A stretch of DNA of 64,000 bases, taken from contig PMZR01000006.1 in the NCBI GenBank assembly GCA_003170135.1, forward strand, positions 1 to 64,000, read 5' to 3'. Positions 1 through 64,000 of this stretch are shown one piece after another. Within the stretch, counting starts at the first letter, position 1. Each line of letters starts with the position of its first letter. The DNA is from Acidobacteriota bacterium. GTDB lineage: Bacteria; Acidobacteriota; Vicinamibacteria; Vicinamibacterales; Fen-181. The notes below the pieces were generated by a model. It made no database searches and was not told where the DNA came from. It was given only the letters and a program-made list of their open reading frames with translations. Position numbers and translations under genes: made by a program.

Positions 1-18
1 GGATGTGACAAAGTCGTA

Positions 19-1884
19 CTAGTCGCTGCCTTCCACGTTAATGGTGAGCTGGCGAGAGCCGCTGACGGCGTAGTCCATCTGGACTTCCCATTCGCCGAGC
101 GCCGCGTCGCGTAGCGGGATGAAACTGCCGCCGTTGCGGTCCCCTTCGAAGATGGCCAGCACCGAGGGCGGGAGGGCCGACAGATACTCGCCACCCACGA
201 CGCCCCCCGCATCCGCGGCGAGCAGCCGGATGTACATCGTGCTGTTCTTGTGCGCGTTGTTCAGCGCCCGGATCATCTGGCTGATGCCGCGCGGCTCGAG
301 CGGCTGGTGCAGCTCGCGCTGCTCCCACTGCGCCAGGCGCGAGCCGTCGGACACGAGGATCGACATCGGGCCGCTCGCGTTGGCGGGAATCGTCACGGGC
401 ACCGTCCGCACGATCTCCTCGCCACGGTAGGTCCGCAGCAGGATCTTCAGCGGGACGGTGTCGCCGGCCCGCGTCCGGACTGTGTCGAGCCACACGCGTT
501 CGACCTTGGCCGTGCGCGGCTGCTCGGTCGTCTTGATCGTCAGGTCCACGTGGTCGATTTCGATGGGCTCGAAGTCGTTCCCCAGCAGGAAAGCCATCGG
601 CGCGACGATGTAGGTGGCGGCCCCGACCGACGGCTGGTCGCCGGTGAAGATGTCCTCGAGCGTCACCGTGTCGTGTTTGCGCACGAACGCCTGGCCCTTG
701 ACGCTGTAGGTCATCGCGCCGAAATCGCGCTCGTAGGAGGACAGCGTGTTCAGGATCGACACGTAGGTGAGCAGCGGCGTGAACAGCTGGTCGTTCACGA
801 TCCGGTAGTGGAACTGCTTGGTCAGGCCGCGCTCGGTTTCGAGCGTCAGGTTCAACGGGATCGTGCGCGGCTGCCGGCCGAGCGTGCCCGCGATGGCGGT
901 CGAGCGATCCTGCGTGAACGTGCCGATGACGTCGCCGGTGGACGAGATCTTCGAGGACGACGACAGGCTGGGGAGCAGCGCATAGACGAACGCCCGCGTC
1001 ATCGGGAACTCGGTGGAGCCCAGGTTGTAGAACGGATGACCGAACGCGAACACCTCGTTCCCGTCCACTTCGGTCACGGTGCCCGTTGCACCGAGCGACA
1101 GATCGCCACCGATCAACTCCACGCCGACCGGGTCGCCCGGTCCTAGCGCCGCCGTCTCCATCTGGCCCGTGGCCGCCATCGTGCCGCCACTCATCGGGAG
1201 GAAGCCGACATCCTTGAACGCGCCGGCGATCGTGTCGGCCACCGACGACTGGAACCCCGACATCACCAACGGCGTCGCAATCGGCGACAGCATCGTGCCG
1301 ACGGCGCCTGCGCCGGCCGGGAGGCCAGCCGAGGGACCCAGCAGCTGCACGTCGTCGGGACGCCCGGCAAACGGGTGAGCCCAGGCAAATGCCGTGCGCA
1401 GGGCCGCTGCCAGGCCTTCGCGCGTGACGGGAAGCTGCAGCCTGGCCTGCGCCACCGCCTGGCGATGGGCGGGCAGCGCGGTCACGTCGCGCATCTCCGC
1501 AATCGGCGTGATGCCCGCGATCGGCTCCTTCGAGAACTGTCCCATCGAGTACGCGACGGCGCCGATCATGCGGTCGTCGATGTAGACCGGACTGCCGCTC
1601 ATGCCGGCGATGACGCCGGTATTGGCCAGCGGCCCGCCTTCCAGCCTCGCCAGGATCAGGTCGCGGCTCGGCCCGGCGACGTTGTGGAGCACCCCGAGGA
1701 TGTGCGCCTTGAACTCCTCGATCTTGGTGCCGTCAAAGACGGTGCGCCCGACGCCGACCATGCCCGGTCGGATCTCGTCAATCGGCATGTACCGGCTCGC
1801 CGCCGGAATCGAGATCGCCAGGCAGGCGACGAACGCGAAGATGGACGCGAAAAACCCGCGAAGATTCATGGAGAGGCTACTCAC
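19..1884 (-). CDS. SpoIVB peptidase S55 domain-containing secreted protein
   Basis: 621 aa ORF with N-terminal signal/TM segment; IRPGMVGVGRTVFDG and GMSGSPVY motifs typical of SpoIVB/S55 family. Confidence 0.85.
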   Translation of the reverse strand: MSSLSMNLRGFFASIFAFVACLAISIPAASRYMPIDEIRPGMVGVGRTVFDGTKIEEFKAHILGVLHNVAGPSRDLILARLEGGPLANTGVIAGMSGSPVYIDDRMIGAVAYSMGQFSKEPIAGITPIAEMRDVTALPAHRQAVAQARLQLPVTREGLAAALRTAFAWAHPFAGRPDDVQLLGPSAGLPAGAGAVGTMLSPIATPLVMSGFQSSVADTIAGAFKDVGFLPMSGGTMAATGQMETAALGPGDPVGVELIGGDLSLGATGTVTEVDGNEVFAFGHPFYNLGSTEFPMTRAFVYALLPSLSSSSKISSTGDVIGTFTQDRSTAIAGTLGRQPRTIPLNLTLETERGLTKQFHYRIVNDQLFTPLLTYVSILNTLSSYERDFGAMTYSVKGQAFVRKHDTVTLEDIFTGDQPSVGAATYIVAPMAFLLGNDFEPIEIDHVDLTIKTTEQPRTAKVERVWLDTVRTRAGDTVPLKILLRTYRGEEIVRTVPVTIPANASGPMSILVSDGSRLAQWEQRELHQPLEPRGISQMIRALNNAHKNSTMYIRLLAADAGGVVGGEYLSALPPSVLAIFEGDRNGGSFIPLRDAALGEWEVQMDYAVSGSRQLTINVEGSD

Positions 1885-1988
1885 ACCGATCCAAGAAGGA
1901 CGGCTTCCAAGGGTGGCAAATTGGTCTGGTCAGATCTCCTTTATAGCGAAAGAAGTGCTTGCGGGTCAAGGAGAAAGGCGGTGTTCGC

Positions 1989-2018
1989 TTGACATCTCAG
2001 GCGCGTGTTTGGTATCGT
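1989..2018 (+). promoter_or_regulatory. Putative sigma70-type promoter for the aromatic operon leader (TTGACA-N18-TATCGT)
   Basis: Perfect -35 TTGACA at 1989-1994, 4/6 -10 TATCGT at 2013-2018, upstream of the leader and divergent from the S55 gene. Confidence 0.55.
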
Positions 2019-2028
2019 CCGATTTCCT

Positions 2029-2181
2029 GTGACTGCAAATCAGAACGTGGCCACTCGCACCCCGAGCCGACCTCTCGCGGACGGCGGATCCGTCCGGACG
2101 AGCGTGGCGCCGGTCGCAGCGGGCGTGCAGTATTGCGGGTATTGGTGGTATTGCAGCCATAGAAGGGGCGGAATGGCCTGA
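2029..2181 (+). CDS. Candidate leader peptide, open from GTG 2029 (50 aa) or GTG 2104 (25 aa: MAPVAAGVQYCGYWWYCSHRRGGMA), with Tyr/Cys/Trp cluster
   Basis: Manual translation: tat tgc ggg tat tgg tgg tat tgc agc cat aga agg ggc gga atg gcc tga; followed by antiterminator/terminator elements. Confidence 0.65.
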   Translation: MTANQNVATRTPSRPLADGGSVRTSVAPVAAGVQYCGYWWYCSHRRGGMA

Positions 2182-2250
2182 TCTCTGGACCAGGCAGCGA
2201 CCACAAAAGCCTCTTCAACCCAGCCGGTTGAAGGGGCTTTTTCATTTTCC
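2162..2250 (+). promoter_or_regulatory. Transcription attenuator: antiterminator arm 2162-2169 competes with terminator arm 2230-2237 for 2209-2216
   Basis: GAAGGGGC occurs at both 2162-2169 and 2230-2237; both pair with GCCTCTTC at 2209-2216. Confidence 0.7.
2208..2248 (+). terminator. Intrinsic terminator of the leader
   Basis: 13-bp stem AGCCTCTTCAACC/GGTTGAAGGGGCT with one G-U pair, 5-nt loop CAGCC, then TTTTTCATTTT. Confidence 0.85.
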
Positions 2251-2287
2251 GGGGTGTTTTGGCTGGCGAGGCGCCCGGGGGCCGCAG

Positions 2288-3706
2288 ATGGGCGATCGAC
2301 TGATCTGTCAGACGGTGACGGCGCGAACCACGGCGGAGCTTCGCGAGCGGCGCGACGCGGCTGCCGGGGTGGATCTGGTCGAACTGCGCCTGGACGGTGT
2401 GGCGGACCCCGACGCTCGCGGCGCCCTGGACGGGCGGCGGCTGCCGGCCATCGTCACGTGCCGGCCGGTTTGGGAGGGGGGCGCGTTCAGCGGGTCGGAA
2501 GAGGAGCGCCACCGCCTGCTCGAGCAGGCTGTCGAGGCCGGGGCCGAGTACGTTGACGTCGAATGGCGCGCCGGATTCCGCGACTCCCTGATTGGGCGCA
2601 CGTCCGGGGCCGGCCTGATCGTGTCGGTGCATGATTTTGCGGGCATCCCGGACGACCTGCTCTCGCTCCATCGCGCCATGCGGCAAACGGGCGCGAGTAT
2701 CTGCAAACTCGCCTTCACGGCCCGGCGGTTGACCGACGTGTTCGCTGCGGACGGGCTCGCCAAGGACGCCGGATCCCGGACTACCGGTCCCGGGCGGGTT
2801 GGGGGAACGGTCGTCATCGCGATGGGGACCGCAGGCATGGCAACGCGCGTGCTGCCCGGGCGGTTCCATTCCCAGTGGACGTATGCGGGCGACTGCGCGC
2901 CGGGCCAGATTCCTGCCGAGCGTCTGCTGACCGAGTTCCGCTTTCGCGAGATTACTCCCGCGACGGCCGTCTACGGCGTGGTCGGGTCGCGCAGCGGCGG
3001 CTCGCGGTCGCCGTCCTTGCACAACGCGGCGTTTCGCGCGGCGGGCGTCGACGCGGTCTACCTCCCCCTCGAGACCGCCGATTTCAGCGACTTCCTCGCA
3101 TTCGCCGATCGCCTGCCGCTGCTGGGCGCGAGCGTGACGATGCCGTTCAAGGAGGTCGCGATGGCGTGCGCCGCGGAGGTTGACGACATCGGCCGCGCGG
3201 TCGGCGCCGTGAACACGTTGCGCCGGGTGAGCGCGGGGTGGAGCGCCACCAACACGGACGTCGATGGCTTTCTCGATCCGATCCGTGACCTCCCGCTGCG
3301 TGGGCGGAGGGTCGCGATCATCGGCGCGGGCGGGGCAGCCAGGGCGGTCGCGGTCGCGGCCGGTCGGTGCGGCGCGCGCGTCTCCGTGTTCGGGCGGCAC
3401 CTGGGCCGCGCCCGTCTCGTCGCCGCTCTCGCGGACGGCGACGCGTTCGAGGGCGTGCCGGGTCGGGGCAGTTGGGATCTGCTCGTCAACGCGACGCCGG
3501 TCGGCGCCTCGCCCGACGTGGACCGGACACCGGTCGACGCGGAGCGGCTGGAGGGCGGGGTCGTCTACGACCTGGTCTACGACCCGCCGGTCACCCGGCT
3601 GATGCGCGAGGCCCGGGCCGCCGGATGCCGCACGGTCGGCGGTCTCGACATGCTGGTCGCGCAGGCGCAGCGCCAGAACGAGTGGTGGACTGGTGCCAGG
3701 TCGTGA
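2288..3706 (+). CDS. aroDE: Bifunctional type I 3-dehydroquinate dehydratase / shikimate dehydrogenase
   Basis: N-terminal AroD-I (CQTVTART, VDLVELRLD, SVHDF) fused to AroE (VVGSRSGGSRSPSLHN, TMPFKE, INTDVDGF-like, GAGGAARA); ATG at 2288 preferred over TTG 2228, which lies inside the terminator. Confidence 0.9.
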   Translation: MGDRLICQTVTARTTAELRERRDAAAGVDLVELRLDGVADPDARGALDGRRLPAIVTCRPVWEGGAFSGSEEERHRLLEQAVEAGAEYVDVEWRAGFRDSLIGRTSGAGLIVSVHDFAGIPDDLLSLHRAMRQTGASICKLAFTARRLTDVFAADGLAKDAGSRTTGPGRVGGTVVIAMGTAGMATRVLPGRFHSQWTYAGDCAPGQIPAERLLTEFRFREITPATAVYGVVGSRSGGSRSPSLHNAAFRAAGVDAVYLPLETADFSDFLAFADRLPLLGASVTMPFKEVAMACAAEVDDIGRAVGAVNTLRRVSAGWSATNTDVDGFLDPIRDLPLRGRRVAIIGAGGAARAVAVAAGRCGARVSVFGRHLGRARLVAALADGDAFEGVPGRGSWDLLVNATPVGASPDVDRTPVDAERLEGGVVYDLVYDPPVTRLMREARAAGCRTVGGLDMLVAQAQRQNEWWTGARS

Positions 3707-3727
3707 AAGAAGTGGCAATTCAAGACC

Positions 3728-3755
3728 TGACCCCAAAACGGTGACCCCAAAACGG
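3728..3755 (+). repeat. Two perfect tandem copies of TGACCCCAAAACGG (14 bp)
   Basis: Direct reading, aroDE-trpE junction. Confidence 0.95.
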
Positions 3756-3764
3756 TGACGAGTA

Positions 3765-5839
<2,075 letters not shown>

Positions 5840-5864
5840 GGCCCACGGGAACAACGGGAGTGAC

Positions 5865-6884
5865 GTGTTCACCGGACTCTTCGAGAAGCTGACGCGGCGC
5901 GAGGACCTGACCGCGGACGAGGCCACCGCGGCGATGGGCGCCATCATGGAAGGGCGCGCGACGCCGGGCCAGGTCGCCGCCCTGCTGATGGGGCTGGCGA
6001 TGAAGGGCGAGCGGCCCGTGGAGATCGTCGGCCTGGCGCGCGCCATGCGCGAGCGCGCCGTCCCGTTCGCCAGGGATCCCGGTGAGGTGATGGATGTGTG
6101 CGGCACGGGAGGCGATCGCGCCGGCACCTTCAACATCTCGTCAGTGGCGGCCCTGGTGGTCTCGGCGGCGGGCGTGCGGGTCGCCAAGCACGGCAACCGG
6201 TCGGTGTCGAGCCGATGCGGAAGCGCCGACGTGTTCGAGGCGCTGGGCGTCCAGACGACGGCGCCGCCGGCGATGGCCGAGCGGTCGCTTCGCGACGCGG
6301 GAATCGCGTTTCTGTTCGCGCCGTCGTTCCACCCCTCGATGCGCCACGCGGCCGGCGTCAGGCGCGAGCTGGGCCTGCGCACGGCGTTCAACCTGCTCGG
6401 GCCGCTGACCAACCCGGCCCGTCCGCAACGCCAGCTCGTGGGTGTGCCGCGGCCGGAGCTGACCGAACTGCTCGCACGGGCGCTGGCGATGCTCGGCTCC
6501 GAGCGGGCGTGGGTGGTCCATGGGGCCGACGGCCTCGACGAGATCTCGACGGCCGGCTACACGAAGGTGTCGGAATGCCGGGACGGCGCGGTGAACACGT
6601 TCTACGTGCATCCCCTCGACGTCGGCCTGCCGAAGGCGGCGCGCGCGGCGCTCGTCGGTGGCGATGCCGCCGAGAATGCGGTCATGGTCCGCGACATCCT
6701 CGACGCGCAGCCGGGGCCGCGCCGCGACGTCGTCGTGCTGAACGCGGGAGCGGCCTTGCTCATCGCGGGGCGGGCGGGCGATCTTCGCGAAGGGATCGCC
6801 ATGGCCGCGGCGGCGTTGGACGACGGGCGAGCGGCCGCGACGCTCGAGGCGATGGTCCGGGCGTCGCACGCGACGGCGGATTGA
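5865..6884 (+). CDS. trpD: Anthranilate phosphoribosyltransferase
   Basis: DVCGTGGDRAGTFNISS, KHGNRSVSSRCGSAD, NLLGPLTNPA; GTG start proposed at 5865 in the 5823 ORF. Confidence 0.95.
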   Translation: MFTGLFEKLTRREDLTADEATAAMGAIMEGRATPGQVAALLMGLAMKGERPVEIVGLARAMRERAVPFARDPGEVMDVCGTGGDRAGTFNISSVAALVVSAAGVRVAKHGNRSVSSRCGSADVFEALGVQTTAPPAMAERSLRDAGIAFLFAPSFHPSMRHAAGVRRELGLRTAFNLLGPLTNPARPQRQLVGVPRPELTELLARALAMLGSERAWVVHGADGLDEISTAGYTKVSECRDGAVNTFYVHPLDVGLPKAARAALVGGDAAENAVMVRDILDAQPGPRRDVVVLNAGAALLIAGRAGDLREGIAMAAAALDDGRAAATLEAMVRASHATAD

Positions 6885-6916
6885 ACATCAAGCGGAGCGA
6901 GCTTGGGGCGCAGAGC

Positions 6917-6951
6917 GGACTCCGGACACCGGACTCCGGACTCCGGACACC
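6917..6951 (+). repeat. 5 x 7-bp array GGACTCC/GGACACC
   Basis: Direct reading of the trpD-trpC gap. Confidence 0.95.
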
Positions 6952-6961
6952 GTGAACCACC

Positions 6962-7750
6962 ATGTCCAGTGACCTTCTCGATCGGATCGTTTCGGCGACG
7001 CGGGTGACGCTCGAGGAGCGGCGGCAGACGCGGCCGTTCGCCCAGGTCGAGCGAGACGCCGCCCGGTGCACGCCGCGGTCCGCCGAGTTTCGCGCGGCGC
7101 TCGGGCGCACCGGGACCGTCAACGTGATCGCGGAGTGCAAGCGCCGATCGCCGCTCAAGGGCTTGCTGTGCGCCGACTACGCTGTCGTCGATCTCGCGCG
7201 CTCGTACGAAGCCGCCGGCGCGGCCGCCATCTCGGTCTTGACGGAGCCGTCGTTTTTCGACGGCGCCCTGGCGCATCTGGCCGACGTGCGCGCGGAGGTC
7301 GGCTTGCCGCTCCTTCGCAAGGACTTCATCGTCGACGAGTACCAGATCGCGGAGACGCGCGCGGCGGGTGCCGATGCCATTCTTCTCATCGTCGCGATTC
7401 TCGGAACGCGCACGGAAGCGTTCCTGAGGAAGGCGGAAGACGCGGGTTTGGCCGCACTGGTCGAGGTGCACGACGAGGCGGACCTGCACGTGGCGCGCGA
7501 CGCGGGCGCGTCCATCGTCGGCGTCAACAGCCGCGATCTGCGGACGATGACCGTGAGGCCCGAGACGTGTGGTGAACTGGCGGCTCGCATGCCACCGAAC
7601 GTCACGGCGGTGGCGGAAAGCGGCATTCGTACAGCGGACGATCTTGGGCGACTGCGGGCGCTCGGCTACTCGGCCTTCCTGGTCGGCGAGCGCCTCGTGC
7701 GCGCCGCCGACCCTGGCCAGGCGTTGCGGGAACTGACGGTATGCACGTAA
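6962..7750 (+). CDS. trpC: Indole-3-glycerol phosphate synthase
   Basis: IAECKRRSPLKG, VLTEPSFFDG, LRKDFIVDEYQI motifs. Confidence 0.96.
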   Translation: MSSDLLDRIVSATRVTLEERRQTRPFAQVERDAARCTPRSAEFRAALGRTGTVNVIAECKRRSPLKGLLCADYAVVDLARSYEAAGAAAISVLTEPSFFDGALAHLADVRAEVGLPLLRKDFIVDEYQIAETRAAGADAILLIVAILGTRTEAFLRKAEDAGLAALVEVHDEADLHVARDAGASIVGVNSRDLRTMTVRPETCGELAARMPPNVTAVAESGIRTADDLGRLRALGYSAFLVGERLVRAADPGQALRELTVCT

Positions 7751-8367
7751 AGATCTGCGGCATCACCCGCGCGGACGATGCGCAGCTGGCCGCCGAGCTC
7801 GGCGCCACGGCCCTGGGATTTGTCCTCTGGCCCGGCAGCCCGCGCGAGGTCGATCCGTTCCGTGCCCGGACCATCGTCCGGCATCTGCCGCCGCTCGTGT
7901 CGGTGGTCGGCGTGTTCGTCGATCAGCCGATCGAGTACGTGCGGCGCGTCGCGCGCCTGGTGCCGCTCGACGCGGTGCAGCTCCATGGCGGCGAATCGGC
8001 CGATTACTGCCGGAACGCCGGCTTGCGCGTGATCAAGGCCGTCGGCGTCGGGGGAACGGCGGCCGAGGAGATCGACCGGCTGCCTTGCGACGTGGTGATC
8101 CTGCTCGATGCCTGCGACCCGGTGCAGCATGGCGGCACCGGCCGTGCGATCGATTGGACGGCAGCCGCGCGCATCGCGCGGCAGCGGCCGACGATTCTCG
8201 CCGGCGGCCTGCGTGCCGAGAACGTCGCGGAGGCCGTCAGGCGTGTGCGCCCGTTCGGCATCGATGTGTCATCGGGTGTCGAAGCGAGGCCGGGGGTGAA
8301 AGATCCGAACCGGCTGCGCGATTTCTTCCGGGCGTTGCGCGATTGCGACGGCGGCTGGGGCACGTAG
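7741..8367 (+). CDS. trpF: Phosphoribosylanthranilate isomerase
   Basis: KICGIT start, VVGVFVD, VQLHG, FGIDVSSGVE; overlaps trpC. Confidence 0.96.
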   Translation: MHVKICGITRADDAQLAAELGATALGFVLWPGSPREVDPFRARTIVRHLPPLVSVVGVFVDQPIEYVRRVARLVPLDAVQLHGGESADYCRNAGLRVIKAVGVGGTAAEEIDRLPCDVVILLDACDPVQHGGTGRAIDWTAAARIARQRPTILAGGLRAENVAEAVRRVRPFGIDVSSGVEARPGVKDPNRLRDFFRALRDCDGGWGT

Positions 8368-8391
8368 GGCAAACCGCAAGACGAGGTGGCG

Positions 8392-9663
8392 ATGAAGGCA
8401 GCGATTGAGTTCGGCCGCCGTGATCCGGATGCGCGCGGCTACTACGGCGTTTACGGCGGGCGGTTCGTGCCCGAGACACTGATGGCGCCGGTCGAGGAGC
8501 TCGAGACGGCGTATTTCGCGGCCCGCCAGGATGAGGCGTTCGGGCGCGAGCTCGACGGGTTGCTTCGCGACTATGCGGGCCGGCCGACGCCGCTGTTCGA
8601 GGCGACGCGGCTGTCGGCGCACGCGGGCGGCGCGCGGATCTTTCTCAAGCGCGAAGACCTCGCGCACACCGGCGCCCACAAGATCAACAACGCGCTCGGA
8701 CAGGCGCTGCTCGCCCGGCGAATGGGGAAGCGGCGCGTCATTGCCGAGACCGGTGCCGGACAACACGGCGTCGCCACCGCCACCGCCTGTGCGCTCCTCG
8801 ACCTGCAATGCGAGGTCTACATGGGCGCCTCCGACATGGAACGCCAGGCCCTGAACGTCGTCCGGATGCAGATGCTCGGGGCGACGGTGCGGCGGGTGGA
8901 CGGCGGATCGCGAACGCTCAAGGACGCGATCAACGAAGCCCTGCGCGACTGGGTTGCCAATGTCGGGGACACCTACTATCTGCTGGGGTCCGTGCTCGGT
9001 CCGCATCCGTACCCGCTGATGGTCCGCGAGTTCCAATCGGTGATCGGACTCGAAGCGCGGGACCAGTTCCTTCGGAAGACCGGGCGGCTGCCCGACATCG
9101 TGGTTGCGTGCGTTGGCGGCGGCAGCAACGCCCTGGGGATCTTCGATGCGTTCGTCGGCGACCGCGACGTTCGACTGACCGGCGTCGAGGCCGGCGGGGA
9201 AGGCATCAGGCCCGGCTGCCATGCCGCGCGTTTTGCGGGCGGGACGCTGGGGGTGCTGCAGGGGACGCGTACCTACGTGCTGCAGGATGAGGCGGGGAAC
9301 ATCGAACAGACACATTCGATTTCCGCGGGGCTCGACTATGCGGCGGTCGGGCCCGAGCACGCATGGCTGCGCGATCTCGGCCGTGCGGAGTATGCGTGGG
9401 TCTCGGACGCCGAGGCCGTCGAGGCGTTTCATCTGCTCGCCCGCCTCGAGGGGATTCTGCCTGCGCTCGAGTCGGCGCACGCCATCGCCCTTGGCCATCG
9501 CCTGGCGGCTCGGATGGATCGGCATCAACTGGTCCTCGTCAACCTGTCTGGGCGTGGCGACAAAGACGTGCAGGCGCTCGCGGCGATGCCGCACGCCGGC
9601 GAGACGGGCGATCGGACCACGTCGCGGCGCGGCCAGCCGCGCGATTTCGCGGAGGAACGCTGA
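8392..9663 (+). CDS. trpB: Tryptophan synthase beta chain
   Basis: [48 protein letters not shown]. Confidence 0.97.
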
Positions 9664-9664
9664 C

Positions 9665-10465
9665 GTGTCACGCCTCGAGTCCACGTTCGGCCGGCTCAGA
9701 GCCGACCATCGCACGGGCCTGGTGACCTATGTCACGGCCGGCGATCCCGACCTCCAACGGTCCGCCGAGATCCTGCTGGCGCTCGATGCGGCAGGTGTCG
9801 ATGTCCTGGAGGTCGGCGTGCCGTTCTCCGACCCGGTGGCCGACGGCCCGGTCATCCAGCGAGCGTCGGAGCGGGCGCTCCGGCAGGGGATGACGCTCGT
9901 AGGCGTGCTCCAGATGATTGCGGACCTGCGCGCGAAGCTGGCGGCGCCGGTCGTTCTCTTCAGTTACGTGAACCCGATCCTGCGCATGGGAGTCGATCCG
10001 TTTGCGCGCGCGGCGGCCGCGGCGGGCGTCGATGGCGTGCTGGCGCTGGACCTGCCGGCCGACGAGGCCGGTGAGCTGCGTGACCGTCTGGGCGAGGAGG
10101 GGGTGGACACGATCTTCGTGCTCAGCCCGACGAGCACCGTGGGGCGGATTGCGCGGGCCGCCGCCCTCGGTCGCGGCTTCCTGTACGGCGTCTCGCGCCT
10201 GGGCGTCACCGGCGCCCGCGCGCAGCTCGCGGAGGCGGCGCGGCCCCTGGTGGAACGGATCCGGGCGGTGAGCGCGTTGCCCGTGGCGGTTGGCTTCGGC
10301 GTCTCGCGGCCCGAGCACGTCCGCGAGATTGGCACGTTCGCGGACGCCGCCGTGGTCGGAAGCGCGCTGGTCAGCGTGGTCGAGGAAGCAGCCGGGCGCG
10401 ACGATCTGGCAGCCCGCGTGTCGGAGCGGGCGCGATGGTTGATGGGGTCGGCGGTCAACGGTTAA
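9665..10465 (+). CDS. trpA: Tryptophan synthase alpha chain
   Basis: LVTYVTAGDPD, LEVGVPFSDPVADGPVIQ; GTG start just after trpB stop. Confidence 0.95.
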   Translation: MSRLESTFGRLRADHRTGLVTYVTAGDPDLQRSAEILLALDAAGVDVLEVGVPFSDPVADGPVIQRASERALRQGMTLVGVLQMIADLRAKLAAPVVLFSYVNPILRMGVDPFARAAAAAGVDGVLALDLPADEAGELRDRLGEEGVDTIFVLSPTSTVGRIARAAALGRGFLYGVSRLGVTGARAQLAEAARPLVERIRAVSALPVAVGFGVSRPEHVREIGTFADAAVVGSALVSVVEEAAGRDDLAARVSERARWLMGSAVNG

Positions 10466-10490
10466 CGGTCAACGGTTAACGGTCAACGGT
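10453..10490 (+). repeat. 5 x 7-bp array GGTYAAC (+GGT), overlapping the trpA stop codon
   Basis: ggtcaac ggttaac ggtcaac ggttaac ggtcaac ggt. Confidence 0.95.
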
Positions 10491-10511
10491 TCCGCGTGAG
10501 GAGGTCTGGCG

Positions 10512-10826
10512 GTGATGACCCTCGGGGACTGGCGGGCAAAGGTCGACGAGATCGACGCCGCCATCGTGCGCCTGTTGAACGATCGGGCGGCGTGCGCGGT
10601 GGCGATTGGCCACCTCAAGCAGCAGGAGCACGTGGCGGTGTACCAGCCGGAGCGCGAGCGCGAGGTGATCGAGCGCGTCCGTGCGCTGACCGTCGCGAGT
10701 GGCGGCCCGCTCGGGCCCGGCGCGATGGCGCGCCTGTTCGAGCGAATCATCGACGAGGCGCGGGGCCTGGAGATTGCGCGGGTGTCGGACAGGGACCAAG
10801 ACGAGCACAACGGAAATGCCAGGTGA
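10512..10826 (+). CDS. aroQ: Chorismate mutase (AroQ class)
   Basis: RAKVDEIDAAIVRLLNDRAACAVAIGHLK; downstream of trpA. Confidence 0.88.
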   Translation: MMTLGDWRAKVDEIDAAIVRLLNDRAACAVAIGHLKQQEHVAVYQPEREREVIERVRALTVASGGPLGPGAMARLFERIIDEARGLEIARVSDRDQDEHNGNAR

Positions 10827-10842
10827 AGACGGGGAGACTGAC

Positions 10843-11892
10843 GTGGTCATCGTGATGGAGCAGAAGGCGACCGAAGCACAGATCGAGGTGGTTATCGGCC
10901 ATCTCGTGCGTCTCGGGTTCGACGTGCACCGATCGACCGGGAGCGAGCGGACCGTTCTCGGCGCCGTCGGCAGCGGGCACGTCGACGACCCGGGCGTGCT
11001 CGCGGTGCTCGAGGGCGTGCACGAGGTGGTCCGTATCAGCGAACCGTACAAACTGGCCAGTCGCGCCTTCAAGCCGGGGGGCACCGTGGTGGCGCTCGGG
11101 GAGGTGCGCATCGGCGGTGACGAAGTCATCGTCATCGCGGGGCCGTGCTCGGCGGAGACCGAAGAGCAGGTCTTCCAGACGGCGGCCGCGGTGAAACGCG
11201 CCGGCGCGAAGATCCTCCGGGGCGGGGCGTTCAAGCCGCGCAGCTCGCCCTACAGTTTCCAGGGGCTCGGCGAGAAGGGGCTGCAGATGCTGCGGTCGGC
11301 GGCCAACGAACAGAACCTGAAGCTCGTGTCGGAGGTGATGGACGTCGCGCAGATCGAGCTGGTCGATCGCTACGCGGACATGCTGCAGGTGGGCGCGCGC
11401 AACATGCAGAACTTCTCGCTGTTGCGGGAACTGGGAAAGACGCGCAAACCGATCTTGCTGAAGCGCGGCATTTCGGCGACCATCGAGGAGTGGCTGCTGT
11501 CGGCCGAGTACATCCTCGGCGGCGGCAACCCCGACGTGGTGCTGTGCGAACGGGGCATCCGCACGTTCGAGAACTACACGCGCAACACGCTCGACCTGTG
11601 CGCGATCCCGGTGGTGAAGAAGCTGAGTCACCTGCCGATCATCGTGGACCCGAGCCACGGCACCGGCCGGCGCGACAAGGTGGCGCCGATGGCGCGGGCG
11701 GCGGTGGCGGCGGGGGCGGACGGCCTGATCATCGAGGTGCACACGGACCCGGACCGGGCGCTCAGCGACGGCGCGCAGTCGCTCATCCCGTCGCAGTTCG
11801 ATCAGCTGATGGCCGAACTGCGCATCATCGCCCCGGCCATCGGCCGCGGCATCTGCGTGGAGCCGGTGGCGCGCCGCGGTTGGGCGGTCTGA
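10843..11892 (+). CDS. aroF: 3-deoxy-7-phosphoheptulonate synthase with N-terminal ferredoxin-like domain
   Basis: [49 protein letters not shown] start inferred. Confidence 0.93.
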
Positions 11893-11901
11893 GCGTCACG
11901 G

Positions 11902-11929
11902 AGTCCGAAGTCCGAGGTCCGAAGTCCGA
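11902..11929 (+). repeat. 4 x 7-bp array RGTCCGA ending at the tyrA start codon
   Basis: agtccga agtccga ggtccga agtccga. Confidence 0.95.
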
Positions 11930-11930
11930 T

Positions 11931-12944
11931 ATGAGCGCAGACCAACGCTTCCTTCCGATCCTCCGGCCCGGCCTGGACGCGAGCCTCAGCCCGCCGGTCT
12001 TCGAGCGCATCGGCATCGTCGGCCTCGGGCTGATCGGGGGGTCGATCGCGCTGGCGGCCAGGCAGGCATGGCCGTCGGGGCTCGTCATCGGCGTCGACAC
12101 CAACGAGGTCCTCGAGCAGGCGGTCGCCCGCCACGTCATCGATGTTGCGGCGAGCGATCTGACCATCGTCAGCGAAGCCGACCTCGTGATCCTGGCCGCC
12201 CCGGTCGACGCCAACCTGGCGCTGCTGGCACGCCTGCCCGACTACCTCGAACGCCCGGTCATCGTCACCGACACCGGCAGCACCAAGCGCGCGATCGTGG
12301 CAGCCGCCTCCGCGCTGCCTGCGCGCCTCACCTTTGTTGGCGGTCACCCGCTCGGTGGCTCCACCCGGAGCGGAATCGAAGCGGCGCGAGCCGATCTGTT
12401 CGCGGGACGGCCCTGGCTGTTCACGCCTGAGCGGGCGGTCACAGACCCGGGCCCGGCAGCTGGCGATCCGGGCGCGGTAGCCGTGGATGCGGCGGCTATG
12501 CGTCTGGCGGCGCGAGCATCGCGCGAGGGCGCCACCGGGCGCGCGGGCGAGGCCATGGCCCGGCTGTTCCAGTTCGCGGAAGGCCTCGGGGCCGTGCCGC
12601 ACACGATCGACGCTCGCGAGCACGATCACCTGCTCGCGTTCATCAGCCACCTGCCCCAGTTGGCCGCCAGCGCGCTGATGCAGATTGTCGGCGACGCGGC
12701 CGGCGAGGACGGCCTCCGGTTGTCGGGGCGCGGTCTCCAGGACACGACGCGGCTGGCGGGCAGCCCGGCCGGTATCTGGACGGAGATCTGTGCGAGCAAT
12801 GCCGACGAGATCCGCGCCGCGATCGACGCGCTGGTCGGCGCCCTCCAGCAGTTGCGCGACCACGTCGCCGAACGGGACACGATCGAGCGATTGTTCGAGG
12901 CCGCCCGGAACTGGCGCGCGGTGCTGGTCGACAAGCAGGCGTGA
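11931..12944 (+). CDS. tyrA: Prephenate dehydrogenase
   Basis: IGIVGLGLIGGSIALAAR Rossmann, TDTGSTK, GGHPLGGSTRSGIEAA, HDHLLAFISHLPQL. Confidence 0.92.
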   Translation: MSADQRFLPILRPGLDASLSPPVFERIGIVGLGLIGGSIALAARQAWPSGLVIGVDTNEVLEQAVARHVIDVAASDLTIVSEADLVILAAPVDANLALLARLPDYLERPVIVTDTGSTKRAIVAAASALPARLTFVGGHPLGGSTRSGIEAARADLFAGRPWLFTPERAVTDPGPAAGDPGAVAVDAAAMRLAARASREGATGRAGEAMARLFQFAEGLGAVPHTIDAREHDHLLAFISHLPQLAASALMQIVGDAAGEDGLRLSGRGLQDTTRLAGSPAGIWTEICASNADEIRAAIDALVGALQQLRDHVAERDTIERLFEAARNWRAVLVDKQA

Positions 12945-13035
12945 CGCCTCCGCCATCCCTTCCATGCGCCAATCGGTGACGCCGCACCTTGACATGCAGC
13001 CCGCCTGTGGCCTGATCATGGGCTGAGGACGTGTG

Positions 13036-13737
13036 ATGAACAAAGCGCTCACGACCGCCGCCGAAGCGGTCTCATCGATTCCCGACGGCGCCACCATCAT
13101 GATGGGCGGGTTCGGCCTGTGCGGGATTCCCGAGAACCTCATTGCGGCGTTGCGGGAGCGCGGCACCCGCGATCTCACCATCATCAGCAACAATGCCGGC
13201 ATCGACGATTTCGGCCTCGGTGTCCTCCTCAAGGCGCACCAGATTCGGAAGATGATTTCCACCTACGTCGGCGAGAACAAGGAGTTCGAGCGCCAGTGCA
13301 TCACCGGTGAACTGGATCTCGAACTCGTGCCGCAGGGGACGTTCGCCGAGCGCATCCGCGCGGGCGGCGCGGGCATCGGCGGGTTCTTCACGCCGACCGG
13401 CTACGGCACGGTGGTGGCCGAGGGGAAGGAGACGCGCGTGATCGACGGGCGTCCGTTCGTGCTCGAGCTGCCGCTCAAGGCGGACTTCGCGTTCGTGAAG
13501 GCGCAGCGCGGCGACACGCTGGGCAACCTCGTGTACCGGAAGACGGCCCGCAACTTCAACCCGATGATGGCGACCGCGGCGAAGGTGACGATCGCCGAGG
13601 TCGAGGAACTCGTGGAGCCGGGCGAGCTCGATCCGAACGGCATCGTCACGCCGGGGATCTTCGTGCGATACATCCTGCGGGGAGCGCGATACGAGAAGCG
13701 CATCGAGCGCCGGACCGTCCTCGCGGCCGGCCGATGA
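13036..13737 (+). CDS. scoA: 3-oxoacid CoA-transferase subunit A
   Basis: [34 protein letters not shown] motifs. Confidence 0.9.
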
Positions 13738-14423
13738 GCCGTGAGGCAGGCGGGCCGTCACTGAAGGAGCGCGGAGTGGACAAACGCGATCGGATCGTTC
13801 GCCGGGTGGCCCGTGAACTGAGGGACGGCGACTACGTGAACCTCGGCATCGGCATGCCGACGCTGGTCGCCAACCAGGTCCCGCCCGGCATTCACATCAC
13901 GCTGCACTCGGAGAACGGCATGCTCGGCGTCGGGCCGTACCCGCGCGACGCCGATGTCGATCCGGACCTGATCAACGCGGGGAAGGAAACGATCAGCGAG
14001 ACGCGCGGCTGCTGCTACTTCAACAGCGCCGACTCGTTTGCGATGGTGCGCGGCGGGCACATCGACCTGACCGTTCTCGGCGCTTTGCAGGTGGACGAGC
14101 AGGGCAATCTCGCGAACTGGATGATTCCCGGGAAGATGGTGAAGGGCATGGGCGGCGCGATGGACCTGGTGGCGGGCGCCAAGCGCGTCGTGGTGGCGAT
14201 GGAGCACACGACCAAGGAGGGCGAGCCGAAGATCCTCCACGCCTGCACGCTGCCGCTCACGGGTCGCAGCGTGGTCCATCGCATCATCACCGACCTGGCG
14301 GTCATCGACGTGACGAGGCGCGGCCTCCTGCTTTGCGAGATCGCGGAAGACACCACGCTCGATCAGGTGAGGGCGGCGACCGAAGCTGGCCTGATTGTCG
14401 AAGACCCGCTGGCGGTGTTCTAA
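13734..14423 (+). CDS. scoB: 3-oxoacid CoA-transferase subunit B
   Basis: [31 protein letters not shown]; follows subunit A. Confidence 0.9.
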
Positions 14424-14501
14424 ACGCGTGCTCACTTGGTTGGCGCGGCAACGCCTGCTCAAGTACCCCGGGACCGGGGGCGGCAACGATTGGCGACGTG
14501 C

Positions 14502-14957
14502 ATGACTGACGCGGATGACCTGGCGACAAAGGGATCGGGCGCCGGGCCGCGCGTGGAGGTCCGGCGAACGGTGCTCGAGGCGCTGGTCGCGCATGCCCGG
14601 GAGGAAGCGCCGACCGAGTGCTGCGGCCTGCTCGTCGGCAGGGCCGGTCGAATCGAGCGCGCCGTGCGTGCCCGCAACACGCTCGACAGCCCAACCCGGT
14701 ACCTCATCGATCCCGCCGACCAGATTGCCGCGACGAGGAGCGCACGAGAGAACGGCGAAGCGGTTGTGGGCTTCTATCACTCGCACCCCGCGTCCTCGCC
14801 GACCCCGTCGGCAACCGATCGAGCCGAGGCCGCTTACCCGGGCCACTGGTACCTGATCGTCTCGCCCGGCAGTGCCTCCGCCGATGCCGAGGTCCGCGGG
14901 TTCCGACTGTGCGATTCCGGGAACTTCCTGCCGGTCACACTCGTCCCAATTGCGTGA
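14502..14957 (+). CDS. JAMM/Mov34 MPN metallopeptidase family protein
   Basis: PTECCGLLVG, VGFYHSHPASSPTPSATD (JAMM H-x-H...S..D). Confidence 0.85.
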   Translation: MTDADDLATKGSGAGPRVEVRRTVLEALVAHAREEAPTECCGLLVGRAGRIERAVRARNTLDSPTRYLIDPADQIAATRSARENGEAVVGFYHSHPASSPTPSATDRAEAAYPGHWYLIVSPGSASADAEVRGFRLCDSGNFLPVTLVPIA

Positions 14958-16137
14958 ATGGTGTCTGAACGCCCGCGCGCGCTCACCCTTGCGCTGTTTC
15001 TCGCCGTGATCGCGGGCTCGATCTTTGTCGCGGCCGGGCAGCCGGGCGTCTCGCCGGCCCTCGCGGGCCATCCACACCTCGCACGCCAGGATCCGTCACG
15101 CCAGGACGCGCAGGCACGACCATCTGTGCCGGCGGCGCCGTTGAAGCACGTTGTCGTCAACGGCGCTCGCTACTTCACCGAGCGCGACATCGCGGCTTTC
15201 CTGAAGCTGCAGATTGACGCGCCGCTGCCGGCGCCGCCCGCGACGCTCGGCGAGGATCTGCGCCGGCGGTACGTCGATGCCGGGTACTCATTCGCCCAGG
15301 TGGCGGCGCGCTTCCACGAGACCGACGGCCACCTGGTCGTCGACGTGGACGAGGGCCGCATCGACGCGATCGAGTTCTCCGGTGTCTCGAGCCGCCTGGG
15401 CGACGAGTTCTCGAAGGACTTTGCGCTGCAGCCGGGTGACGTCTTCCGGCGCACGGAGGCGACGGGCGCGCTTCGCGTGCTGCTGCGGCCCACGCAGGGC
15501 GCCGTGCGCGCCACCGAGCCGGTTGCCACGGCGTTCGACATGATCGAGCGGAACGGCAAGCGCGTCCTCGTGGTGCATCTCGCGACGCGTCGCAGTGATT
15601 TCAACCTGGCGGCCGGCACCGGAAATCGCGAGGACTGGTTCAACCCGGTCGATGGCTTCGCGCCGGCCGTCGGCTTCAACGAAACGATCTTCGATAGCGG
15701 CGTCCGGAGCGCTGGGCGGGGACTACGACTACCGCCGGCACGTGCTCGACGTTCGACGCTACACCCGCTTGTCGCCGCGTCAGACGCTGAACCTGCGCGC
15801 CATCGCCGGCATCGGCGAAGGCACCCTCCCGCCGCAGCGACTGCTGTCGATCGGCGGCTTTGGCACCGTGCCGGGCTACGACTTCAAGCAGGAGAACGGC
15901 GGGCGCATGGTGTTCTTCGATGCCGAGTACGGGTACCGTCTGAGCCGCCACATCCGCCCGCTGCTGCTCTACGATGCCGGACGGGTGTTCCGGCCGCTCC
16001 CGCTGTCGGGTGACGAGTGGCTGCAGGCGTTCGGCACGGGCCTCGATCTGGGCGACGGGTTCCGCATCGAAGCGTTCTGGCCTCTCGATCGCAGTCGCCC
16101 GGCGGAGATTCTCATCAGGCTGCGGCCGGCATTCTAG
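14958..16137 (+). pseudogene. POTRA/BamA-TamA-like outer membrane protein, apparently frameshifted and possibly internally deleted near 15690-15730
   Basis: First frame 14958-~15710 has signal peptide and POTRA-like text ending FNETIFDSGVRS; a second frame continues GGDYDYRRHVLDVRRYTRLSPRQTLNLRAIAG...IRLRPAF*. Confidence 0.65.
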
Positions 16138-16163
16138 ACGCGGGTGCGGGTGGGGCCGAAGAA

Positions 16164-16778
16164 GTGGCGGAATCCGACGCCGAACTGGCCGGCCGGGCAC
16201 TTGCGGGCGCGGAGCACGCGTCACGCGAGCTCGTCCGCCGGTATCAACGCCCGGTATTCAACCTGATCGTGCGCATGGTGCACGATGCCGCGCTCGCCGA
16301 AGACCTGGCCCAGGAAACCTTCGTCAAGGTCTTCACCCGCCTGTCCAGCTACGACTCGCGCTACAAGTTCGCCAGCTGGATTCTCAAGATTGCGCACAAC
16401 ACCACGATCGACCACCTCAGGCAGGCACGTCCGCCAACGACGTCGCTCGACGAGGCCAGTGATTCGACCGAGGCGGCCCTGCGCGCGGGCTCCGCTCCGA
16501 GCCCGCTTGCACTGGTCGAGCAACGGGAACTGGCCGACGTGCTCGATCTGGCCATCGACCGACTCCGGCCGGAGTATCGCCAGGTCATGGTTCTCAGGTA
16601 CCAGGAGGACCTGGGCTACGAGGAGATCGCCGATGCGCTGGCGCTCCCGCTCGGCACCGTGAAGAGCTACCTGCACCGTGCCCGGCTCGAATTGGCCGAA
16701 ATGATCACCGCGGCGGGCTGGGGGCCTCCCTGCAACACGCAGCCGGCTGATTCCGTAGGAAGTAAGCGAAGGTCATGA
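16164..16778 (+). CDS. RNA polymerase sigma-70 family (ECF-type) factor
   Basis: RRYQRPVFNLIVRMVHDAALAEDLAQETFVKVF, FASWILKIAHNTTIDHLRQ, YEEIADALALPLGTVKSYLHRAR; start GTG inferred. Confidence 0.9.
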   Translation: MAESDAELAGRALAGAEHASRELVRRYQRPVFNLIVRMVHDAALAEDLAQETFVKVFTRLSSYDSRYKFASWILKIAHNTTIDHLRQARPPTTSLDEASDSTEAALRAGSAPSPLALVEQRELADVLDLAIDRLRPEYRQVMVLRYQEDLGYEEIADALALPLGTVKSYLHRARLELAEMITAAGWGPPCNTQPADSVGSKRRS

Positions 16779-17293
16779 GCAGGCAACTGGAAGAGCAGGT
16801 GCGCACGTGGTTGAGGGCCGAGCAGTCAGGCCAGGATGATGTCGCGGAACGTGCCCTGGCGCGCGCGCTCGGAGAACTCGGCCGTCGGGCCCCGCGTGCG
16901 GGATTCACGGACCGCGTCATGGTTCGTGCCGGCCGACTGTCTGCGGCCCCGCGCGCCTGGCGGTCCTGGTGGGTCCGCGCGGCCGTGTCGGCGTGCCTGC
17001 TGTCGGCCGGGCTCGCCGCCGCCACGCTGCCCGTGTGGGTGCTCGCGGCCAACCCGATCACGCATGCCGTCGGTTCGCCGCTCGTGTCCGCGGCCTGGCA
17101 TTGGGGCAGCCGCTGGCTGTCCGCGTCGCTCACGTCCTTTGCGGTCATCACGGACGTCACCTCCGCCCTTCAAGCCTCGCTCGCCACGTCGACCGCGATC
17201 GGCCTGCTCTCGGCCACCGTGCTGCTGGCATCAGCCAGCCTGTTTGGATTGCGACGATTACTGAGCGCCCCCGAGGAGTCAATGCCATGGTAG
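16775..17293 (+). CDS. Small membrane protein, possible anti-sigma factor partner
   Basis: 172 aa with two hydrophobic segments, overlaps sigma gene. Confidence 0.5.
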   Translation: MSRQLEEQVRTWLRAEQSGQDDVAERALARALGELGRRAPRAGFTDRVMVRAGRLSAAPRAWRSWWVRAAVSACLLSAGLAAATLPVWVLAANPITHAVGSPLVSAAWHWGSRWLSASLTSFAVITDVTSALQASLATSTAIGLLSATVLLASASLFGLRRLLSAPEESMPW

Positions 17294-18711
17294 CCGACTC
17301 GTTGCGCCTGCGCCGCGCCGCGCTCGCGGCGTTCCTGCTCACGGCATGTGCCGCGACCGCATTCCCTCAGGGCGATGCTTCCCGGCGTGCCGGGGATGGC
17401 TGGCAGGCCGACCGGTTGCGGCGGGTCATCGAGGAACGCTACCGCGTTGTCCCGCTGCAGGACGGCGTCGCGCTCGTTCCGCGCCGCGAGAGCGCGGACG
17501 TGAAATCGATCGAGCTCAGCGGGGAGACGATCGCGATCGACGGGACGTCGGTCACGGGCGCCGAATTGCGGGCGCGCCTGAAGTCGGACGCCGACGCGAT
17601 CCTCGCCTTGTCGTACCTGGAGCCGGGCGCCCGTCGTGCGCTGTTCGCGCCCCCGCCAAAGGCCAGCGGCAAATCCCCGTCGTCGCCGACCGCGGCGCCC
17701 GAAACGGAGCCGTCACCATCGCCCTCGGCCGAGCCCGGCAGCATGGCGCGCAGCGAGCGGCGCACCGGCCACAGCGACGCGAAGGTGCACATCGGGGGGT
17801 CGGTCCAGGTCAACGAGAACGAGTCGGTGGACGGCCCGGTCGTCGCGGTCGGCGGTTCGGTGACGGTGGACGGCGAGGTGCGACAGGACGTTGTCGCGAT
17901 TGGCGGGAACGTGCGGCTGGGGCCGAAGGCACGGGTGCTCGGCGATGTCACCACGGTCGGCGGGACCATCGACCGGGACCCGCATGCGGAGATCGACGGG
18001 AAGGTCAACGAGATTGGTCTTGGCGGGTTTCCTCACGTGCACATCGGCCGGGGCTTCGGCTTCCCGGCGGGGGGCCTTCTGTTCGGGGCGTTCGCGCCCT
18101 GGGTGGAACTGATGGGCACCCTGTTCCGCATGGTGCTCTTTGGCCTCCTCGCGTCCCTGGTGTTCCTGCTGGCACGTAACCCGATTGCCCGCATCGAGCA
18201 AACCGTGGCGGCCGAACCGTGGAAGGCCGGCCTGGTCGGCGTGCTCACCGAGCTGCTGTTCATCCCGGTCTTCGTGCTGACAGTCATCATCCTCGCGGTG
18301 TCGATTATCGGCATCCCGCTGCTGCTGTTCGTGCCGCCGCTGGCCATCGTCGCCTTGCTCGCGGCGTTTGTGTTCGGGTTCACCGGCGTCGCCTGCCGCG
18401 TTGGCCGGTGGGCGCAGACACGCTTTGGCCTGGGCGGGCAGAGTCCGTTCGCGCAGTTGCTGGTAGGGCTGCTTGCAATCTGGGCGTTGACGATCCTCGG
18501 GCGGGTCATTTCGTTCGGCGGGTGGCCGATCCTGGTCGTTTCGACGGCGCTGCTCGTCGTCGGATTCCTCGTTGAGTACGTCGCCTGGACGGTCGGTCTC
18601 GGCGCTGCGGTCATGACGCGGCTCGGCACACGGCCTGCCGGTGGTGTCGGGCCGGCCGCCGTGCCGGTCACGAGCGCTCCTGCCGGCCCCCAGGTGGGCG
18701 GACCGGCGTGA
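17287..18711 (+). CDS. Membrane protein with bactofilin/polymer-forming-like repeat region
   Basis: Signal peptide, then V.GGSV.V..G..DV..IGG.V.LG beta-repeat, then several TM helices. Confidence 0.65.
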   Translation: MVADSLRLRRAALAAFLLTACAATAFPQGDASRRAGDGWQADRLRRVIEERYRVVPLQDGVALVPRRESADVKSIELSGETIAIDGTSVTGAELRARLKSDADAILALSYLEPGARRALFAPPPKASGKSPSSPTAAPETEPSPSPSAEPGSMARSERRTGHSDAKVHIGGSVQVNENESVDGPVVAVGGSVTVDGEVRQDVVAIGGNVRLGPKARVLGDVTTVGGTIDRDPHAEIDGKVNEIGLGGFPHVHIGRGFGFPAGGLLFGAFAPWVELMGTLFRMVLFGLLASLVFLLARNPIARIEQTVAAEPWKAGLVGVLTELLFIPVFVLTVIILAVSIIGIPLLLFVPPLAIVALLAAFVFGFTGVACRVGRWAQTRFGLGGQSPFAQLLVGLLAIWALTILGRVISFGGWPILVVSTALLVVGFLVEYVAWTVGLGAAVMTRLGTRPAGGVGPAAVPVTSAPAGPQVGGPA

Positions 18712-19153
18712 ACCGCCGGCGGCTGACGTTACTGGCGGCCCTCGTGGTGCTGGCGGGGATCATGTCCTCGGTAGAGGTACGGGCGGCCGGGATCGAAGCG
18801 CACGCCGCCGGGTTCAAGCGGGCCGGGACGGCACTCCGCGTGGCGTTCGAGATCAGGGACGTCGTCACCGATCGATTCCGCCGAATCATCGAGCACGGCG
18901 GCACGCTGTACGTGAGAATCGAATCGGAGCTGTGGGGCACGCGACGGTCACGGTCGGCACGATTGCGGAAAATGAAATCAACGGGGTCAGCGAGGCGCTG
19001 TTTGGTGCGGACCGGCAGTCGAGCAGCCTGGGCTCGCTCGGCAAGTTCGTCTTCCAGAAAGTGCTGCGCCTGGCAGACTACCTGGACAGCATCTCCTGCG
19101 ACGTCACGAGCGGGCGGACGCCGGGCCGGCAGATGAAGGTCGACAGGAAGTAG
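18708..19153 (+). pseudogene. Secreted hypothetical protein split across two frames (frameshift/internal deletion near 18935)
   Basis: Frame from 18708: MNRRRLTLLAALVVLAG...TLYVRIESELWG; continuation in next frame: HATVTVGTIAENEINGVSEALFGADRQSSSLG...QMKVDRK*. Confidence 0.55.
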
Positions 19154-19155
19154 AC

Positions 19156-19590
19156 CTATCTGATGATGTCGCTCCCCTCGTCTATTGCGCGCGAGATGTT
19201 GAGCGACGCCGTCGCCGCGGCGACGATTTTCTCGGCCTTCTTGAGTGAGAGCTTTACCGTGTACTCGCCACCCGTCTTGTACACGTGCTGCGTCGAATAA
19301 GAGCGCTGGATTTCGCTCTTGTTCGGCTGGAACGGCTCACAATCGGCCGACGACTGTGAGATCGTGCCGTCACCCCAATCCCATTCCACCGTTGGGCAGT
19401 ACAGGTCCGCGTTGTCCGCGGTTCCACCCTTCAACTGAGCCATGAGTGTGATGCGCGCCGGCGCGAAGGCCATCGCGGGATTTACGCGAAGCGAAAGATC
19501 GACTTTCGCCGGATCGGTTGGTTTTCGCGAGGCGCCAATCGAGGACGCGACGCAAACAGCAACAAAGGCGAGGGGGGCAAGCTTGGTCAT
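19156..19590 (-). CDS. Small secreted PKD-like domain protein
   Basis: MTKLAPLAFVAVCVASS signal peptide; CPTVEWDWGDGTISQS...QHVYKTGGEYTVKLSL PKD-like pattern. Confidence 0.7.
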   Translation of the reverse strand: MTKLAPLAFVAVCVASSIGASRKPTDPAKVDLSLRVNPAMAFAPARITLMAQLKGGTADNADLYCPTVEWDWGDGTISQSSADCEPFQPNKSEIQRSYSTQHVYKTGGEYTVKLSLKKAEKIVAAATASLNISRAIDEGSDIIR

Positions 19591-19776
19591 CACAACCTCA
19601 GGAACTAACCTGGCGGTCGCTTGTGCAAAAAATCTGCCCGGTGGGAGAACTCGCGCTCGCCTCGCGGTTTCGTCGCGAGTCCGCAAAAAAGACCTGATTA
19701 GTTCGCTAACCCGGCGATTATCATATCTACTGCTGCGGAGTACCCTCGGCCACTCGTGGCTTCTGCACACCGCCTG

Positions 19777-21318
19777 ATGGAGACGCCGATGTCCGTCGAA
19801 GTCGCCGTTGCCAGCGCGCCGCCCTCGTCCCTCGATTCGGACTGGCTGTTCATCCCCATCGGCAGGCGGGAGACGTCGTTGCCGATCGAGGGTGTCGATG
19901 CGGCGACCGGTGGCGAACTCTCGCGGGCCATGGCCTCGGGCGAGTTCACGGCGAAGGATTACCACGTGTTCGTCACGCCGGTGGTCGATTCGGGATGGCG
20001 TGTCCGGCGCGTGGCGCTGGTCGGCGCTGGGGACGCGGTCGAGTTCGGACCTGATCTGCTGAGACGGCTCGCGACGGTTGCCGGGCTGACCGCGCGGGAC
20101 CGGAAGGCGACGCGGGTGGCGTTCGTGTCACGCCAGCCGCTTGAGCCGTCCTCGTCGCGTCTGCCGAAGCACGCTCAGGTGGCGCTCGCCCAGGCCATCG
20201 CGGAAGGTCTGATGTTTGCGACCTTCGACGCGGGCCAGTACAAGACCGAGGACCACGATGTGTGGGATCCGCATCAGCTGATCGTCAGCCTGCCGCAAGC
20301 CGATGCCGGGACCATGCGCGAGGCGTCCGAAGCGGTGCGCCAGGGTGCGGTGCTCGCTGAGTGCATGAACCTCGCCCGCGGGCTCGCCAACGAGCCGGGC
20401 AATCGGCTGCGGCCACGCGACTTCGCCGAGCGTGCGGTGGACGTCGCCTCGCGGGCCGGCCTCCAGGCAGAGGTGCTTGGCCAGTCGCAGATCGCGGCGC
20501 TGGGCATGGGGCTGCTCCTCGGCGTCGGCCGGGGGAGCGAGGAACCACCCCGGCTGGTCGTCATCAGGTACACGCCCGAGGGCGCTCCCGCGCGCCCCGT
20601 GCTTGGGCTGGTTGGCAAGGGCGTGACCTTCGACAGCGGCGGCCTCTCGATCAAACCATCGCAGGGCATGGAACGGATGAAGGACGACATGGCCGGTGGC
20701 GCGGCGGTCGTGGGTGCGCTCTGCGCGATTGCGCGCCTGAAGGCGCCGGTCCGCGTCGTCGGCGTGGTGCCGATCGCCGAGAATATGCCGAGCGGGCATG
20801 CGATCCGGCCGGGCGATGTGCTCACCAGCGCCAGCGGCAAGACCGTCGAAGTGATGGACACCGACGCCGAGGGCCGCCTGATCCTGGCCGACGCGCTCTG
20901 GTATGCGCGGCAGCAGGGCGCGACACACGTGGTGGACATCGCGACGTTGACCGGCGCCTGTGTGATCGCACTGGGCGGTGCCGTCAGCGGCTTGTTCGCG
21001 CGGCCGGATGCGTGGGCCGACACGGTGCGCATGGTCGCCGAGTCGGCGGGCGATTCCGTCTGGCCGATGCCGCTCGTTGGCGACTATCTCGAGATGCTGC
21101 GCAGCGACATCGCGGATCTGAAGAACGTGGGCGGCCGGCCGGCCGGTGCGATTACCGCGGCAATGTTCCTCGGCGAGTTTGCGGGCGCCGGCCCGTGGGC
21201 GCACCTCGACGTGGCGGGAACCGCGTGGAATGAAGAAGCAAAGGAATACCAGCCGAAGGGACCGACCGGGGTGGGCGTGAAGACGCTGGCGAGGCTGGCG
21301 TTCGCCGACTTCGGCTAG
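19777..21318 (+). CDS. pepA: Leucyl aminopeptidase (M17)
   Basis: GKGVTFDSGGLSIKPS, KDDMAGGAAV, NTDAEGRLILADAL-type motif. Confidence 0.94.
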   Translation: METPMSVEVAVASAPPSSLDSDWLFIPIGRRETSLPIEGVDAATGGELSRAMASGEFTAKDYHVFVTPVVDSGWRVRRVALVGAGDAVEFGPDLLRRLATVAGLTARDRKATRVAFVSRQPLEPSSSRLPKHAQVALAQAIAEGLMFATFDAGQYKTEDHDVWDPHQLIVSLPQADAGTMREASEAVRQGAVLAECMNLARGLANEPGNRLRPRDFAERAVDVASRAGLQAEVLGQSQIAALGMGLLLGVGRGSEEPPRLVVIRYTPEGAPARPVLGLVGKGVTFDSGGLSIKPSQGMERMKDDMAGGAAVVGALCAIARLKAPVRVVGVVPIAENMPSGHAIRPGDVLTSASGKTVEVMDTDAEGRLILADALWYARQQGATHVVDIATLTGACVIALGGAVSGLFARPDAWADTVRMVAESAGDSVWPMPLVGDYLEMLRSDIADLKNVGGRPAGAITAAMFLGEFAGAGPWAHLDVAGTAWNEEAKEYQPKGPTGVGVKTLARLAFADFG

Positions 21319-21358
21319 CAGCGCCGGTCGACTGCCGCTCGATTTTCACGACGGGCTG

Positions 21359-21850
21359 CTAAGCGGTCTGTCGCGGCTCCCCGGCCCGCTCCAGCCACCA
21401 CCACACGCCGAGCGCACCGATGACCAGGGCGCTGGCCGTCAGGTACAGTCCCAGCTCGGGCTTCACCCGCTCGTACAGTGCCGGGAGCGACCGCCCGAGG
21501 AAATCCGCTGTGCCCACCGTGACCGCGGTGAGGCCGGTCACGTGCATCACCCCCCAAACGCCCACGCCGATGATGGTGAGGGCGATCGCCATTGCGGTGT
21601 TGAACCACCAGTCGAACCGCTGCTCCGATTCCCAGCGAATCGACCGCGTGCGCCGAACGACGGCCGCGGTGAAGGTCGGGGGCGGCACCGGCACGGGCAG
21701 GGCCCGGAGACGCCGGTCGATCTGGCGGGCTCGGGACAGGCTGGCAGAACAGTGAACGCACGTGCGGAGGTGCGCGCCGACTTCCGCCCTCGGGCCGACG
21801 TCCCCCTCGGCCAGCGCCTCGACCAGGTCCTGCACCTCCTCGCAACGCAT
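21359..21850 (-). CDS. Anti-sigma factor with N-terminal zinc-finger (HC2-like)
   Basis: HLRTCVHCSASL motif, two TM segments, downstream of sigma remnant. Confidence 0.75.
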   Translation of the reverse strand: MRCEEVQDLVEALAEGDVGPRAEVGAHLRTCVHCSASLSRARQIDRRLRALPVPVPPPTFTAAVVRRTRSIRWESEQRFDWWFNTAMAIALTIIGVGVWGVMHVTGLTAVTVGTADFLGRSLPALYERVKPELGLYLTASALVIGALGVWWWLERAGEPRQTA

Positions 21851-21865
21851 CGCGTGGCTCCTGCC

Positions 21866-22310
21866 TCAGATGAGTTCGCCGTCGAGGATCTCGCGCAGCT
21901 TGCGCTTCGTCCGGTACAGATGCGTCTTCACCGTCCCGAGCGGCATGTTGAGGGCCGCAGCCAGATCCTCGTACCGCACGCCCTCCAGGTAATGGCCGGC
22001 AATCAGGAATCGCGCCTCGGGGGAGAGTCGCGTGAGCGCCTTGTCGAGCCGGTCGCGCAATTCGAGGTCTGTGAATCCGCGATCGCGCGCGGCCGGTTCC
22101 GCATCTCGGACGCTGCGCTCGGCCGCCTCGTCCAGCGAGAACGCCGGCGCCGGCCGGCCACGTTCCTGCAGGCAGAGGTTCGATGTGATCCGGTAGATCC
22201 AGGTTGACAGCCGCGAGTCGCCGCGAAATACGGAAGCCCGCGGTAGACCCGGAGAAACACCTCCTGCGCGAGGTCATCGATGCGGCTGCGATCGAGCACG
22301 GTGCTCCCGA
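21866..22310 (-). pseudogene. ECF sigma factor, 5'-truncated and frameshifted
   Basis: 22299 frame: VLDRSRIDDLAQEVFLRVYRGLP; continues in another frame: FRGDSRLSTWIYRITSNLCLQ...LTRLSPEARFLIAGHYLEGVRYEDLAAALNMPLGTVKTHLYR; sigma-2 N-terminus absent. Confidence 0.75.
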
Positions 22311-22311
22311 T

Positions 22312-22481
22312 GACTCGGCCTGGCCTTCCTCATCTGGATGGCCGGCCACGATCGGGATTCGGCGATCGGCGTCGGGGGGTTCCTGGTGATCATGGGCGCG
22401 GCGATCTACATCTCGTCGTATGTCGGGTCGCGGCGACGCGAGGAGTCCGCCGGCAAAGGGCCGGGCACGACACGGTCGTGA
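22312..22481 (+). pseudogene. 5'-truncated C-terminal fragment of a membrane protein
   Basis: Manual translation GLAFLIWMAGHDRDSAIGVGGFLVIMGAAIYISSYVGSRRREESAGKGPGTTRS*; in-frame TGA immediately upstream at 22311. Confidence 0.55.
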
Positions 22482-22491
22482 ACGATGCAGG

Positions 22492-22776
22492 CTAGCGGCT
22501 CTCGGGTAGGGATTCCGGGACGGCATCCAGATGCAGTCCGTGCGTCTGGGATGCCTGGCCATTCAGCGGGTTCTGCGGCCGCAGGTTTTTGAACCAGATG
22601 AAGAGGCCGCCGAGCGCGACGCCTACGAGCAGCGCGCCAAGCAGGATCAAGCCGGTAAGGCCGAGGCCCGACACGATGAGGTCCGCGGGGCTGATCTCTT
22701 TGGTCGGAGGCGTCTTGATGATCCGGACGATCGTGGGCGCGAACTGCGGATCGAGGGAAAGCAGGAAGAGAAGCAC
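22492..22776 (-). CDS. Small membrane protein of unknown function
   Basis: 94 aa with signal-anchor and TM segment LIVSGLGLTGLILLGALLVGVALGGLFIWF. Confidence 0.6.
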   Translation of the reverse strand: MLLFLLSLDPQFAPTIVRIIKTPPTKEISPADLIVSGLGLTGLILLGALLVGVALGGLFIWFKNLRPQNPLNGQASQTHGLHLDAVPESLPESR

Positions 22777-22865
22777 GTGTCAATTGTACCATCGGGCCTG
22801 TCGCCCGGGCATCCAGTCCAGCCAATCTCTACCACAGTAGACACCACCGACGCGATTCCGTTCCT

Positions 22866-24800
22866 TCACTGGTGGGCGACGACGCTGGCGCTTTTCAGGG
22901 CGCGCCTGTAGCGCAGGATCGCGTCGGCGAGCGCTTCCGCGATGCGTTGGCGATACGCGTCGCCCCGCAGCAGCTGTCCTTCGCGGCGGTTCGTCACGAA
23001 CGACACCTCGGCGAGCACACTGGGCATCGCCGCGCCGATGAGCACGACGAACGGCGCCTGCTTGACGCCCAGGTCCTTGAGCGTCTTGTTGCTGGGCCGG
23101 AGCATCCGGCCGAGCGCCTGCTGCACCAGCTTCGCGAAGTCCTTCGACTCGTCCAGCTTGTTGTTCAGCGCGATGGCCTTCACGATGTCCGGCAGGTTGT
23201 TCATGGTCCGCTCGGAGGCGCCGTTCTCGCGGGCGGCGACGGCTTCGGCCTCCGGGTTGGACGCGAAGTTCAGGTAGTAGCTCTCGATGCCGCGCGCGTT
23301 CTGGTTGCGGCTGGCGTTGGCGTGGATCGACAGAAAGAGATCGGCCTGCTCGCGGTTCGCGATCTCGGTGCGCTGCTCGAGCGGCACGAAGACATCGGTG
23401 CGCCGCGTGAGCACCACATCGACGCCCGGCTGTCGCGTCAGCAGCTTCTCGAGGCGAAGCGCGATGTCGAGGACAATCTGCGATTCGTTGATGTTCGGTC
23501 CTTCCGCGCCCGGGTCCCGTCCGCCGTGACCGGGATCGATGACGATGCGTGAAACCCCCAGGCCGAGCTGCCGCGCCATCGACACGCGGCCGCCCTCCGC
23601 CGGGAGGGTCTTTTCGCCGCGCCGCAGCCGCGGCGGATCGGTTGTCGCAGGTTCGCTCGACGCGCTGCGGCCGTCGTCGGTCTTCTTCTGCCGTGCCAGG
23701 TCGGTGCCGGCCGGTTCTGACGCCGCCTTCTTGTCCGCGCCTGTCGTGGCAGGGCGAACGGGGTTGGTGCCGGCCGTGTCGGCCGGACTGGGCCGTGCGG
23801 GCGTGGCGTCCTCGACCGGCGTCTTCGTGGTGGCGTGCCCGGCCGGCCTGGTGGGTTCGGCGGGGGCTGTCGCCCGTTGCGGGCCGGCCGCGCGTTCGCA
23901 ATCGATCAGGATACGGTAAGGGTTGTAGAGCGTGACCACCGTGTAGCGGCTGACGCCCTCCAGATCGAGGACGACCCGCGTCGTCTGGTTCAGGTGCCGT
24001 CCCACGCGAATGCGGCGCACGATGTCGTCCTGGTAGGTCCAGTTCGCGTCCTGCAACGACGGCGCGGCTTTCGTGGCCGGCAGGTCGAACAGCAGGCGGG
24101 CCGGGCCCTCCACCCGTTCTTCGTGGAATGCGACTTCGCGATCGAGTTCGATCGAGACGCGGACCACTTCGGCGAGCACCGTCCGCTTGATCGCGCCGAT
24201 CGTCGACAGCGAGGCCGGGGCTGGCAGCGCCGGCGGGGAAGTCGGGGCGCCCACCGTACGGGCGGGCGTCGGCTCGGCGGACAACTCGCGGCCACGGTTC
24301 GACGGTTCGGCGCGCACGGCCGGCGTCGGCGCGCCGGCCGCCGTCGCATTCTGGAGCCGGCCCGACCGCTCGACGGCTTTCTTGACGAACGGACTGGTGG
24401 GATATTCGCGCGCGAGGAATTCGAACAGGCGAACGGCTGTCAGGCGGTCCGGACCCTGCTGCCAGCGGGCGAACGCATCGGCGGCGAGACCGGCCGCCTG
24501 CCAGAGTGCGTTGTCGCAGTATCCACTGGTCGGATAGCGGCGGACGATCGCTTCATACGCCGCCACGATCGCGCGCGTGTCCCTGAGCGTGGTCACCGGT
24601 GCCGTCGCCGGAGCCGCAGCGGGGTTCGCGGTGAGACGAGCTTCGTCGTCCCATGCAGCCCGCAGGGCCTGCTCGCGCGCCATCGCCGCGCCGTACAACT
24701 CCCTGGCGGGCGTCGCTGCGCCGGCAGAGGCTGCGCCGCAAAGGAGCAGCGCCACCAGAGCGCCGATCGGCCACGCCGGCACACACCTGTTGAATGTCAT
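22866..24800 (-). CDS. N-acetylmuramoyl-L-alanine amidase with AMIN-like domain
   Basis: IVIDPGHGGRDPGAEG, VVLTRRTD, SIHANAS; AMIN-like YTVVTLYNPYRILID. Confidence 0.92.
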   Translation of the reverse strand: MTFNRCVPAWPIGALVALLLCGAASAGAATPARELYGAAMAREQALRAAWDDEARLTANPAAAPATAPVTTLRDTRAIVAAYEAIVRRYPTSGYCDNALWQAAGLAADAFARWQQGPDRLTAVRLFEFLAREYPTSPFVKKAVERSGRLQNATAAGAPTPAVRAEPSNRGRELSAEPTPARTVGAPTSPPALPAPASLSTIGAIKRTVLAEVVRVSIELDREVAFHEERVEGPARLLFDLPATKAAPSLQDANWTYQDDIVRRIRVGRHLNQTTRVVLDLEGVSRYTVVTLYNPYRILIDCERAAGPQRATAPAEPTRPAGHATTKTPVEDATPARPSPADTAGTNPVRPATTGADKKAASEPAGTDLARQKKTDDGRSASSEPATTDPPRLRRGEKTLPAEGGRVSMARQLGLGVSRIVIDPGHGGRDPGAEGPNINESQIVLDIALRLEKLLTRQPGVDVVLTRRTDVFVPLEQRTEIANREQADLFLSIHANASRNQNARGIESYYLNFASNPEAEAVAARENGASERTMNNLPDIVKAIALNNKLDESKDFAKLVQQALGRMLRPSNKTLKDLGVKQAPFVVLIGAAMPSVLAEVSFVTNRREGQLLRGDAYRQRIAEALADAILRYRRALKSASVVAHQ

Positions 24801-24830
24801 CCACGCTCCGTGTCGAACCGCCGCGCCCGG

Positions 24831-27140
24831 CTACCGCAGCTGCGCGTCCACTTCTTCGAAATACCCCTTGTCGACCAGTACCTCGCGCGGCTTGCCCCCG
24901 GCCGCCGGCGACACCAGGCCTTCGGCCTCCATCATGTCCACCAGCCTGGCCGCGCGGCTGAACCCGATGCGCAGCCGGCGCTGCAGGTACGAGATCGAGG
25001 CCTGCCCGCTTCCCACGACGATGCGCGCGGCCTCATCGTAGAGATCGTCCTTCTCGAACTCGATCGATCCCGACGTCTTCTCGCCCGCCGTGATCGTCTC
25101 GTCGTAGGCCGGCTTGCCCTGTTTGCGCAGGAAGCTGGCGAGCCGCCCACTCTCCTGTTCCGAGATGTACGGGCCGTGCAGGCGGATCAGGCGCGAGGAG
25201 GCCGGCGGCAGCAGCAGCATGTCGCCCTTGCCGAGCAGCTGCTCGGCGCCGTTCCCGTCCAGGATCGTGCGCGAGTCGACCTTCGACGACACGCGGAACG
25301 AGATGCGCGCGGGCAGGTTGGCCTTGATGAGGCCGGTGATGACGTCGACCGACGGCCGCTGCGTGGCGAGGATCAGGTGAATGCCCACCGCGCGCGCCAT
25401 CTGCGCCAGGCGCGCGATCGATTCCTCCACTTCGTTGCTGGCGACCATCATCAGGTCGGCCAGTTCGTCGATGACCACGACGATGTAGGGCAGCACCGCG
25501 CGCTCCTCCACATCGTCGTCGGTCTTCTCGGCGAGCGCCTGCCGCACGTTGCGGTTGAACTGCTCGATGTTGCGCACGCCCTCGGCGGCCAGCGTCTTGT
25601 AGCGTTCCTCCATCTCGCGCACCGCCCAGCCGAGGGCGTTCGCCGCCTGCTTCGGATCGACGACGACGGGTGTGAGCAGGTGCGGGATGTGCTCGTACAT
25701 GCCGAGCTCGAGGCGCTTGGGATCGATGAGGATCAGCCGCACGTCGGCCGGCGTGGCGCGATAGAGGATGCTCGTCAGCATCGAGTTGATGGCCACCGAC
25801 TTGCCCGTGCCGGTGGACCCGGCAATGAGCAGGTGCGGCATCGCGCCGAGATCGGCGAGGAACACCTCGCCGTTGGTCGTCTTGCCGAGCGCCAGCGTCA
25901 GCTTCGACGCCGACCGGCGGTACGCGTCGGACTCGAGCACGTCGCGCAAAGAGATCTGCTCGCGGTTGGCGTTCGGGATCTGGATGCCGACCGTGGACTT
26001 GCCCGGGATCCGCTCGATGAGCACGGACTCGGCCTGCATGGCGAGCGAGAGGTCGTCGGCCAGGCTGGTGATCTTGCTGTACTTCACGCCCGCGTCCGGC
26101 TTGAACTCGAACGTCGTGACCACTGGCCCTGGATGGATCTGGACGACGGTGCCTTCGACCGCGAATTCGCGACATTTCTCCTGGAGCTGGCGCGCGGCCT
26201 CCATCAGCTCCCCTTCGTCGACCTTGTGCTCGACCTTCTGCGCGTCGAGCAGCGCGATCGGCGGCAGGGTGAACGCGCCTTTCTTCGCGGGTTTCGCGGA
26301 GGCGTCCGCGTCGGCCCCGGCCGCCGCGGGCTCGATCGGGTTGCGCTTGATCGAGGCGACGCTCGGCGCGCGTGGCACGGGCGCGTCCTCCGCGTCGGGC
26401 CGCACCGCGCCCTGAGGCTTGCGGATCTCCGGCGTCGCGGTGGCCGCCCGGGGATCGGCCTGGGCGGGCGTCGAGGGCGCGGCTGCGGCGGTCCGCTTGG
26501 TGTGCTTCGCGATCACCTCGCGGCGCTGCTTTTCGCGGCGGCGGTTGTCGCGCCATGCGTCGAGGCGCGCGACCATCGCCTGCCAGCCGGTCATGATCCG
26601 ACCGCCCGCCGTGCTGAAGAAACGCCCGAACGAAAACTGCGTGGAGAGGATCACCGACAGGAACAGGCACGTGAGGATGACGATGAGCGAGCCGGTCGGG
26701 TTGAAGTATTCGGCGACGTACGCCGACAGGCGGTGGCCGAAGTACCCGCCCGGGAGGAAGCTGCGCGCGTGCACCTCGGCGGTGCCGAACGCGAGGCTGA
26801 GGAAGGAACTGAGGCATCCGAACAGCATCACCCCGCCCACCAGCTTCGTGTAGGGCGCATCGAGCTTGCGGCACCAGAAGTAGTGCCAGCCGACGACGCC
26901 GAGGGCGCCCGGCACGAGGAACGCCGTGTAGCCGACCAGTTGAAGGGAGACCTCCGCCAGGAACGCGCCGACCCGGCCGACGAGATTCGCGGGCGGCAGC
27001 CTGGTGCCCGTGTTGAAGACCCAGACGGGATCGGACGGGTCGTAGGTGACCAGCGCGATCAGCCAGATGAGCGCCGCGGCGAAGAGCGCGACGCCGAGGA
27101 ATTCGCTCAGCCGGCGCGACAGCGTAGAGGAAGCAGCCAC
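24831..27140 (-). CDS. ftsK: DNA translocase FtsK
   Basis: N-terminal 4TM; LIAGSTGTGKSVAINSML Walker A, LATQRPSVDVITGLIKAN, gamma domain SISYLQRRLRIGFSRAARL. Confidence 0.95.
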   Translation of the reverse strand: MAASSTLSRRLSEFLGVALFAAALIWLIALVTYDPSDPVWVFNTGTRLPPANLVGRVGAFLAEVSLQLVGYTAFLVPGALGVVGWHYFWCRKLDAPYTKLVGGVMLFGCLSSFLSLAFGTAEVHARSFLPGGYFGHRLSAYVAEYFNPTGSLIVILTCLFLSVILSTQFSFGRFFSTAGGRIMTGWQAMVARLDAWRDNRRREKQRREVIAKHTKRTAAAAPSTPAQADPRAATATPEIRKPQGAVRPDAEDAPVPRAPSVASIKRNPIEPAAAGADADASAKPAKKGAFTLPPIALLDAQKVEHKVDEGELMEAARQLQEKCREFAVEGTVVQIHPGPVVTTFEFKPDAGVKYSKITSLADDLSLAMQAESVLIERIPGKSTVGIQIPNANREQISLRDVLESDAYRRSASKLTLALGKTTNGEVFLADLGAMPHLLIAGSTGTGKSVAINSMLTSILYRATPADVRLILIDPKRLELGMYEHIPHLLTPVVVDPKQAANALGWAVREMEERYKTLAAEGVRNIEQFNRNVRQALAEKTDDDVEERAVLPYIVVVIDELADLMMVASNEVEESIARLAQMARAVGIHLILATQRPSVDVITGLIKANLPARISFRVSSKVDSRTILDGNGAEQLLGKGDMLLLPPASSRLIRLHGPYISEQESGRLASFLRKQGKPAYDETITAGEKTSGSIEFEKDDLYDEAARIVVGSGQASISYLQRRLRIGFSRAARLVDMMEAEGLVSPAAGGKPREVLVDKGYFEEVDAQLR

Positions 27141-27141
27141 G

Positions 27142-28875
27142 TCAGATCTCCATCACCACCGGCAACACGAGCGGGCGGCGCCCCGACCGTTTCCGGACGA
27201 ACCGGCGCAGTTCAGTGCGAATCTTTTCCTTGATCAGCCCGTAGTCGGTGCGTTCTTCGACGCTCGTGTGCTCGAGCACCTCGGTCACGATGCGCACCGA
27301 TTCACGCAGCAGCATGTCGGCGTCGCCGTCGAGCACGAGGCCGCGCGTGATCACCTCGGGCGCGCCCTCGATGTTTCCCGTCTGCTTGTTGATCGCCACC
27401 ACCGGGACGATGACGCCGTCTGCGGCGAGATGCCGGCGGTCGCGCAGCACCTCGTCGCCGACCTCGCCCAGGCCCGGGCCGTCGATGAGCACGCGCCCCG
27501 CGGGGGCCTTCCCGACGATGCGGCCCTCGGTCCTGGTGAAATGGAGGATGTCTCCGTTGTCCGCCAGCAGCACCTCGGTGCCGGCGAGTCCTTCGCCGCG
27601 CGGACACCCGGGCGCGGCGGCGGCCGGCCGCCCGATCATCCGCGCGGCAATCCGCGCGTACCGCCCGCGCTGCCGGAACTCCCCGTGGATCGGCGCGAAG
27701 AACCGGGGCTGCAGCAGCGACAGCATCAGCTTGAGTTCCTCCTCGCTGCCGTGTCCCGACACGTGCACGTGCTTGATGCCCTCGAGCACGATGTCGGTGC
27801 CGCGCCGCGCCAGGTGATTGATGACGCGGCCGATCGCCTTCTCGTTGCCCGGAATCGCGCGGGCGGAAAACACCACGGTGTCCTGCGGCGTCAGCGAGAC
27901 GTGGCGGTGATCGTCGATCGCGATCCGCGACAGGGCCGACATCGGCTCGCCCTGGCTGCCGGTCGTCACGCAGACGACCTCGCCCGGCGGGTGGTTGCGG
28001 ACGTCGTTCTCGCGAATCTGCAGGCCAGGCGGGATCCGCAGGTGGCCGAGCCGCTGCGCGATCTGCGAATTCTCAATCATGCCCCGGCCGACGAAGGCCA
28101 CCTTGCGCCGGAAGGTGGCCGCGAGGTTCACCAGGATCTGCATCCGGTAGAGGCTGGTGGCGAAGGCCGTCACGATGACCTTGCCGCGCGTGCTCGCGAA
28201 GATCTCCTCGAACGCCTCGATGACGTCGGTCTCCGACCCGGTCACGCCCGGCCGCTCGATGTTCGTGCTGTCGGCGAACAGCGCCAGCACCCCGCGCGCC
28301 CCCAGGTCCGCGAACCGGTGAAAGTCGAAGTGCTCGCCGTCGAGCGGCGTCTGATCGATCTTGTAGTCGCCGGTGTGGACGATCGTCCCGACCGGGGTCT
28401 CGATCGCGACCGCGACGCAATCGGGCATGCTGTGCGTGACGTGCAGGAATTCGATCGTCAGATCGCCGACCGTCACGCGGTCGCGCGGCTTCACCGTGAT
28501 CATGCGGTCGCGCACGTCGATGCCGTGCTCTTCGAGTTTTCCTTCGAGCAGCGCCAGCGTGAGCGCGGTGCCGTAAATCGGACCGCTGACCAGTCGCAGC
28601 ACGTGCGGGACGGCGCCGATGTGGTCCTCGTGGCCATGCGTGAGGACGAGCGCCGCAATCGGCGCGGGACGCCGCTCGAGGTACGTCATCTCGGGGATGA
28701 TCCGATCGACGCCGAGCAACTCGGGCTCCGGGAACATGACGCCCGCGTCGACCAGGACCGTGGTCGCCTCGTAGGACACCGCCAGCATGTTCATGCCGAA
28801 TTCGCCCAGGCCGCCCAGCGGTACGACCTCGAGCACGGGCTGGCCGTCGAATGTGCGGTCGGTCGGATCTGTCAT
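27142..28875 (-). CDS. rnj: Ribonuclease J
   Basis: PLGGLGEFGMNML, LTHGHEDHIGAVPHVL, TTGSQGEPMSALSRIA, HVSGHGSEEE. Confidence 0.92.
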   Translation of the reverse strand: MTDPTDRTFDGQPVLEVVPLGGLGEFGMNMLAVSYEATTVLVDAGVMFPEPELLGVDRIIPEMTYLERRPAPIAALVLTHGHEDHIGAVPHVLRLVSGPIYGTALTLALLEGKLEEHGIDVRDRMITVKPRDRVTVGDLTIEFLHVTHSMPDCVAVAIETPVGTIVHTGDYKIDQTPLDGEHFDFHRFADLGARGVLALFADSTNIERPGVTGSETDVIEAFEEIFASTRGKVIVTAFATSLYRMQILVNLAATFRRKVAFVGRGMIENSQIAQRLGHLRIPPGLQIRENDVRNHPPGEVVCVTTGSQGEPMSALSRIAIDDHRHVSLTPQDTVVFSARAIPGNEKAIGRVINHLARRGTDIVLEGIKHVHVSGHGSEEELKLMLSLLQPRFFAPIHGEFRQRGRYARIAARMIGRPAAAAPGCPRGEGLAGTEVLLADNGDILHFTRTEGRIVGKAPAGRVLIDGPGLGEVGDEVLRDRRHLAADGVIVPVVAINKQTGNIEGAPEVITRGLVLDGDADMLLRESVRIVTEVLEHTSVEERTDYGLIKEKIRTELRRFVRKRSGRRPLVLPVVMEI

Positions 28876-29232
28876 AGCACGCGTTCCTTCGCCGCCCTTG
28901 TCCCTGGCGAAGCGAGAATGCACTCCGGCGACGCTGACATCCGGCTGAGTCGACCGATCGAGGTCTGGAGATCCCAGCCGGCAAGACGCTGCGTCCGGCG
29001 ACACGACATGCTACGCAGGCGCCAGTGGTGGAGCACGGCGCAGCAACGGGTCAAACGCCCGATTGTCGTGTGACCGACAGTCGCCCCTCGACGAGGTAGG
29101 GACGTGCCCCGCTCAAGGCAGGGCAGGCTGCAGGCTGCTGGGTAACGCCTGACAGTCTTGCAGGAAGGCCCGAATCGACTGCGTCAACCGGCGCCATGAT
29201 CGGGTGGCGCGAGCGACGCTAACTCGCCGAAA

Positions 29233-30045
29233 CTATAGCACATCCGGGCGGGAGCCCGAAGCGAAAACGCCGGCCAGCCGCGCGATCTCCTCGAGCGTGA
29301 GCGTCTCCGGCCGCCGGCCGGCGTCGATCCCGGTCTTCGCCGCAGCTTCGCCAGACCCGCAGCCGTGCGCGTCCGCGAAATCGCGCAGCGCGTTGCCGAT
29401 CGTCTTTCGACGCTGGGTGAACATGCTGCGCACCATCCGTTCGAGCAGGGCGGCGTCGGCGATCGGCACCGGTGGGGGACCGAACACCAGGTGGACGACC
29501 GCAGACCTCACGCGGGGCGGCGGCCGAAACGCACCCGGCGGCAGCACGAGCGGTCGGGTGACGGTGGCGTGGAGTTGGACGAGCACGCTGAGCACGCCGT
29601 AGTCCGCGGTGCCGGGCCGGGCCGCGAGGCGGTCGGCGACCTCGCGCTGCAGCATCAGGGTGGCGTCAAAGAGAAGCCGCCCGGCATCGGCAAGCGACAG
29701 CAGCCGGAAGAGGATCGGCGACGAGATGTTGTAGGGCAGGTTGCCGGCCACGCGGAAGGGCGCCGTTGACGTCGAGAGCAACGCGCGGATATCGGTCTCC
29801 AGGAAATCCGCGGCCACCACCTGCACGTTGGCCGGCACCACGCGCTCGAGGTCGGCTACGAGGTCGCGATCGATCTCGATTGCGACCAAGCTTTGAACAC
29901 GCGCCGCCAATGCAAGCGTCAGCGCGCCGCGGCCCGCTCCGATTTCGAGGAACGCGTCGCCGGGCTGCGGCTGGACCACTTCGACCAGCTTCCGCACCCA
30001 CGCCGGCTCCAGGAAATGCTGGCCGAACCGCTTCCGCGTGCTCAT
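29233..30045 (-). CDS. rsmA: 16S rRNA dimethyladenosine transferase
   Basis: RKRFGQHFLEP, EIGAGRGALT, NLPYNISSPILF. Confidence 0.94.
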   Translation of the reverse strand: MSTRKRFGQHFLEPAWVRKLVEVVQPQPGDAFLEIGAGRGALTLALAARVQSLVAIEIDRDLVADLERVVPANVQVVAADFLETDIRALLSTSTAPFRVAGNLPYNISSPILFRLLSLADAGRLLFDATLMLQREVADRLAARPGTADYGVLSVLVQLHATVTRPLVLPPGAFRPPPRVRSAVVHLVFGPPPVPIADAALLERMVRSMFTQRRKTIGNALRDFADAHGCGSGEAAAKTGIDAGRRPETLTLEEIARLAGVFASGSRPDVL

Positions 30046-30476
30046 CGCTTCGTCCCGTCCTCGTCCTCGCCGTCGTCGCCGGCGTCGACCTGCCCCCTGT
30101 GCTCGCGCCAGTAGTGCTCCTCGATCGCCTCCAGTTCTTCTTCGCTCATGCCGAAGTAGTGACCGACCTCGTGAATGAGCGTCTCACCGATGGCGATGAC
30201 CAGGTCGTCCTCGTCGTAGGCCCGCTCGTGCGGACCCTGGTAGAGGGTGATGCGATCCGGCAGCCGGTTCCCGTAGTCCCATCCGCGTTCGGTCAACGGG
30301 ACGCCGTGGTACAGCCCGAACAGCGTTTCGTCTTCCGGCACGTCCATGTCGTCGAGCAGCTGGTCGTCGGGTTCGTCCTCGACGATGATCGCGAGGTTGT
30401 GCATGCGATCGCGGAACTCGGCGGGGATGGTGTTCAGGGCCTGCTGGACGAGCGTTTCGAACTGGTCGCGGCGCAT
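30042..30476 (-). CDS. Metallopeptidase family protein (HEVGH zincin)
   Basis: MRRDQFETLVQQALNTIP...LIHEVGHYFGMSEEEL. Confidence 0.85.
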   Translation of the reverse strand: MRRDQFETLVQQALNTIPAEFRDRMHNLAIIVEDEPDDQLLDDMDVPEDETLFGLYHGVPLTERGWDYGNRLPDRITLYQGPHERAYDEDDLVIAIGETLIHEVGHYFGMSEEELEAIEEHYWREHRGQVDAGDDGEDEDGTKR

Positions 30477-30477
30477 G

Positions 30478-31227
30478 CTACCCGCGCTTCGGGCGTTTCG
30501 CCGGGCCCCGGGCCGCGGCGGTCTTCCTGCGCCGGGCGGGCGCGGGACGGCGCGGCGCGGGTTGGAGCGAACCCGCCCGTGCACCCGGTGAACCGAACGC
30601 GCCGCTCCGGAAATAATCACACGCGGATCGGACGCTGCAGCGGTCGCAGAGCGGCCGAGGCTTGCAGATGCGCCGGCCATGGAGGATCAGCGTATCCGAG
30701 GCGAGGGTCCACCCCTCGGGTGGCAGCACCCCACACAGTTCCCGCTCGACGACGATCGGGTCGTCGGAGTCGGCGATGCCGATGCGGCCGGCGACGCGCA
30801 GCACGTGGCGGTCGACGGCGAGCCCGAAGACGCCGAGCGCATGGCCGAGCACCACGTTGGCCGTCTTGCGTCCCACGCCGGGCAAGGCGACGAGCGCGTC
30901 CATGTCGGGTGGCACCGCGCCGCCATGGTGCGCCACGAGCGCCTGGGCCATGCCGACCAGCGACCGGGATTTTTGCGAGAAGAACCCGGTCGCGTGGATC
31001 AGGCGTTCGACCTCGCGCGTGTCCGCGTCAGAGAGCGCGCGGGCGTCCGGATAGCGCGCCAAGAGCGCGGGCGACACCTGGTTCACCCGCAGGTCGGTGG
31101 TCTGTGCCGACAGGATGGTGGCGACGAGCAGTTGGTAAGGATTCTCGTAGTGAAGCTCGGTTTGCGCACCTGGATGCTGCGCTTCGAGCTTCGTCATGAT
31201 GGCGCGCGTCTGGGCGGCGGTCTTCAT
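30478..31227 (-). CDS. nth: Endonuclease III
   Basis: LLVATILSAQTTDLRVNQV, LPGVGRKTANVVL, C-terminal CxxxxxxCxxCxxxxxC cluster. Confidence 0.94.
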   Translation of the reverse strand: MKTAAQTRAIMTKLEAQHPGAQTELHYENPYQLLVATILSAQTTDLRVNQVSPALLARYPDARALSDADTREVERLIHATGFFSQKSRSLVGMAQALVAHHGGAVPPDMDALVALPGVGRKTANVVLGHALGVFGLAVDRHVLRVAGRIGIADSDDPIVVERELCGVLPPEGWTLASDTLILHGRRICKPRPLCDRCSVRSACDYFRSGAFGSPGARAGSLQPAPRRPAPARRRKTAAARGPAKRPKRG

Positions 31228-31254
31228 GTGCGTGACGGCGGTGCTGAAGAACGC

Positions 31255-31587
31255 CTAGTGCACCGGCCCCTGGGGTGCCGGCACCGGCCCTTGCGCGCCG
31301 CCACCGTAGGTCTCGGTGTAGAGGCGGAAGTGCTCCTGCAATGCCGCGATCAGGTTCGGGATGAACTGGACGGGCGCGACGATCCGCGCCCTCACGGGAG
31401 CCCGGACGACGTGCTCCGCTTCCGCGTGCTGAATGTCGCGTGGCGACAGCGGCGTGACTTCGCAGAAGGTCAGCGTGAAGTCGAACGGCGTGTGCGCGAT
31501 TGCGCAGAAGTTCGCGTAGATACGCTGTGGCTCGACGGCGTCGTCGTCGGGCACGATCGTGAAGTTGATCTGCTTCTGTTCGGCCAT
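31255..31587 (-). CDS. DUF3467-like protein
   Basis: RIYANFCAIAHTPFDFTLTFCEV. Confidence 0.75.
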   Translation of the reverse strand: MAEQKQINFTIVPDDDAVEPQRIYANFCAIAHTPFDFTLTFCEVTPLSPRDIQHAEAEHVVRAPVRARIVAPVQFIPNLIAALQEHFRLYTETYGGGAQGPVPAPQGPVH

Positions 31588-31593
31588 TGTTCC

Positions 31594-31614
31594 TCGCCTC
31601 CCGCCTCCCGCCTA
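31594..31614 (+). repeat. 3 x 7-bp array YCGCCTM overlapping the lexA stop codon
   Basis: tcgcctc ccgcctc ccgccta. Confidence 0.8.
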
Positions 31615-32217
31615 GTACTTCCGCATGACGCCCACCACCACGCCCTGGATCTGGACCTGGTCGGCAGGCACCGTCAGCGGCTGCATGGCCGGGTTGGCCG
31701 GTTGCAGGCGCACGTGCGCGTTCTCCTGGTAGAACTTCTTGAGGGTCACGTCCGAGCCGGCGAGCAGCGCGATCACCATCTCGCCGTTGTCGGCGGTCTT
31801 GCGATCTTCGACGATGACGTAGTCGCCGTCGCGGATCTGCTCGTCGATCATCGAGTCGCCGCGCACGCGCAGCACGTAGGTGTCGCGCTTGCCGACGAGA
31901 TCCTCGGGCACGGAGATCGATTCCGCGGTGGCCACCGCTTCGATCGGCGATCCGGCTGCGACGAAGCCGAGCAGCGGCAGTTCGATCGCGCGCGCACCCA
32001 TTCGCGTCGGGACCAGTTCAACCGACCGGCTCCGGTTCCACGCGCGCCTGATGAAGCCTTTCTCCTGCAGGTTCGTCAGGTGTTTGTGGACCGTGGCGAG
32101 CGAAGAGAGGCCGAACCGCCGGCCGATTTCCTCGAGGCTGGGCGCGTAGCCGTGCTGCTGGATGAACTCGGTGAGGAAGTCCAGGATCTCGCGCTGGCGT
32201 TTGGTGAGCGGTAGCAA
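31612..32217 (-). CDS. lexA: LexA repressor
   Basis: LTKRQREILDFLTEFI, GFVAAGSP cleavage site, RVRGDSMIDEQI, D/K protease residues. Confidence 0.95.
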   Translation of the reverse strand: MLPLTKRQREILDFLTEFIQQHGYAPSLEEIGRRFGLSSLATVHKHLTNLQEKGFIRRAWNRSRSVELVPTRMGARAIELPLLGFVAAGSPIEAVATAESISVPEDLVGKRDTYVLRVRGDSMIDEQIRDGDYVIVEDRKTADNGEMVIALLAGSDVTLKKFYQENAHVRLQPANPAMQPLTVPADQVQIQGVVVGVMRKY

Positions 32218-32276
32218 CGCTTCCTCCCTTCGGATGACTGCGCCTTCGACGCGGGGCGGGCGCCCGAACGCCGCCT

Positions 32277-32305
32277 ATTTTACGCAAAGGAAAGGCGAAA
32301 GTCAA
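32277..32305 (-). promoter_or_regulatory. Putative lexA promoter TTGACT-N17-TAAAAT
   Basis: Minus-strand reading upstream of lexA. Confidence 0.7.
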
Positions 32306-32496
32306 CATCGAAGGATCTTCGGGATAACATTTCCCCGACGTGGGAAGCCCGTCCGGGCGCGACGTGGCGGTCGGGCCTCGAATGCAAAGTTCTTTTTTAC
32401 CGATCGGTCCAGGGGAGAGTCTAAACCTGCGAGGGCCGATCCGCGGACGAGCCGGATGGGCGGCAGAGCGACCACGAACAGGGAAGGCAGCGTGCG

Positions 32497-33168
32497 ATGG
32501 AGCGGGTCGAGCGGCTCTGGATTGGTCATGCGGGGGCTCCGACGCTTCTCGTGCGTCCGGCCCTTTGCGGCGACCAGGCGGAGCCGATGACCGCGAGCGA
32601 CGACCGCGGCGTGCAGCCGCGCCTGGCGGATCTCGACGAAGGCGCGCTGGTGGCCGCCTGCCTCGCCGGCACCCGCGACGCGTTCGACGTCATCGTCGAG
32701 CGGCATCGCCGGTCGGTCTACCAGTTGTGCTACCGCTTCGTGTCCAATCACGAGGACGCGGCGGACCTGGCGCAGGAGGTGTTCCTGCGCGCCTATCGCG
32801 GCCTCAAGAACTTCAAGGGGCAGGCCACGCTCGGCACATGGTTGTACCGCATCGGCGTCAACGCGTGCCTGAACCGCCTGTCGTCGCGGCCGCCCGCCAC
32901 CGAATCGCTGGAGACCAGCGAGCCGGTGGTCGACCACCATCCGGATGCCGCCAGCCGGTTGCTGCAGGACGAGCGGGCGAGACGGGTCAGGGCCGCGATT
33001 GCGCGATTGCCGAAGAAGCAGCGGGCGACGCTCATCTTGCGCGTGTACCACGACATGTCGCACCAGGAGATCGCGACCATCGTCGGCAGCTCGGTCGGCG
33101 CGGTCAAGGCGAACTTCTTTCACGCGCTGCGGAATCTGAAACGGATCCTCGCGCAGGATCCGGTATGA
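32497..33168 (+). CDS. ECF sigma factor
   Basis: VYQLCYRFVSNHEDAADLAQEVFLRAYRGLKNF, WLYRIGVNACLNRL, SHQEIATIVGSSVGAVKANFFHALRNLK. Confidence 0.92.
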   Translation: MERVERLWIGHAGAPTLLVRPALCGDQAEPMTASDDRGVQPRLADLDEGALVAACLAGTRDAFDVIVERHRRSVYQLCYRFVSNHEDAADLAQEVFLRAYRGLKNFKGQATLGTWLYRIGVNACLNRLSSRPPATESLETSEPVVDHHPDAASRLLQDERARRVRAAIARLPKKQRATLILRVYHDMSHQEIATIVGSSVGAVKANFFHALRNLKRILAQDPV

Positions 33169-33219
33169 CGGGCGCCGTGAGCCACCACGTGCCGGTGTTG
33201 CGTTCCGAGGAACAGTGAG

Positions 33220-33840
33220 ATGAGCAAGCATCTTTCAGGCGACGTGCTGACGGAGCTCGCCGAGACGGGCCGGTCGCACGCGCATCTGGCGCAGTGCGAT
33301 CGCTGCCGGCGGCAGCTCGAGGACGCGCGGGAGGCACTCGCGCTGGCCCGCGCGGTCGACGTGCCAGAGCCGTCACCGCTCTTCTGGGCGCATTTCTCCG
33401 CGCGCGTGCGTGACGGCGTGGACCGCGAGGCGGAGGCCGGCGCTCGAGCCACCGCCTCCTGGTTCGCGAGGCTTGGGTGGCGTCCCGTTGCCGCCGTGGC
33501 GCTGGGCGTCGCGTGCATCGTTGTCGCTCTCTGGCTCACGCCCTCGGGCCGGCGGGACGCGTCTTTGCTGTCGGCATCGGTGGGGAAGGCGGGCGCGCAC
33601 GGCGTCGCCACGGGTGTTGCCGACCGCGAGCCCCAGGCGGGCGGCAGCGAGATGCTCGAGCCGGCGAACGATCCGTCCTGGACGGTCATCGCACAGGTCG
33701 CCCCGGAGGTCGAGATCGAGAACTCGATGAGCTTGCGCCCCGGTGCGACAGACAGCGCGGTGACCCAGTTGTCCGCGGACGAGCAACAGGCATTCGTGCG
33801 GCTCCTGCAGACGGATCTCGACGGACCGCCTTCGCTCTGA
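33220..33840 (+). CDS. Probable anti-sigma factor, single TM
   Basis: HLAQCDRCRRQLEDARE zinc-finger-like, one TM; follows ECF sigma. Confidence 0.7.
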   Translation: MSKHLSGDVLTELAETGRSHAHLAQCDRCRRQLEDAREALALARAVDVPEPSPLFWAHFSARVRDGVDREAEAGARATASWFARLGWRPVAAVALGVACIVVALWLTPSGRRDASLLSASVGKAGAHGVATGVADREPQAGGSEMLEPANDPSWTVIAQVAPEVEIENSMSLRPGATDSAVTQLSADEQQAFVRLLQTDLDGPPSL

Positions 33841-33860
33841 TAGAAACGCTGCGATCATTT

Positions 33861-34442
33861 ATGAACCTCAGACCTCTTCTCGCCGTGGCTCTCGTCGCCG
33901 TCACGCTCATCGGCGTCCAGGCGGTTTCGGCCCAGGTGCCGCCCGCCCAGGCGCAGCCGCCATCGCCCCAGGCCGCGATGGACCGACCACTGGGGCCGGT
34001 CGAAGTGCAATCGATGATCGACGGGTACGTCATCGTGCAGGCGCAGAAGGCGCTCAACCTCACCGACGCGCAGTTTCCGCAGTTCGTCACGCGGCTGCGG
34101 GTCCTCCAGGATGCGCGGCGCCGCAACCAGCGCCAGCACAACCAGATGCTCCAGGAGATGGCGCGGCTGACCAATCCGGCCAGTCCGGCCGCCGACGAAG
34201 CGCAGTTGCGCGAGAAACTGAAGGCGCTCGATGACCTGGACACGAAGTCGACGGCGGAATTGCGCCGGGCTTACGAGAGCGTCGATCAGATCCTGGACGT
34301 ACGCCAGCAGGTCCGCTTTCGCGTGTTCCTCGACCAGGTGGAACGGCGGATGCTCGACATCCTGGCGAGAGCGCGCGCGCAGACCCAGCCGGCCGGCCCT
34401 GGCGCGGGCCGCGCCGGCGCCGGACGGGGCGGCCGGATGTGA
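33861..34442 (+). CDS. Secreted Spy/CpxP-like or periplasmic hypothetical protein
   Basis: Signal peptide, amphipathic helical region with repeated R/Q-rich helices. Confidence 0.5.
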   Translation: MNLRPLLAVALVAVTLIGVQAVSAQVPPAQAQPPSPQAAMDRPLGPVEVQSMIDGYVIVQAQKALNLTDAQFPQFVTRLRVLQDARRRNQRQHNQMLQEMARLTNPASPAADEAQLREKLKALDDLDTKSTAELRRAYESVDQILDVRQQVRFRVFLDQVERRMLDILARARAQTQPAGPGAGRAGAGRGGRM

Positions 34443-34567
34443 TCCCGCAGATATTGTGAGTCCGCCCCTCCCGCCATGACGACGCTGGGGGCGGGGCCCG
34501 GCACCAGCATGTCAGGCGGCAGCGTTTCAGTTGACTGTTGCCTGCGCCCCCGGCCACTATTCCACGC

Positions 34568-36679
34568 ATGACCGCCGCGGAGGAGTTCCTCGCGACACCG
34601 TTGCAGTTCCTGAAGGGCGTCGGTCCACGGCGCGCGGCGGACCTGCGCCGCGCGGGCCTTGCTACCGTCGAGGATCTGCTCTACCGCTTTCCGTTCCGCT
34701 ACGAAGATCGCGCGCACTTCGCATCGATTGCCTCGCTCAGGCTCGGGCAGGATCCCCGCGCGATTATCGGCGAGATCGTCGAGACGAACGTGCGCTGGAC
34801 CGGGCGCCGGGGATTCAAGATCTTCGAGGCGCTGGTGCGCGATCCATCCGGGAGCGTGCTCGCCTGCTGGCCGAACCAGGTGTACCTAAACGACAAGCTG
34901 ACGCGCGGCCAACGCGTCGTGCTCTACGGGAAACTCGAGTTCCGCCGACCGGGCGGCTTGCAGCTCAGTAATGCCGACTACGAGATCCTGGGTGAGGAGG
35001 ACGAGGCCGGCGCCGCGGAGCGATTGCACACGGGGCGCATCGTCCCGGTCTACGAGAAGATCGGGTCGGTGTGGCCGAAGTTCCAGCGTTCGCTCGTGCA
35101 GCAGGCGCTCGAACGGCTGCCGGCGGATCTGGACGACCCGCTGCCACTGCTCCTGCGCGAGCGGCTCGCTCTTTTGCCGCGGCGCGAAGCATTCGAACAG
35201 GTGCACTTCCCACCCGAGGGGGCGGCGCTCGACCTGTTGCAGGCCTTCCGCACGCCCGCGCAGGTGCGCCTCATCTTCGAAGAGTTCTTCCTTTTTCAGA
35301 TCGGTCTGCTGCTGCGCAAGCGCGACGCCGATGCGGAGCGCAAGCCGTTCGTCCTGGTCACGAACCAGAAAATCCGCGAGTCGGCCCGACGCGTGCTGCC
35401 GTTCAGGCTCACGCGAGCGCAGCGCGAGGCGCTCGGCCAGATTGTCGCGGACATGAAGAACCCGCACGCCATGAACCGGTTGCTGCAGGGCGACGTCGGC
35501 TCGGGAAAAACGATCGTCGCGCTGCTCGCCGCGGTCGTCGCGATGGAGAACGGCCTGCAGGTGGCCTTCATGGCGCCCACCGAGATCCTGGCCGAGCAGC
35601 ACTTCCTGAACATCCAGCGGTTGCTCGTCGCCTCGCGCTTCAGGGTGGCGCTGCTCACCGGCGCCACGCCCGCCACCGCCCGGCGCGACCTCGTCGGCGA
35701 TCTCGCGGCGGGGCGGGTGCACCTGGTCGTCGGCACGCATGCGCTCGTGCAGGAGGGGGTGGAGTTCGCGCGGCTCGGCCTGGTCGTGATCGACGAGCAG
35801 CATCGCTTCGGCGTGATCCAGCGTGCGACGCTGCGCGCGAAAGGACTGCACCCGGACGTCCTGGTGATGACGGCGACGCCCATCCCGCGGACCCTCGCGC
35901 TCACGGTGCACGGCGATCTCGACGTCTCGGTGATCGGCGAACTGCCGCCGGGCCGGCAGCCGATCGTGACCGTGGCGAAACCCGAATCGCGCCGGGCCGA
36001 GATCTACGAGTTTCTCCGCGCGCAGGTCGAGGCGGGCCGGCAGGCGTATGTCATCTACCCGCTCATCGAGGAGTCGGCCAAGATCGACCTCAAAGCGGCC
36101 ACCGAGATGGCCGATCACCTCGCCCGCGACATTTTCCCGGCGTTCCGCGTCGCGCTGCTGCACGGCCGCATGAAGCAGGACGCCAAGGACCGTGTGATGC
36201 GCGCCTTCGCGGACGGGACGGTCGACATCATCGTCTCCACGACGGTCGTGGAGGTCGGCATCGACGTGGCGAACGCCACGGTGATGCTGGTCGAGCACGC
36301 GGAACGGTTCGGGCTGTCGCAGCTTCACCAGCTACGCGGTCGCGTGGGCCGCGGCCGCCACCAGTCGTCCTGTATCCTGCTGTACCAGTCACCGCTCTCC
36401 GACGATGCGAGGCGCCGCCTCGAGGCGCTGGTCGAGACATGCGACGGCTTCGTGATCGCCGAACGGGATCTGCAGATGCGCGGGCCCGGCGATTTCGTGG
36501 GGACGCGCCAGAGCGGTGTGCCCACGCTGCGCGTCGGTGACCTGGTTCGCGACCAGGCGCTGATGGAAGACGCCCGGCGCGAGGCCGAAGCGTTTCTCGC
36601 CGGCGAGCCCGAAGCCCGACTGGTCGGCCTGGTCCGCGGCACCTGGGCCGCGCGCTTCGGGCTGGCGGAGGTGGGGTAG
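34568..36679 (+). CDS. recG: ATP-dependent DNA helicase RecG
   Basis: PLQFLKGVGPRRAADL, LLQGDVGSGKTIVALLAA, DEQHRFGV, TATPIPRTLALT, LRGRVGRG. Confidence 0.95.
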   Translation: MTAAEEFLATPLQFLKGVGPRRAADLRRAGLATVEDLLYRFPFRYEDRAHFASIASLRLGQDPRAIIGEIVETNVRWTGRRGFKIFEALVRDPSGSVLACWPNQVYLNDKLTRGQRVVLYGKLEFRRPGGLQLSNADYEILGEEDEAGAAERLHTGRIVPVYEKIGSVWPKFQRSLVQQALERLPADLDDPLPLLLRERLALLPRREAFEQVHFPPEGAALDLLQAFRTPAQVRLIFEEFFLFQIGLLLRKRDADAERKPFVLVTNQKIRESARRVLPFRLTRAQREALGQIVADMKNPHAMNRLLQGDVGSGKTIVALLAAVVAMENGLQVAFMAPTEILAEQHFLNIQRLLVASRFRVALLTGATPATARRDLVGDLAAGRVHLVVGTHALVQEGVEFARLGLVVIDEQHRFGVIQRATLRAKGLHPDVLVMTATPIPRTLALTVHGDLDVSVIGELPPGRQPIVTVAKPESRRAEIYEFLRAQVEAGRQAYVIYPLIEESAKIDLKAATEMADHLARDIFPAFRVALLHGRMKQDAKDRVMRAFADGTVDIIVSTTVVEVGIDVANATVMLVEHAERFGLSQLHQLRGRVGRGRHQSSCILLYQSPLSDDARRRLEALVETCDGFVIAERDLQMRGPGDFVGTRQSGVPTLRVGDLVRDQALMEDARREAEAFLAGEPEARLVGLVRGTWAARFGLAEVG

Positions 36680-36697
36680 GAGGAGGACGGGGAAGAC

Positions 36698-36823
36698 GTG
36701 CGGGGTGCGAAGTGCGTGATGCGGGGTGCCGTAGTACGCAGTGCGCACCTCGCACGCGGCACGTAGCACCGCACTTCGCACGTCGCACCGCACTTCGCAC
36801 GTCGCACCTCGCACGTAGCACTT
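36698..36823 (+). repeat. Heptad array/inverted repeat: GTGCGNN-type left half, CGCACNN-type right half
   Basis: e.g. GTGCGAAGTGCG 36705-36716 pairs with CGCACTTCGCAC 36770-36781; most units 7 bp. Confidence 0.9.
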
Positions 36824-36830
36824 TCTTGCC

Positions 36831-37397
36831 ATGCGCATCATTGCCGGCCGCTACAAAGGTCGCCCGCTCGCCTCGCCCCGCTGGCCGGGGCTGCGTCCAA
36901 CCTCCGACAAGCTGCGCGAGACCCTCTTCAACATCCTCGCGCCGCGCATCGCCGGCGCGCGGGTGCTGGATGGCTTCGCCGGAACCGGGGCGCTGGGAAT
37001 CGAAGCCCTGAGCCGCGGCGCGGCCCATGTCACGTTCGTGGATCGGGACCGGCGCGCGATGGCGCTGACCGCCACGAACCTCAGCCGGTGCGGTATCACG
37101 GACGGCTATGCTATGATTCGCGGCTGTATCGAGACCATCGCACGCGCGGTCGCCACCCGGCAATTCGACTTGATCCTGCTCGATCCGCCGTACGATGAAG
37201 CGGACCTCCGGACGACGATCCAGGCCGTCGGAGGGCGCCTCGCCGAGGGGGGGCTCCTCGTGCTGGAACGCGCGCGGCGCCGTTCGCCACCCGACTCGGC
37301 CGGCGACCTGGTTCGTGTGCGGGACGTGTTGTCCGGCGACAGTGCACTGACTTTCTATTCGCGCGGGGACCGTGGTGGGGAGAGTGACGAGGCCTGA
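36831..37397 (+). CDS. rsmD: 16S rRNA (guanine(966)-N(2))-methyltransferase
   Basis: MRIIAGRYKGRPL, RPTSDKLRETLFNIL, FAGTGALGIEALSRG, LLDPPY. Confidence 0.93.
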   Translation: MRIIAGRYKGRPLASPRWPGLRPTSDKLRETLFNILAPRIAGARVLDGFAGTGALGIEALSRGAAHVTFVDRDRRAMALTATNLSRCGITDGYAMIRGCIETIARAVATRQFDLILLDPPYDEADLRTTIQAVGGRLAEGGLLVLERARRRSPPDSAGDLVRVRDVLSGDSALTFYSRGDRGGESDEA

Positions 37398-37440
37398 TGT
37401 GCGTGCCGACGACCAGGAGCCTGGCCCCTGCCCGGAGCGC

Positions 37441-37917
37441 GTGGCGGTCTATCCGGGCTCGTTCGATCCCCTCACCAACGGGCACGTCGACATCATCGAG
37501 CGTGGCGCCCGGCTGTTCGATCGCATCATCGTCGCCGTGCTCGTGAACTCCGACAAGCGGCCCCTGTTCTCGGTGGACGAGCGGGTGGAGACGGCGCGCG
37601 AGGTGTTTCGGAACCGGCCCAAGGTCGAAGTCGACGCGTTCGAAGGCCTGTTGATCGATTTCGCGCGCCAGCGCAAGGCGTCGGCGATCGTGCGCGGCCT
37701 GCGGGCCGTGTCGGACTTCGAGTTCGAGTTCCAGATGGCGCTGATGAACCGGCGTCTGGCGCCCGACATCGAGACGGTGTTCATGATGCCGGCTGAAGCC
37801 TACACCTACATCAGCTCCCGCCTGGTGCGCGAGGTGTACGCGCTTGGCGGCGCGGTGCAGGGCCTGGTGCCCGAGGCGGTGGAAGCGCGGTTGGGCCGAA
37901 AATTCGCCCGCGGCTGA
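37441..37917 (+). CDS. coaD: Phosphopantetheine adenylyltransferase
   Basis: AVYPGSFDPLTNGHVDII, VRGLRAVSDFEFEFQMALMNR, YTYISSRLVRE; GTG start inferred. Confidence 0.94.
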   Translation: MAVYPGSFDPLTNGHVDIIERGARLFDRIIVAVLVNSDKRPLFSVDERVETAREVFRNRPKVEVDAFEGLLIDFARQRKASAIVRGLRAVSDFEFEFQMALMNRRLAPDIETVFMMPAEAYTYISSRLVREVYALGGAVQGLVPEAVEARLGRKFARG

Positions 37918-37931
37918 TCGACCATGACGGG

Positions 37932-37967
37932 GGCGGAAGGCGGCGGCGCATGCGTCATGCTTCCGCC
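37932..37967. repeat. Inverted repeat GGCGGAAG...CTTCCGCC
   Basis: 8-bp arms in coaD-aminotransferase gap, no T tract. Confidence 0.6.
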
Positions 37968-37999
37968 TGGCAGCGGAGCGTTCACATGAGGAGCACGGT

Positions 38000-39232
38000 A
38001 TGAGCGTCAGTCAGCTTGCGAGGGCCATTGCCACGTCGCCCACGATGAAGCTCAACGAGGAAGCGCGGTTGCTGCGTGAGCGGGGCGAGCCCGTCATCCA
38101 CCTGGGCATCGGCGAGCCCAAGAACAAGGCGCCGATTCCCGCCATCCTTGGCGCGGCGGCCAAGCTCCAGACGGGCGACGTCAAGTATTCGCCCAGCGAC
38201 GGGACGCCGTCGCTCAAGAAAGCCATCATCCGCTACACGGAAGAGAACTACGACCGCATCGTGGGCCCGGAGAACGTCATCGTGTCGTCGGGCGCCAAGC
38301 AGTCGATCTTCAACCTGCTCTACGCGATTCTCAACCCGCAGGACGAAGTCATCATCCTCGCGCCGTACTGGGTCAGCTACCCGGAAATGGTGAAGATGGT
38401 CTACGGCGTGCCGGTGATCGTCACGCCCGAGGACGGGTCGTTCTACCCGCGCATGGCCGACATCGAGAGCGCCGTCACCAGCTACACGAAGGCCATCATC
38501 ATCAACAGCCCGAACAACCCGTCGGGCGTCATCTTCCCGGACGAGTTCATCGCCCAGATCGTGGAGTTCTGCGAACGCAAGAACATCTACTGCATCATGG
38601 ACGACATCTATCACAAGCTGGTGTTCGACGGCCGCAAGCCGCCGTCGTGCTTCCAGTTCACCAAGAGGAGCCCGGAAACCACCAAGATCATCGCGATCAA
38701 CGGCATCGCGAAGCTGTACGGCATGACCGGGTTCCGCATCGGGTGGGCGATTGCGCCGCGCGAGCTCGTCGAGATCATGACGAACATCCAGGGGCAGACG
38801 ACCTCCTGCGCCTCGGTGCTGCTGCAGGCGGCGGCCGAGGGCGCGCTGCTCGGCATCCAGAGCATCGTCGAGAACCTGCGGCTGCACTGCCAGAACAACC
38901 GCGACATCGTGATGGCCGAGTTGAGCACGATGCCGGGAGTGAAGTGCACGAAGCCCCAGGGCACCTTCTACTGCCTGCCCGACTTCCGTGCCTACCTGCA
39001 CCCCGCGGTCGCGACCAATTCGGTGCAGCTGTCCGAGTTCCTGCTGAAGAAGGCGATGGTGGTGACGGTGCCGGGCAAGGAATTCGGCTTCGAAGGGCAC
39101 CTGCGCCTGAGCTATGCGGGCGGCGTGAAAGATCTGCAGGAAGGCATCGCGCGCATCAAGTGGGCGATCGACCCCACCTCCCCGAACGACATCTTCATCG
39201 GTGACAAGAAACTTCTTAGGGATTGGCTATGA
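38000..39232 (+). CDS. Pyridoxal-phosphate-dependent class I/II aminotransferase
   Basis: IINSPNNPSGVIF, INGIAKLYGMTGFRIGW (PLP Lys), LRLSYA. Confidence 0.92.
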   Translation: MSVSQLARAIATSPTMKLNEEARLLRERGEPVIHLGIGEPKNKAPIPAILGAAAKLQTGDVKYSPSDGTPSLKKAIIRYTEENYDRIVGPENVIVSSGAKQSIFNLLYAILNPQDEVIILAPYWVSYPEMVKMVYGVPVIVTPEDGSFYPRMADIESAVTSYTKAIIINSPNNPSGVIFPDEFIAQIVEFCERKNIYCIMDDIYHKLVFDGRKPPSCFQFTKRSPETTKIIAINGIAKLYGMTGFRIGWAIAPRELVEIMTNIQGQTTSCASVLLQAAAEGALLGIQSIVENLRLHCQNNRDIVMAELSTMPGVKCTKPQGTFYCLPDFRAYLHPAVATNSVQLSEFLLKKAMVVTVPGKEFGFEGHLRLSYAGGVKDLQEGIARIKWAIDPTSPNDIFIGDKKLLRDWL

Positions 39233-40908
39233 GCAACAACATCCTGGATATCAAAACGCCCGCACAAGCCCAGGCGGCGGCGCTCAAGAGTGACTACGGG
39301 CTCGAGAATCTGGGGTTGTCCAACCTGAACCAGGTGTACTGGAATCTCCCCACGGAGGCCCTCTACGAAGAGGCGGTCTTCCGGCGCGAGGGCAAGATCT
39401 CCAGGGATGGCCCGATGCTGGTGACGACGGGCAAGCACACGGGCCGGTCGGCGAACGACAAGTTCGTCGTCCGCGAGCCGTCCACCGAGAACCACATCTG
39501 GTGGGGGCAGTACAACCGGCCGTTCAGTCCCGACAAGTTCGACGAGTTGTACCACCGGCTGCAGGGCTACCTGCAGGGGCGCGACATCTTCGTGCAGGAC
39601 TGCTATGTCGGGGCCGATCCCGACTACCGGATGCCGGTGCGCATCATCACCGAGTTAGCCTGGCACTCGATGTTCGCCCGGAACATGTTCATCGTGCCGG
39701 AGACGAACGAAGAGGCCCGCCGCATGACGCCCGAGTTCACCGTCATCGCGGTGCCGGGCTTCCAGGCGCTGCAGCAGATCGACCAGACGAACTCGCCGAC
39801 CTTCATCCTGCTGAATTTCGCGCAGCGCGTCTGCGTCATCGGCGCCACGCAATACGGCGGCGAAATCAAGAAGGCGATCTTCACCGTCATGAACTACCTC
39901 ATGCCGCTGCAGGGCGTGATGTCGATGCACTGCTCGGCCAACGTCGGCAAGGAAGGGGACGCGGCGCTCTTCTTCGGCCTGTCGGGCACGGGCAAGACGA
40001 CGCTGTCGGCCGATCCGAACCGCGGACTGATCGGCGACGACGAGCACGGGTGGAGCGACAACGGGGTGTTCAACTACGAAGGCGGCTGCTACGCGAAGGT
40101 CATCAGTTTGTCGCCGACCGCCGAGCCGGAAATCTTTGCGTGCACGAAACGGTTCGGCACCATCCTCGAGAACGTGCCGCTCGATCCCGTCAGCCGCATG
40201 ATCGATCTCGACGACGACCGCATCGAGAACACGCGGGCGTCGTATCCGCTCACCTTCATCGCCAACGCGGTGCCGGAAAAGCGCGGCGGGCACCCGAAGA
40301 ACATCGTGCTGCTCACCTGCGATGCGTCCGGCGTCATGCCGCCCATCGCCCGTCTCACGCCCGAGCAGACGATGTACCAGTTCATCTCGGGCTACACGGC
40401 CAAGATCGCCGGCACCGAGGTCGGACTGGGCGACGAGCCGGAGATCACGTTCAGTGCCTGCTTCGGCGGGCCGTTCATGGTGCATCACCCGTCGTACTAT
40501 GCGGACCTGCTCACCAAGAAGATGCTGCGCTACGGGGCGCGGTGCTGGTTGCTCAACACCGGCTGGGTGGGCGGCCGCTACGGCGTCGGCAAACGCATCA
40601 GCATCCGCTACACGAGGGCGATCCTGAACGCGGCGCTCCAGGGCGAACTCGAGAACGTCGAGTACTACGCGGACCCGGTGTTCGGCTTCAAGGTGCCGAA
40701 GACCTGTCCCGGGGTGCCCGACGGCGTGATGAACCCGGCGAGCTCATGGCCGGATCTCCACGTCTACATGCAGCAGTACCAGGCGCTCGCGTCGCGCTTC
40801 ATCGACAACTTCAAGAAGTTCGAGGCGGGAACGCCGCCCGAGGTCATCGCCGCCGGGCCGCGGATCGACCCGAGCGTCAGCGATCGGCCGAACTGGGCGA
40901 AGACGTAG
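39229..40908 (+). CDS. pckA: Phosphoenolpyruvate carboxykinase (ATP)
   Basis: FGLSGTGKTTLSADP, IGDDEHGW, FEGGCYAK-like NYEGGCYAK, GKRISIRYTRAIL. Confidence 0.96.
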   Translation: MSNNILDIKTPAQAQAAALKSDYGLENLGLSNLNQVYWNLPTEALYEEAVFRREGKISRDGPMLVTTGKHTGRSANDKFVVREPSTENHIWWGQYNRPFSPDKFDELYHRLQGYLQGRDIFVQDCYVGADPDYRMPVRIITELAWHSMFARNMFIVPETNEEARRMTPEFTVIAVPGFQALQQIDQTNSPTFILLNFAQRVCVIGATQYGGEIKKAIFTVMNYLMPLQGVMSMHCSANVGKEGDAALFFGLSGTGKTTLSADPNRGLIGDDEHGWSDNGVFNYEGGCYAKVISLSPTAEPEIFACTKRFGTILENVPLDPVSRMIDLDDDRIENTRASYPLTFIANAVPEKRGGHPKNIVLLTCDASGVMPPIARLTPEQTMYQFISGYTAKIAGTEVGLGDEPEITFSACFGGPFMVHHPSYYADLLTKKMLRYGARCWLLNTGWVGGRYGVGKRISIRYTRAILNAALQGELENVEYYADPVFGFKVPKTCPGVPDGVMNPASSWPDLHVYMQQYQALASRFIDNFKKFEAGTPPEVIAAGPRIDPSVSDRPNWAKT

Positions 40909-40925
40909 GGCAGGCATGTCGAATC

Positions 40926-41009
40926 TGGAATGTGGAATGTAGGGACGGGCCCCGACATTCCGCATTCCACGTCGACATCCCATTCGACATTCGATGTTCC
41001 ATATTCCAC
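40926..41009 (+). repeat. Heptad array with 15-bp stem hairpin (TGGAATGTGGAATGT/ACATTCCGCATTCCA)
   Basis: Arms 40926-40940 and 40955-40969 pair with one wobble; heptads continue to ~41009. Confidence 0.9.
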
Positions 41010-41028
41010 GCTGACAGCACCACCTTCC

Positions 41029-42414
41029 GTGATTCCCCCTGATTTCCGCCAGTCCGTCGTCGACATCGTCGGCGCGGCATTCGTCAGAGACGATGCCGGC
41101 GCCCTCGAGCTGTACGGGGCCGATGCGCTCAAGCGCGGCCATCCGCCCGACCTCGTGGCGCTGCCGGCCACGACGGCGCACGTCTCGGCGCTTGCCCGCC
41201 TGTGCGATTACCATCGCGCGCCGCTCGTCGTGCGCGGCGGCGGCACGGGCTACACGGGCGGCTCCGTCCCGGTGCATCGCGGCCTGCTCGTCTCGATGGA
41301 ACGGATGAACCGTATCGTCGAGATCGACACCCACAACCTGCTCGCCGTGGTGGAACCAAACGTCATCACCGGCGATCTGCAGGACGCGGTCGAACGCGTG
41401 GGGTTGTTCTACCCGCCTGATCCGGCAAGCCTTCGCGAATCCGTCATCGGGGGCAACGTCGCGGAGTGCGCCGGCGGACCGCGTGCGTTCAAGTACGGGA
41501 CGACGCGCCGCTACGTGCTGGCGCTCGAAGCGGTGCTGCCCACCGGGGAGGTCGTCCGGACCGGTTCGAAGGCGGTCAAGAACGTCGTCGGGTACGATCT
41601 GACTCAGCTGCTCGTGGGCTCCGAAGGCACGCTCGCCATCATCACGCAGATCGTACTGCGACTGGTGCCGCTGCCGCCCGTGCAGTCCACGCTGCGCGCG
41701 ACGTTTTGCGACGTGCGCGACGCGGTGGCGGCGGTGGACGGCCTGCTGCGCGCCCGCGTCGTGCCGGCCACGCTCGAACTGGTGGACCGTGATTGCCTGG
41801 AGGCCGTCGCGCGGTACCTCGGCGCATCTCTTGCACCGGAGGGCACGGGCGCGGTCCTGCTCCTCGAAGTGGATGGGTTGCGCGAGGCGGTGGTCGAGGA
41901 ATCGCGGCGGGTGGAGGAGGCGTGTCGGGCCGCCGGCGCCACCGAAATCCTGCGGGCGGCGAGCGCCGGGGAACGTGAAGCGCTGTGGCGCGTGCGGCGC
42001 GAGATCTCCCCGTCGCTGAAAGTGATCTCGCCGGCGCGACTGAATCACGACCTGGTCGTTCCGCGCGGCCGCGTGCCCGAGCTGTTCGATCTGATCGAGC
42101 GGGCGCGTCGCGAGTTCCGCCTGCGCATCGCCTGCTTCGGCCACGCGGGCGACGGCAACATTCACGTCAATATCATGGTGAGAGCCGAGGAGCCGGGCGA
42201 GATCGAGCGGGCGCACGAGGCCGAGCGCAGGCTGTTCGAAGGTGTCGTGGCGCTCGAGGGCTCGATCAGCGGCGAGCACGGCATCGGCTTTGCGAAGGCG
42301 AAGTACCTGTCGATCGAGCTGTCGCCGGCGACGATCGCGCTGATGAAACGGGTCAAGCAGGCGTTCGATCCGCACGGAATTCTGAACCCCGGGAAGATAT
42401 TCCCGGAGGACTAG
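41029..42414 (+). CDS. glcD: FAD-linked oxidase, GlcD-like
   Basis: PLVVRGGGTGYTGGSVPVHRG, GYDLTQLLVGSEGTLAI, CFGHAGDGNIHVN, GSISGEHGIGFAK; start GTG inferred. Confidence 0.9.
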   Translation: MIPPDFRQSVVDIVGAAFVRDDAGALELYGADALKRGHPPDLVALPATTAHVSALARLCDYHRAPLVVRGGGTGYTGGSVPVHRGLLVSMERMNRIVEIDTHNLLAVVEPNVITGDLQDAVERVGLFYPPDPASLRESVIGGNVAECAGGPRAFKYGTTRRYVLALEAVLPTGEVVRTGSKAVKNVVGYDLTQLLVGSEGTLAIITQIVLRLVPLPPVQSTLRATFCDVRDAVAAVDGLLRARVVPATLELVDRDCLEAVARYLGASLAPEGTGAVLLLEVDGLREAVVEESRRVEEACRAAGATEILRAASAGEREALWRVRREISPSLKVISPARLNHDLVVPRGRVPELFDLIERARREFRLRIACFGHAGDGNIHVNIMVRAEEPGEIERAHEAERRLFEGVVALEGSISGEHGIGFAKAKYLSIELSPATIALMKRVKQAFDPHGILNPGKIFPED

Positions 42415-42427
42415 CCAAGGAGTCCAC

Positions 42428-42799
42428 GTGCCGAGGGTGGTGGCGGTGATCGGCGCCTCCTCCGATCGCTCGAAGTTCGGCAACAAGGCCGTGCGCGCGT
42501 TCCTCAATCACGGCGACGAGGTCGTGCCCATCAACCTCACCGAAGCGGAGGTTGAGGGATTGAAGGCGTACCGTTCGGTGCTCGACGTGCCCGGGCCGAT
42601 CGACATGGCCACTTTCTACGTGCCGCCGAAGGTGGGCGAAGCGGTGATCGACGAGGTGGCTCGCAAGGGAATCGGCGAAGTGTGGTTGAACCCCGGCGCC
42701 GACAGCGACGCGCTCGCGGAGCGTGCGCGGGTCCTGAATATCCGCGCGATCCGCGCCTGCAGCATTGTCGGCATCGGCGACAGCCCGAGCCGGTACTGA
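42428..42799 (+). CDS. CoA-binding Rossmann protein
   Basis: [35 protein letters not shown]. Confidence 0.88.
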
Positions 42800-42810
42800 A
42801 CGACGTTGCT

Positions 42811-42838
42811 CGGAGTCTGGAGTCCGGGGTCCCGGGTC
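42811..42838 (+). repeat. 4 x degenerate 7-bp array (CGGAGTC TGGAGTC CGGGGTC CCGGGTC)
   Basis: Direct reading. Confidence 0.85.
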
Positions 42839-42960
42839 CCCGCCATCCAACGCGACGAAGCGGGGTCCCCGCCATCCCAAATTGACACGCCCTGAACCGG
42901 CGCCTATACTGAAGTGTCTTAGAAATTTCCCCCAGGCAGGGCCGTTCGCGGGGCCTTCTG

Positions 42961-43010
42961 CCCTTCGACGAAGCTCAGGGCACCCCGAGCGAAGTCGATG
43001 GGGGCACCCC
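42961..43010. repeat. REP-like palindromic element CCCTTCGACGAAGCTCAGGGCACCCCGAGCGAAGTCGATGGGGGCACCCC
   Basis: Imperfect palindrome in rho leader; resembles recurrent intergenic elements of this type in other bacterial genomes (recollection, not searched). Confidence 0.7.
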
Positions 43011-43058
43011 GCTCGCACAGCCTCGAGCAAACCCAAGTCCAACACCACGTTTCAAGTT

Positions 43059-44471
43059 ATGCCAAGCAATAGCAAGCGCCCATCCTCGCCGGCGCGTCCT
43101 GCCAATGGCCAGTCCGCGCCCGACAGCACCGCTCCCACCCCTTCAGCCGATGCAAACGACAGCGGGAAGGCGCCGCAGCCGCTGCCGCCGCCGCCGGCCA
43201 AGCGTCCGGGCGAAGGTCTGAACATCGCCGAGCTGAAGGACATGAGCATCCAGAAGCTCACGCAGATCGCCAAGGACCTCAACGTGGCGGGCGCGACCGG
43301 CATGCGGAAGCAGGAACTGATTTTCCAGATCCTGAAGGCGCAGACCGAGCAGAGCGGCTACATCTTCTCGGAAGGCGTCCTCGAGGTGTTGCCCGACGGG
43401 TTCGGCTTCCTGCGCGCACCCGACTACAACTACCTGCCCGGCCCGGACGACATCTACGTCTCGCCATCGCAGATCCGCAAGTTCGACCTGCAGACGGGCG
43501 ACACGGTGTCCGGCCAGATCAGGCCGCCGAAGGAAGGCGAGCGCTACTTCGCCCTCATCAAGGTGGAGGCGGTCAACTTCGAACCGCCCGAGCAGGCGCG
43601 CGACAAGCTGTTCTTCGAGAACCTCACGCCGCTCTATCCGCAGCAGCACCTGAAGCTCGAGACGGCGTCCGAGAATCTCTCGGCCCGGGTCATGGACCTG
43701 ATGACGCCGATCGGCAAGGGCCAGCGCGGCCTCATCGTCGCGCCGCCGCGCACGGGCAAGACGATGCTGCTGCAGAACATCGCGCAGTCGGTGTCGGCGA
43801 ACCACCCCGAGGTGTACCTGATCGTCCTGCTCATCGACGAGCGGCCGGAAGAAGTTACCGACATGCAGCGCTCGGTCGACGGAGAAGTGATCTCGTCGAC
43901 GTTCGACGAGCCGGCGCAGCGCCACGTGCAGGTGGCCGAGATGGTCATCGAGAAGGCCAAGCGCCTGGTCGAACACAAGAAGGACGTGCTGATCCTGCTC
44001 GACTCGATCACGCGTCTCGCCCGCGCCTACAACACGGTGATCCCGCCGTCGGGCAAGGTGCTGTCGGGCGGTCTCGACTCGAACGCGCTGCAGAAGCCGA
44101 AGCGCTTCTTCGGGGCGGCGCGCAACATCGAGGAAGGCGGCTCGCTGACGATCATCGCGACGGCGCTCGTCGACACCGGCTCGCGCATGGACGACGTCAT
44201 CTTCGAGGAGTTCAAGGGCACGGGCAACATGGAGATCCACCTCGATCGGAAACTGGTGGACAAGCGCGTGTTCCCGGCCATCGACATCCAGAAGAGCGGC
44301 ACGCGGAAGGAAGAGCTGCTCATCTCGCGCGAGGACCTGAACCGCGTGTGGGTGCTGCGCAAGGTGCTCAACCCGCTCTCGCCGGTCGAAGCGATGGAAT
44401 TGCTGCTCGACAAGATGTCGAAGACCAAGTCGAACGCGGAATTCCTCGCGTCGATGCAGCGGATGGGATAG
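43059..44471 (+). CDS. rho: Transcription termination factor Rho
   Basis: [11 protein letters not shown]-type N-term, [51 protein letters not shown]. Confidence 0.96.
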
Positions 44472-44475
44472 TTGC

Positions 44476-44537
44476 TGGCCTTCGGCCTTAGGCCTTTGGC
44501 CTTAGCCGGCCAAGGTCCAAGGTCCAAGGTCCAAGGC
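44476..44537 (+). repeat. Heptad array: NGGCCTT x4, spacer, CCAAGGN x4
   Basis: Direct reading just after rho stop; halves are related as inverted repeats. Confidence 0.92.
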
Positions 44538-44544
44538 CTTGTCC

Positions 44545-44778
44545 ATGGTCACAATCAAGGTTCGCGAAAACGGTCCCTACCGCGTGGACGGCGACGAGAC
44601 CGAAGTGAGGCTGGTGGACTGGAACGACCACGAGTACCAGATCCCGAAGCGTCCCTTCGCGCTCTGCCGCTGCGGCGGTTCCTCCACGAAGCCGTTCTGC
44701 GATGGGACCCACTCGAAGGTTGGCTTCAGGGCCGCCGAAGCGGCCGTGCCTCACAGCGAGGACAAGCCCACCGAGTGA
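44545..44778 (+). CDS. CDGSH iron-sulfur domain protein
   Basis: ALCRCGGSSTKPFCDGTHSKVGF. Confidence 0.93.
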   Translation: MVTIKVRENGPYRVDGDETEVRLVDWNDHEYQIPKRPFALCRCGGSSTKPFCDGTHSKVGFRAAEAAVPHSEDKPTE

Positions 44779-45983
44779 GGTTCGTCGCCTGACGCCAGGT
44801 GTGACAGCATCCTGGTCGCGATCCGCCAATTGACGCCGGGTACGCCCAGCGCCCCCCGTACTCTTGCATATCCCGCGCGCATCACCTCGCGCGCCCCCTC
44901 GTCGGTCAGCAACCGTATCGCTGCCCGGGCCACGCCCGCCGCCGTGACGTCATGCTGGATCAGTTCCGGCACGATCGGCTCGCCGGCAATCAGGTTCGGC
45001 AGCGTGTAGGCGGGAATGCGCGCCTGCAGCCGCATGCCGTGCTTCGCCACCAGGTAGGTGAGCGCATCGACGCGGTAGGAGGCGACGGCGGGGACGTCGG
45101 CAAACACCGCGTCAAGCAGATTCCCGCCGGTTGAGGCCAGCACCACGTCGCTCGCCCCCAGCACCGCCCACAGGTCGCCTTCTACGACGCGCACCCGGCG
45201 CGTTCGTCCGCGCAGGCACGCGTCTACGGTCGTGCGCAGCGGCGGGGCCGCGACGCTCACCAGCACCTCGCGCACCTCGACCTGCCGCTCGACGAGATCG
45301 AGCGCATCCAGCATCACCGGCAGAAGGCGTTCGATCGCATGCCGGCGGCTGCCGGGCACCAGGGCAATCCTGTATGGCGGGGACGCCGCGCTCCGGTTCG
45401 CCTCCTCGCGCGCGAGAGGCGAGGCACTGCGATCGTGCGCGGGGCCGCCTGGGCCGTAGGTTTCGATCAAGTCATCCAGCGCGGGATGGCCTTCGTAAAT
45501 CACCGGCAGGCCCGCGCGCTCGTAGATGGCCGCTTCCGCCGCGAGCGTCGGGATCACGAGGTCGGCGTGCGACCGCAGGCGTTCCACCGCACCGCGAGGG
45601 TTCCACAACCAGGTCTGCGGGGTGACGAAATAGACCACGGGGACGCCGGCCGATCGCGCGACGCGGGCGAAGGGGAAGCTGATGCCGGGCGCGTCGATGA
45701 CCATGGCGGCGAGCGGACGCCGGTCGCGTATCTCGCGCCGCCAGAACCGGAGCGCCGACAGGTAACGGGGCAGGTCGCCCCAGTGATCGAACCACCCGAC
45801 GGTGGCGCGGTCGGTGATGTCGAGACGCACGTCCACGCCCGCGCGTCGCATCCGGTCGCCGCCGAGGCCGTACAGGCGCAGGTGAGGCGCCAGGCGACCC
45901 AGCTCCATCGCCAGCCGGCCTCCACGCGCGTCGCCCGAGATCTCCGTCGCGCAGACGAGCAGGGCGGGATTCGACTTCGACAC
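44751..45983 (-). CDS. lpxB: Lipid-A-disaccharide synthase
   Basis: ATEISGDARGGRLAMEL, GLGGDRMRRAGVD, VIDAPGISFPFAR, VPGSRRHAIERLLPVM; GTG start inferred. Confidence 0.9.
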   Translation of the reverse strand: MSKSNPALLVCATEISGDARGGRLAMELGRLAPHLRLYGLGGDRMRRAGVDVRLDITDRATVGWFDHWGDLPRYLSALRFWRREIRDRRPLAAMVIDAPGISFPFARVARSAGVPVVYFVTPQTWLWNPRGAVERLRSHADLVIPTLAAEAAIYERAGLPVIYEGHPALDDLIETYGPGGPAHDRSASPLAREEANRSAASPPYRIALVPGSRRHAIERLLPVMLDALDLVERQVEVREVLVSVAAPPLRTTVDACLRGRTRRVRVVEGDLWAVLGASDVVLASTGGNLLDAVFADVPAVASYRVDALTYLVAKHGMRLQARIPAYTLPNLIAGEPIVPELIQHDVTAAGVARAAIRLLTDEGAREVMRAGYARVRGALGVPGVNWRIATRMLSHLASGDEPHSVGLSSL

Positions 45984-46094
45984 GTCGCGACAGATTCTAC
46001 CGGAGGCGGGCCGGTCGCGCGCGTCATTCGGCTTGCGCGGCACGGCGCGCGCCGGTACGATCGCAGGCGCGATGGATTGGACACACGGGCAACG

Positions 46095-47042
46095 ATGACC
46101 ACGGATGTCGTTCCAGTGGTAAGCGTCGTCATTCCGACCTACAATCGGTCGGAACCGCTCGAGGCCTGCCTGCTCACGCTCGCCACGCAGACCTATCCCG
46201 CAGGGCGCTGGGAAGTCATCGTCGTGGACGACGGTTCGGACGACGAGACGCCGGCGATCGTGCGGCGCCACGCGACCGCGCTGCCGCTGACGGGCTTGCG
46301 CCACGCGGTGCGATGCGGGTCGGGGCCGGCGCGCAACACCGGCGTGGCCCGGGCGCGAGGGGACGTCGTCGTCTTCCTCGACAGCGACACGCTTGCCCCG
46401 CCCTGGCTGCTCGGTGAGCACGCGAGGACTCATGCGGGTCGCCGGTGTTTCGTCGATGGTCCCGCCATCACCGTGCGCGGCGGGGGCGCCATCGGGCCGC
46501 CGCCGTTCGAAGCGCCATGGGTGCGGCTACTGGCGGCCCTCGATCTGGCGGGCGCGCGGTTCGTCACGGCCAACGTCTCGTGCCGGCGGGCCGACCTGGT
46601 CGCGGCGGGCGGATTCGACGTCGCCTTCGGCGCGCGCTACGGGTGGGAGGACACGGAACTCGGGCTCCGGCTGCTGCGCCTCGGCGTCGAGCGGGTGAAA
46701 AATCGACGCGCCTACGTACTGCACCGGCAGCGATCGGGTTACGATTGGCGCGAGCGCGGGCTCAAGCAGGAGGAAGCGGGCGTGAACGCGGCTTACTTCC
46801 TGTCGAAACACGCGACGCGGGACGTGGCGCGGCTCGTCCGCGGACGGCCGCACTTGGCTCGCGCGTTCGTCGCGTGCGGTCTCGACGCCGACCGGGTGCG
46901 CCGGGCCTGCGCGCGTTTCGTGTGGCATACCCCGCTTGCCTGGGGCCTCTGCCAGATACACGAGATCCAGCAGTACGAGCGCGGCCTGCGGCGCGGCCTC
47001 GCGCGAACGGCTCCAGGCAACGCACGCCAAGGATCCGCATGA
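46095..47042 (+). CDS. Glycosyltransferase family 2
   Basis: VSVVIPTYNRSEPLEACL, VIVVDDGSDDET, GWEDTELGLRLLRLG. Confidence 0.9.
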   Translation: MTTDVVPVVSVVIPTYNRSEPLEACLLTLATQTYPAGRWEVIVVDDGSDDETPAIVRRHATALPLTGLRHAVRCGSGPARNTGVARARGDVVVFLDSDTLAPPWLLGEHARTHAGRRCFVDGPAITVRGGGAIGPPPFEAPWVRLLAALDLAGARFVTANVSCRRADLVAAGGFDVAFGARYGWEDTELGLRLLRLGVERVKNRRAYVLHRQRSGYDWRERGLKQEEAGVNAAYFLSKHATRDVARLVRGRPHLARAFVACGLDADRVRRACARFVWHTPLAWGLCQIHEIQQYERGLRRGLARTAPGNARQGSA

Positions 47043-48283
47043 CCGAGTTGATTGTCACCGTGAATGCGCCCGGTGAGGTGGCGGGCTGGTTGCTCCCGCT
47101 CGCACAGCACGTGAAGCGCAGCGACCCGGCCGTCCGCATTCGCGCGGTGCTGACGCCCTGTCCGTTCGCGGGCGGCCGTGAACGGGAAATCCTTTCGGCG
47201 CATCCGGCGCTCGACGACGTCGTCGACCTGCGGCCGTTCCTGTTCGACCTGGTGCGCCGGCGGCAGCCTCGGCGCCAGGCGCTCGTTCTGCACCTGGGCG
47301 GCGATCGCATCTACTCGCTCCTCATCGCGAAACTGCTGCGCGCGCCCGCTTGGGTGTACGGCACGAGCCGGCAATGGAGCCGCTGGTACCAGCGCTGCCT
47401 CGTGCCGGATGCCCGCACCATCGACAAGCTGAGAAGGGCGGGCGTGGCATCCGATCGCATCGCGGCCGTCGGTGAGATGGTCGTGGACAGCGTGCCGGAG
47501 ACCGTGGACGGGATCGGGGCGCTTCGGGCCTTTGGGATTGACCCGGAGCGCGAGGAGCCGGTGACGTTGATGGCCGGCAGCCGTCCCTACGAAGTGGAGT
47601 TCATGCTGCCGTTCTACGCCGACGTGATCGACGCGCTGGCCTCGAGCCGGCCGTCGGCCCGGTGCCTGCTGCCGTTCTCCGAGTTCGTCGATCCGGCGCT
47701 CATCGACCGGGCGATGGAACGGGCCGGCATGCGCACCGAGCGTGGCGCGGGCGACTCGGTCTGCGTGCGCACCCGCCGGGGCGCCACCGCGCGCATCGTT
47801 CACAAGGAACGCTACGCGGCGATGGCCGCTTCGCGAATGGTCGTCACGCTGCCCGGCACCAATACGCTTCAGCTCGCCGCGCTCGGCGCACCGATGCTGG
47901 TCGTGGTGCCGCTGAACCGCGTGGAGAACGCGGTGGTCGAGGGCCCCGTCAACTGGTTGAGCACCCGGTGGTGGCCGACGCGGGCGTTGAAGCGGCGTCT
48001 CCTGCTGCACGTCAACGAGCGGCTCGGGTTCATCGCCCTGCCGAACATGCTGGCCGGCCGGGAGGTCGTTCCCGAGTTGCGCGCGATGCTGGAGCCGGCC
48101 GACGTCGCTGGACAGATCGTTCGCTGGCTCGACGATTGCGAGGGGCGCGCGGCGATGAGCCGCGAGCTCCGGCGACTGGCCGGGCCGCGCGGCGCGGCGG
48201 CCCGCATGGCGGCCGAAGTCACCAGGCGGCGCCGGGAACCGGCGGGTGCGGGTGCGACGTCAGTGGCGGCGGAGCGGCAGTAG
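47039..48283 (+). CDS. LpxB-like (lipid-A-disaccharide synthase-related) protein 1
   Basis: NAPGEVAGWLLPL, LMAGSRPYEVEFMLPF, VVTLPGTNTLQLAALGAPMLVVVPLN. Confidence 0.75.
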   Translation: MTELIVTVNAPGEVAGWLLPLAQHVKRSDPAVRIRAVLTPCPFAGGREREILSAHPALDDVVDLRPFLFDLVRRRQPRRQALVLHLGGDRIYSLLIAKLLRAPAWVYGTSRQWSRWYQRCLVPDARTIDKLRRAGVASDRIAAVGEMVVDSVPETVDGIGALRAFGIDPEREEPVTLMAGSRPYEVEFMLPFYADVIDALASSRPSARCLLPFSEFVDPALIDRAMERAGMRTERGAGDSVCVRTRRGATARIVHKERYAAMAASRMVVTLPGTNTLQLAALGAPMLVVVPLNRVENAVVEGPVNWLSTRWWPTRALKRRLLLHVNERLGFIALPNMLAGREVVPELRAMLEPADVAGQIVRWLDDCEGRAAMSRELRRLAGPRGAAARMAAEVTRRRREPAGAGATSVAAERQ

Positions 48284-49449
48284 TGCGCGTCTGGTTCCTG
48301 ACGAACGGCTATGGCGAGGACCGGGCGGCCGCGCTGATTGCGACCGAACTGCGCGCGCGCCGCCCCACGCTGGCCGTGGTCGCCGCGCCGCTCGTCACGC
48401 CGGGCATCGAGTTCACCGCCCGGAGCGTGCCGGTCGCCGTGGCGGGGACGGCGCCGCCGTCGGGCGGATTCCCTTTCGCGAGCGTGGCCACGCTCGTGCG
48501 CGATCTGCCGACCGTTCCCGCGTATCTCACCTATCTCCGACGTCTGCGCCGATTGGCTCTGGCCGGCGACCAGTTCGTGACGGCGGGCGACGTCTTTCTC
48601 ACCGGCGTGGCACACCTGGCGTTTGGAAAGCGTGGCGTGCACGTCGCGCTCGCGAAATCCGTCCACGGGCAACCGCATACCCGCATCGAGCGCGTGCTCC
48701 TCGGGCGGTGGGCGAGCCTCGTATTCGCGCGGGATGCGGAGACCGCCGCGCACCTGGCCGCCCATGGCATGCGCGCGTGCTTTGCGGGCAATCCGCTCGT
48801 GGATCATCTTGCCGTCGTGTCCGCCGACGCCGCGACGCGGGCCCGCCCAGGCCGGATGTGGTCGGCGGAAGACGGAGACGGGCCGTGGGCCGGCGGTCAC
48901 GTCCTGCTGTTGCCTGGCAGCCGCGCCGAGGCTCCCCGGAATCTCGTGAAGTTGCTCGAGGTCGCCGCGCAGGTGACCGACCCCGCCGCATGGGTGTGTG
49001 CGTGGCCGGGCGCGCTTCCGATCGCACGGGCTGCGCAGGCAGCGGCCGACGCTGGGTGGGAAACCACCGGCACCCAATTGTCGCGCGGGAATCGAACGGT
49101 CGCCCTGCTCGCCGGACAGTTCGAGTCGCTGCTGCCTGGCGCGGACGTCGTCGTCGGTCTCGCCGGCACCGCCAACGAGCAGGCGGCGGCGCTGGGCAAG
49201 CCGGTCGTGACCTTCGCCGGCTGCGGTCCGCAGACGACGGCGGCACGCATGGAGGAGCAGGCGCGGCTGCTCGGGGGCGCGGCGCAGTTCGTGTGCGGCT
49301 CCGCATCCGAGGTGGCCAGCGCGGTGTCAGCGCTGCTGCGCGCTCCCGCCGAGCGCAGTCGTCGTGGGGCGCTTGGCATGGCGCGGCTGGGTCCGGCCGG
49401 CGGGGCCGCGCGGATCGCGGATCATCTGATCGAGGAGCTCGGCCTGTGA
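48283..49449 (+). CDS. LpxB-like (lipid-A-disaccharide synthase-related) protein 2
   Basis: VWFLTNGYGEDRAAALIATEL, LLLPGSRAEAPRNLVKLLEV, VVGLAGTANEQAAALGKPVVTF. Confidence 0.8.
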   Translation: MRVWFLTNGYGEDRAAALIATELRARRPTLAVVAAPLVTPGIEFTARSVPVAVAGTAPPSGGFPFASVATLVRDLPTVPAYLTYLRRLRRLALAGDQFVTAGDVFLTGVAHLAFGKRGVHVALAKSVHGQPHTRIERVLLGRWASLVFARDAETAAHLAAHGMRACFAGNPLVDHLAVVSADAATRARPGRMWSAEDGDGPWAGGHVLLLPGSRAEAPRNLVKLLEVAAQVTDPAAWVCAWPGALPIARAAQAAADAGWETTGTQLSRGNRTVALLAGQFESLLPGADVVVGLAGTANEQAAALGKPVVTFAGCGPQTTAARMEEQARLLGGAAQFVCGSASEVASAVSALLRAPAERSRRGALGMARLGPAGGAARIADHLIEELGL

Positions 49450-50351
49450 ACCCCGATGTCAGCGTGGTCGTTCCGACGCTGAATCGCTGCGACACGCTCG
49501 CGCACGTCCTGCCGACGCTCGCCCGGCAGACATTTGCGCCCGATCGCTTCGAGATCCTGCTGTGCGACACGGGGTCGACCGACGGAACGCAGGCACTGGT
49601 GGCGCAGCTGGCCATCCCGAACCTGACGCTCGTCGAGATCGCGCACGGCGAGCGTTCGGTCGCCCGCAACACAGGCATTCGGCGCGCGCGCGGCGCGATC
49701 GTCGTGTTCACGGATGCGGACATCCTGGCCGACACGCGGCTCGTCGAGGAGCACGTGCGCGCCCACGCGATGCATCCAGGTGCCGCCATCGTCGGCTGGG
49801 AATCCCGCGTCGCATCGCTCGAGGAGTACCGCTTCGTCGCGGTGGCGCCGGAGCGGCGTCACCGGCTTCATGCCGCGCGCGCAGGTCGCCTGTCGTGGAT
49901 GTTCTTCCTCACGGGCAACGCGTCAGCTGCGCGCGACGTGCTGCTGCGCGCCGGCGCATTCGACGAGGCGTTCACCGGCTATGGACACGAGGATCTCGAT
50001 CTCGGGTACCGGTTGCGGCGCCTGGGCGTGCCCATCGTTTACCATCCGGCGGCCGTCAATTACCACTGGCATCCGGAGTCGTTCCCTGTCCGGTGCGGCA
50101 AGATGGAACTGGCCGGCCGTGCCACCGTACGCTTCTACCGCAAACACCGCGACTGGCGGATTCTGCTGCGCATGGGGGTGAATCCGATCTCGCTCGGCGT
50201 GCACGCGCTGCTGCCGTCGAACGGCCGGATCGTGCGCGCGTGCGCGGCCCGGGCCGACCACAGCGCGGCGTGCCGCGAGATCACGCTGCAACACCGCTAT
50301 CTGACGGGCGTCAAGGCGGCCTGGCGGGAAGCCGAGGGACAGGGCGGCTAA
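49446..50351 (+). CDS. Glycosyltransferase family 2
   Basis: VSVVVPTLNRCDTLAHVLPTLARQ, RARGAIVVFTDADI, GYGHEDLDLGYRLRRLG. Confidence 0.9.
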   Translation: MNPDVSVVVPTLNRCDTLAHVLPTLARQTFAPDRFEILLCDTGSTDGTQALVAQLAIPNLTLVEIAHGERSVARNTGIRRARGAIVVFTDADILADTRLVEEHVRAHAMHPGAAIVGWESRVASLEEYRFVAVAPERRHRLHAARAGRLSWMFFLTGNASAARDVLLRAGAFDEAFTGYGHEDLDLGYRLRRLGVPIVYHPAAVNYHWHPESFPVRCGKMELAGRATVRFYRKHRDWRILLRMGVNPISLGVHALLPSNGRIVRACAARADHSAACREITLQHRYLTGVKAAWREAEGQGG

Positions 50352-51460
50352 TCGCGCGTGCCCGCCCGGAGGCGGGAAGCGCCGCCCGACATCTGCCGCG
50401 CCTGCGCCGTTTCTTCGAGCAACGACGAGGCCGCCTGCGCGATCTGGTCCACGCCTTCTGGCGCGTGCCGCTTGCGCAGCGCGCGGTGCGGCACCATCCA
50501 CGGTGCCCACTGGCGCGAGAGCACGTGGAACCGATGCGCGGCATAGACGCCGACGACGGGCCGCCCGGTGGCCGATGCGAGGTGGATGGCGCCGGTGTCC
50601 GGCGAGACGACCAGGCCCGAGGCCGCGATGAGCGCCGCCCAGCGACCGAACGTGAGATGTTCGAGCACGAGCGGGCCGTTCTGTCGAGCGTCGAGCGCTG
50701 GCTGCAGCGCGCGCCTGATGCGCGCATCTGCCGGTCCCACGGTGGCGACCACGCGCCGCCCGCCCGGCACGCACGCGAGCGCGTCCAGTAGCGCCACGAC
50801 GTCGCCCGGCTCCCACCCTTCATCCAGCCACTTGTCCGACAGGTGCACGACGATCGGGGGAACGACGATCCCGCTGCCGGCGAGCAGGGCGTCGGCCCAG
50901 GTGCGCTCGGACGGCGCGATCGGCGCTTCCATCGGGCATGGCTCGCCGGGTAAGCCGACGGCCCGCAAAAGCGCCAACAACTCGTCGGCGTGGTGAGGCA
51001 CCTCGCGCGCCCGCCCGACGGCTTCCGGAACGCGGCTGAAGACCGGGTGGGTGAGCAGGCACCGGGCGGCGGCGACGTCGAGCGGTCGCGCCTGGTAGCC
51101 GAACCCGACGCGAAGCGGCGCGCCGATCCGCTTCGCGAGCAGGTAGACGGAGGATCTCGGGGTAAAGGCGAAGATGACGTCGGGCCGCAGCCGGCGCAGC
51201 CTGCCAAGAAGGTTCGCGCGAACCGCGCCCCTGTCAGCCGGATCGAGCACTTCGATGGTGTCGATGGCGTCCCATCCGGCGAGCACCCCGGCGCCCAGGG
51301 GACTCGTGACGAGCGTGATGCGCGCTCCCGGAATCGCGCTCCTGAGGTTGCGAAGGGCCGGCGTCGTCACGAGGAGATCGCCGATCCTGTCCACGCGCAG
51401 CGCGATCACCTCGCGCGCTCTATGCACACGACACCTCGGCGAGCAGCGATGCCGTTGCAT
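50348..51460 (-). CDS. Glycosyltransferase family 9 (heptosyltransferase-like)
   Basis: LRVDRIGDLLVTTPALRNLR, VSPDTGAIHLASATGRPVVGVYA; N-terminal start uncertain. Confidence 0.88.
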   Translation of the reverse strand: MQRHRCSPRCRVHRAREVIALRVDRIGDLLVTTPALRNLRSAIPGARITLVTSPLGAGVLAGWDAIDTIEVLDPADRGAVRANLLGRLRRLRPDVIFAFTPRSSVYLLAKRIGAPLRVGFGYQARPLDVAAARCLLTHPVFSRVPEAVGRAREVPHHADELLALLRAVGLPGEPCPMEAPIAPSERTWADALLAGSGIVVPPIVVHLSDKWLDEGWEPGDVVALLDALACVPGGRRVVATVGPADARIRRALQPALDARQNGPLVLEHLTFGRWAALIAASGLVVSPDTGAIHLASATGRPVVGVYAAHRFHVLSRQWAPWMVPHRALRKRHAPEGVDQIAQAASSLLEETAQARQMSGGASRLRAGTRD

Positions 51461-52442
51461 CGACGACTTCCCGCGCGGTCACGGCCGGCGCGGCCTTGCG
51501 GAGCACGCGGCTCGTCGTCATCCACGGCGCCCACTGTTGCGACTGGACGCCGTAGCGCGTCGTCTCGTAGACGGCGACTACGGGCCGGCGCAGGGCAGAG
51601 GTCACGTGCACGGCCGATGTGTCGTGCGTGACGACGGCCGATGCCTGTTCGAGCACGGCTGCCCATTCACGGAACCGGAGGCCGCCGAGCAGCGTGAACC
51701 GGCCGTCGCCCTGGAACGGCGCCGCGCACTCGGTGTCCGACGGCCCGGCCGTCAACAGCAATCGACCCGGTCCCTGCGTCCGCAGCGCCTCGGCGAGCGC
51801 GAGAACGTCACGAGCGGTCCACCCTTCCTGGAGCCAGCGTGCCGCGAGGTGCAGCACAACGGGCCTGTCGAGTCCAAGCTCGCGCAGCCGGGAGCGCGCG
51901 TCCTCACGATCCTCTGCAGCGAGCGGCAACTCGAACGGCCCGGCCGTCGCACACAGGCCCAGGGCCGCGTTCACTCTCAGGAGTTCCTCCGCTCGATGCG
52001 CGATGGGACGACCGTCGGCGGGCGGTTCGAAGATCCACACGCGGACAGGGCGGGTCAGGAAGACCGGCGCCAGGATCGAGTGCGCGAGGTTCGCGCCGTA
52101 GACGACGCCGGCGCGCGTGCGGGCGGCGAACCGGCGACCAAGCCGGTACGCGGAGTAGTTGCTGGTGAGCGCGATGGAGAGATCGAACGCGGACGCGCGC
52201 ATCGCCGCCACGATGCGGCGTCGCTCCACGTGGTCACCGTTCGCGTCGAGGCCCACGATCTCATCGACCGCGTCCCAGCCGCGCAGCACGTCGACGATCG
52301 CGGGCGGGCAGACCAGCGTGATGTGGGCCTGGGGCAGCGATCGCCGGAGGCTGCGCAGGGCGGGCGTCGCGACGATGAGATCGCCGAGGCGCTCGGTTTC
52401 GATCGCGACGACCCGGCGGAAGTCGGGCGGTGCGCCAATCAT
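51420..52442 (-). CDS. Glycosyltransferase family 9 (heptosyltransferase-like)
   Basis: IETERLGDLIVATPALRSLRRSLP, VTHDTSAVHVTSALRRPVVAVY. Confidence 0.88.
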   Translation of the reverse strand: MIGAPPDFRRVVAIETERLGDLIVATPALRSLRRSLPQAHITLVCPPAIVDVLRGWDAVDEIVGLDANGDHVERRRIVAAMRASAFDLSIALTSNYSAYRLGRRFAARTRAGVVYGANLAHSILAPVFLTRPVRVWIFEPPADGRPIAHRAEELLRVNAALGLCATAGPFELPLAAEDREDARSRLRELGLDRPVVLHLAARWLQEGWTARDVLALAEALRTQGPGRLLLTAGPSDTECAAPFQGDGRFTLLGGLRFREWAAVLEQASAVVTHDTSAVHVTSALRRPVVAVYETTRYGVQSQQWAPWMTTSRVLRKAAPAVTAREVVDATASLLAEVSCA

Positions 52443-53344
52443 GCGCGATCTTGGGCCGCGTGGCCGAGCGCGGCCCGCACGGCGCGGAAGTAGGCCACCC
52501 GTGTCCAGAGATAGGCGGCGATCCAGTCCAGCCGCCGCAGCGGTCGTTCGCCCGCGCGATCGACGCGGCGCCGGTACCACGGCTCGCCCGGTTCGAGCAG
52601 GCGGTTCGCGGCGATGCGCAGCGGGCTCACGCCCGTGGCCAGCCGCGCGCGCCGCGTGGGTCGCCTGGCCACGTACAGGACGGCGCTGCGTCCACTCGCC
52701 TCGGCCTGTCGCAACAGGGCGGGGACGTCGGCGCCCCGCCACGGCCGCTTCACGTGCGAGACGACCGCACGCCGGTTGACCCGGCGAACCAACCCGAGAT
52801 CGCGCAGGCGTTCGCCGAACTCGACATCCTCCCACCCGTATTCGGTGAACGTCTCGTCGAAGAGGCCGGCCGCCAGCAGATCCTGGCGGCGGACCGACAC
52901 GTTCGAGGTCCAGAAGAACGACGTGGACAAGTCCGCGAGTCGAAGCCGGCGCCGCGGCGACGCGTCGTCCGGATCCACGTGGTTCACCCAGCCCAGGACG
53001 ACGGCGTGCGCCTCGTGCTGGTGGGTACGCCAGTGGTGCTCGACGAGGTGCTCGTGGGCCATCGTGTCGTCATCGATGAAGAGCACGATCTCACCGGCGG
53101 CGGCGCGGATGCCGGCGTTGCGCGCCCGGGCGAGGCCGCCGTGCGGGACGCGCAGCACCCGCAGCGGGAACGCGTAGTTCGTGACGTCGATGTGCGGCGC
53201 CAGCCTCTCCTCGCTGCCGTCGTCCACCAGCACGACCTCGAACCGCGTGGCCGGCCACACCTGGCGGGCGAGCGCATCGAGACAGGCGGGGACGCGAGCG
53301 CCGCGGTTGTAGGTGCAGATCTGGACGGAGACATCGATCGCCAT
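52439..53344 (-). CDS. Glycosyltransferase family 2
   Basis: VSVQICTYNRGARVPACLDALARQ, IVLFIDDDTMAHEHLVEHH, YGWEDVEFGERLRDLG. Confidence 0.9.
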   Translation of the reverse strand: MAIDVSVQICTYNRGARVPACLDALARQVWPATRFEVVLVDDGSEERLAPHIDVTNYAFPLRVLRVPHGGLARARNAGIRAAAGEIVLFIDDDTMAHEHLVEHHWRTHQHEAHAVVLGWVNHVDPDDASPRRRLRLADLSTSFFWTSNVSVRRQDLLAAGLFDETFTEYGWEDVEFGERLRDLGLVRRVNRRAVVSHVKRPWRGADVPALLRQAEASGRSAVLYVARRPTRRARLATGVSPLRIAANRLLEPGEPWYRRRVDRAGERPLRRLDWIAAYLWTRVAYFRAVRAALGHAAQDRA

Positions 53345-55188
53345 CACGCCTGCCGCTCGAGGTGATCCATCGCGCCGGGACCGGACATCTGCAACTCGTG
53401 GAGTCGTTGGTACAGGCCCGGCTCGGCGACGAGGTGTTCGTGGTTGCCCACCTGGACCAGCCGGCCGTGGTCGAGCACCACGATCCGATCGGCGTCCCGA
53501 ATCGTGCTCAGGCGGTGGGCCACGACGAGCGTCGTCCGCCCGCGGACAATCCGTCGGATGGCCGCCTGCACGAGTTGCTCGCTCTCCGAGTCGAGCGCGC
53601 TGGTGGCTTCGTCCAGGATCAAAATGCGCGGATCGCGCAGGATGGCCCTGGCGATCGTCAGGCGCTGGCGCTGGCCAGCCGACAGCGTGACCCCGCGCTC
53701 GCCGACCACCGTGTCGAACCCGGCCGGCAGCCGCGCGATGAACTCGAGCGCGTTGGCGGCCTCGGCCGCCGCGACGATGTCGCGCTCGGCGGCGTCGAGG
53801 CGCCCGTAGCGGATGTTGTCGCGCACGCTGTGGTTGAAGAGGATCGCCTCCTGAGAGACCAGGCCGATCTGCGCGCGCAGCGACGCCAGCGTGACGTTCC
53901 GGACGTCGCAGCCGTCGACGAGCACGCGGCCCGCGGTGGGATCGAAGAAGCGGGGCACCAGGCTCACCAGCGTGGTCTTTCCTCCGCCGCTCGGTCCGAC
54001 CACGGCGATCACCTCGCCGGGCGCAATCGCGAGGTCGACACAGGTCAGCGCCGCCTCCCGATCGTCGGCATACGTGAACGAGGCGCCATCGAACGTCACC
54101 GCGCCCTTGACGCGCGCGAGCGGACGCGCCTCGGGGCAATCGCGCACTGCCGGGACCAGGTCGAGCAGCATGAAGACGCGCGTCATGACGCCCTCGATCT
54201 GGTGGCGGATCGGGGACAGTCGCGCGGCCCGGCCGACGTAGGTGCTCGCCATCGGGGCGACCGTGAAGAAACACACGAAGTGCTCGGGCGCGATGCTGCC
54301 GTGGATGACCATGATGCCCCCCAGCAGGCCGCCCGCCAGCATGCCCGAGAGGGCGACGGCATCGCTCAGCGGCGAGATCGTATCGGCCGCCAGCGCTGCC
54401 CGCATCGCGTCATCGACGTACGCGCGGTTCAGCCGGTCCATTTCGGCGATCTCGACCGCCTCGCAGCCGAACGCCTGGATGGTCCGGACGCTCGCGAGGC
54501 GCTCGGCCAGGTAGGCGTTGAGGCCGGCCATGCGATCGTGGCGCAGCGTCGTCAGCCGGCGCACGCGTCGCGTGATGCGCGCGATGAGGTACGTGACGGC
54601 CGGAGCCATGCAGAGCGTGACGAGCGTGAGCTTCCAGCTGAGCGCGACCAGGACAACGGTGCCGACCGCCACGGCGATCGGCGCTTGGACCAGCTCGAAG
54701 AACTGCACGCCGAGCATCTCCTGCAGCCCCGAGAGATCGCCGGTGATGCGCGAGAGCAGCCCGCCCGCCTGTTGGGCTTCGTGAAACGCCATCGGCTGGG
54801 CGACCAGCGCGGCGAACAACTTCTGGCGCAGGTCGCGCGCCACGAGATGGCCGAATCGATGGGTGACATAGATCCGCCGCGCGTCGAGCCCGCACTTGAG
54901 AGACACCGTGATTGCCGCGGCGCCAGCCAGCACCAGCAGAATCGACACGCGGTCGCCGCCGCCTGGGGTGCCGAACGACAGCAGGCGCGCCGCGTCCCAT
55001 CCGAGCACCCGCATGTGGAAAGGCGCGCCGCCGGCGAGGCCGGTCGATCCCACGACAGTCAGCAGGATGGCGGCGAGCAGGAACGGCAGCAGCGTGCTGT
55101 CGAGTACGCTGATGACGAACACGAGGGCCGTCGCCTCGGCCAGGAGGAGGCGGCGCGAACGCACGAAGGGCAGAAGGCGGCGCAGCAT
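53344..55188 (-). CDS. ABC transporter, fused permease/ATPase, MsbA-like
   Basis: TM domain plus VVGPSGGGKTTLVSLVPRFF, LSAGQRQRLTIARAILRDPRILILDEATSALD. Confidence 0.92.
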   Translation of the reverse strand: MLRRLLPFVRSRRLLLAEATALVFVISVLDSTLLPFLLAAILLTVVGSTGLAGGAPFHMRVLGWDAARLLSFGTPGGGDRVSILLVLAGAAAITVSLKCGLDARRIYVTHRFGHLVARDLRQKLFAALVAQPMAFHEAQQAGGLLSRITGDLSGLQEMLGVQFFELVQAPIAVAVGTVVLVALSWKLTLVTLCMAPAVTYLIARITRRVRRLTTLRHDRMAGLNAYLAERLASVRTIQAFGCEAVEIAEMDRLNRAYVDDAMRAALAADTISPLSDAVALSGMLAGGLLGGIMVIHGSIAPEHFVCFFTVAPMASTYVGRAARLSPIRHQIEGVMTRVFMLLDLVPAVRDCPEARPLARVKGAVTFDGASFTYADDREAALTCVDLAIAPGEVIAVVGPSGGGKTTLVSLVPRFFDPTAGRVLVDGCDVRNVTLASLRAQIGLVSQEAILFNHSVRDNIRYGRLDAAERDIVAAAEAANALEFIARLPAGFDTVVGERGVTLSAGQRQRLTIARAILRDPRILILDEATSALDSESEQLVQAAIRRIVRGRTTLVVAHRLSTIRDADRIVVLDHGRLVQVGNHEHLVAEPGLYQRLHELQMSGPGAMDHLERQA

Positions 55189-55191
55189 GGG

Positions 55192-56217
55192 TCAGTGACC
55201 GCTCCCGAGTTCGAGCGCAGCCCGTGCCACCTCCTCCGCATCGAACGCGTCGAGGCAGTCGAAACGCGTGCACGTCTCCTTGACGCACCGCTTCGGACAC
55301 GTCCATGCGCCCGTCGTCACCACGCGATGGCCGGCGCCCCAGGGACGCCAGCGCGCGATGACCCCAGACTTGACGGCGAAGATGGCGACCACGGGGACGT
55401 CGAGGGCGGCAGCGATGTGTCCCGGGCCGGAATCCGGGCAGACGATGACCGACATCTCCGCGATGAGGGCGGCCATGTCCCGCACGGTCGTGCCCGCCAG
55501 CGTGACGGCGCCTTTCCCGATGCCCTGCGCGACGCGCTCGGTCAGCGGCCGCTCGGCCGCCGACCCGATGAGCACCACCGGGCGGCCGGCTGCCAGCATC
55601 CGCTGTCCCACCTCGATGAACCGCGCGACCGGCCAGCGATCCTCCGTGAGCGGAACGCGCAGTCCCTTGCCGATGTGCAGCCCGCATGGGCGCGCGCCCG
55701 CGGCAATTCCGTGCCGTGCGAGCAGGGCGCGTGCGTTGCGCCGTTCGTGCTCCTCCAGGAACACCCGCGGTCGAACGCCGTCCGTGCGGCAGCCGAGCGC
55801 GCGGGCGTAATCCAGCTGAATCTCCATCCAGTGCGTCGACTGATCGCCGTTCGCTGACCGTACGGCGACCGCGTGCGAAAACGTCCAGCTGTAGGCCATG
55901 CGTCCAGCCTGGCCGACGCGCACGGGAATGCCGGCCAGGCGCGCCAGGGCCGCTTCCCGCGCCGTCGTCCACGGAAGGATGGCGACGTCGAAGCGCCCGC
56001 GCCTGATGGCGGCGCACTGGGCCACAAAGCGCCGGTCGATCGCGAGGCAGTCCGAGAACCAGGGATTGCCCGCCAGCAGGCCGCGGTACGCCGGCCGCAC
56101 CCATGCACTGATGGCGGCGTCCGGCCACGAGCGGGCGATCGCTTCCGCGATCGGCGCCGACAGGAGCAGATCGCCGATACCGCCTTGCGTGTGAATGAAG
56201 AGGATTCTTTGCTGCAC
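55192..56217 (-). CDS. Glycosyltransferase family 9 (heptosyltransferase-like)
   Basis: ILFIHTQGGIGDLLLSAPIAEAIARSWP, VCPDSGPGHIAAALDVPVVAIFA. Confidence 0.88.
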   Translation of the reverse strand: MQQRILFIHTQGGIGDLLLSAPIAEAIARSWPDAAISAWVRPAYRGLLAGNPWFSDCLAIDRRFVAQCAAIRRGRFDVAILPWTTAREAALARLAGIPVRVGQAGRMAYSWTFSHAVAVRSANGDQSTHWMEIQLDYARALGCRTDGVRPRVFLEEHERRNARALLARHGIAAGARPCGLHIGKGLRVPLTEDRWPVARFIEVGQRMLAAGRPVVLIGSAAERPLTERVAQGIGKGAVTLAGTTVRDMAALIAEMSVIVCPDSGPGHIAAALDVPVVAIFAVKSGVIARWRPWGAGHRVVTTGAWTCPKRCVKETCTRFDCLDAFDAEEVARAALELGSGH

Positions 56218-56299
56218 CGATGCGCCTTACGGTTCCGCCGATTCTGCCATGAATCGAGGCGCCGGCCAACGAAGCCGCGCTATACTCCGGCATTCTGCC

Positions 56300-58198
56300 A
56301 TGCGCCACCTCTGGAAGCGGGCTCGTCTGAACCACGCGCGCAGCGCCCACGCCACCGACGCCGCGGCGATCGTCGCGGCCGGAATCGGCCTGTTCGCCCT
56401 GCTCGGGCTGCCGCAGTTTGCCTTCGCGTTGCTGCCCGGCGTCGCGATCTACTGGCTGGTGCCGCTCGGCTTCGACGCGGTGCTGCGCGCGCCGGCCGGG
56501 TCAATCCGGCCGGCGCGTGCGCTGCTCCTGCGCGCCCTCGCCATGCATGGCGCCCATGTTCTCGGCATTGCCTGGCTGCTCGCCTGGGCGGGCGCAAGGT
56601 CGGGTGTCGGCCCCGTGATCGCGGTGCTCGTGCTCGCGGCCGCGGTCTACGAAGTTCCGCGGTACCTGCTGCCGCTCGCGGTCGGTCGTCCGGTCGATCT
56701 TGCCGGGCGGCGGTTGCGGCACGTGCTGTTGCAGCGGTCGGACGTCGTCGGCGATGTGGTCATGGCGACGCCGTGCATCGACGCGATCAAGACGACATCG
56801 CCGGAGTGTCGCGTGAGCGTGCTGTGCCGGCAATCGACCAGCGAGTTGCTGGCCGGACACGAGCAGCTCGACGCGGTCATCCTCGACCCGACCGCCACGG
56901 GCCAGCGACAATCGGAAGGCTGGAAGGCGTTCGCCATCGGCAGCCTCGTCGCGCGCCTGCGACACCGGGAGATCGACGCGCTGGTGTCGCTGTGGGATCG
57001 GCCCTCGTCCGTGTACGCGGTCGCGGCGTTGCTCGCCGGCATCCCGGTGCGGAGCGGCCGAGCGTCGTACTGGGGCGGGTGGTTGCTCAACGCCGGTATC
57101 GATCCGGCGGGCTGGGCGCTGCACGAAGTCGACCGCAACCTGCAGCGCGTTCGGGCGCTTGGGTTCGACAGCAAGACGACGCCGCGCCTGTCGATCGCCT
57201 TGCAACCCGGCGACGTCGAGCGCGCCCGGTCGCTGCTTGCAGCCAGGCACGTCGATCCCCGCGAGATGCTCGTCGCCCTGTCGCCGGCCACCAGCGGCAC
57301 CAATCGCCGGCTCGATCCGGCGTGCTGCGCGCAGTTCGTTAGGCGCATCCATCAGACGCACGGAGCCCGCGCGCTGCTGCTCGGCGGCCCGGCCGATCGC
57401 GAATTGACCGGTGCCATCGTCGCCGGCGCGCCGCCGGGCACGATCGATCTGGCCGGGGAAACGTCCATCGGCCTGGCGGCGGCCGTCATTGCCCGCTGCC
57501 GCATCCATGTCGGCGGCGATTCCGGACCGACCCACATCGCCGCCGCCCTCGGTGTGCCCTGCGTCGTGATCTCGCCCGCGAAGTCGCAGAAGCCGCTGCA
57601 CTGGGGGCCGTGGATGGTGCCGCACCGGGTGGTGCGAAAGCGATCCGGATGCGCGCTGCGGTGCGCCGCGAGCGCATGCCGCGAGACGTTCTGCGTGTCG
57701 GCCATCACCGTGGACGATCTGTGCGAGGCCTTCGCCGCGGTTGCGGCAGGCGACGGGGTCATCGAGCCGCTGGCCGGTCGCCGCTACTGGGCGGCGCTGT
57801 CGCTCAGCGTGCTGGTCCACGCGCCCGATGCGAGTCGTGATGGGGAAGTGATGCGCGCGCTGCGGCTGTTCCGGGAGGCCGGGTTCATCGAATACGTGCT
57901 GGCGTGCGGGCCGGGCACGCGGCTGGCGGACCGGGCCCGCGCCGAAGGGCATGACACGCGCGCGGCGAACGCCGCCACGCTCCTCGACACCTTCGTCGAA
58001 CTGGACGGCGGCATCGTCCACGACTTCGGCGCGGTTGTGGCGCGGGACCTGCGCAAGGCGATGTGGCTGGCGCGACGGGTCGGAGTGGATCCGCGCCGGA
58101 TCGTGGCTGCCGCGGTGCCGGCGACGGCAGAGGAACTGACGGATCAATTGTTGGCGGCTGGCGGTGCGGGTTCGACTGACGCGATTCGGACCTGGTGA
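56300..58198 (+). CDS. Multidomain GT9-like protein: N-terminal TM segments, GT9 core, extra C-terminal domain
   Basis: LLQRSDVVGDVVMATPCIDAIKTTSP, VGGDSGPTHIAAALGVPCVVISPAKSQKPLHWGPW; ~170 aa C-terminal extension. Confidence 0.8.
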   Translation: MRHLWKRARLNHARSAHATDAAAIVAAGIGLFALLGLPQFAFALLPGVAIYWLVPLGFDAVLRAPAGSIRPARALLLRALAMHGAHVLGIAWLLAWAGARSGVGPVIAVLVLAAAVYEVPRYLLPLAVGRPVDLAGRRLRHVLLQRSDVVGDVVMATPCIDAIKTTSPECRVSVLCRQSTSELLAGHEQLDAVILDPTATGQRQSEGWKAFAIGSLVARLRHREIDALVSLWDRPSSVYAVAALLAGIPVRSGRASYWGGWLLNAGIDPAGWALHEVDRNLQRVRALGFDSKTTPRLSIALQPGDVERARSLLAARHVDPREMLVALSPATSGTNRRLDPACCAQFVRRIHQTHGARALLLGGPADRELTGAIVAGAPPGTIDLAGETSIGLAAAVIARCRIHVGGDSGPTHIAAALGVPCVVISPAKSQKPLHWGPWMVPHRVVRKRSGCALRCAASACRETFCVSAITVDDLCEAFAAVAAGDGVIEPLAGRRYWAALSLSVLVHAPDASRDGEVMRALRLFREAGFIEYVLACGPGTRLADRARAEGHDTRAANAATLLDTFVELDGGIVHDFGAVVARDLRKAMWLARRVGVDPRRIVAAAVPATAEELTDQLLAAGGAGSTDAIRTW

Positions 58199-58288
58199 CC
58201 CATCCCCACCTGGCGCGCAGGACTGACGTCCCGCGCCACGACGTGCCCTACCAACGGCGCTCCATCGCCATCACAAGTGAACTCGAGG

Positions 58289-60253
58289 TTAGCTCTTTGC
58301 GCCCTCAGCGGGGTCGCCAGGTTGGTCCGCGGGGTGCGGCGAGCCATCCGCGCCGTCGGGCGGCGGGCCGTCGGGTGCCGCGGCCGGCTGGTCGTGCTGC
58401 CTGATGATCTCGCGCAGTTCGTCCCCTTCGATCACTTCCTTCTCGAGCAGGCGCCGTGCGACCGTCTCCAGGATCTCCCGGCGCCCGTCCAGGACCGTGC
58501 GCGCCAGCGTGTGCGCGTCGGTCATGATGCGCTTGATCTCGGCGTCGATCTGGCGGGCGGTCTCCTCCGCGTAATTGCCGCGCTCCGGACCGATCTGCAT
58601 GTCGAGAAACCGGTTCTGCTTGTTGCCGTCGTAGCTGATCGCGCCGAGCGCGTCGCTCATGCCCAGTTCGGCGACCATCGACCGGGCGATGTCGCTGGCG
58701 CGCTGCAGGTCGTTCTGTGCGCCCGTCGAGATCTCGCCGAGCGCGATCTCCTCGGCCGTGCGGCCCGCCAGCAGCACGGCCAGCTGGTGCCGCAATTCGG
58801 TGCGCGTCAGCAGATAGCGGTCCTCGAGCGGCAACTGCATCGTGTAACCGAGCGCGCCGAAGCCGCGTTGCACGATCGAGATCTTGTGAACCGGGTCGAG
58901 GCCCGGCAGCGACGTGGCGACGATCGCGTGGCCTGCTTCGTGGTACGCGACGGTCTCGCGCTCCCGCGTGCTCATCACGCGTTTCTTCTCGAGCCCGGCG
59001 ATGACGCGGTCGATCGCCTCGTCGAAATCGCGCATCTCCACTTCGGTCTTGTTCTTGCGCGCCGCCAGCAGCGCGGCCTCGTTCACCAGGTTCGCCAGAT
59101 CCGCCCCGGCAAAGCCGGCCGTTCGCGCGGCCACCACTTTCAGGTCCACGCCGGCGGCGACCTTCACGTCGCGCGCGTGGATCCGCAGGATCTGTTCGCG
59201 CCCGCGCACGTCGGGCTTGTCGACCAGGATCTGGCGGTCGAACCGGCCCGGCCGCATGAGTGCCGGGTCGAGCACCTCCGGCCGGTTGGTGGCGCCCATG
59301 ATGATGACGCCCTTGCGCGAATCGAACCCGTCCATCTCGGCCAGCAACTGGTTCAGCGTCTGCTCGCGTTCCTCGTGGCTGCCGAGCGGACTCTGCACGC
59401 GTGTCTTGCCGAGCGCGTCGAGCTCGTCGATGAACACGATGCACGGCGCCTTCGATTCGGCCTGCGCGAACAGGTCGCGCACGCGGGCCGCGCCGACGCC
59501 GACGAACATCTCCACGAACTCCGAGCCGCTCAGGCTGAAGAACGGCACGTGCGCCTCGCCGGCCACTGCCCGCGCCAGCAGCGTCTTGCCGGTGCCCGGC
59601 GGGCCGACCAGCAGCACCCCCTTCGGGATGCGGCCGCCCAGGCTCGTGTACTTCTTCGGCGTTTGCAGGAACTCGACGATTTCCTTCAGCTCGTCTTCCG
59701 CCTCGTCCACGCCGGCGACGTCGGCGAAGGTCACCTTGACGTCGTCTTCGGCGTAGATCTTTCCCCGGCTTCGCGCGAACGACATGACGCCGCCTTCGGC
59801 GCCGCCCATGCGCCGCAGGAAGAACGCGGAGATCCCGATGAAGAGGAGCAGCGGCAGCACCCAGCTGAGCAGATCGGGAAGCCACCGGCTCACCGTCTCG
59901 CCCGTGTACTTCACGTGATGCTGCTGCAGCTCGTCGATGAGTTTCGGATCCTCGACGCCCGGACGCGTCGTCGTGAACGGTTGGCCCGTGTCGGTCCGCT
60001 TGCCGCGGATGGCCTGGTCGCCAATCGCCAGGTCGGTGACCTTGTCCTGCTGCACCAGATCCTTGAACTCGCTGTAGGGAATCGACGCCGCGGGAGGGCT
60101 GAAGAAGTACGCCTGCACGATCGCCAGCAGCAGGATGAAGCCCAGCACATACCAAAGGGAGGACAGGCCGGGGCGCCCGGCGCCGAGCGGGCGCCGTTCG
60201 CCCGGCCGGCCGCTGCGCGGCTTGGGCACTCTCGTCTGCTTGTTGCCGGCCAC
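58289..60253 (-). CDS. ftsH: ATP-dependent zinc metalloprotease FtsH
   Basis: [21 protein letters not shown]-type region, [12 protein letters not shown]. Confidence 0.96.
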
Positions 60254-60295
60254 GTGTGTGACTCCTTCTGCCGCCGCGATGACGAACGGCCCAGG

Positions 60296-62905
<2,610 letters not shown>

Positions 62906-62978
62906 GGTCGTTTACGCGTGTCCGACGCCCCGGCGTTCTGCGTCGGGCGTTGACTTCCTGGTTCGGCGTTCTCAACTT

Positions 62979-63006
62979 CGGACTCCGGACTCCGGACTCC
63001 GGACTC
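62979..63006 (+). repeat. 4 x 7-bp array CGGACTC
   Basis: Perfect heptamers between clpB and the J-protein gene. Confidence 0.95.
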
Positions 63007-63016
63007 TTCGACCCGT

Positions 63017-64000
63017 TCACACCGCCGTCGTCGTGTTTGCCCGCTCCTCGAGTTTTGCCAGGGCCTCGTAGTGCTTACGCTGCTCGGGCGTCAGCTGCCG
63101 TGGCACCTGGACGTCCACCGCCGCGAACAGATCGCCGCGATCGTCGGGCTTGCCAACCGCCGGCATGCCCTGACCCTTCAAACGGAACACCTGTCCATTC
63201 TGGGTGCCGGTTGGCACCTTCAGGCGCAGGTGGCCGCCGGCGAGCGTCGGCACGTCCGCCTCTCCGCCCAGCACGGCGGTCGTCACTGGCACCGGCACCC
63301 GCGTGTGCAGGTCGCGGCCGCGCCGCTCGAACTGGGGGTGCGGCCGCATGTGGATCCGCAGGTACAAGTCGCCCGAGGGCGCGCCCGCCGTGCCCGCTCC
63401 GCCTTCGCCGGCGACGCGGACGCGCGATCCTTCGCCGACGCCGGCCGGGATGCGCACCTCGATCGTGCGCGCCTGTCCGTCGTGATGCAGGGCCAGTTTC
63501 CGCGTCGTGCCGCGCAGCGCGTCTTCGAGCGACAGCTCGATCTCGTGTTCCAGGTCGTGGCCGGGCCGCGCCCGCGGCGCGCGGCCGCCGCGCGTGCGAG
63601 GTCCCGGCTCGGCTTCCATGCCGCTGAAGAACGTCTTGAAGAAATCGGAGAACGGATCCGCGTCACCGAAGATCCGCCGCATCTCCTCCTCATCCACGGT
63701 GCGGAAGCCGCCGGGCGCTCCGCCGGCGTGGACCGTCCACTCGTCCGGTCTGCCGGGATACGGCTGGCCGCCCTGTTGCGCCTGTTCGTACATCCGCCAG
63801 TTCGCGCCGAGCTCGTCGTACTTCTGCCGCTTCTCGGGATCGCCCAGGACCTCGTACGCTTCGTTGATGTCCTTGAACCGCGCCTCGGCCTTCTTGTCGC
63901 CCGGGTTCACGTCGGGGTGGAACTTGCGGGCGAGCTTCCGGTACGCCTGCTTGACTTCCTTGGCGGTGGCGCTCTTGGCCACGCCGAGCGTCGCGTAGTA
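63017..64000 (-). CDS. J-domain chaperone (CbpA-like, no zinc-finger), truncated by window edge
   Basis: YYATLGVAKSATAKEVKQAYRKLARKFHPDVNPGDKKAEARFKDINEAYEVLGD; C-terminal DnaJ domain, no CxxCxGxG repeats. Confidence 0.9.
   Translation of the reverse strand, partial: YYATLGVAKSATAKEVKQAYRKLARKFHPDVNPGDKKAEARFKDINEAYEVLGDPEKRQKYDELGANWRMYEQAQQGGQPYPGRPDEWTVHAGGAPGGFRTVDEEEMRRIFGDADPFSDFFKTFFSGMEAEPGPRTRGGRAPRARPGHDLEHEIELSLEDALRGTTRKLALHHDGQARTIEVRIPAGVGEGSRVRVAGEGGAGTAGAPSGDLYLRIHMRPHPQFERRGRDLHTRVPVPVTTAVLGGEADVPTLAGGHLRLKVPTGTQNGQVFRLKGQGMPAVGKPDDRGDLFAAVDVQVPRQLTPEQRKHYEALAKLEERANTTTAV

Follow-up and report, generated by a model that had tools for sequence, protein, structure and literature searches.

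The stretch of 64,000 nucleotides analysed here (the window) very likely carries a ribosome-mediated transcription attenuator of an aroDE-trp-aroQ-aroF-tyrA supraoperon, judging from its sequence and from that of its relatives. A leader ORF with clustered control codons and an intrinsic terminator lie between an upstream promoter and the first gene, an antiterminator that excludes the terminator shares the terminator's 5' arm, and the spacing would let a ribosome either free or mask the segment that we term arm 2. The parts, all on the plus strand, are as follows:

1989 to 2018, sigma-70-type promoter: TTGACA at 1989-1994, an 18-nt spacer ending in TGG, and TATCGT at 2013-2018
2029 to 2181, leader ORF: GTG start, 50 codons, TGA at 2179-2181; peptide VTANQNVATRTPSRPLADGGSVRTSVAPVAAGVQYCGYWWYCSHRRGGMA
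2104 and 2125, alternative GTG starts of the leader ORF
2131 to 2151, control codons Tyr-Cys-Gly-Tyr-Trp-Trp-Tyr: core of the enrichment, with a sharp edge 12 nt before arm 2
2162 to 2169, arm 2, the antiterminator 5' arm, GAAGGGGC: within the leader ORF, pairs with arm 3
2205 to 2220, arm 3: core GCCTCTTC at 2209-2216, common to antiterminator and terminator
2226 to 2241, arm 4, the terminator 3' arm: GAAGGGGC at 2230-2237, running into a T tract at 2238-2242
2288 to 3706, aroDE, first gene of the operon: 3-dehydroquinate dehydratase-shikimate dehydrogenase fusion (Pfam DHquinase_I, Shikimate_dh_N)
3765 to 10465, trp genes (Pfam), with starts at 3765 (trpE), 5246 (trpG), about 5823-5850 (trpD), 6962 (trpC), 7741 (trpF) and 8392 (trpB), and trpA from about 9665 to 10465
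10512 to 10826, aroQ, chorismate mutase (Pfam CM_2)
10855 to 11892, aroF, DAHP synthase (Pfam DAHP_synth_1)
11931 to 12944, tyrA, prephenate dehydrogenase (Pfam PDH_N)

The operon behind the leader, aroDE-trpEGDCFBA-aroQ-aroF-tyrA, comprises 11 genes of tryptophan and tyrosine synthesis, and the order trpE-trpG-trpD-trpC-trpF-trpB-trpA is the same in relatives. The leader peptide ends in ...QYCGYWWYCSHRRGGMA and contains the residues YCGYWWYC, encoded by TAT TGC GGG TAT TGG TGG TAT TGC at 2131-2154, with Trp codons at 2143 and 2146 and the last Tyr codon at 2149. Coordinates assigned in the initial annotation to TGG TGG (2143-2148), the TGA (2179-2181), GCCTCTTC (2209-2216) and the two copies of GAAGGGGC, one 13 nt past the Trp codons at 2162-2169 and the other at 2230-2237, agree with the sequence. 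The terminator described there as 13 bp was placed correctly but is longer: its stem has 16 bp (2205-2220 with 2226-2241), of which 13 remain when the outer A-T pairs are left out, and is capped by a 5-nt loop and followed by T's. Within positions 1-16000 of the window this is the strongest terminator-like site and the promoter at 1989-2018 is the only sigma-70-like match on either strand. The RNA of 2090-2260 folds with an energy 2.9 sd below that of shuffles. The control codons also form a 9-nt periodic repeat at 2128-2156 (GTATTGCGG GTATTGGTG GTATTGCAG), and are predicted to fold into a GU-rich hairpin; neither repeat nor hairpin was seen in relatives. Upstream of the leader lies a divergent gene (19-1884, minus strand) with a SpoIVB peptidase S55 domain, and a similar reverse-strand gene is also found upstream of a leaderless aroDE at locus L004.

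Transcription is predicted to start at about 2025, in agreement with the initial proposal of a start upstream of 2100, where a conserved promoter was indeed found. In 118 of 125 fetched loci a promoter above the cut-off occupies the same place, with TTGAC present in 113. GTG 2029 sits 10 nt past the -10 box, and translation of the window leader probably begins at this codon, on a near-leaderless mRNA, since the predicted distance from promoter to start favours it both in the window and in the 118 loci. Among these 118 relatives with a clear promoter, for which transcription starts were likewise predicted, 42% had their first in-frame start codon 3-6 nt from that predicted position, versus 11% in shuffles. 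The predicted 5'UTR had a median of 6 nt and was at most 6 nt in 60 of the 118, and 10 of the 118 had a Shine-Dalgarno-like motif. GTG 2104, which had been put forward as the start giving a better leader length, is possible, but promoter geometry and relatives speak for 2029.

We collected acidobacterial aroDE loci. In most of them aroDE is closely preceded by an ORF rich in Trp and Tyr codons, a GAAGRGGC arm and a terminator, and 25 served to build a covariance model. The model matched 147 of 162 genomes of the Vicinamibacterales but only two, weakly, of 31 other genomes of the same class, and in a sample of 396 genomes of the phylum 41 of the 44 matches fell within this order. Of 127 fetched copies, 125 were located directly upstream of aroDE; of the other two, one is truncated at a contig end and the other, in genome G006, directly precedes trpE. 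In the sister orders of the class, no leader with tandem Trp codons and a T tract was found within 600 nt of trpE (23 loci). A leader of the same layout, with arm 2 inside the ORF, preceded trpE at 11 of 27 loci of a second acidobacterial class (L283, L289, L290, L291 and L293-L299), where the arms are different, of GGAGGTGG/CCACCTCC type, and the control codons mostly Trp only. Thus, one attenuator appears to have been kept through an order of Acidobacteriota, with a parallel version in a second class. Two further loci were observed. At L242 (G427:C137, about 24449-24544, minus strand), from another acidobacterial class, the leader MRPEPRSRAVAVFAASWWWYRRVSGGRVAC with arms CCGGAGGGC/GCCCTCCGG sits upstream of a TrpB2-like gene. 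At L251 (G508:C125, near 27373), a TTGACA-type promoter is followed by a leader-like ORF with the end VVVVVPVVVIISGEVGAP and then by a terminator-like hairpin, a similar layout in which the ORF is probably a leader for branched-chain amino acids.

The tandem Trp codons, the Tyr codons and all three arms of the initial proposal are kept in relatives, and compensatory changes were detected in both helices. We aligned 76 dereplicated leaders with a model that did not contain the pairing of arms 2 and 3 (2:3). The 2:3 helix was nonetheless paired in 90.8% of cells, versus 42-64% when slid, with 21 double-change cells versus 8.8 in shuffles, none of 500 shuffles reaching 21. The terminator helix (3:4) was paired in 97.5% of cells, and its 55 double-change cells, spread over eight pairs, compared with 13.7 in shuffles, a count again reached in none of 500. 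Of the 14 sequences in which C replaces T in arm 3 (column 164), 13 have G in arm 2. Arm 2 was read in all three phases among relatives (66, 6 and 3 leaders), which points to a constraint on the RNA and not on the peptide. All 118 leaders tested formed 2:3 when folding was restricted to the RNA that a stalled ribosome would leave free, with arm 4 still to be made. For a ribosome at the stop codon, the RNA left free in the window folded as the terminator, at -25.2 kcal/mol.

Spacing offers a further line of evidence. Over the 76 leaders, Trp and Tyr codons occupy the 12-27 nt upstream of arm 2, with Trp reaching 71% and Tyr 46% of codons at one position, and are nearly gone closer than 12 nt; Trp falls from 28% of codons at 12-14 nt to 1% at 9-11 nt and to none at 0-8 nt. 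In the window, the last Tyr codon is 13 nt and the Trp codons are 16 and 19 nt from arm 2. The stop codon lies at a median of 18 nt past the first base of arm 2. A ribosome whose A site is 12-13 nt upstream of arm 2 ends just before it, and one at the stop codon covers it. Both distances in these predicted leaders, from codons to arm 2 and from stop to arm 2, match the ribosome footprint, and the 12-nt edge makes this footprint readable from sequence alone.

The composition of the leaders bears on which amino acids they may sense. Of 80 dereplicated leaders, 78 had two or more Trp codons among their last 26, and core enrichment over the operon's own proteins was 39-fold for Trp, 8-fold for Tyr and 2.3-fold for Cys, with none for Phe. 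In the 80 leaders, all with decidable linkage to tyrA, Tyr was present in the last 26 codons of 75 of 78 tyrA-linked leaders (the others being those of G082, G086 and G182) versus neither of the unlinked ones, which number just two and are thus a small sample (Fisher p = 0.003, a value that overstates independence owing to the kinship of lineages). One unlinked operon, in G144, consists of aroDE-trp only, and no tyrA was detected in that genome. In the other genome, G006, the supraoperon is split: trpEGDCFBA follows a leader ending SSSWWWRNSIH, without Tyr, aroQ-aroF-tyrA on another contig has its own copy of the attenuator terminator, its leader codons being lost at the contig end, and a third piece holds aroDE-tyrA without a leader (the loci being L313, G006:C377, L322, G006:C413, and L323, G006:C478); this bin has 5% contamination, and some of its contigs are possibly foreign. 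The proposal that the Tyr codons fit an operon holding tyrA is thus supported by their absence where tyrA lies outside the operon. Support from the second class is mixed: where tyrA was found over the cut-off it was always on another contig and six of six such leaders lacked Tyr, and where no tyrA was matched three of four genomes had Tyr in the leader. Because leader codons vary with operon content, comparison among genomes can test which amino acids a leader responds to.

We also considered Cys and Phe. The Cys codons, left unexplained in the initial annotation, probably carry no signal and look incidental: enrichment in the core is slight, the Cys codon at 2152 would lie within the footprint, 10 nt from arm 2, and TGC is one base from both TGG and TAC, so that drift is enough to account for it. 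Phe was enriched 2-fold in the N-terminal part and not in the core, and entered the core in some lineages only (WWWFFYF, WFWFIYF). In four genomes with Phe in the core (G149, G153, G154 and G155) pheA (PF00800) is on another contig, hence operon content gives Phe sensing no support. Prephenate dehydratase (PF00800) had no match in the window's genome (G000), which is rated 100% complete.

Taken as an attenuator, the element would work as follows. Transcription would begin at about 2025 and a ribosome would load almost at once on the near-leaderless GTG 2029. With charged tRNA-Trp or tRNA-Tyr in short supply, the ribosome would stall at the TAT and TGG codons of 2131-2151, its leading edge halting just short of arm 2, which could then pair with arm 3 (2162-2169 with 2209-2216), leaving arm 4 without a partner and allowing RNA polymerase to read into aroDE. 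With both amino acids ample, the ribosome would reach the stop codon and cover arm 2, leaving arm 3 to pair with arm 4 as the terminator. Stalling, termination, the response to Tyr and default read-through of an untranslated leader are what we infer from the arrangement of the parts. More tentatively, the element may be a multi-amino-acid aromatic attenuator with codons that evolve with the genes of the operon (Trp in every case, Tyr where tyrA is present and Phe in certain lineages) and with three segments only, on by default when untranslated, near-leaderless loading replacing the pause and protector hairpin of E. coli; to this fuller version we give slightly less than an even chance.

Two rival readings retain attenuation and alter its details. 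In a classical attenuator that senses Trp only, the Tyr codons would be cheap neighbours or reflect local RNA constraints. The near universality of Trp, its greater enrichment and the mostly Trp-only leaders of this type before trpE in the second class agree with such a reading; however, Tyr makes up 46% of codons at 15-17 nt before arm 2, within the sensing window, and is missing from the order's two leaders of operons without tyrA, and we regard sensing of Trp alone as unlikely. Somewhat less likely again is a full four-segment attenuator of E. coli type, in which a protector helix between an upstream segment and arm 2 (1:2) would bring about termination when the leader is untranslated. Leaders of the order as a whole are weakly enriched in upstream sequence complementary to arm 2 (p = 0.026 against a reversed-arm control), and in some relatives a patch resembling GCCCCTTC is found upstream; a protector may exist in some lineages. 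In the window, by contrast, the best upstream partner of arm 2 scores only as well as shuffles do (48th percentile), no stable helix is possible between the UGG codons and GAAGGGGC, and the untranslated RNA already folds into 2:3 ahead of the synthesis of arm 4. Of the E. coli trp leader logic originally invoked, attenuation is supported and the 1:2 helix is not evident in the window. Lacking this helix, an untranslated leader should read through, and the basal state of the window's element, as far as its sequence indicates, either differs from that of E. coli or needs another component.

Two other explanations were weighed. The leader peptide or the short RNA, once released, might also act in trans, as is reported of peTrpL and rnTrpL of S. 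meliloti (PMC7298713), and a predicted near-leaderless small mRNA of similar layout is in keeping with this; yet the order shows little conservation of the peptide's N-terminal part or of its length (22-51 aa), and we see only a slim chance of such a role. That the element is just a plain terminator, serving for instance to insulate against transcription from upstream, beside a fortuitous small ORF is hardly credible: a stem this strong followed by a T tract would terminate in any case, but the conserved Trp and Tyr codons, the covarying arm 2, the codon spacing and the tracking of operon content would all be left unexplained, and the upstream gene, being divergent, leaves little to insulate.

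In agreement with the initial annotation, in which no description of this exact leader was known, Rfam RF00513 (Trp_leader) gave no match, whether at the gathering threshold or with E relaxed to 10, and weak matches to ctRNA and PyrG_leader reflect the hairpin only, no attenuator family being matched at a meaningful score. The open-access literature, to which the search was confined, subscription papers being outside its scope, contained no description of a trp attenuator in Acidobacteria or of a mixed Trp/Tyr leader. Naville and Gautheret (2010) observed that the predicted attenuators of Acidobacteria were almost all without an assigned function, and that, until their own case in Firmicutes, they knew of amino acid leader peptides in Proteobacteria and Actinobacteria only (PMC2965389).

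By their logic, the nearest known systems are trp attenuators, namely those of enterobacteria, S. meliloti and Actinobacteria. Like E. coli trpL, the element has a leader ORF with tandem Trp codons, competing 2:3 and 3:4 helices and a proposed coupling of ribosome position to folding. Unlike trpL, it has arm 2 inside the ORF, between the Trp codons and the stop, mixes Tyr with Trp codons, has a predicted near-leaderless start and, in the window, lacks a 1:2 protector, and it would control an aro-trp-tyr supraoperon; the predicted read-through of an untranslated leader is the opposite of E. coli behaviour. Codons for several amino acids made by the operon are found in the enterobacterial thr (Thr/Ile) and ilv (Ile/Val/Leu) leaders, and here a single leader would likewise serve several amino acids, aromatic ones in this case. 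The aromatic supraoperon of B. subtilis also unites aro, trp and tyr genes under attenuation, exerted there by the Trp-binding protein TRAP and here, as we propose, by leader translation, which would place the whole aromatic pathway under one leader. In Sinorhizobium meliloti, the trpL/rnTrpL RNA is leaderless, its first bases being the start codon of the leader, and ribosomes stall at Trp codons (PMC7298713). The present element, with its transcription start predicted within a few nt of the leader start codon, may be a trp attenuator of this leaderless type; the S. meliloti leader has a 14-aa peptide, responds to Trp only and precedes trpE(G), whereas that of the window has a 50-codon ORF before an 11-gene aromatic operon. 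The trp attenuators of Corynebacterium and Streptomyces combine double or triple UGG leaders, a GC-rich terminator and shared complementary triples (PMC1262725). They belong to another phylum, have Trp codons only and precede the trp operon only, and their triples, gGCC-rGCy-GGCC, differ in sequence from the GAAGRGGC-GCCYCTTC-GAAGRGGC of the element described here.

Follow-up and report, generated by a model that had tools for sequence, protein, structure and literature searches.

Our analysis points to an E. coli trp-type, ribosome-mediated transcription attenuator ahead of aroDE, and it is highly likely that this element gates the entire aromatic supraoperon of the window (by which we mean the whole 64,000-nucleotide stretch of DNA analysed). 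From the sequence evidence we have very little doubt that the leader acts by ribosome-mediated attenuation. The earlier note on this DNA had suggested the logic of the E. coli trp leader, a suggestion that is now supported by the ORF, its codons, the arms and their alternative helices, conservation and covariation. Such an attenuator would carry the classical mechanism into a further phylum, the Acidobacteriota, and there into an entire order, the Vicinamibacterales, which are poorly studied soil and water bacteria, and it would reach a supraoperon that spans most of aromatic biosynthesis. With both Trp and Tyr codons in its leader, it is also a candidate two-input attenuator.

Organization of the leader region and the supraoperon

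The features of the region are collected in Table 1. The intrinsic terminator sits between the leader ORF and aroDE and is part of the operon transcript. Because the upstream gene is divergent, the terminator serves the aroDE transcript only. The presence of this S55 peptidase-domain gene beside aroDE is a neighbourhood kept across the order, and two genes for CoA-transferase subunits (13033-14423) lie directly 3' of tyrA on the same strand.

Table 1. Features of the putative attenuator, the supraoperon and the upstream gene, in window coordinates
Feature	Position	Strand	Details	Basis
SpoIVB-type S55 peptidase domain protein gene	19-1884	opposite	divergent from aroDE	
Sigma-70-like promoter	1989-2018	+	TTGACA 1989-1994, 18-nt spacer with TG, TATCGT 2013-2018	pattern scan
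Alternative start of leader ORF	GTG 2029	+	50 aa	raw sequence
Leader peptide ORF	2047-2181	+	44 aa from GTG 2047, VATRTPSRPLADGGSVRTSVAPVAAGVQYCGYWWYCSHRRGGMA, stop TGA 2179-2181	raw sequence, family-leader comparison
Regulatory codons Y C G Y W W Y C	2131-2154	+	TAT 2131, TGC 2134, GGG 2137, TAT 2140, TGG 2143, TGG 2146, TAT 2149, TGC 2152	raw sequence
Arm 2, antiterminator 5' arm	2162-2169	+	GAAGGGGC, within leader ORF	folding, conservation, covariation
Arm 3, partner of arm 2 or arm 4	2205-2220	+	AAAAGCCTCTTCAACC	pattern scan, folding, covariation
Arm 4 and T-rich tract, intrinsic terminator	2226-2248	+	GGTTGAAGGGGCTTTT	pattern scan, folding, covariation
aroDE	2288-3706	+	type I dehydroquinase/shikimate dehydrogenase fusion, first gene under control	
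trpE, trpG, trpD, trpC, trpF, trpB, trpA	3765-10465	+		
aroQ, aroF, tyrA	10512-12944	+	chorismate mutase, DAHP synthase, prephenate dehydrogenase	

The raw sequence agrees with the earlier note on the eight regulatory codons and the stop codon, as well as on the repeated arm: GAAGGGGC is present at 2162-2169 and again at 2230-2237, with GCCTCTTC at 2209-2216. Also present is the T-tract terminator that it had described, but the pattern scan gave a helix of 16 bp (2205-2220 with 2226-2241, then a T-rich tail) and not the 13 bp originally given. RNA folding likewise predicted the two alternative helices that had been proposed: sequence that includes arm 4 folds into the terminator, and sequence that lacks it into an antiterminator of 2162-2169 with 2209-2216. 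In the predicted fold of the window, the Trp-codon region is not paired with arm 2. TATTGGTGGTAT occurs a single time in the 5.8-Mb genome, and one promoter of the pattern TTGACA-18-TATCGT was found by scanning where 0.1 would be expected.

Conservation within the Vicinamibacterales

Related loci were taken from aroDE in 60 related genomes, from trpE in GTDB genomes (among them Vicinamibacterales and Acidobacteria) and by direct extraction. In 59 distinct loci, aroDE is preceded by a leader ORF in which Trp codons are adjacent. Trp codons are interleaved (WRYW, WYW, WFW) in 13 further loci, a few of which are one genome fetched twice or close relatives, for a total of 72. Behind the Trp cluster the related loci carry GARGRGGC and then a terminator of like design, and 48 of 71 loci have arm 2 at its full 8 nt, versus 3.7% of shuffled regions. 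Since leader, arm 2 and terminator recur 5' of aroDE in 72 related loci, the element stands far above chance. Exceptions are few: L011, from genome G001, has no leader 5' of aroDE, and in L015/L056 and L029 the terminator is retained but the leader has a single Trp codon.

A covariance model built from 53 of the loci matches 148 of the order's 162 genomes, all but one at E below 1e-9, and 158 of 193 genomes of the class, 10 of these 158 belonging to other orders. The second-best match in the window's own genome (G000:C30) proved to be a tRNA gene with a terminator behind it, and we set it aside as chance. The earlier note had asked for conservation of the Trp/Tyr codons and of the arms in close relatives, and for a transcription start upstream of 2100. 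The codons and all three arms are kept, and the promoter pattern is present where expected in 67 of the 72 loci. These observations bear directly on the idea of a chance ORF beside an ordinary transcription terminator. Short ORFs are indeed common in GC-rich DNA. However, the divergent upstream gene leaves no other plus-strand transcript that would need a terminator here, and the arrangement recurs across the order; conservation refutes this explanation, and we give it practically no credence.

The position of the leader start was also compared among these loci. In 48 of 67 loci the leader frame has an ATG or GTG at 4-23 nt (mostly 8-17 nt) past the -10 element; the other two frames have one in 0 and 2 loci. 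Therefore, many of the leaders appear to be leaderless or nearly so. In the window's own family the start lies about 28-36 nt after the -10 element and the leader has 41-43 aa. GTG 2047, 28 nt after the -10 element, gives a 44-aa leader beginning VATRTPSR (versus MTTRQLRC in L134), and is probably the start, being the best fit and giving the family length; GTG 2029 is a possible alternative. The earlier note had preferred GTG 2104, which is not the conserved start: close relatives have no fitting start codon there.

Covariation and the alternative helices

Both helices covary (71-72 loci); the earlier note had proposed a search for compensatory changes in arms 2, 3 and 4. In the terminator 95.8% of cells are paired, with 45 double-sided changes; in the antiterminator, counted in the alignment register common to the sequences other than the window, 94.8% of cells are paired, with 21 double-sided changes. 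None of 500 shuffles reached the double-change count of either the terminator or the antiterminator, and pairing dropped sharply for both helices when the partner arm was slid. All 13 loci with C and not U at position 4 of arm 3 carry the complementary G in arm 2, as do 11 of the 58 others (Fisher p=5e-8, in a test that ignores shared ancestry; kinship inflates such simple tests). Two other arm 2/arm 3 positions gave a similar outcome, with the same caveat. Without arm 4, the antiterminator is the predicted fold in 70 of 71 loci.

Arm 2 is read in one frame in 59 loci, in the other two frames in 7, and lies at or after the stop codon in 5; the window reads AGA AGG GGC, versus GAA GAG GC in most relatives. 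With its reading frame varying in this way, arm 2 is conserved as an RNA element and not as a piece of peptide.

A further possibility is that the terminator is under some other control, by an RNA-binding protein, a small RNA or a ligand, and that the ORF is incidental. The terminator by itself is the most strongly conserved piece, which is in keeping with that idea. However, conservation extends to the Trp codons, to the distance between them and arm 2, and to arm 2 itself, which covaries, and no known Rfam family fits: the whole window gave nothing relevant at the gathering score and no match to Trp_leader (RF00513), and a permissive search of 1900-2400, up to E=10, returned nothing relevant, with no RF00513, no riboswitch and no T-box. 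Likewise, the window has no match to a T-box or other riboswitch family. We therefore regard other control as very improbable and retain ribosome-mediated attenuation.

Ribosome geometry and the amino acids probably sensed

A bacterial ribosome reaches about 12 nt forward, counted from the first base of its A-site codon to its front edge. At 12-14 nt before arm 2, Trp makes up 30% and Tyr 18% of codons; at 9-11 nt these fall to 4% and 3%, and nearer to arm 2 they are about zero. Since 12 nt is about the reach of the ribosome, Trp and Tyr codons are limited to sites where stalling would leave arm 2 free. In most loci the distance from the first base of arm 2 to the stop codon is 15-21 nt, so that a ribosome at the stop codon would cover much of the arm. 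The geometry thus fits, and supports the view that a stalled ribosome would leave the antiterminator 5' arm free. Since most Trp and Tyr codons lie 12 nt or more 5' of arm 2, codons for at least two products of the operon are within reach.

Which amino acids are sensed is a separate question, and dual sensing of Trp and Tyr is the least certain step of our reading. In a zone that spans 12-33 nt before arm 2, Tyr makes up 23% of the codons other than Trp, and farther upstream 2.3% (p=4e-28), a comparison in which the upstream codons of the same leaders served as the reference and Tyr had played no part in the selection of loci. Tyr is present in the zone in 64 of 71 loci. It is not obligatory, because 7 of the 71 leaders have none there. 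Phe and Cys are not significantly enriched in this zone among the 71 loci (p about 0.07 each).

These data have to be weighed against a Trp-only attenuator, in which the Trp codons sense and the Tyr codons serve something else, for example keeping the site unstructured through their A/U-rich sequence or slowing decoding beside Trp. Trp is the sole near-invariant codon (71 of 72 loci at the first aligned position, a position chosen by Trp), leaders without Tyr in the zone exist (L112 and six others), and the classical trp leaders respond to Trp alone. However, the Tyr enrichment was not matched by a significant one for the equally A/U-rich Phe codons TTT and TTC, and Tyr ends at the same 12-nt limit as Trp. 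Moreover, tyrA and aroF belong to the operon, whereas relatives' units that lack aroF and tyrA have Trp without Tyr (the trp-only unit of G001 and the WWWWC leader of L052). On balance a Trp-only attenuator seems to us credible but somewhat improbable, and the Trp and Tyr leader is probably multivalent, as judged from its codons. The earlier note had reasoned that mixed Tyr/Trp codons fit an operon of this content, and this gains support from the Tyr enrichment in the zone and from codons that match operon products elsewhere.

The Cys codons, which the earlier note had listed among the features of the leader, did not prove to be conserved. Cys peaks at 9-11 nt before arm 2, just beyond the zone. 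We rejected the idea that the leader also senses Cys, given the p value of 0.07 in the zone and the location of most Cys codons just past it. Such codons may reflect the decay of useless TGG codons to TGC or TGT, each one base away.

Leaders upstream of other operons

Leaders were also found before operons of other content. In a sister order of the same class the operon is aroDE-hisZ/G/D/C/B/H/A/F/IE-trpEGDCF, and its leaders (RRWRATVHHHRYHA, RRWRPVFRHHRYHP, RRWRPIFHRYHRT, WRGSVHHHRHHS, AWRPFFHFRYHP and similar) contain Trp, His, Tyr and Phe codons and are followed by a terminator. In L244-L247, from this sister order, the antiterminator arm apparently lies well past the stop codon, a different architecture. 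Leaders of pheA are rich in Phe (FTGFFFTG; FPFACSFAGFIAG; RNFTSFTIGGF); in the Vicinamibacterales, L166, L167, L213 and L214 have a Phe-rich leader and a strong terminator 5' of pheA. In other families of Acidobacteriota, L168, L171 and L172 have a WWW leader and terminator 5' of a TrpB-like trpB2. In another family of the phylum, L176 and L180 have the leader ILLLLVLVLVLVTQGAN and a terminator 5' of ilvE; the ilvE leaders read LLLLVLVLVLV and are likely, from their sequence, to be branched-chain attenuators.

Two cases are closer to the Tyr question. G001, which belongs to the window's family, has a split supraoperon and is thereby a natural test of the Tyr idea: the leader of its trp-only unit reads SSSWWWRNSIH, without Tyr. 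Its units (L249, L250 and L011) are aroDE-tyrA without a leader, the trp-only unit with the WWWR leader, and aroQ-aroF-tyrA; this last has its own terminator, its leader being lost at the contig end. In L052, aroDE-trp is followed by sco genes and the leader is WWWWC, without Tyr; the CoA-transferase genes there come after trpA, replacing aroQ-aroF.

The codon mix forms a series: Trp and Tyr with aroDE-trp-aroF-tyrA, Trp and His with Tyr or Phe for aroDE-his-trp, Phe for pheA, and Trp alone for trp-only units. These leaders, which are few and in part weak model matches, support the multivalent reading, short of proof. Since operon content shifts between related orders and the leader codons shift with it, the group offers a natural test of sensor-codon evolution. 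The broadest reading, of class-wide leader-peptide attenuators in Acidobacteriota whose codon mix tracks operon content, with dual sensing by the Trp and Tyr leader and with many leaders near-leaderless, strikes us as evenly poised.

Proposed mechanism

In the model that we favour, transcription would start just past 2018, and a ribosome would soon enter the leader peptide. If Trp-tRNA, and probably also Tyr-tRNA, were scarce, the ribosome would stall at 2140-2151, with its front edge ending just short of arm 2. The free arm 2 would then pair with arm 3 (2209-2216), the terminator would be blocked, and aroDE-trpEGDCFBA-aroQ-aroF-tyrA would be transcribed. With both Trp and Tyr plentiful, the ribosome would translate as far as the stop codon (2179), masking arm 2, the helix of arms 3 and 4 would form, and transcription would stop at the T tract. 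From the sequence we infer that the ribosome stalls, that transcription terminates in vivo and which way the system responds.

Comparison with known systems

The closest parallel is E. coli trpL (RF00513), which has a leader peptide with tandem Trp codons and alternative 2:3 antiterminator and 3:4 terminator helices. The second Trp codon lies about 17 nt from arm 2 in E. coli trp, and the 16 nt found here is similar. Unlike in E. coli, where arm 2 follows the stop codon, arm 2 lies inside the leader ORF; the leader has 44 aa as opposed to 14, Tyr codons are conserved beside Trp, and control would span aroDE, aroQ, aroF and tyrA besides trp. Nor was a counterpart of the 1:2 protector hairpin of trpL, in which the Trp-codon region would pair with arm 2, conserved in the folds of 71 loci: such pairing was predicted in only 22 of 71 loci, and the window is not among them. 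The E. coli ilvGMEDA and thrABC leaders provide precedents for one peptide that carries codons for several pathway products, although these are branched-chain amino acids and Thr/Ile and not aromatic ones.

Among other bacteria, trpLE(G) of Sinorhizobium meliloti (Alphaproteobacteria) also has a leader with Trp codons and ribosome-dependent attenuation, and its leader transcript begins at the start codon and is leaderless (PMC7298713), like the apparently near-leaderless start of many loci here. However, it senses Trp only and controls trpE(G) only. The actinobacterial trp attenuators of Corynebacterium and Streptomyces share the double or triple UGG, a GC-rich terminator and a triple of complementary arms, with the arm motif gGCC-rGCy-GGCC as compared with GARGRGGC-GCCTCTTC-GARGRGGC here; tyrosine and phenylalanine elements were not found in that survey (PMC1262725). 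Putative attenuators before tyrA-containing supraoperons were listed in 2005, in a paper in which Acidobacteria go unmentioned (PMC1173090). A 2010 survey placed leader-peptide systems then known only in Proteobacteria and Actinobacteria, added one case in Firmicutes, and reported almost no predicted attenuator with an associated function in Acidobacteria (PMC2965389). The open-access text covered here describes no leader peptide attenuator in this group. The class of mechanism is known, and what appears to be new is the phylum, the combination of Trp with Tyr codons and a start that is often near-leaderless.
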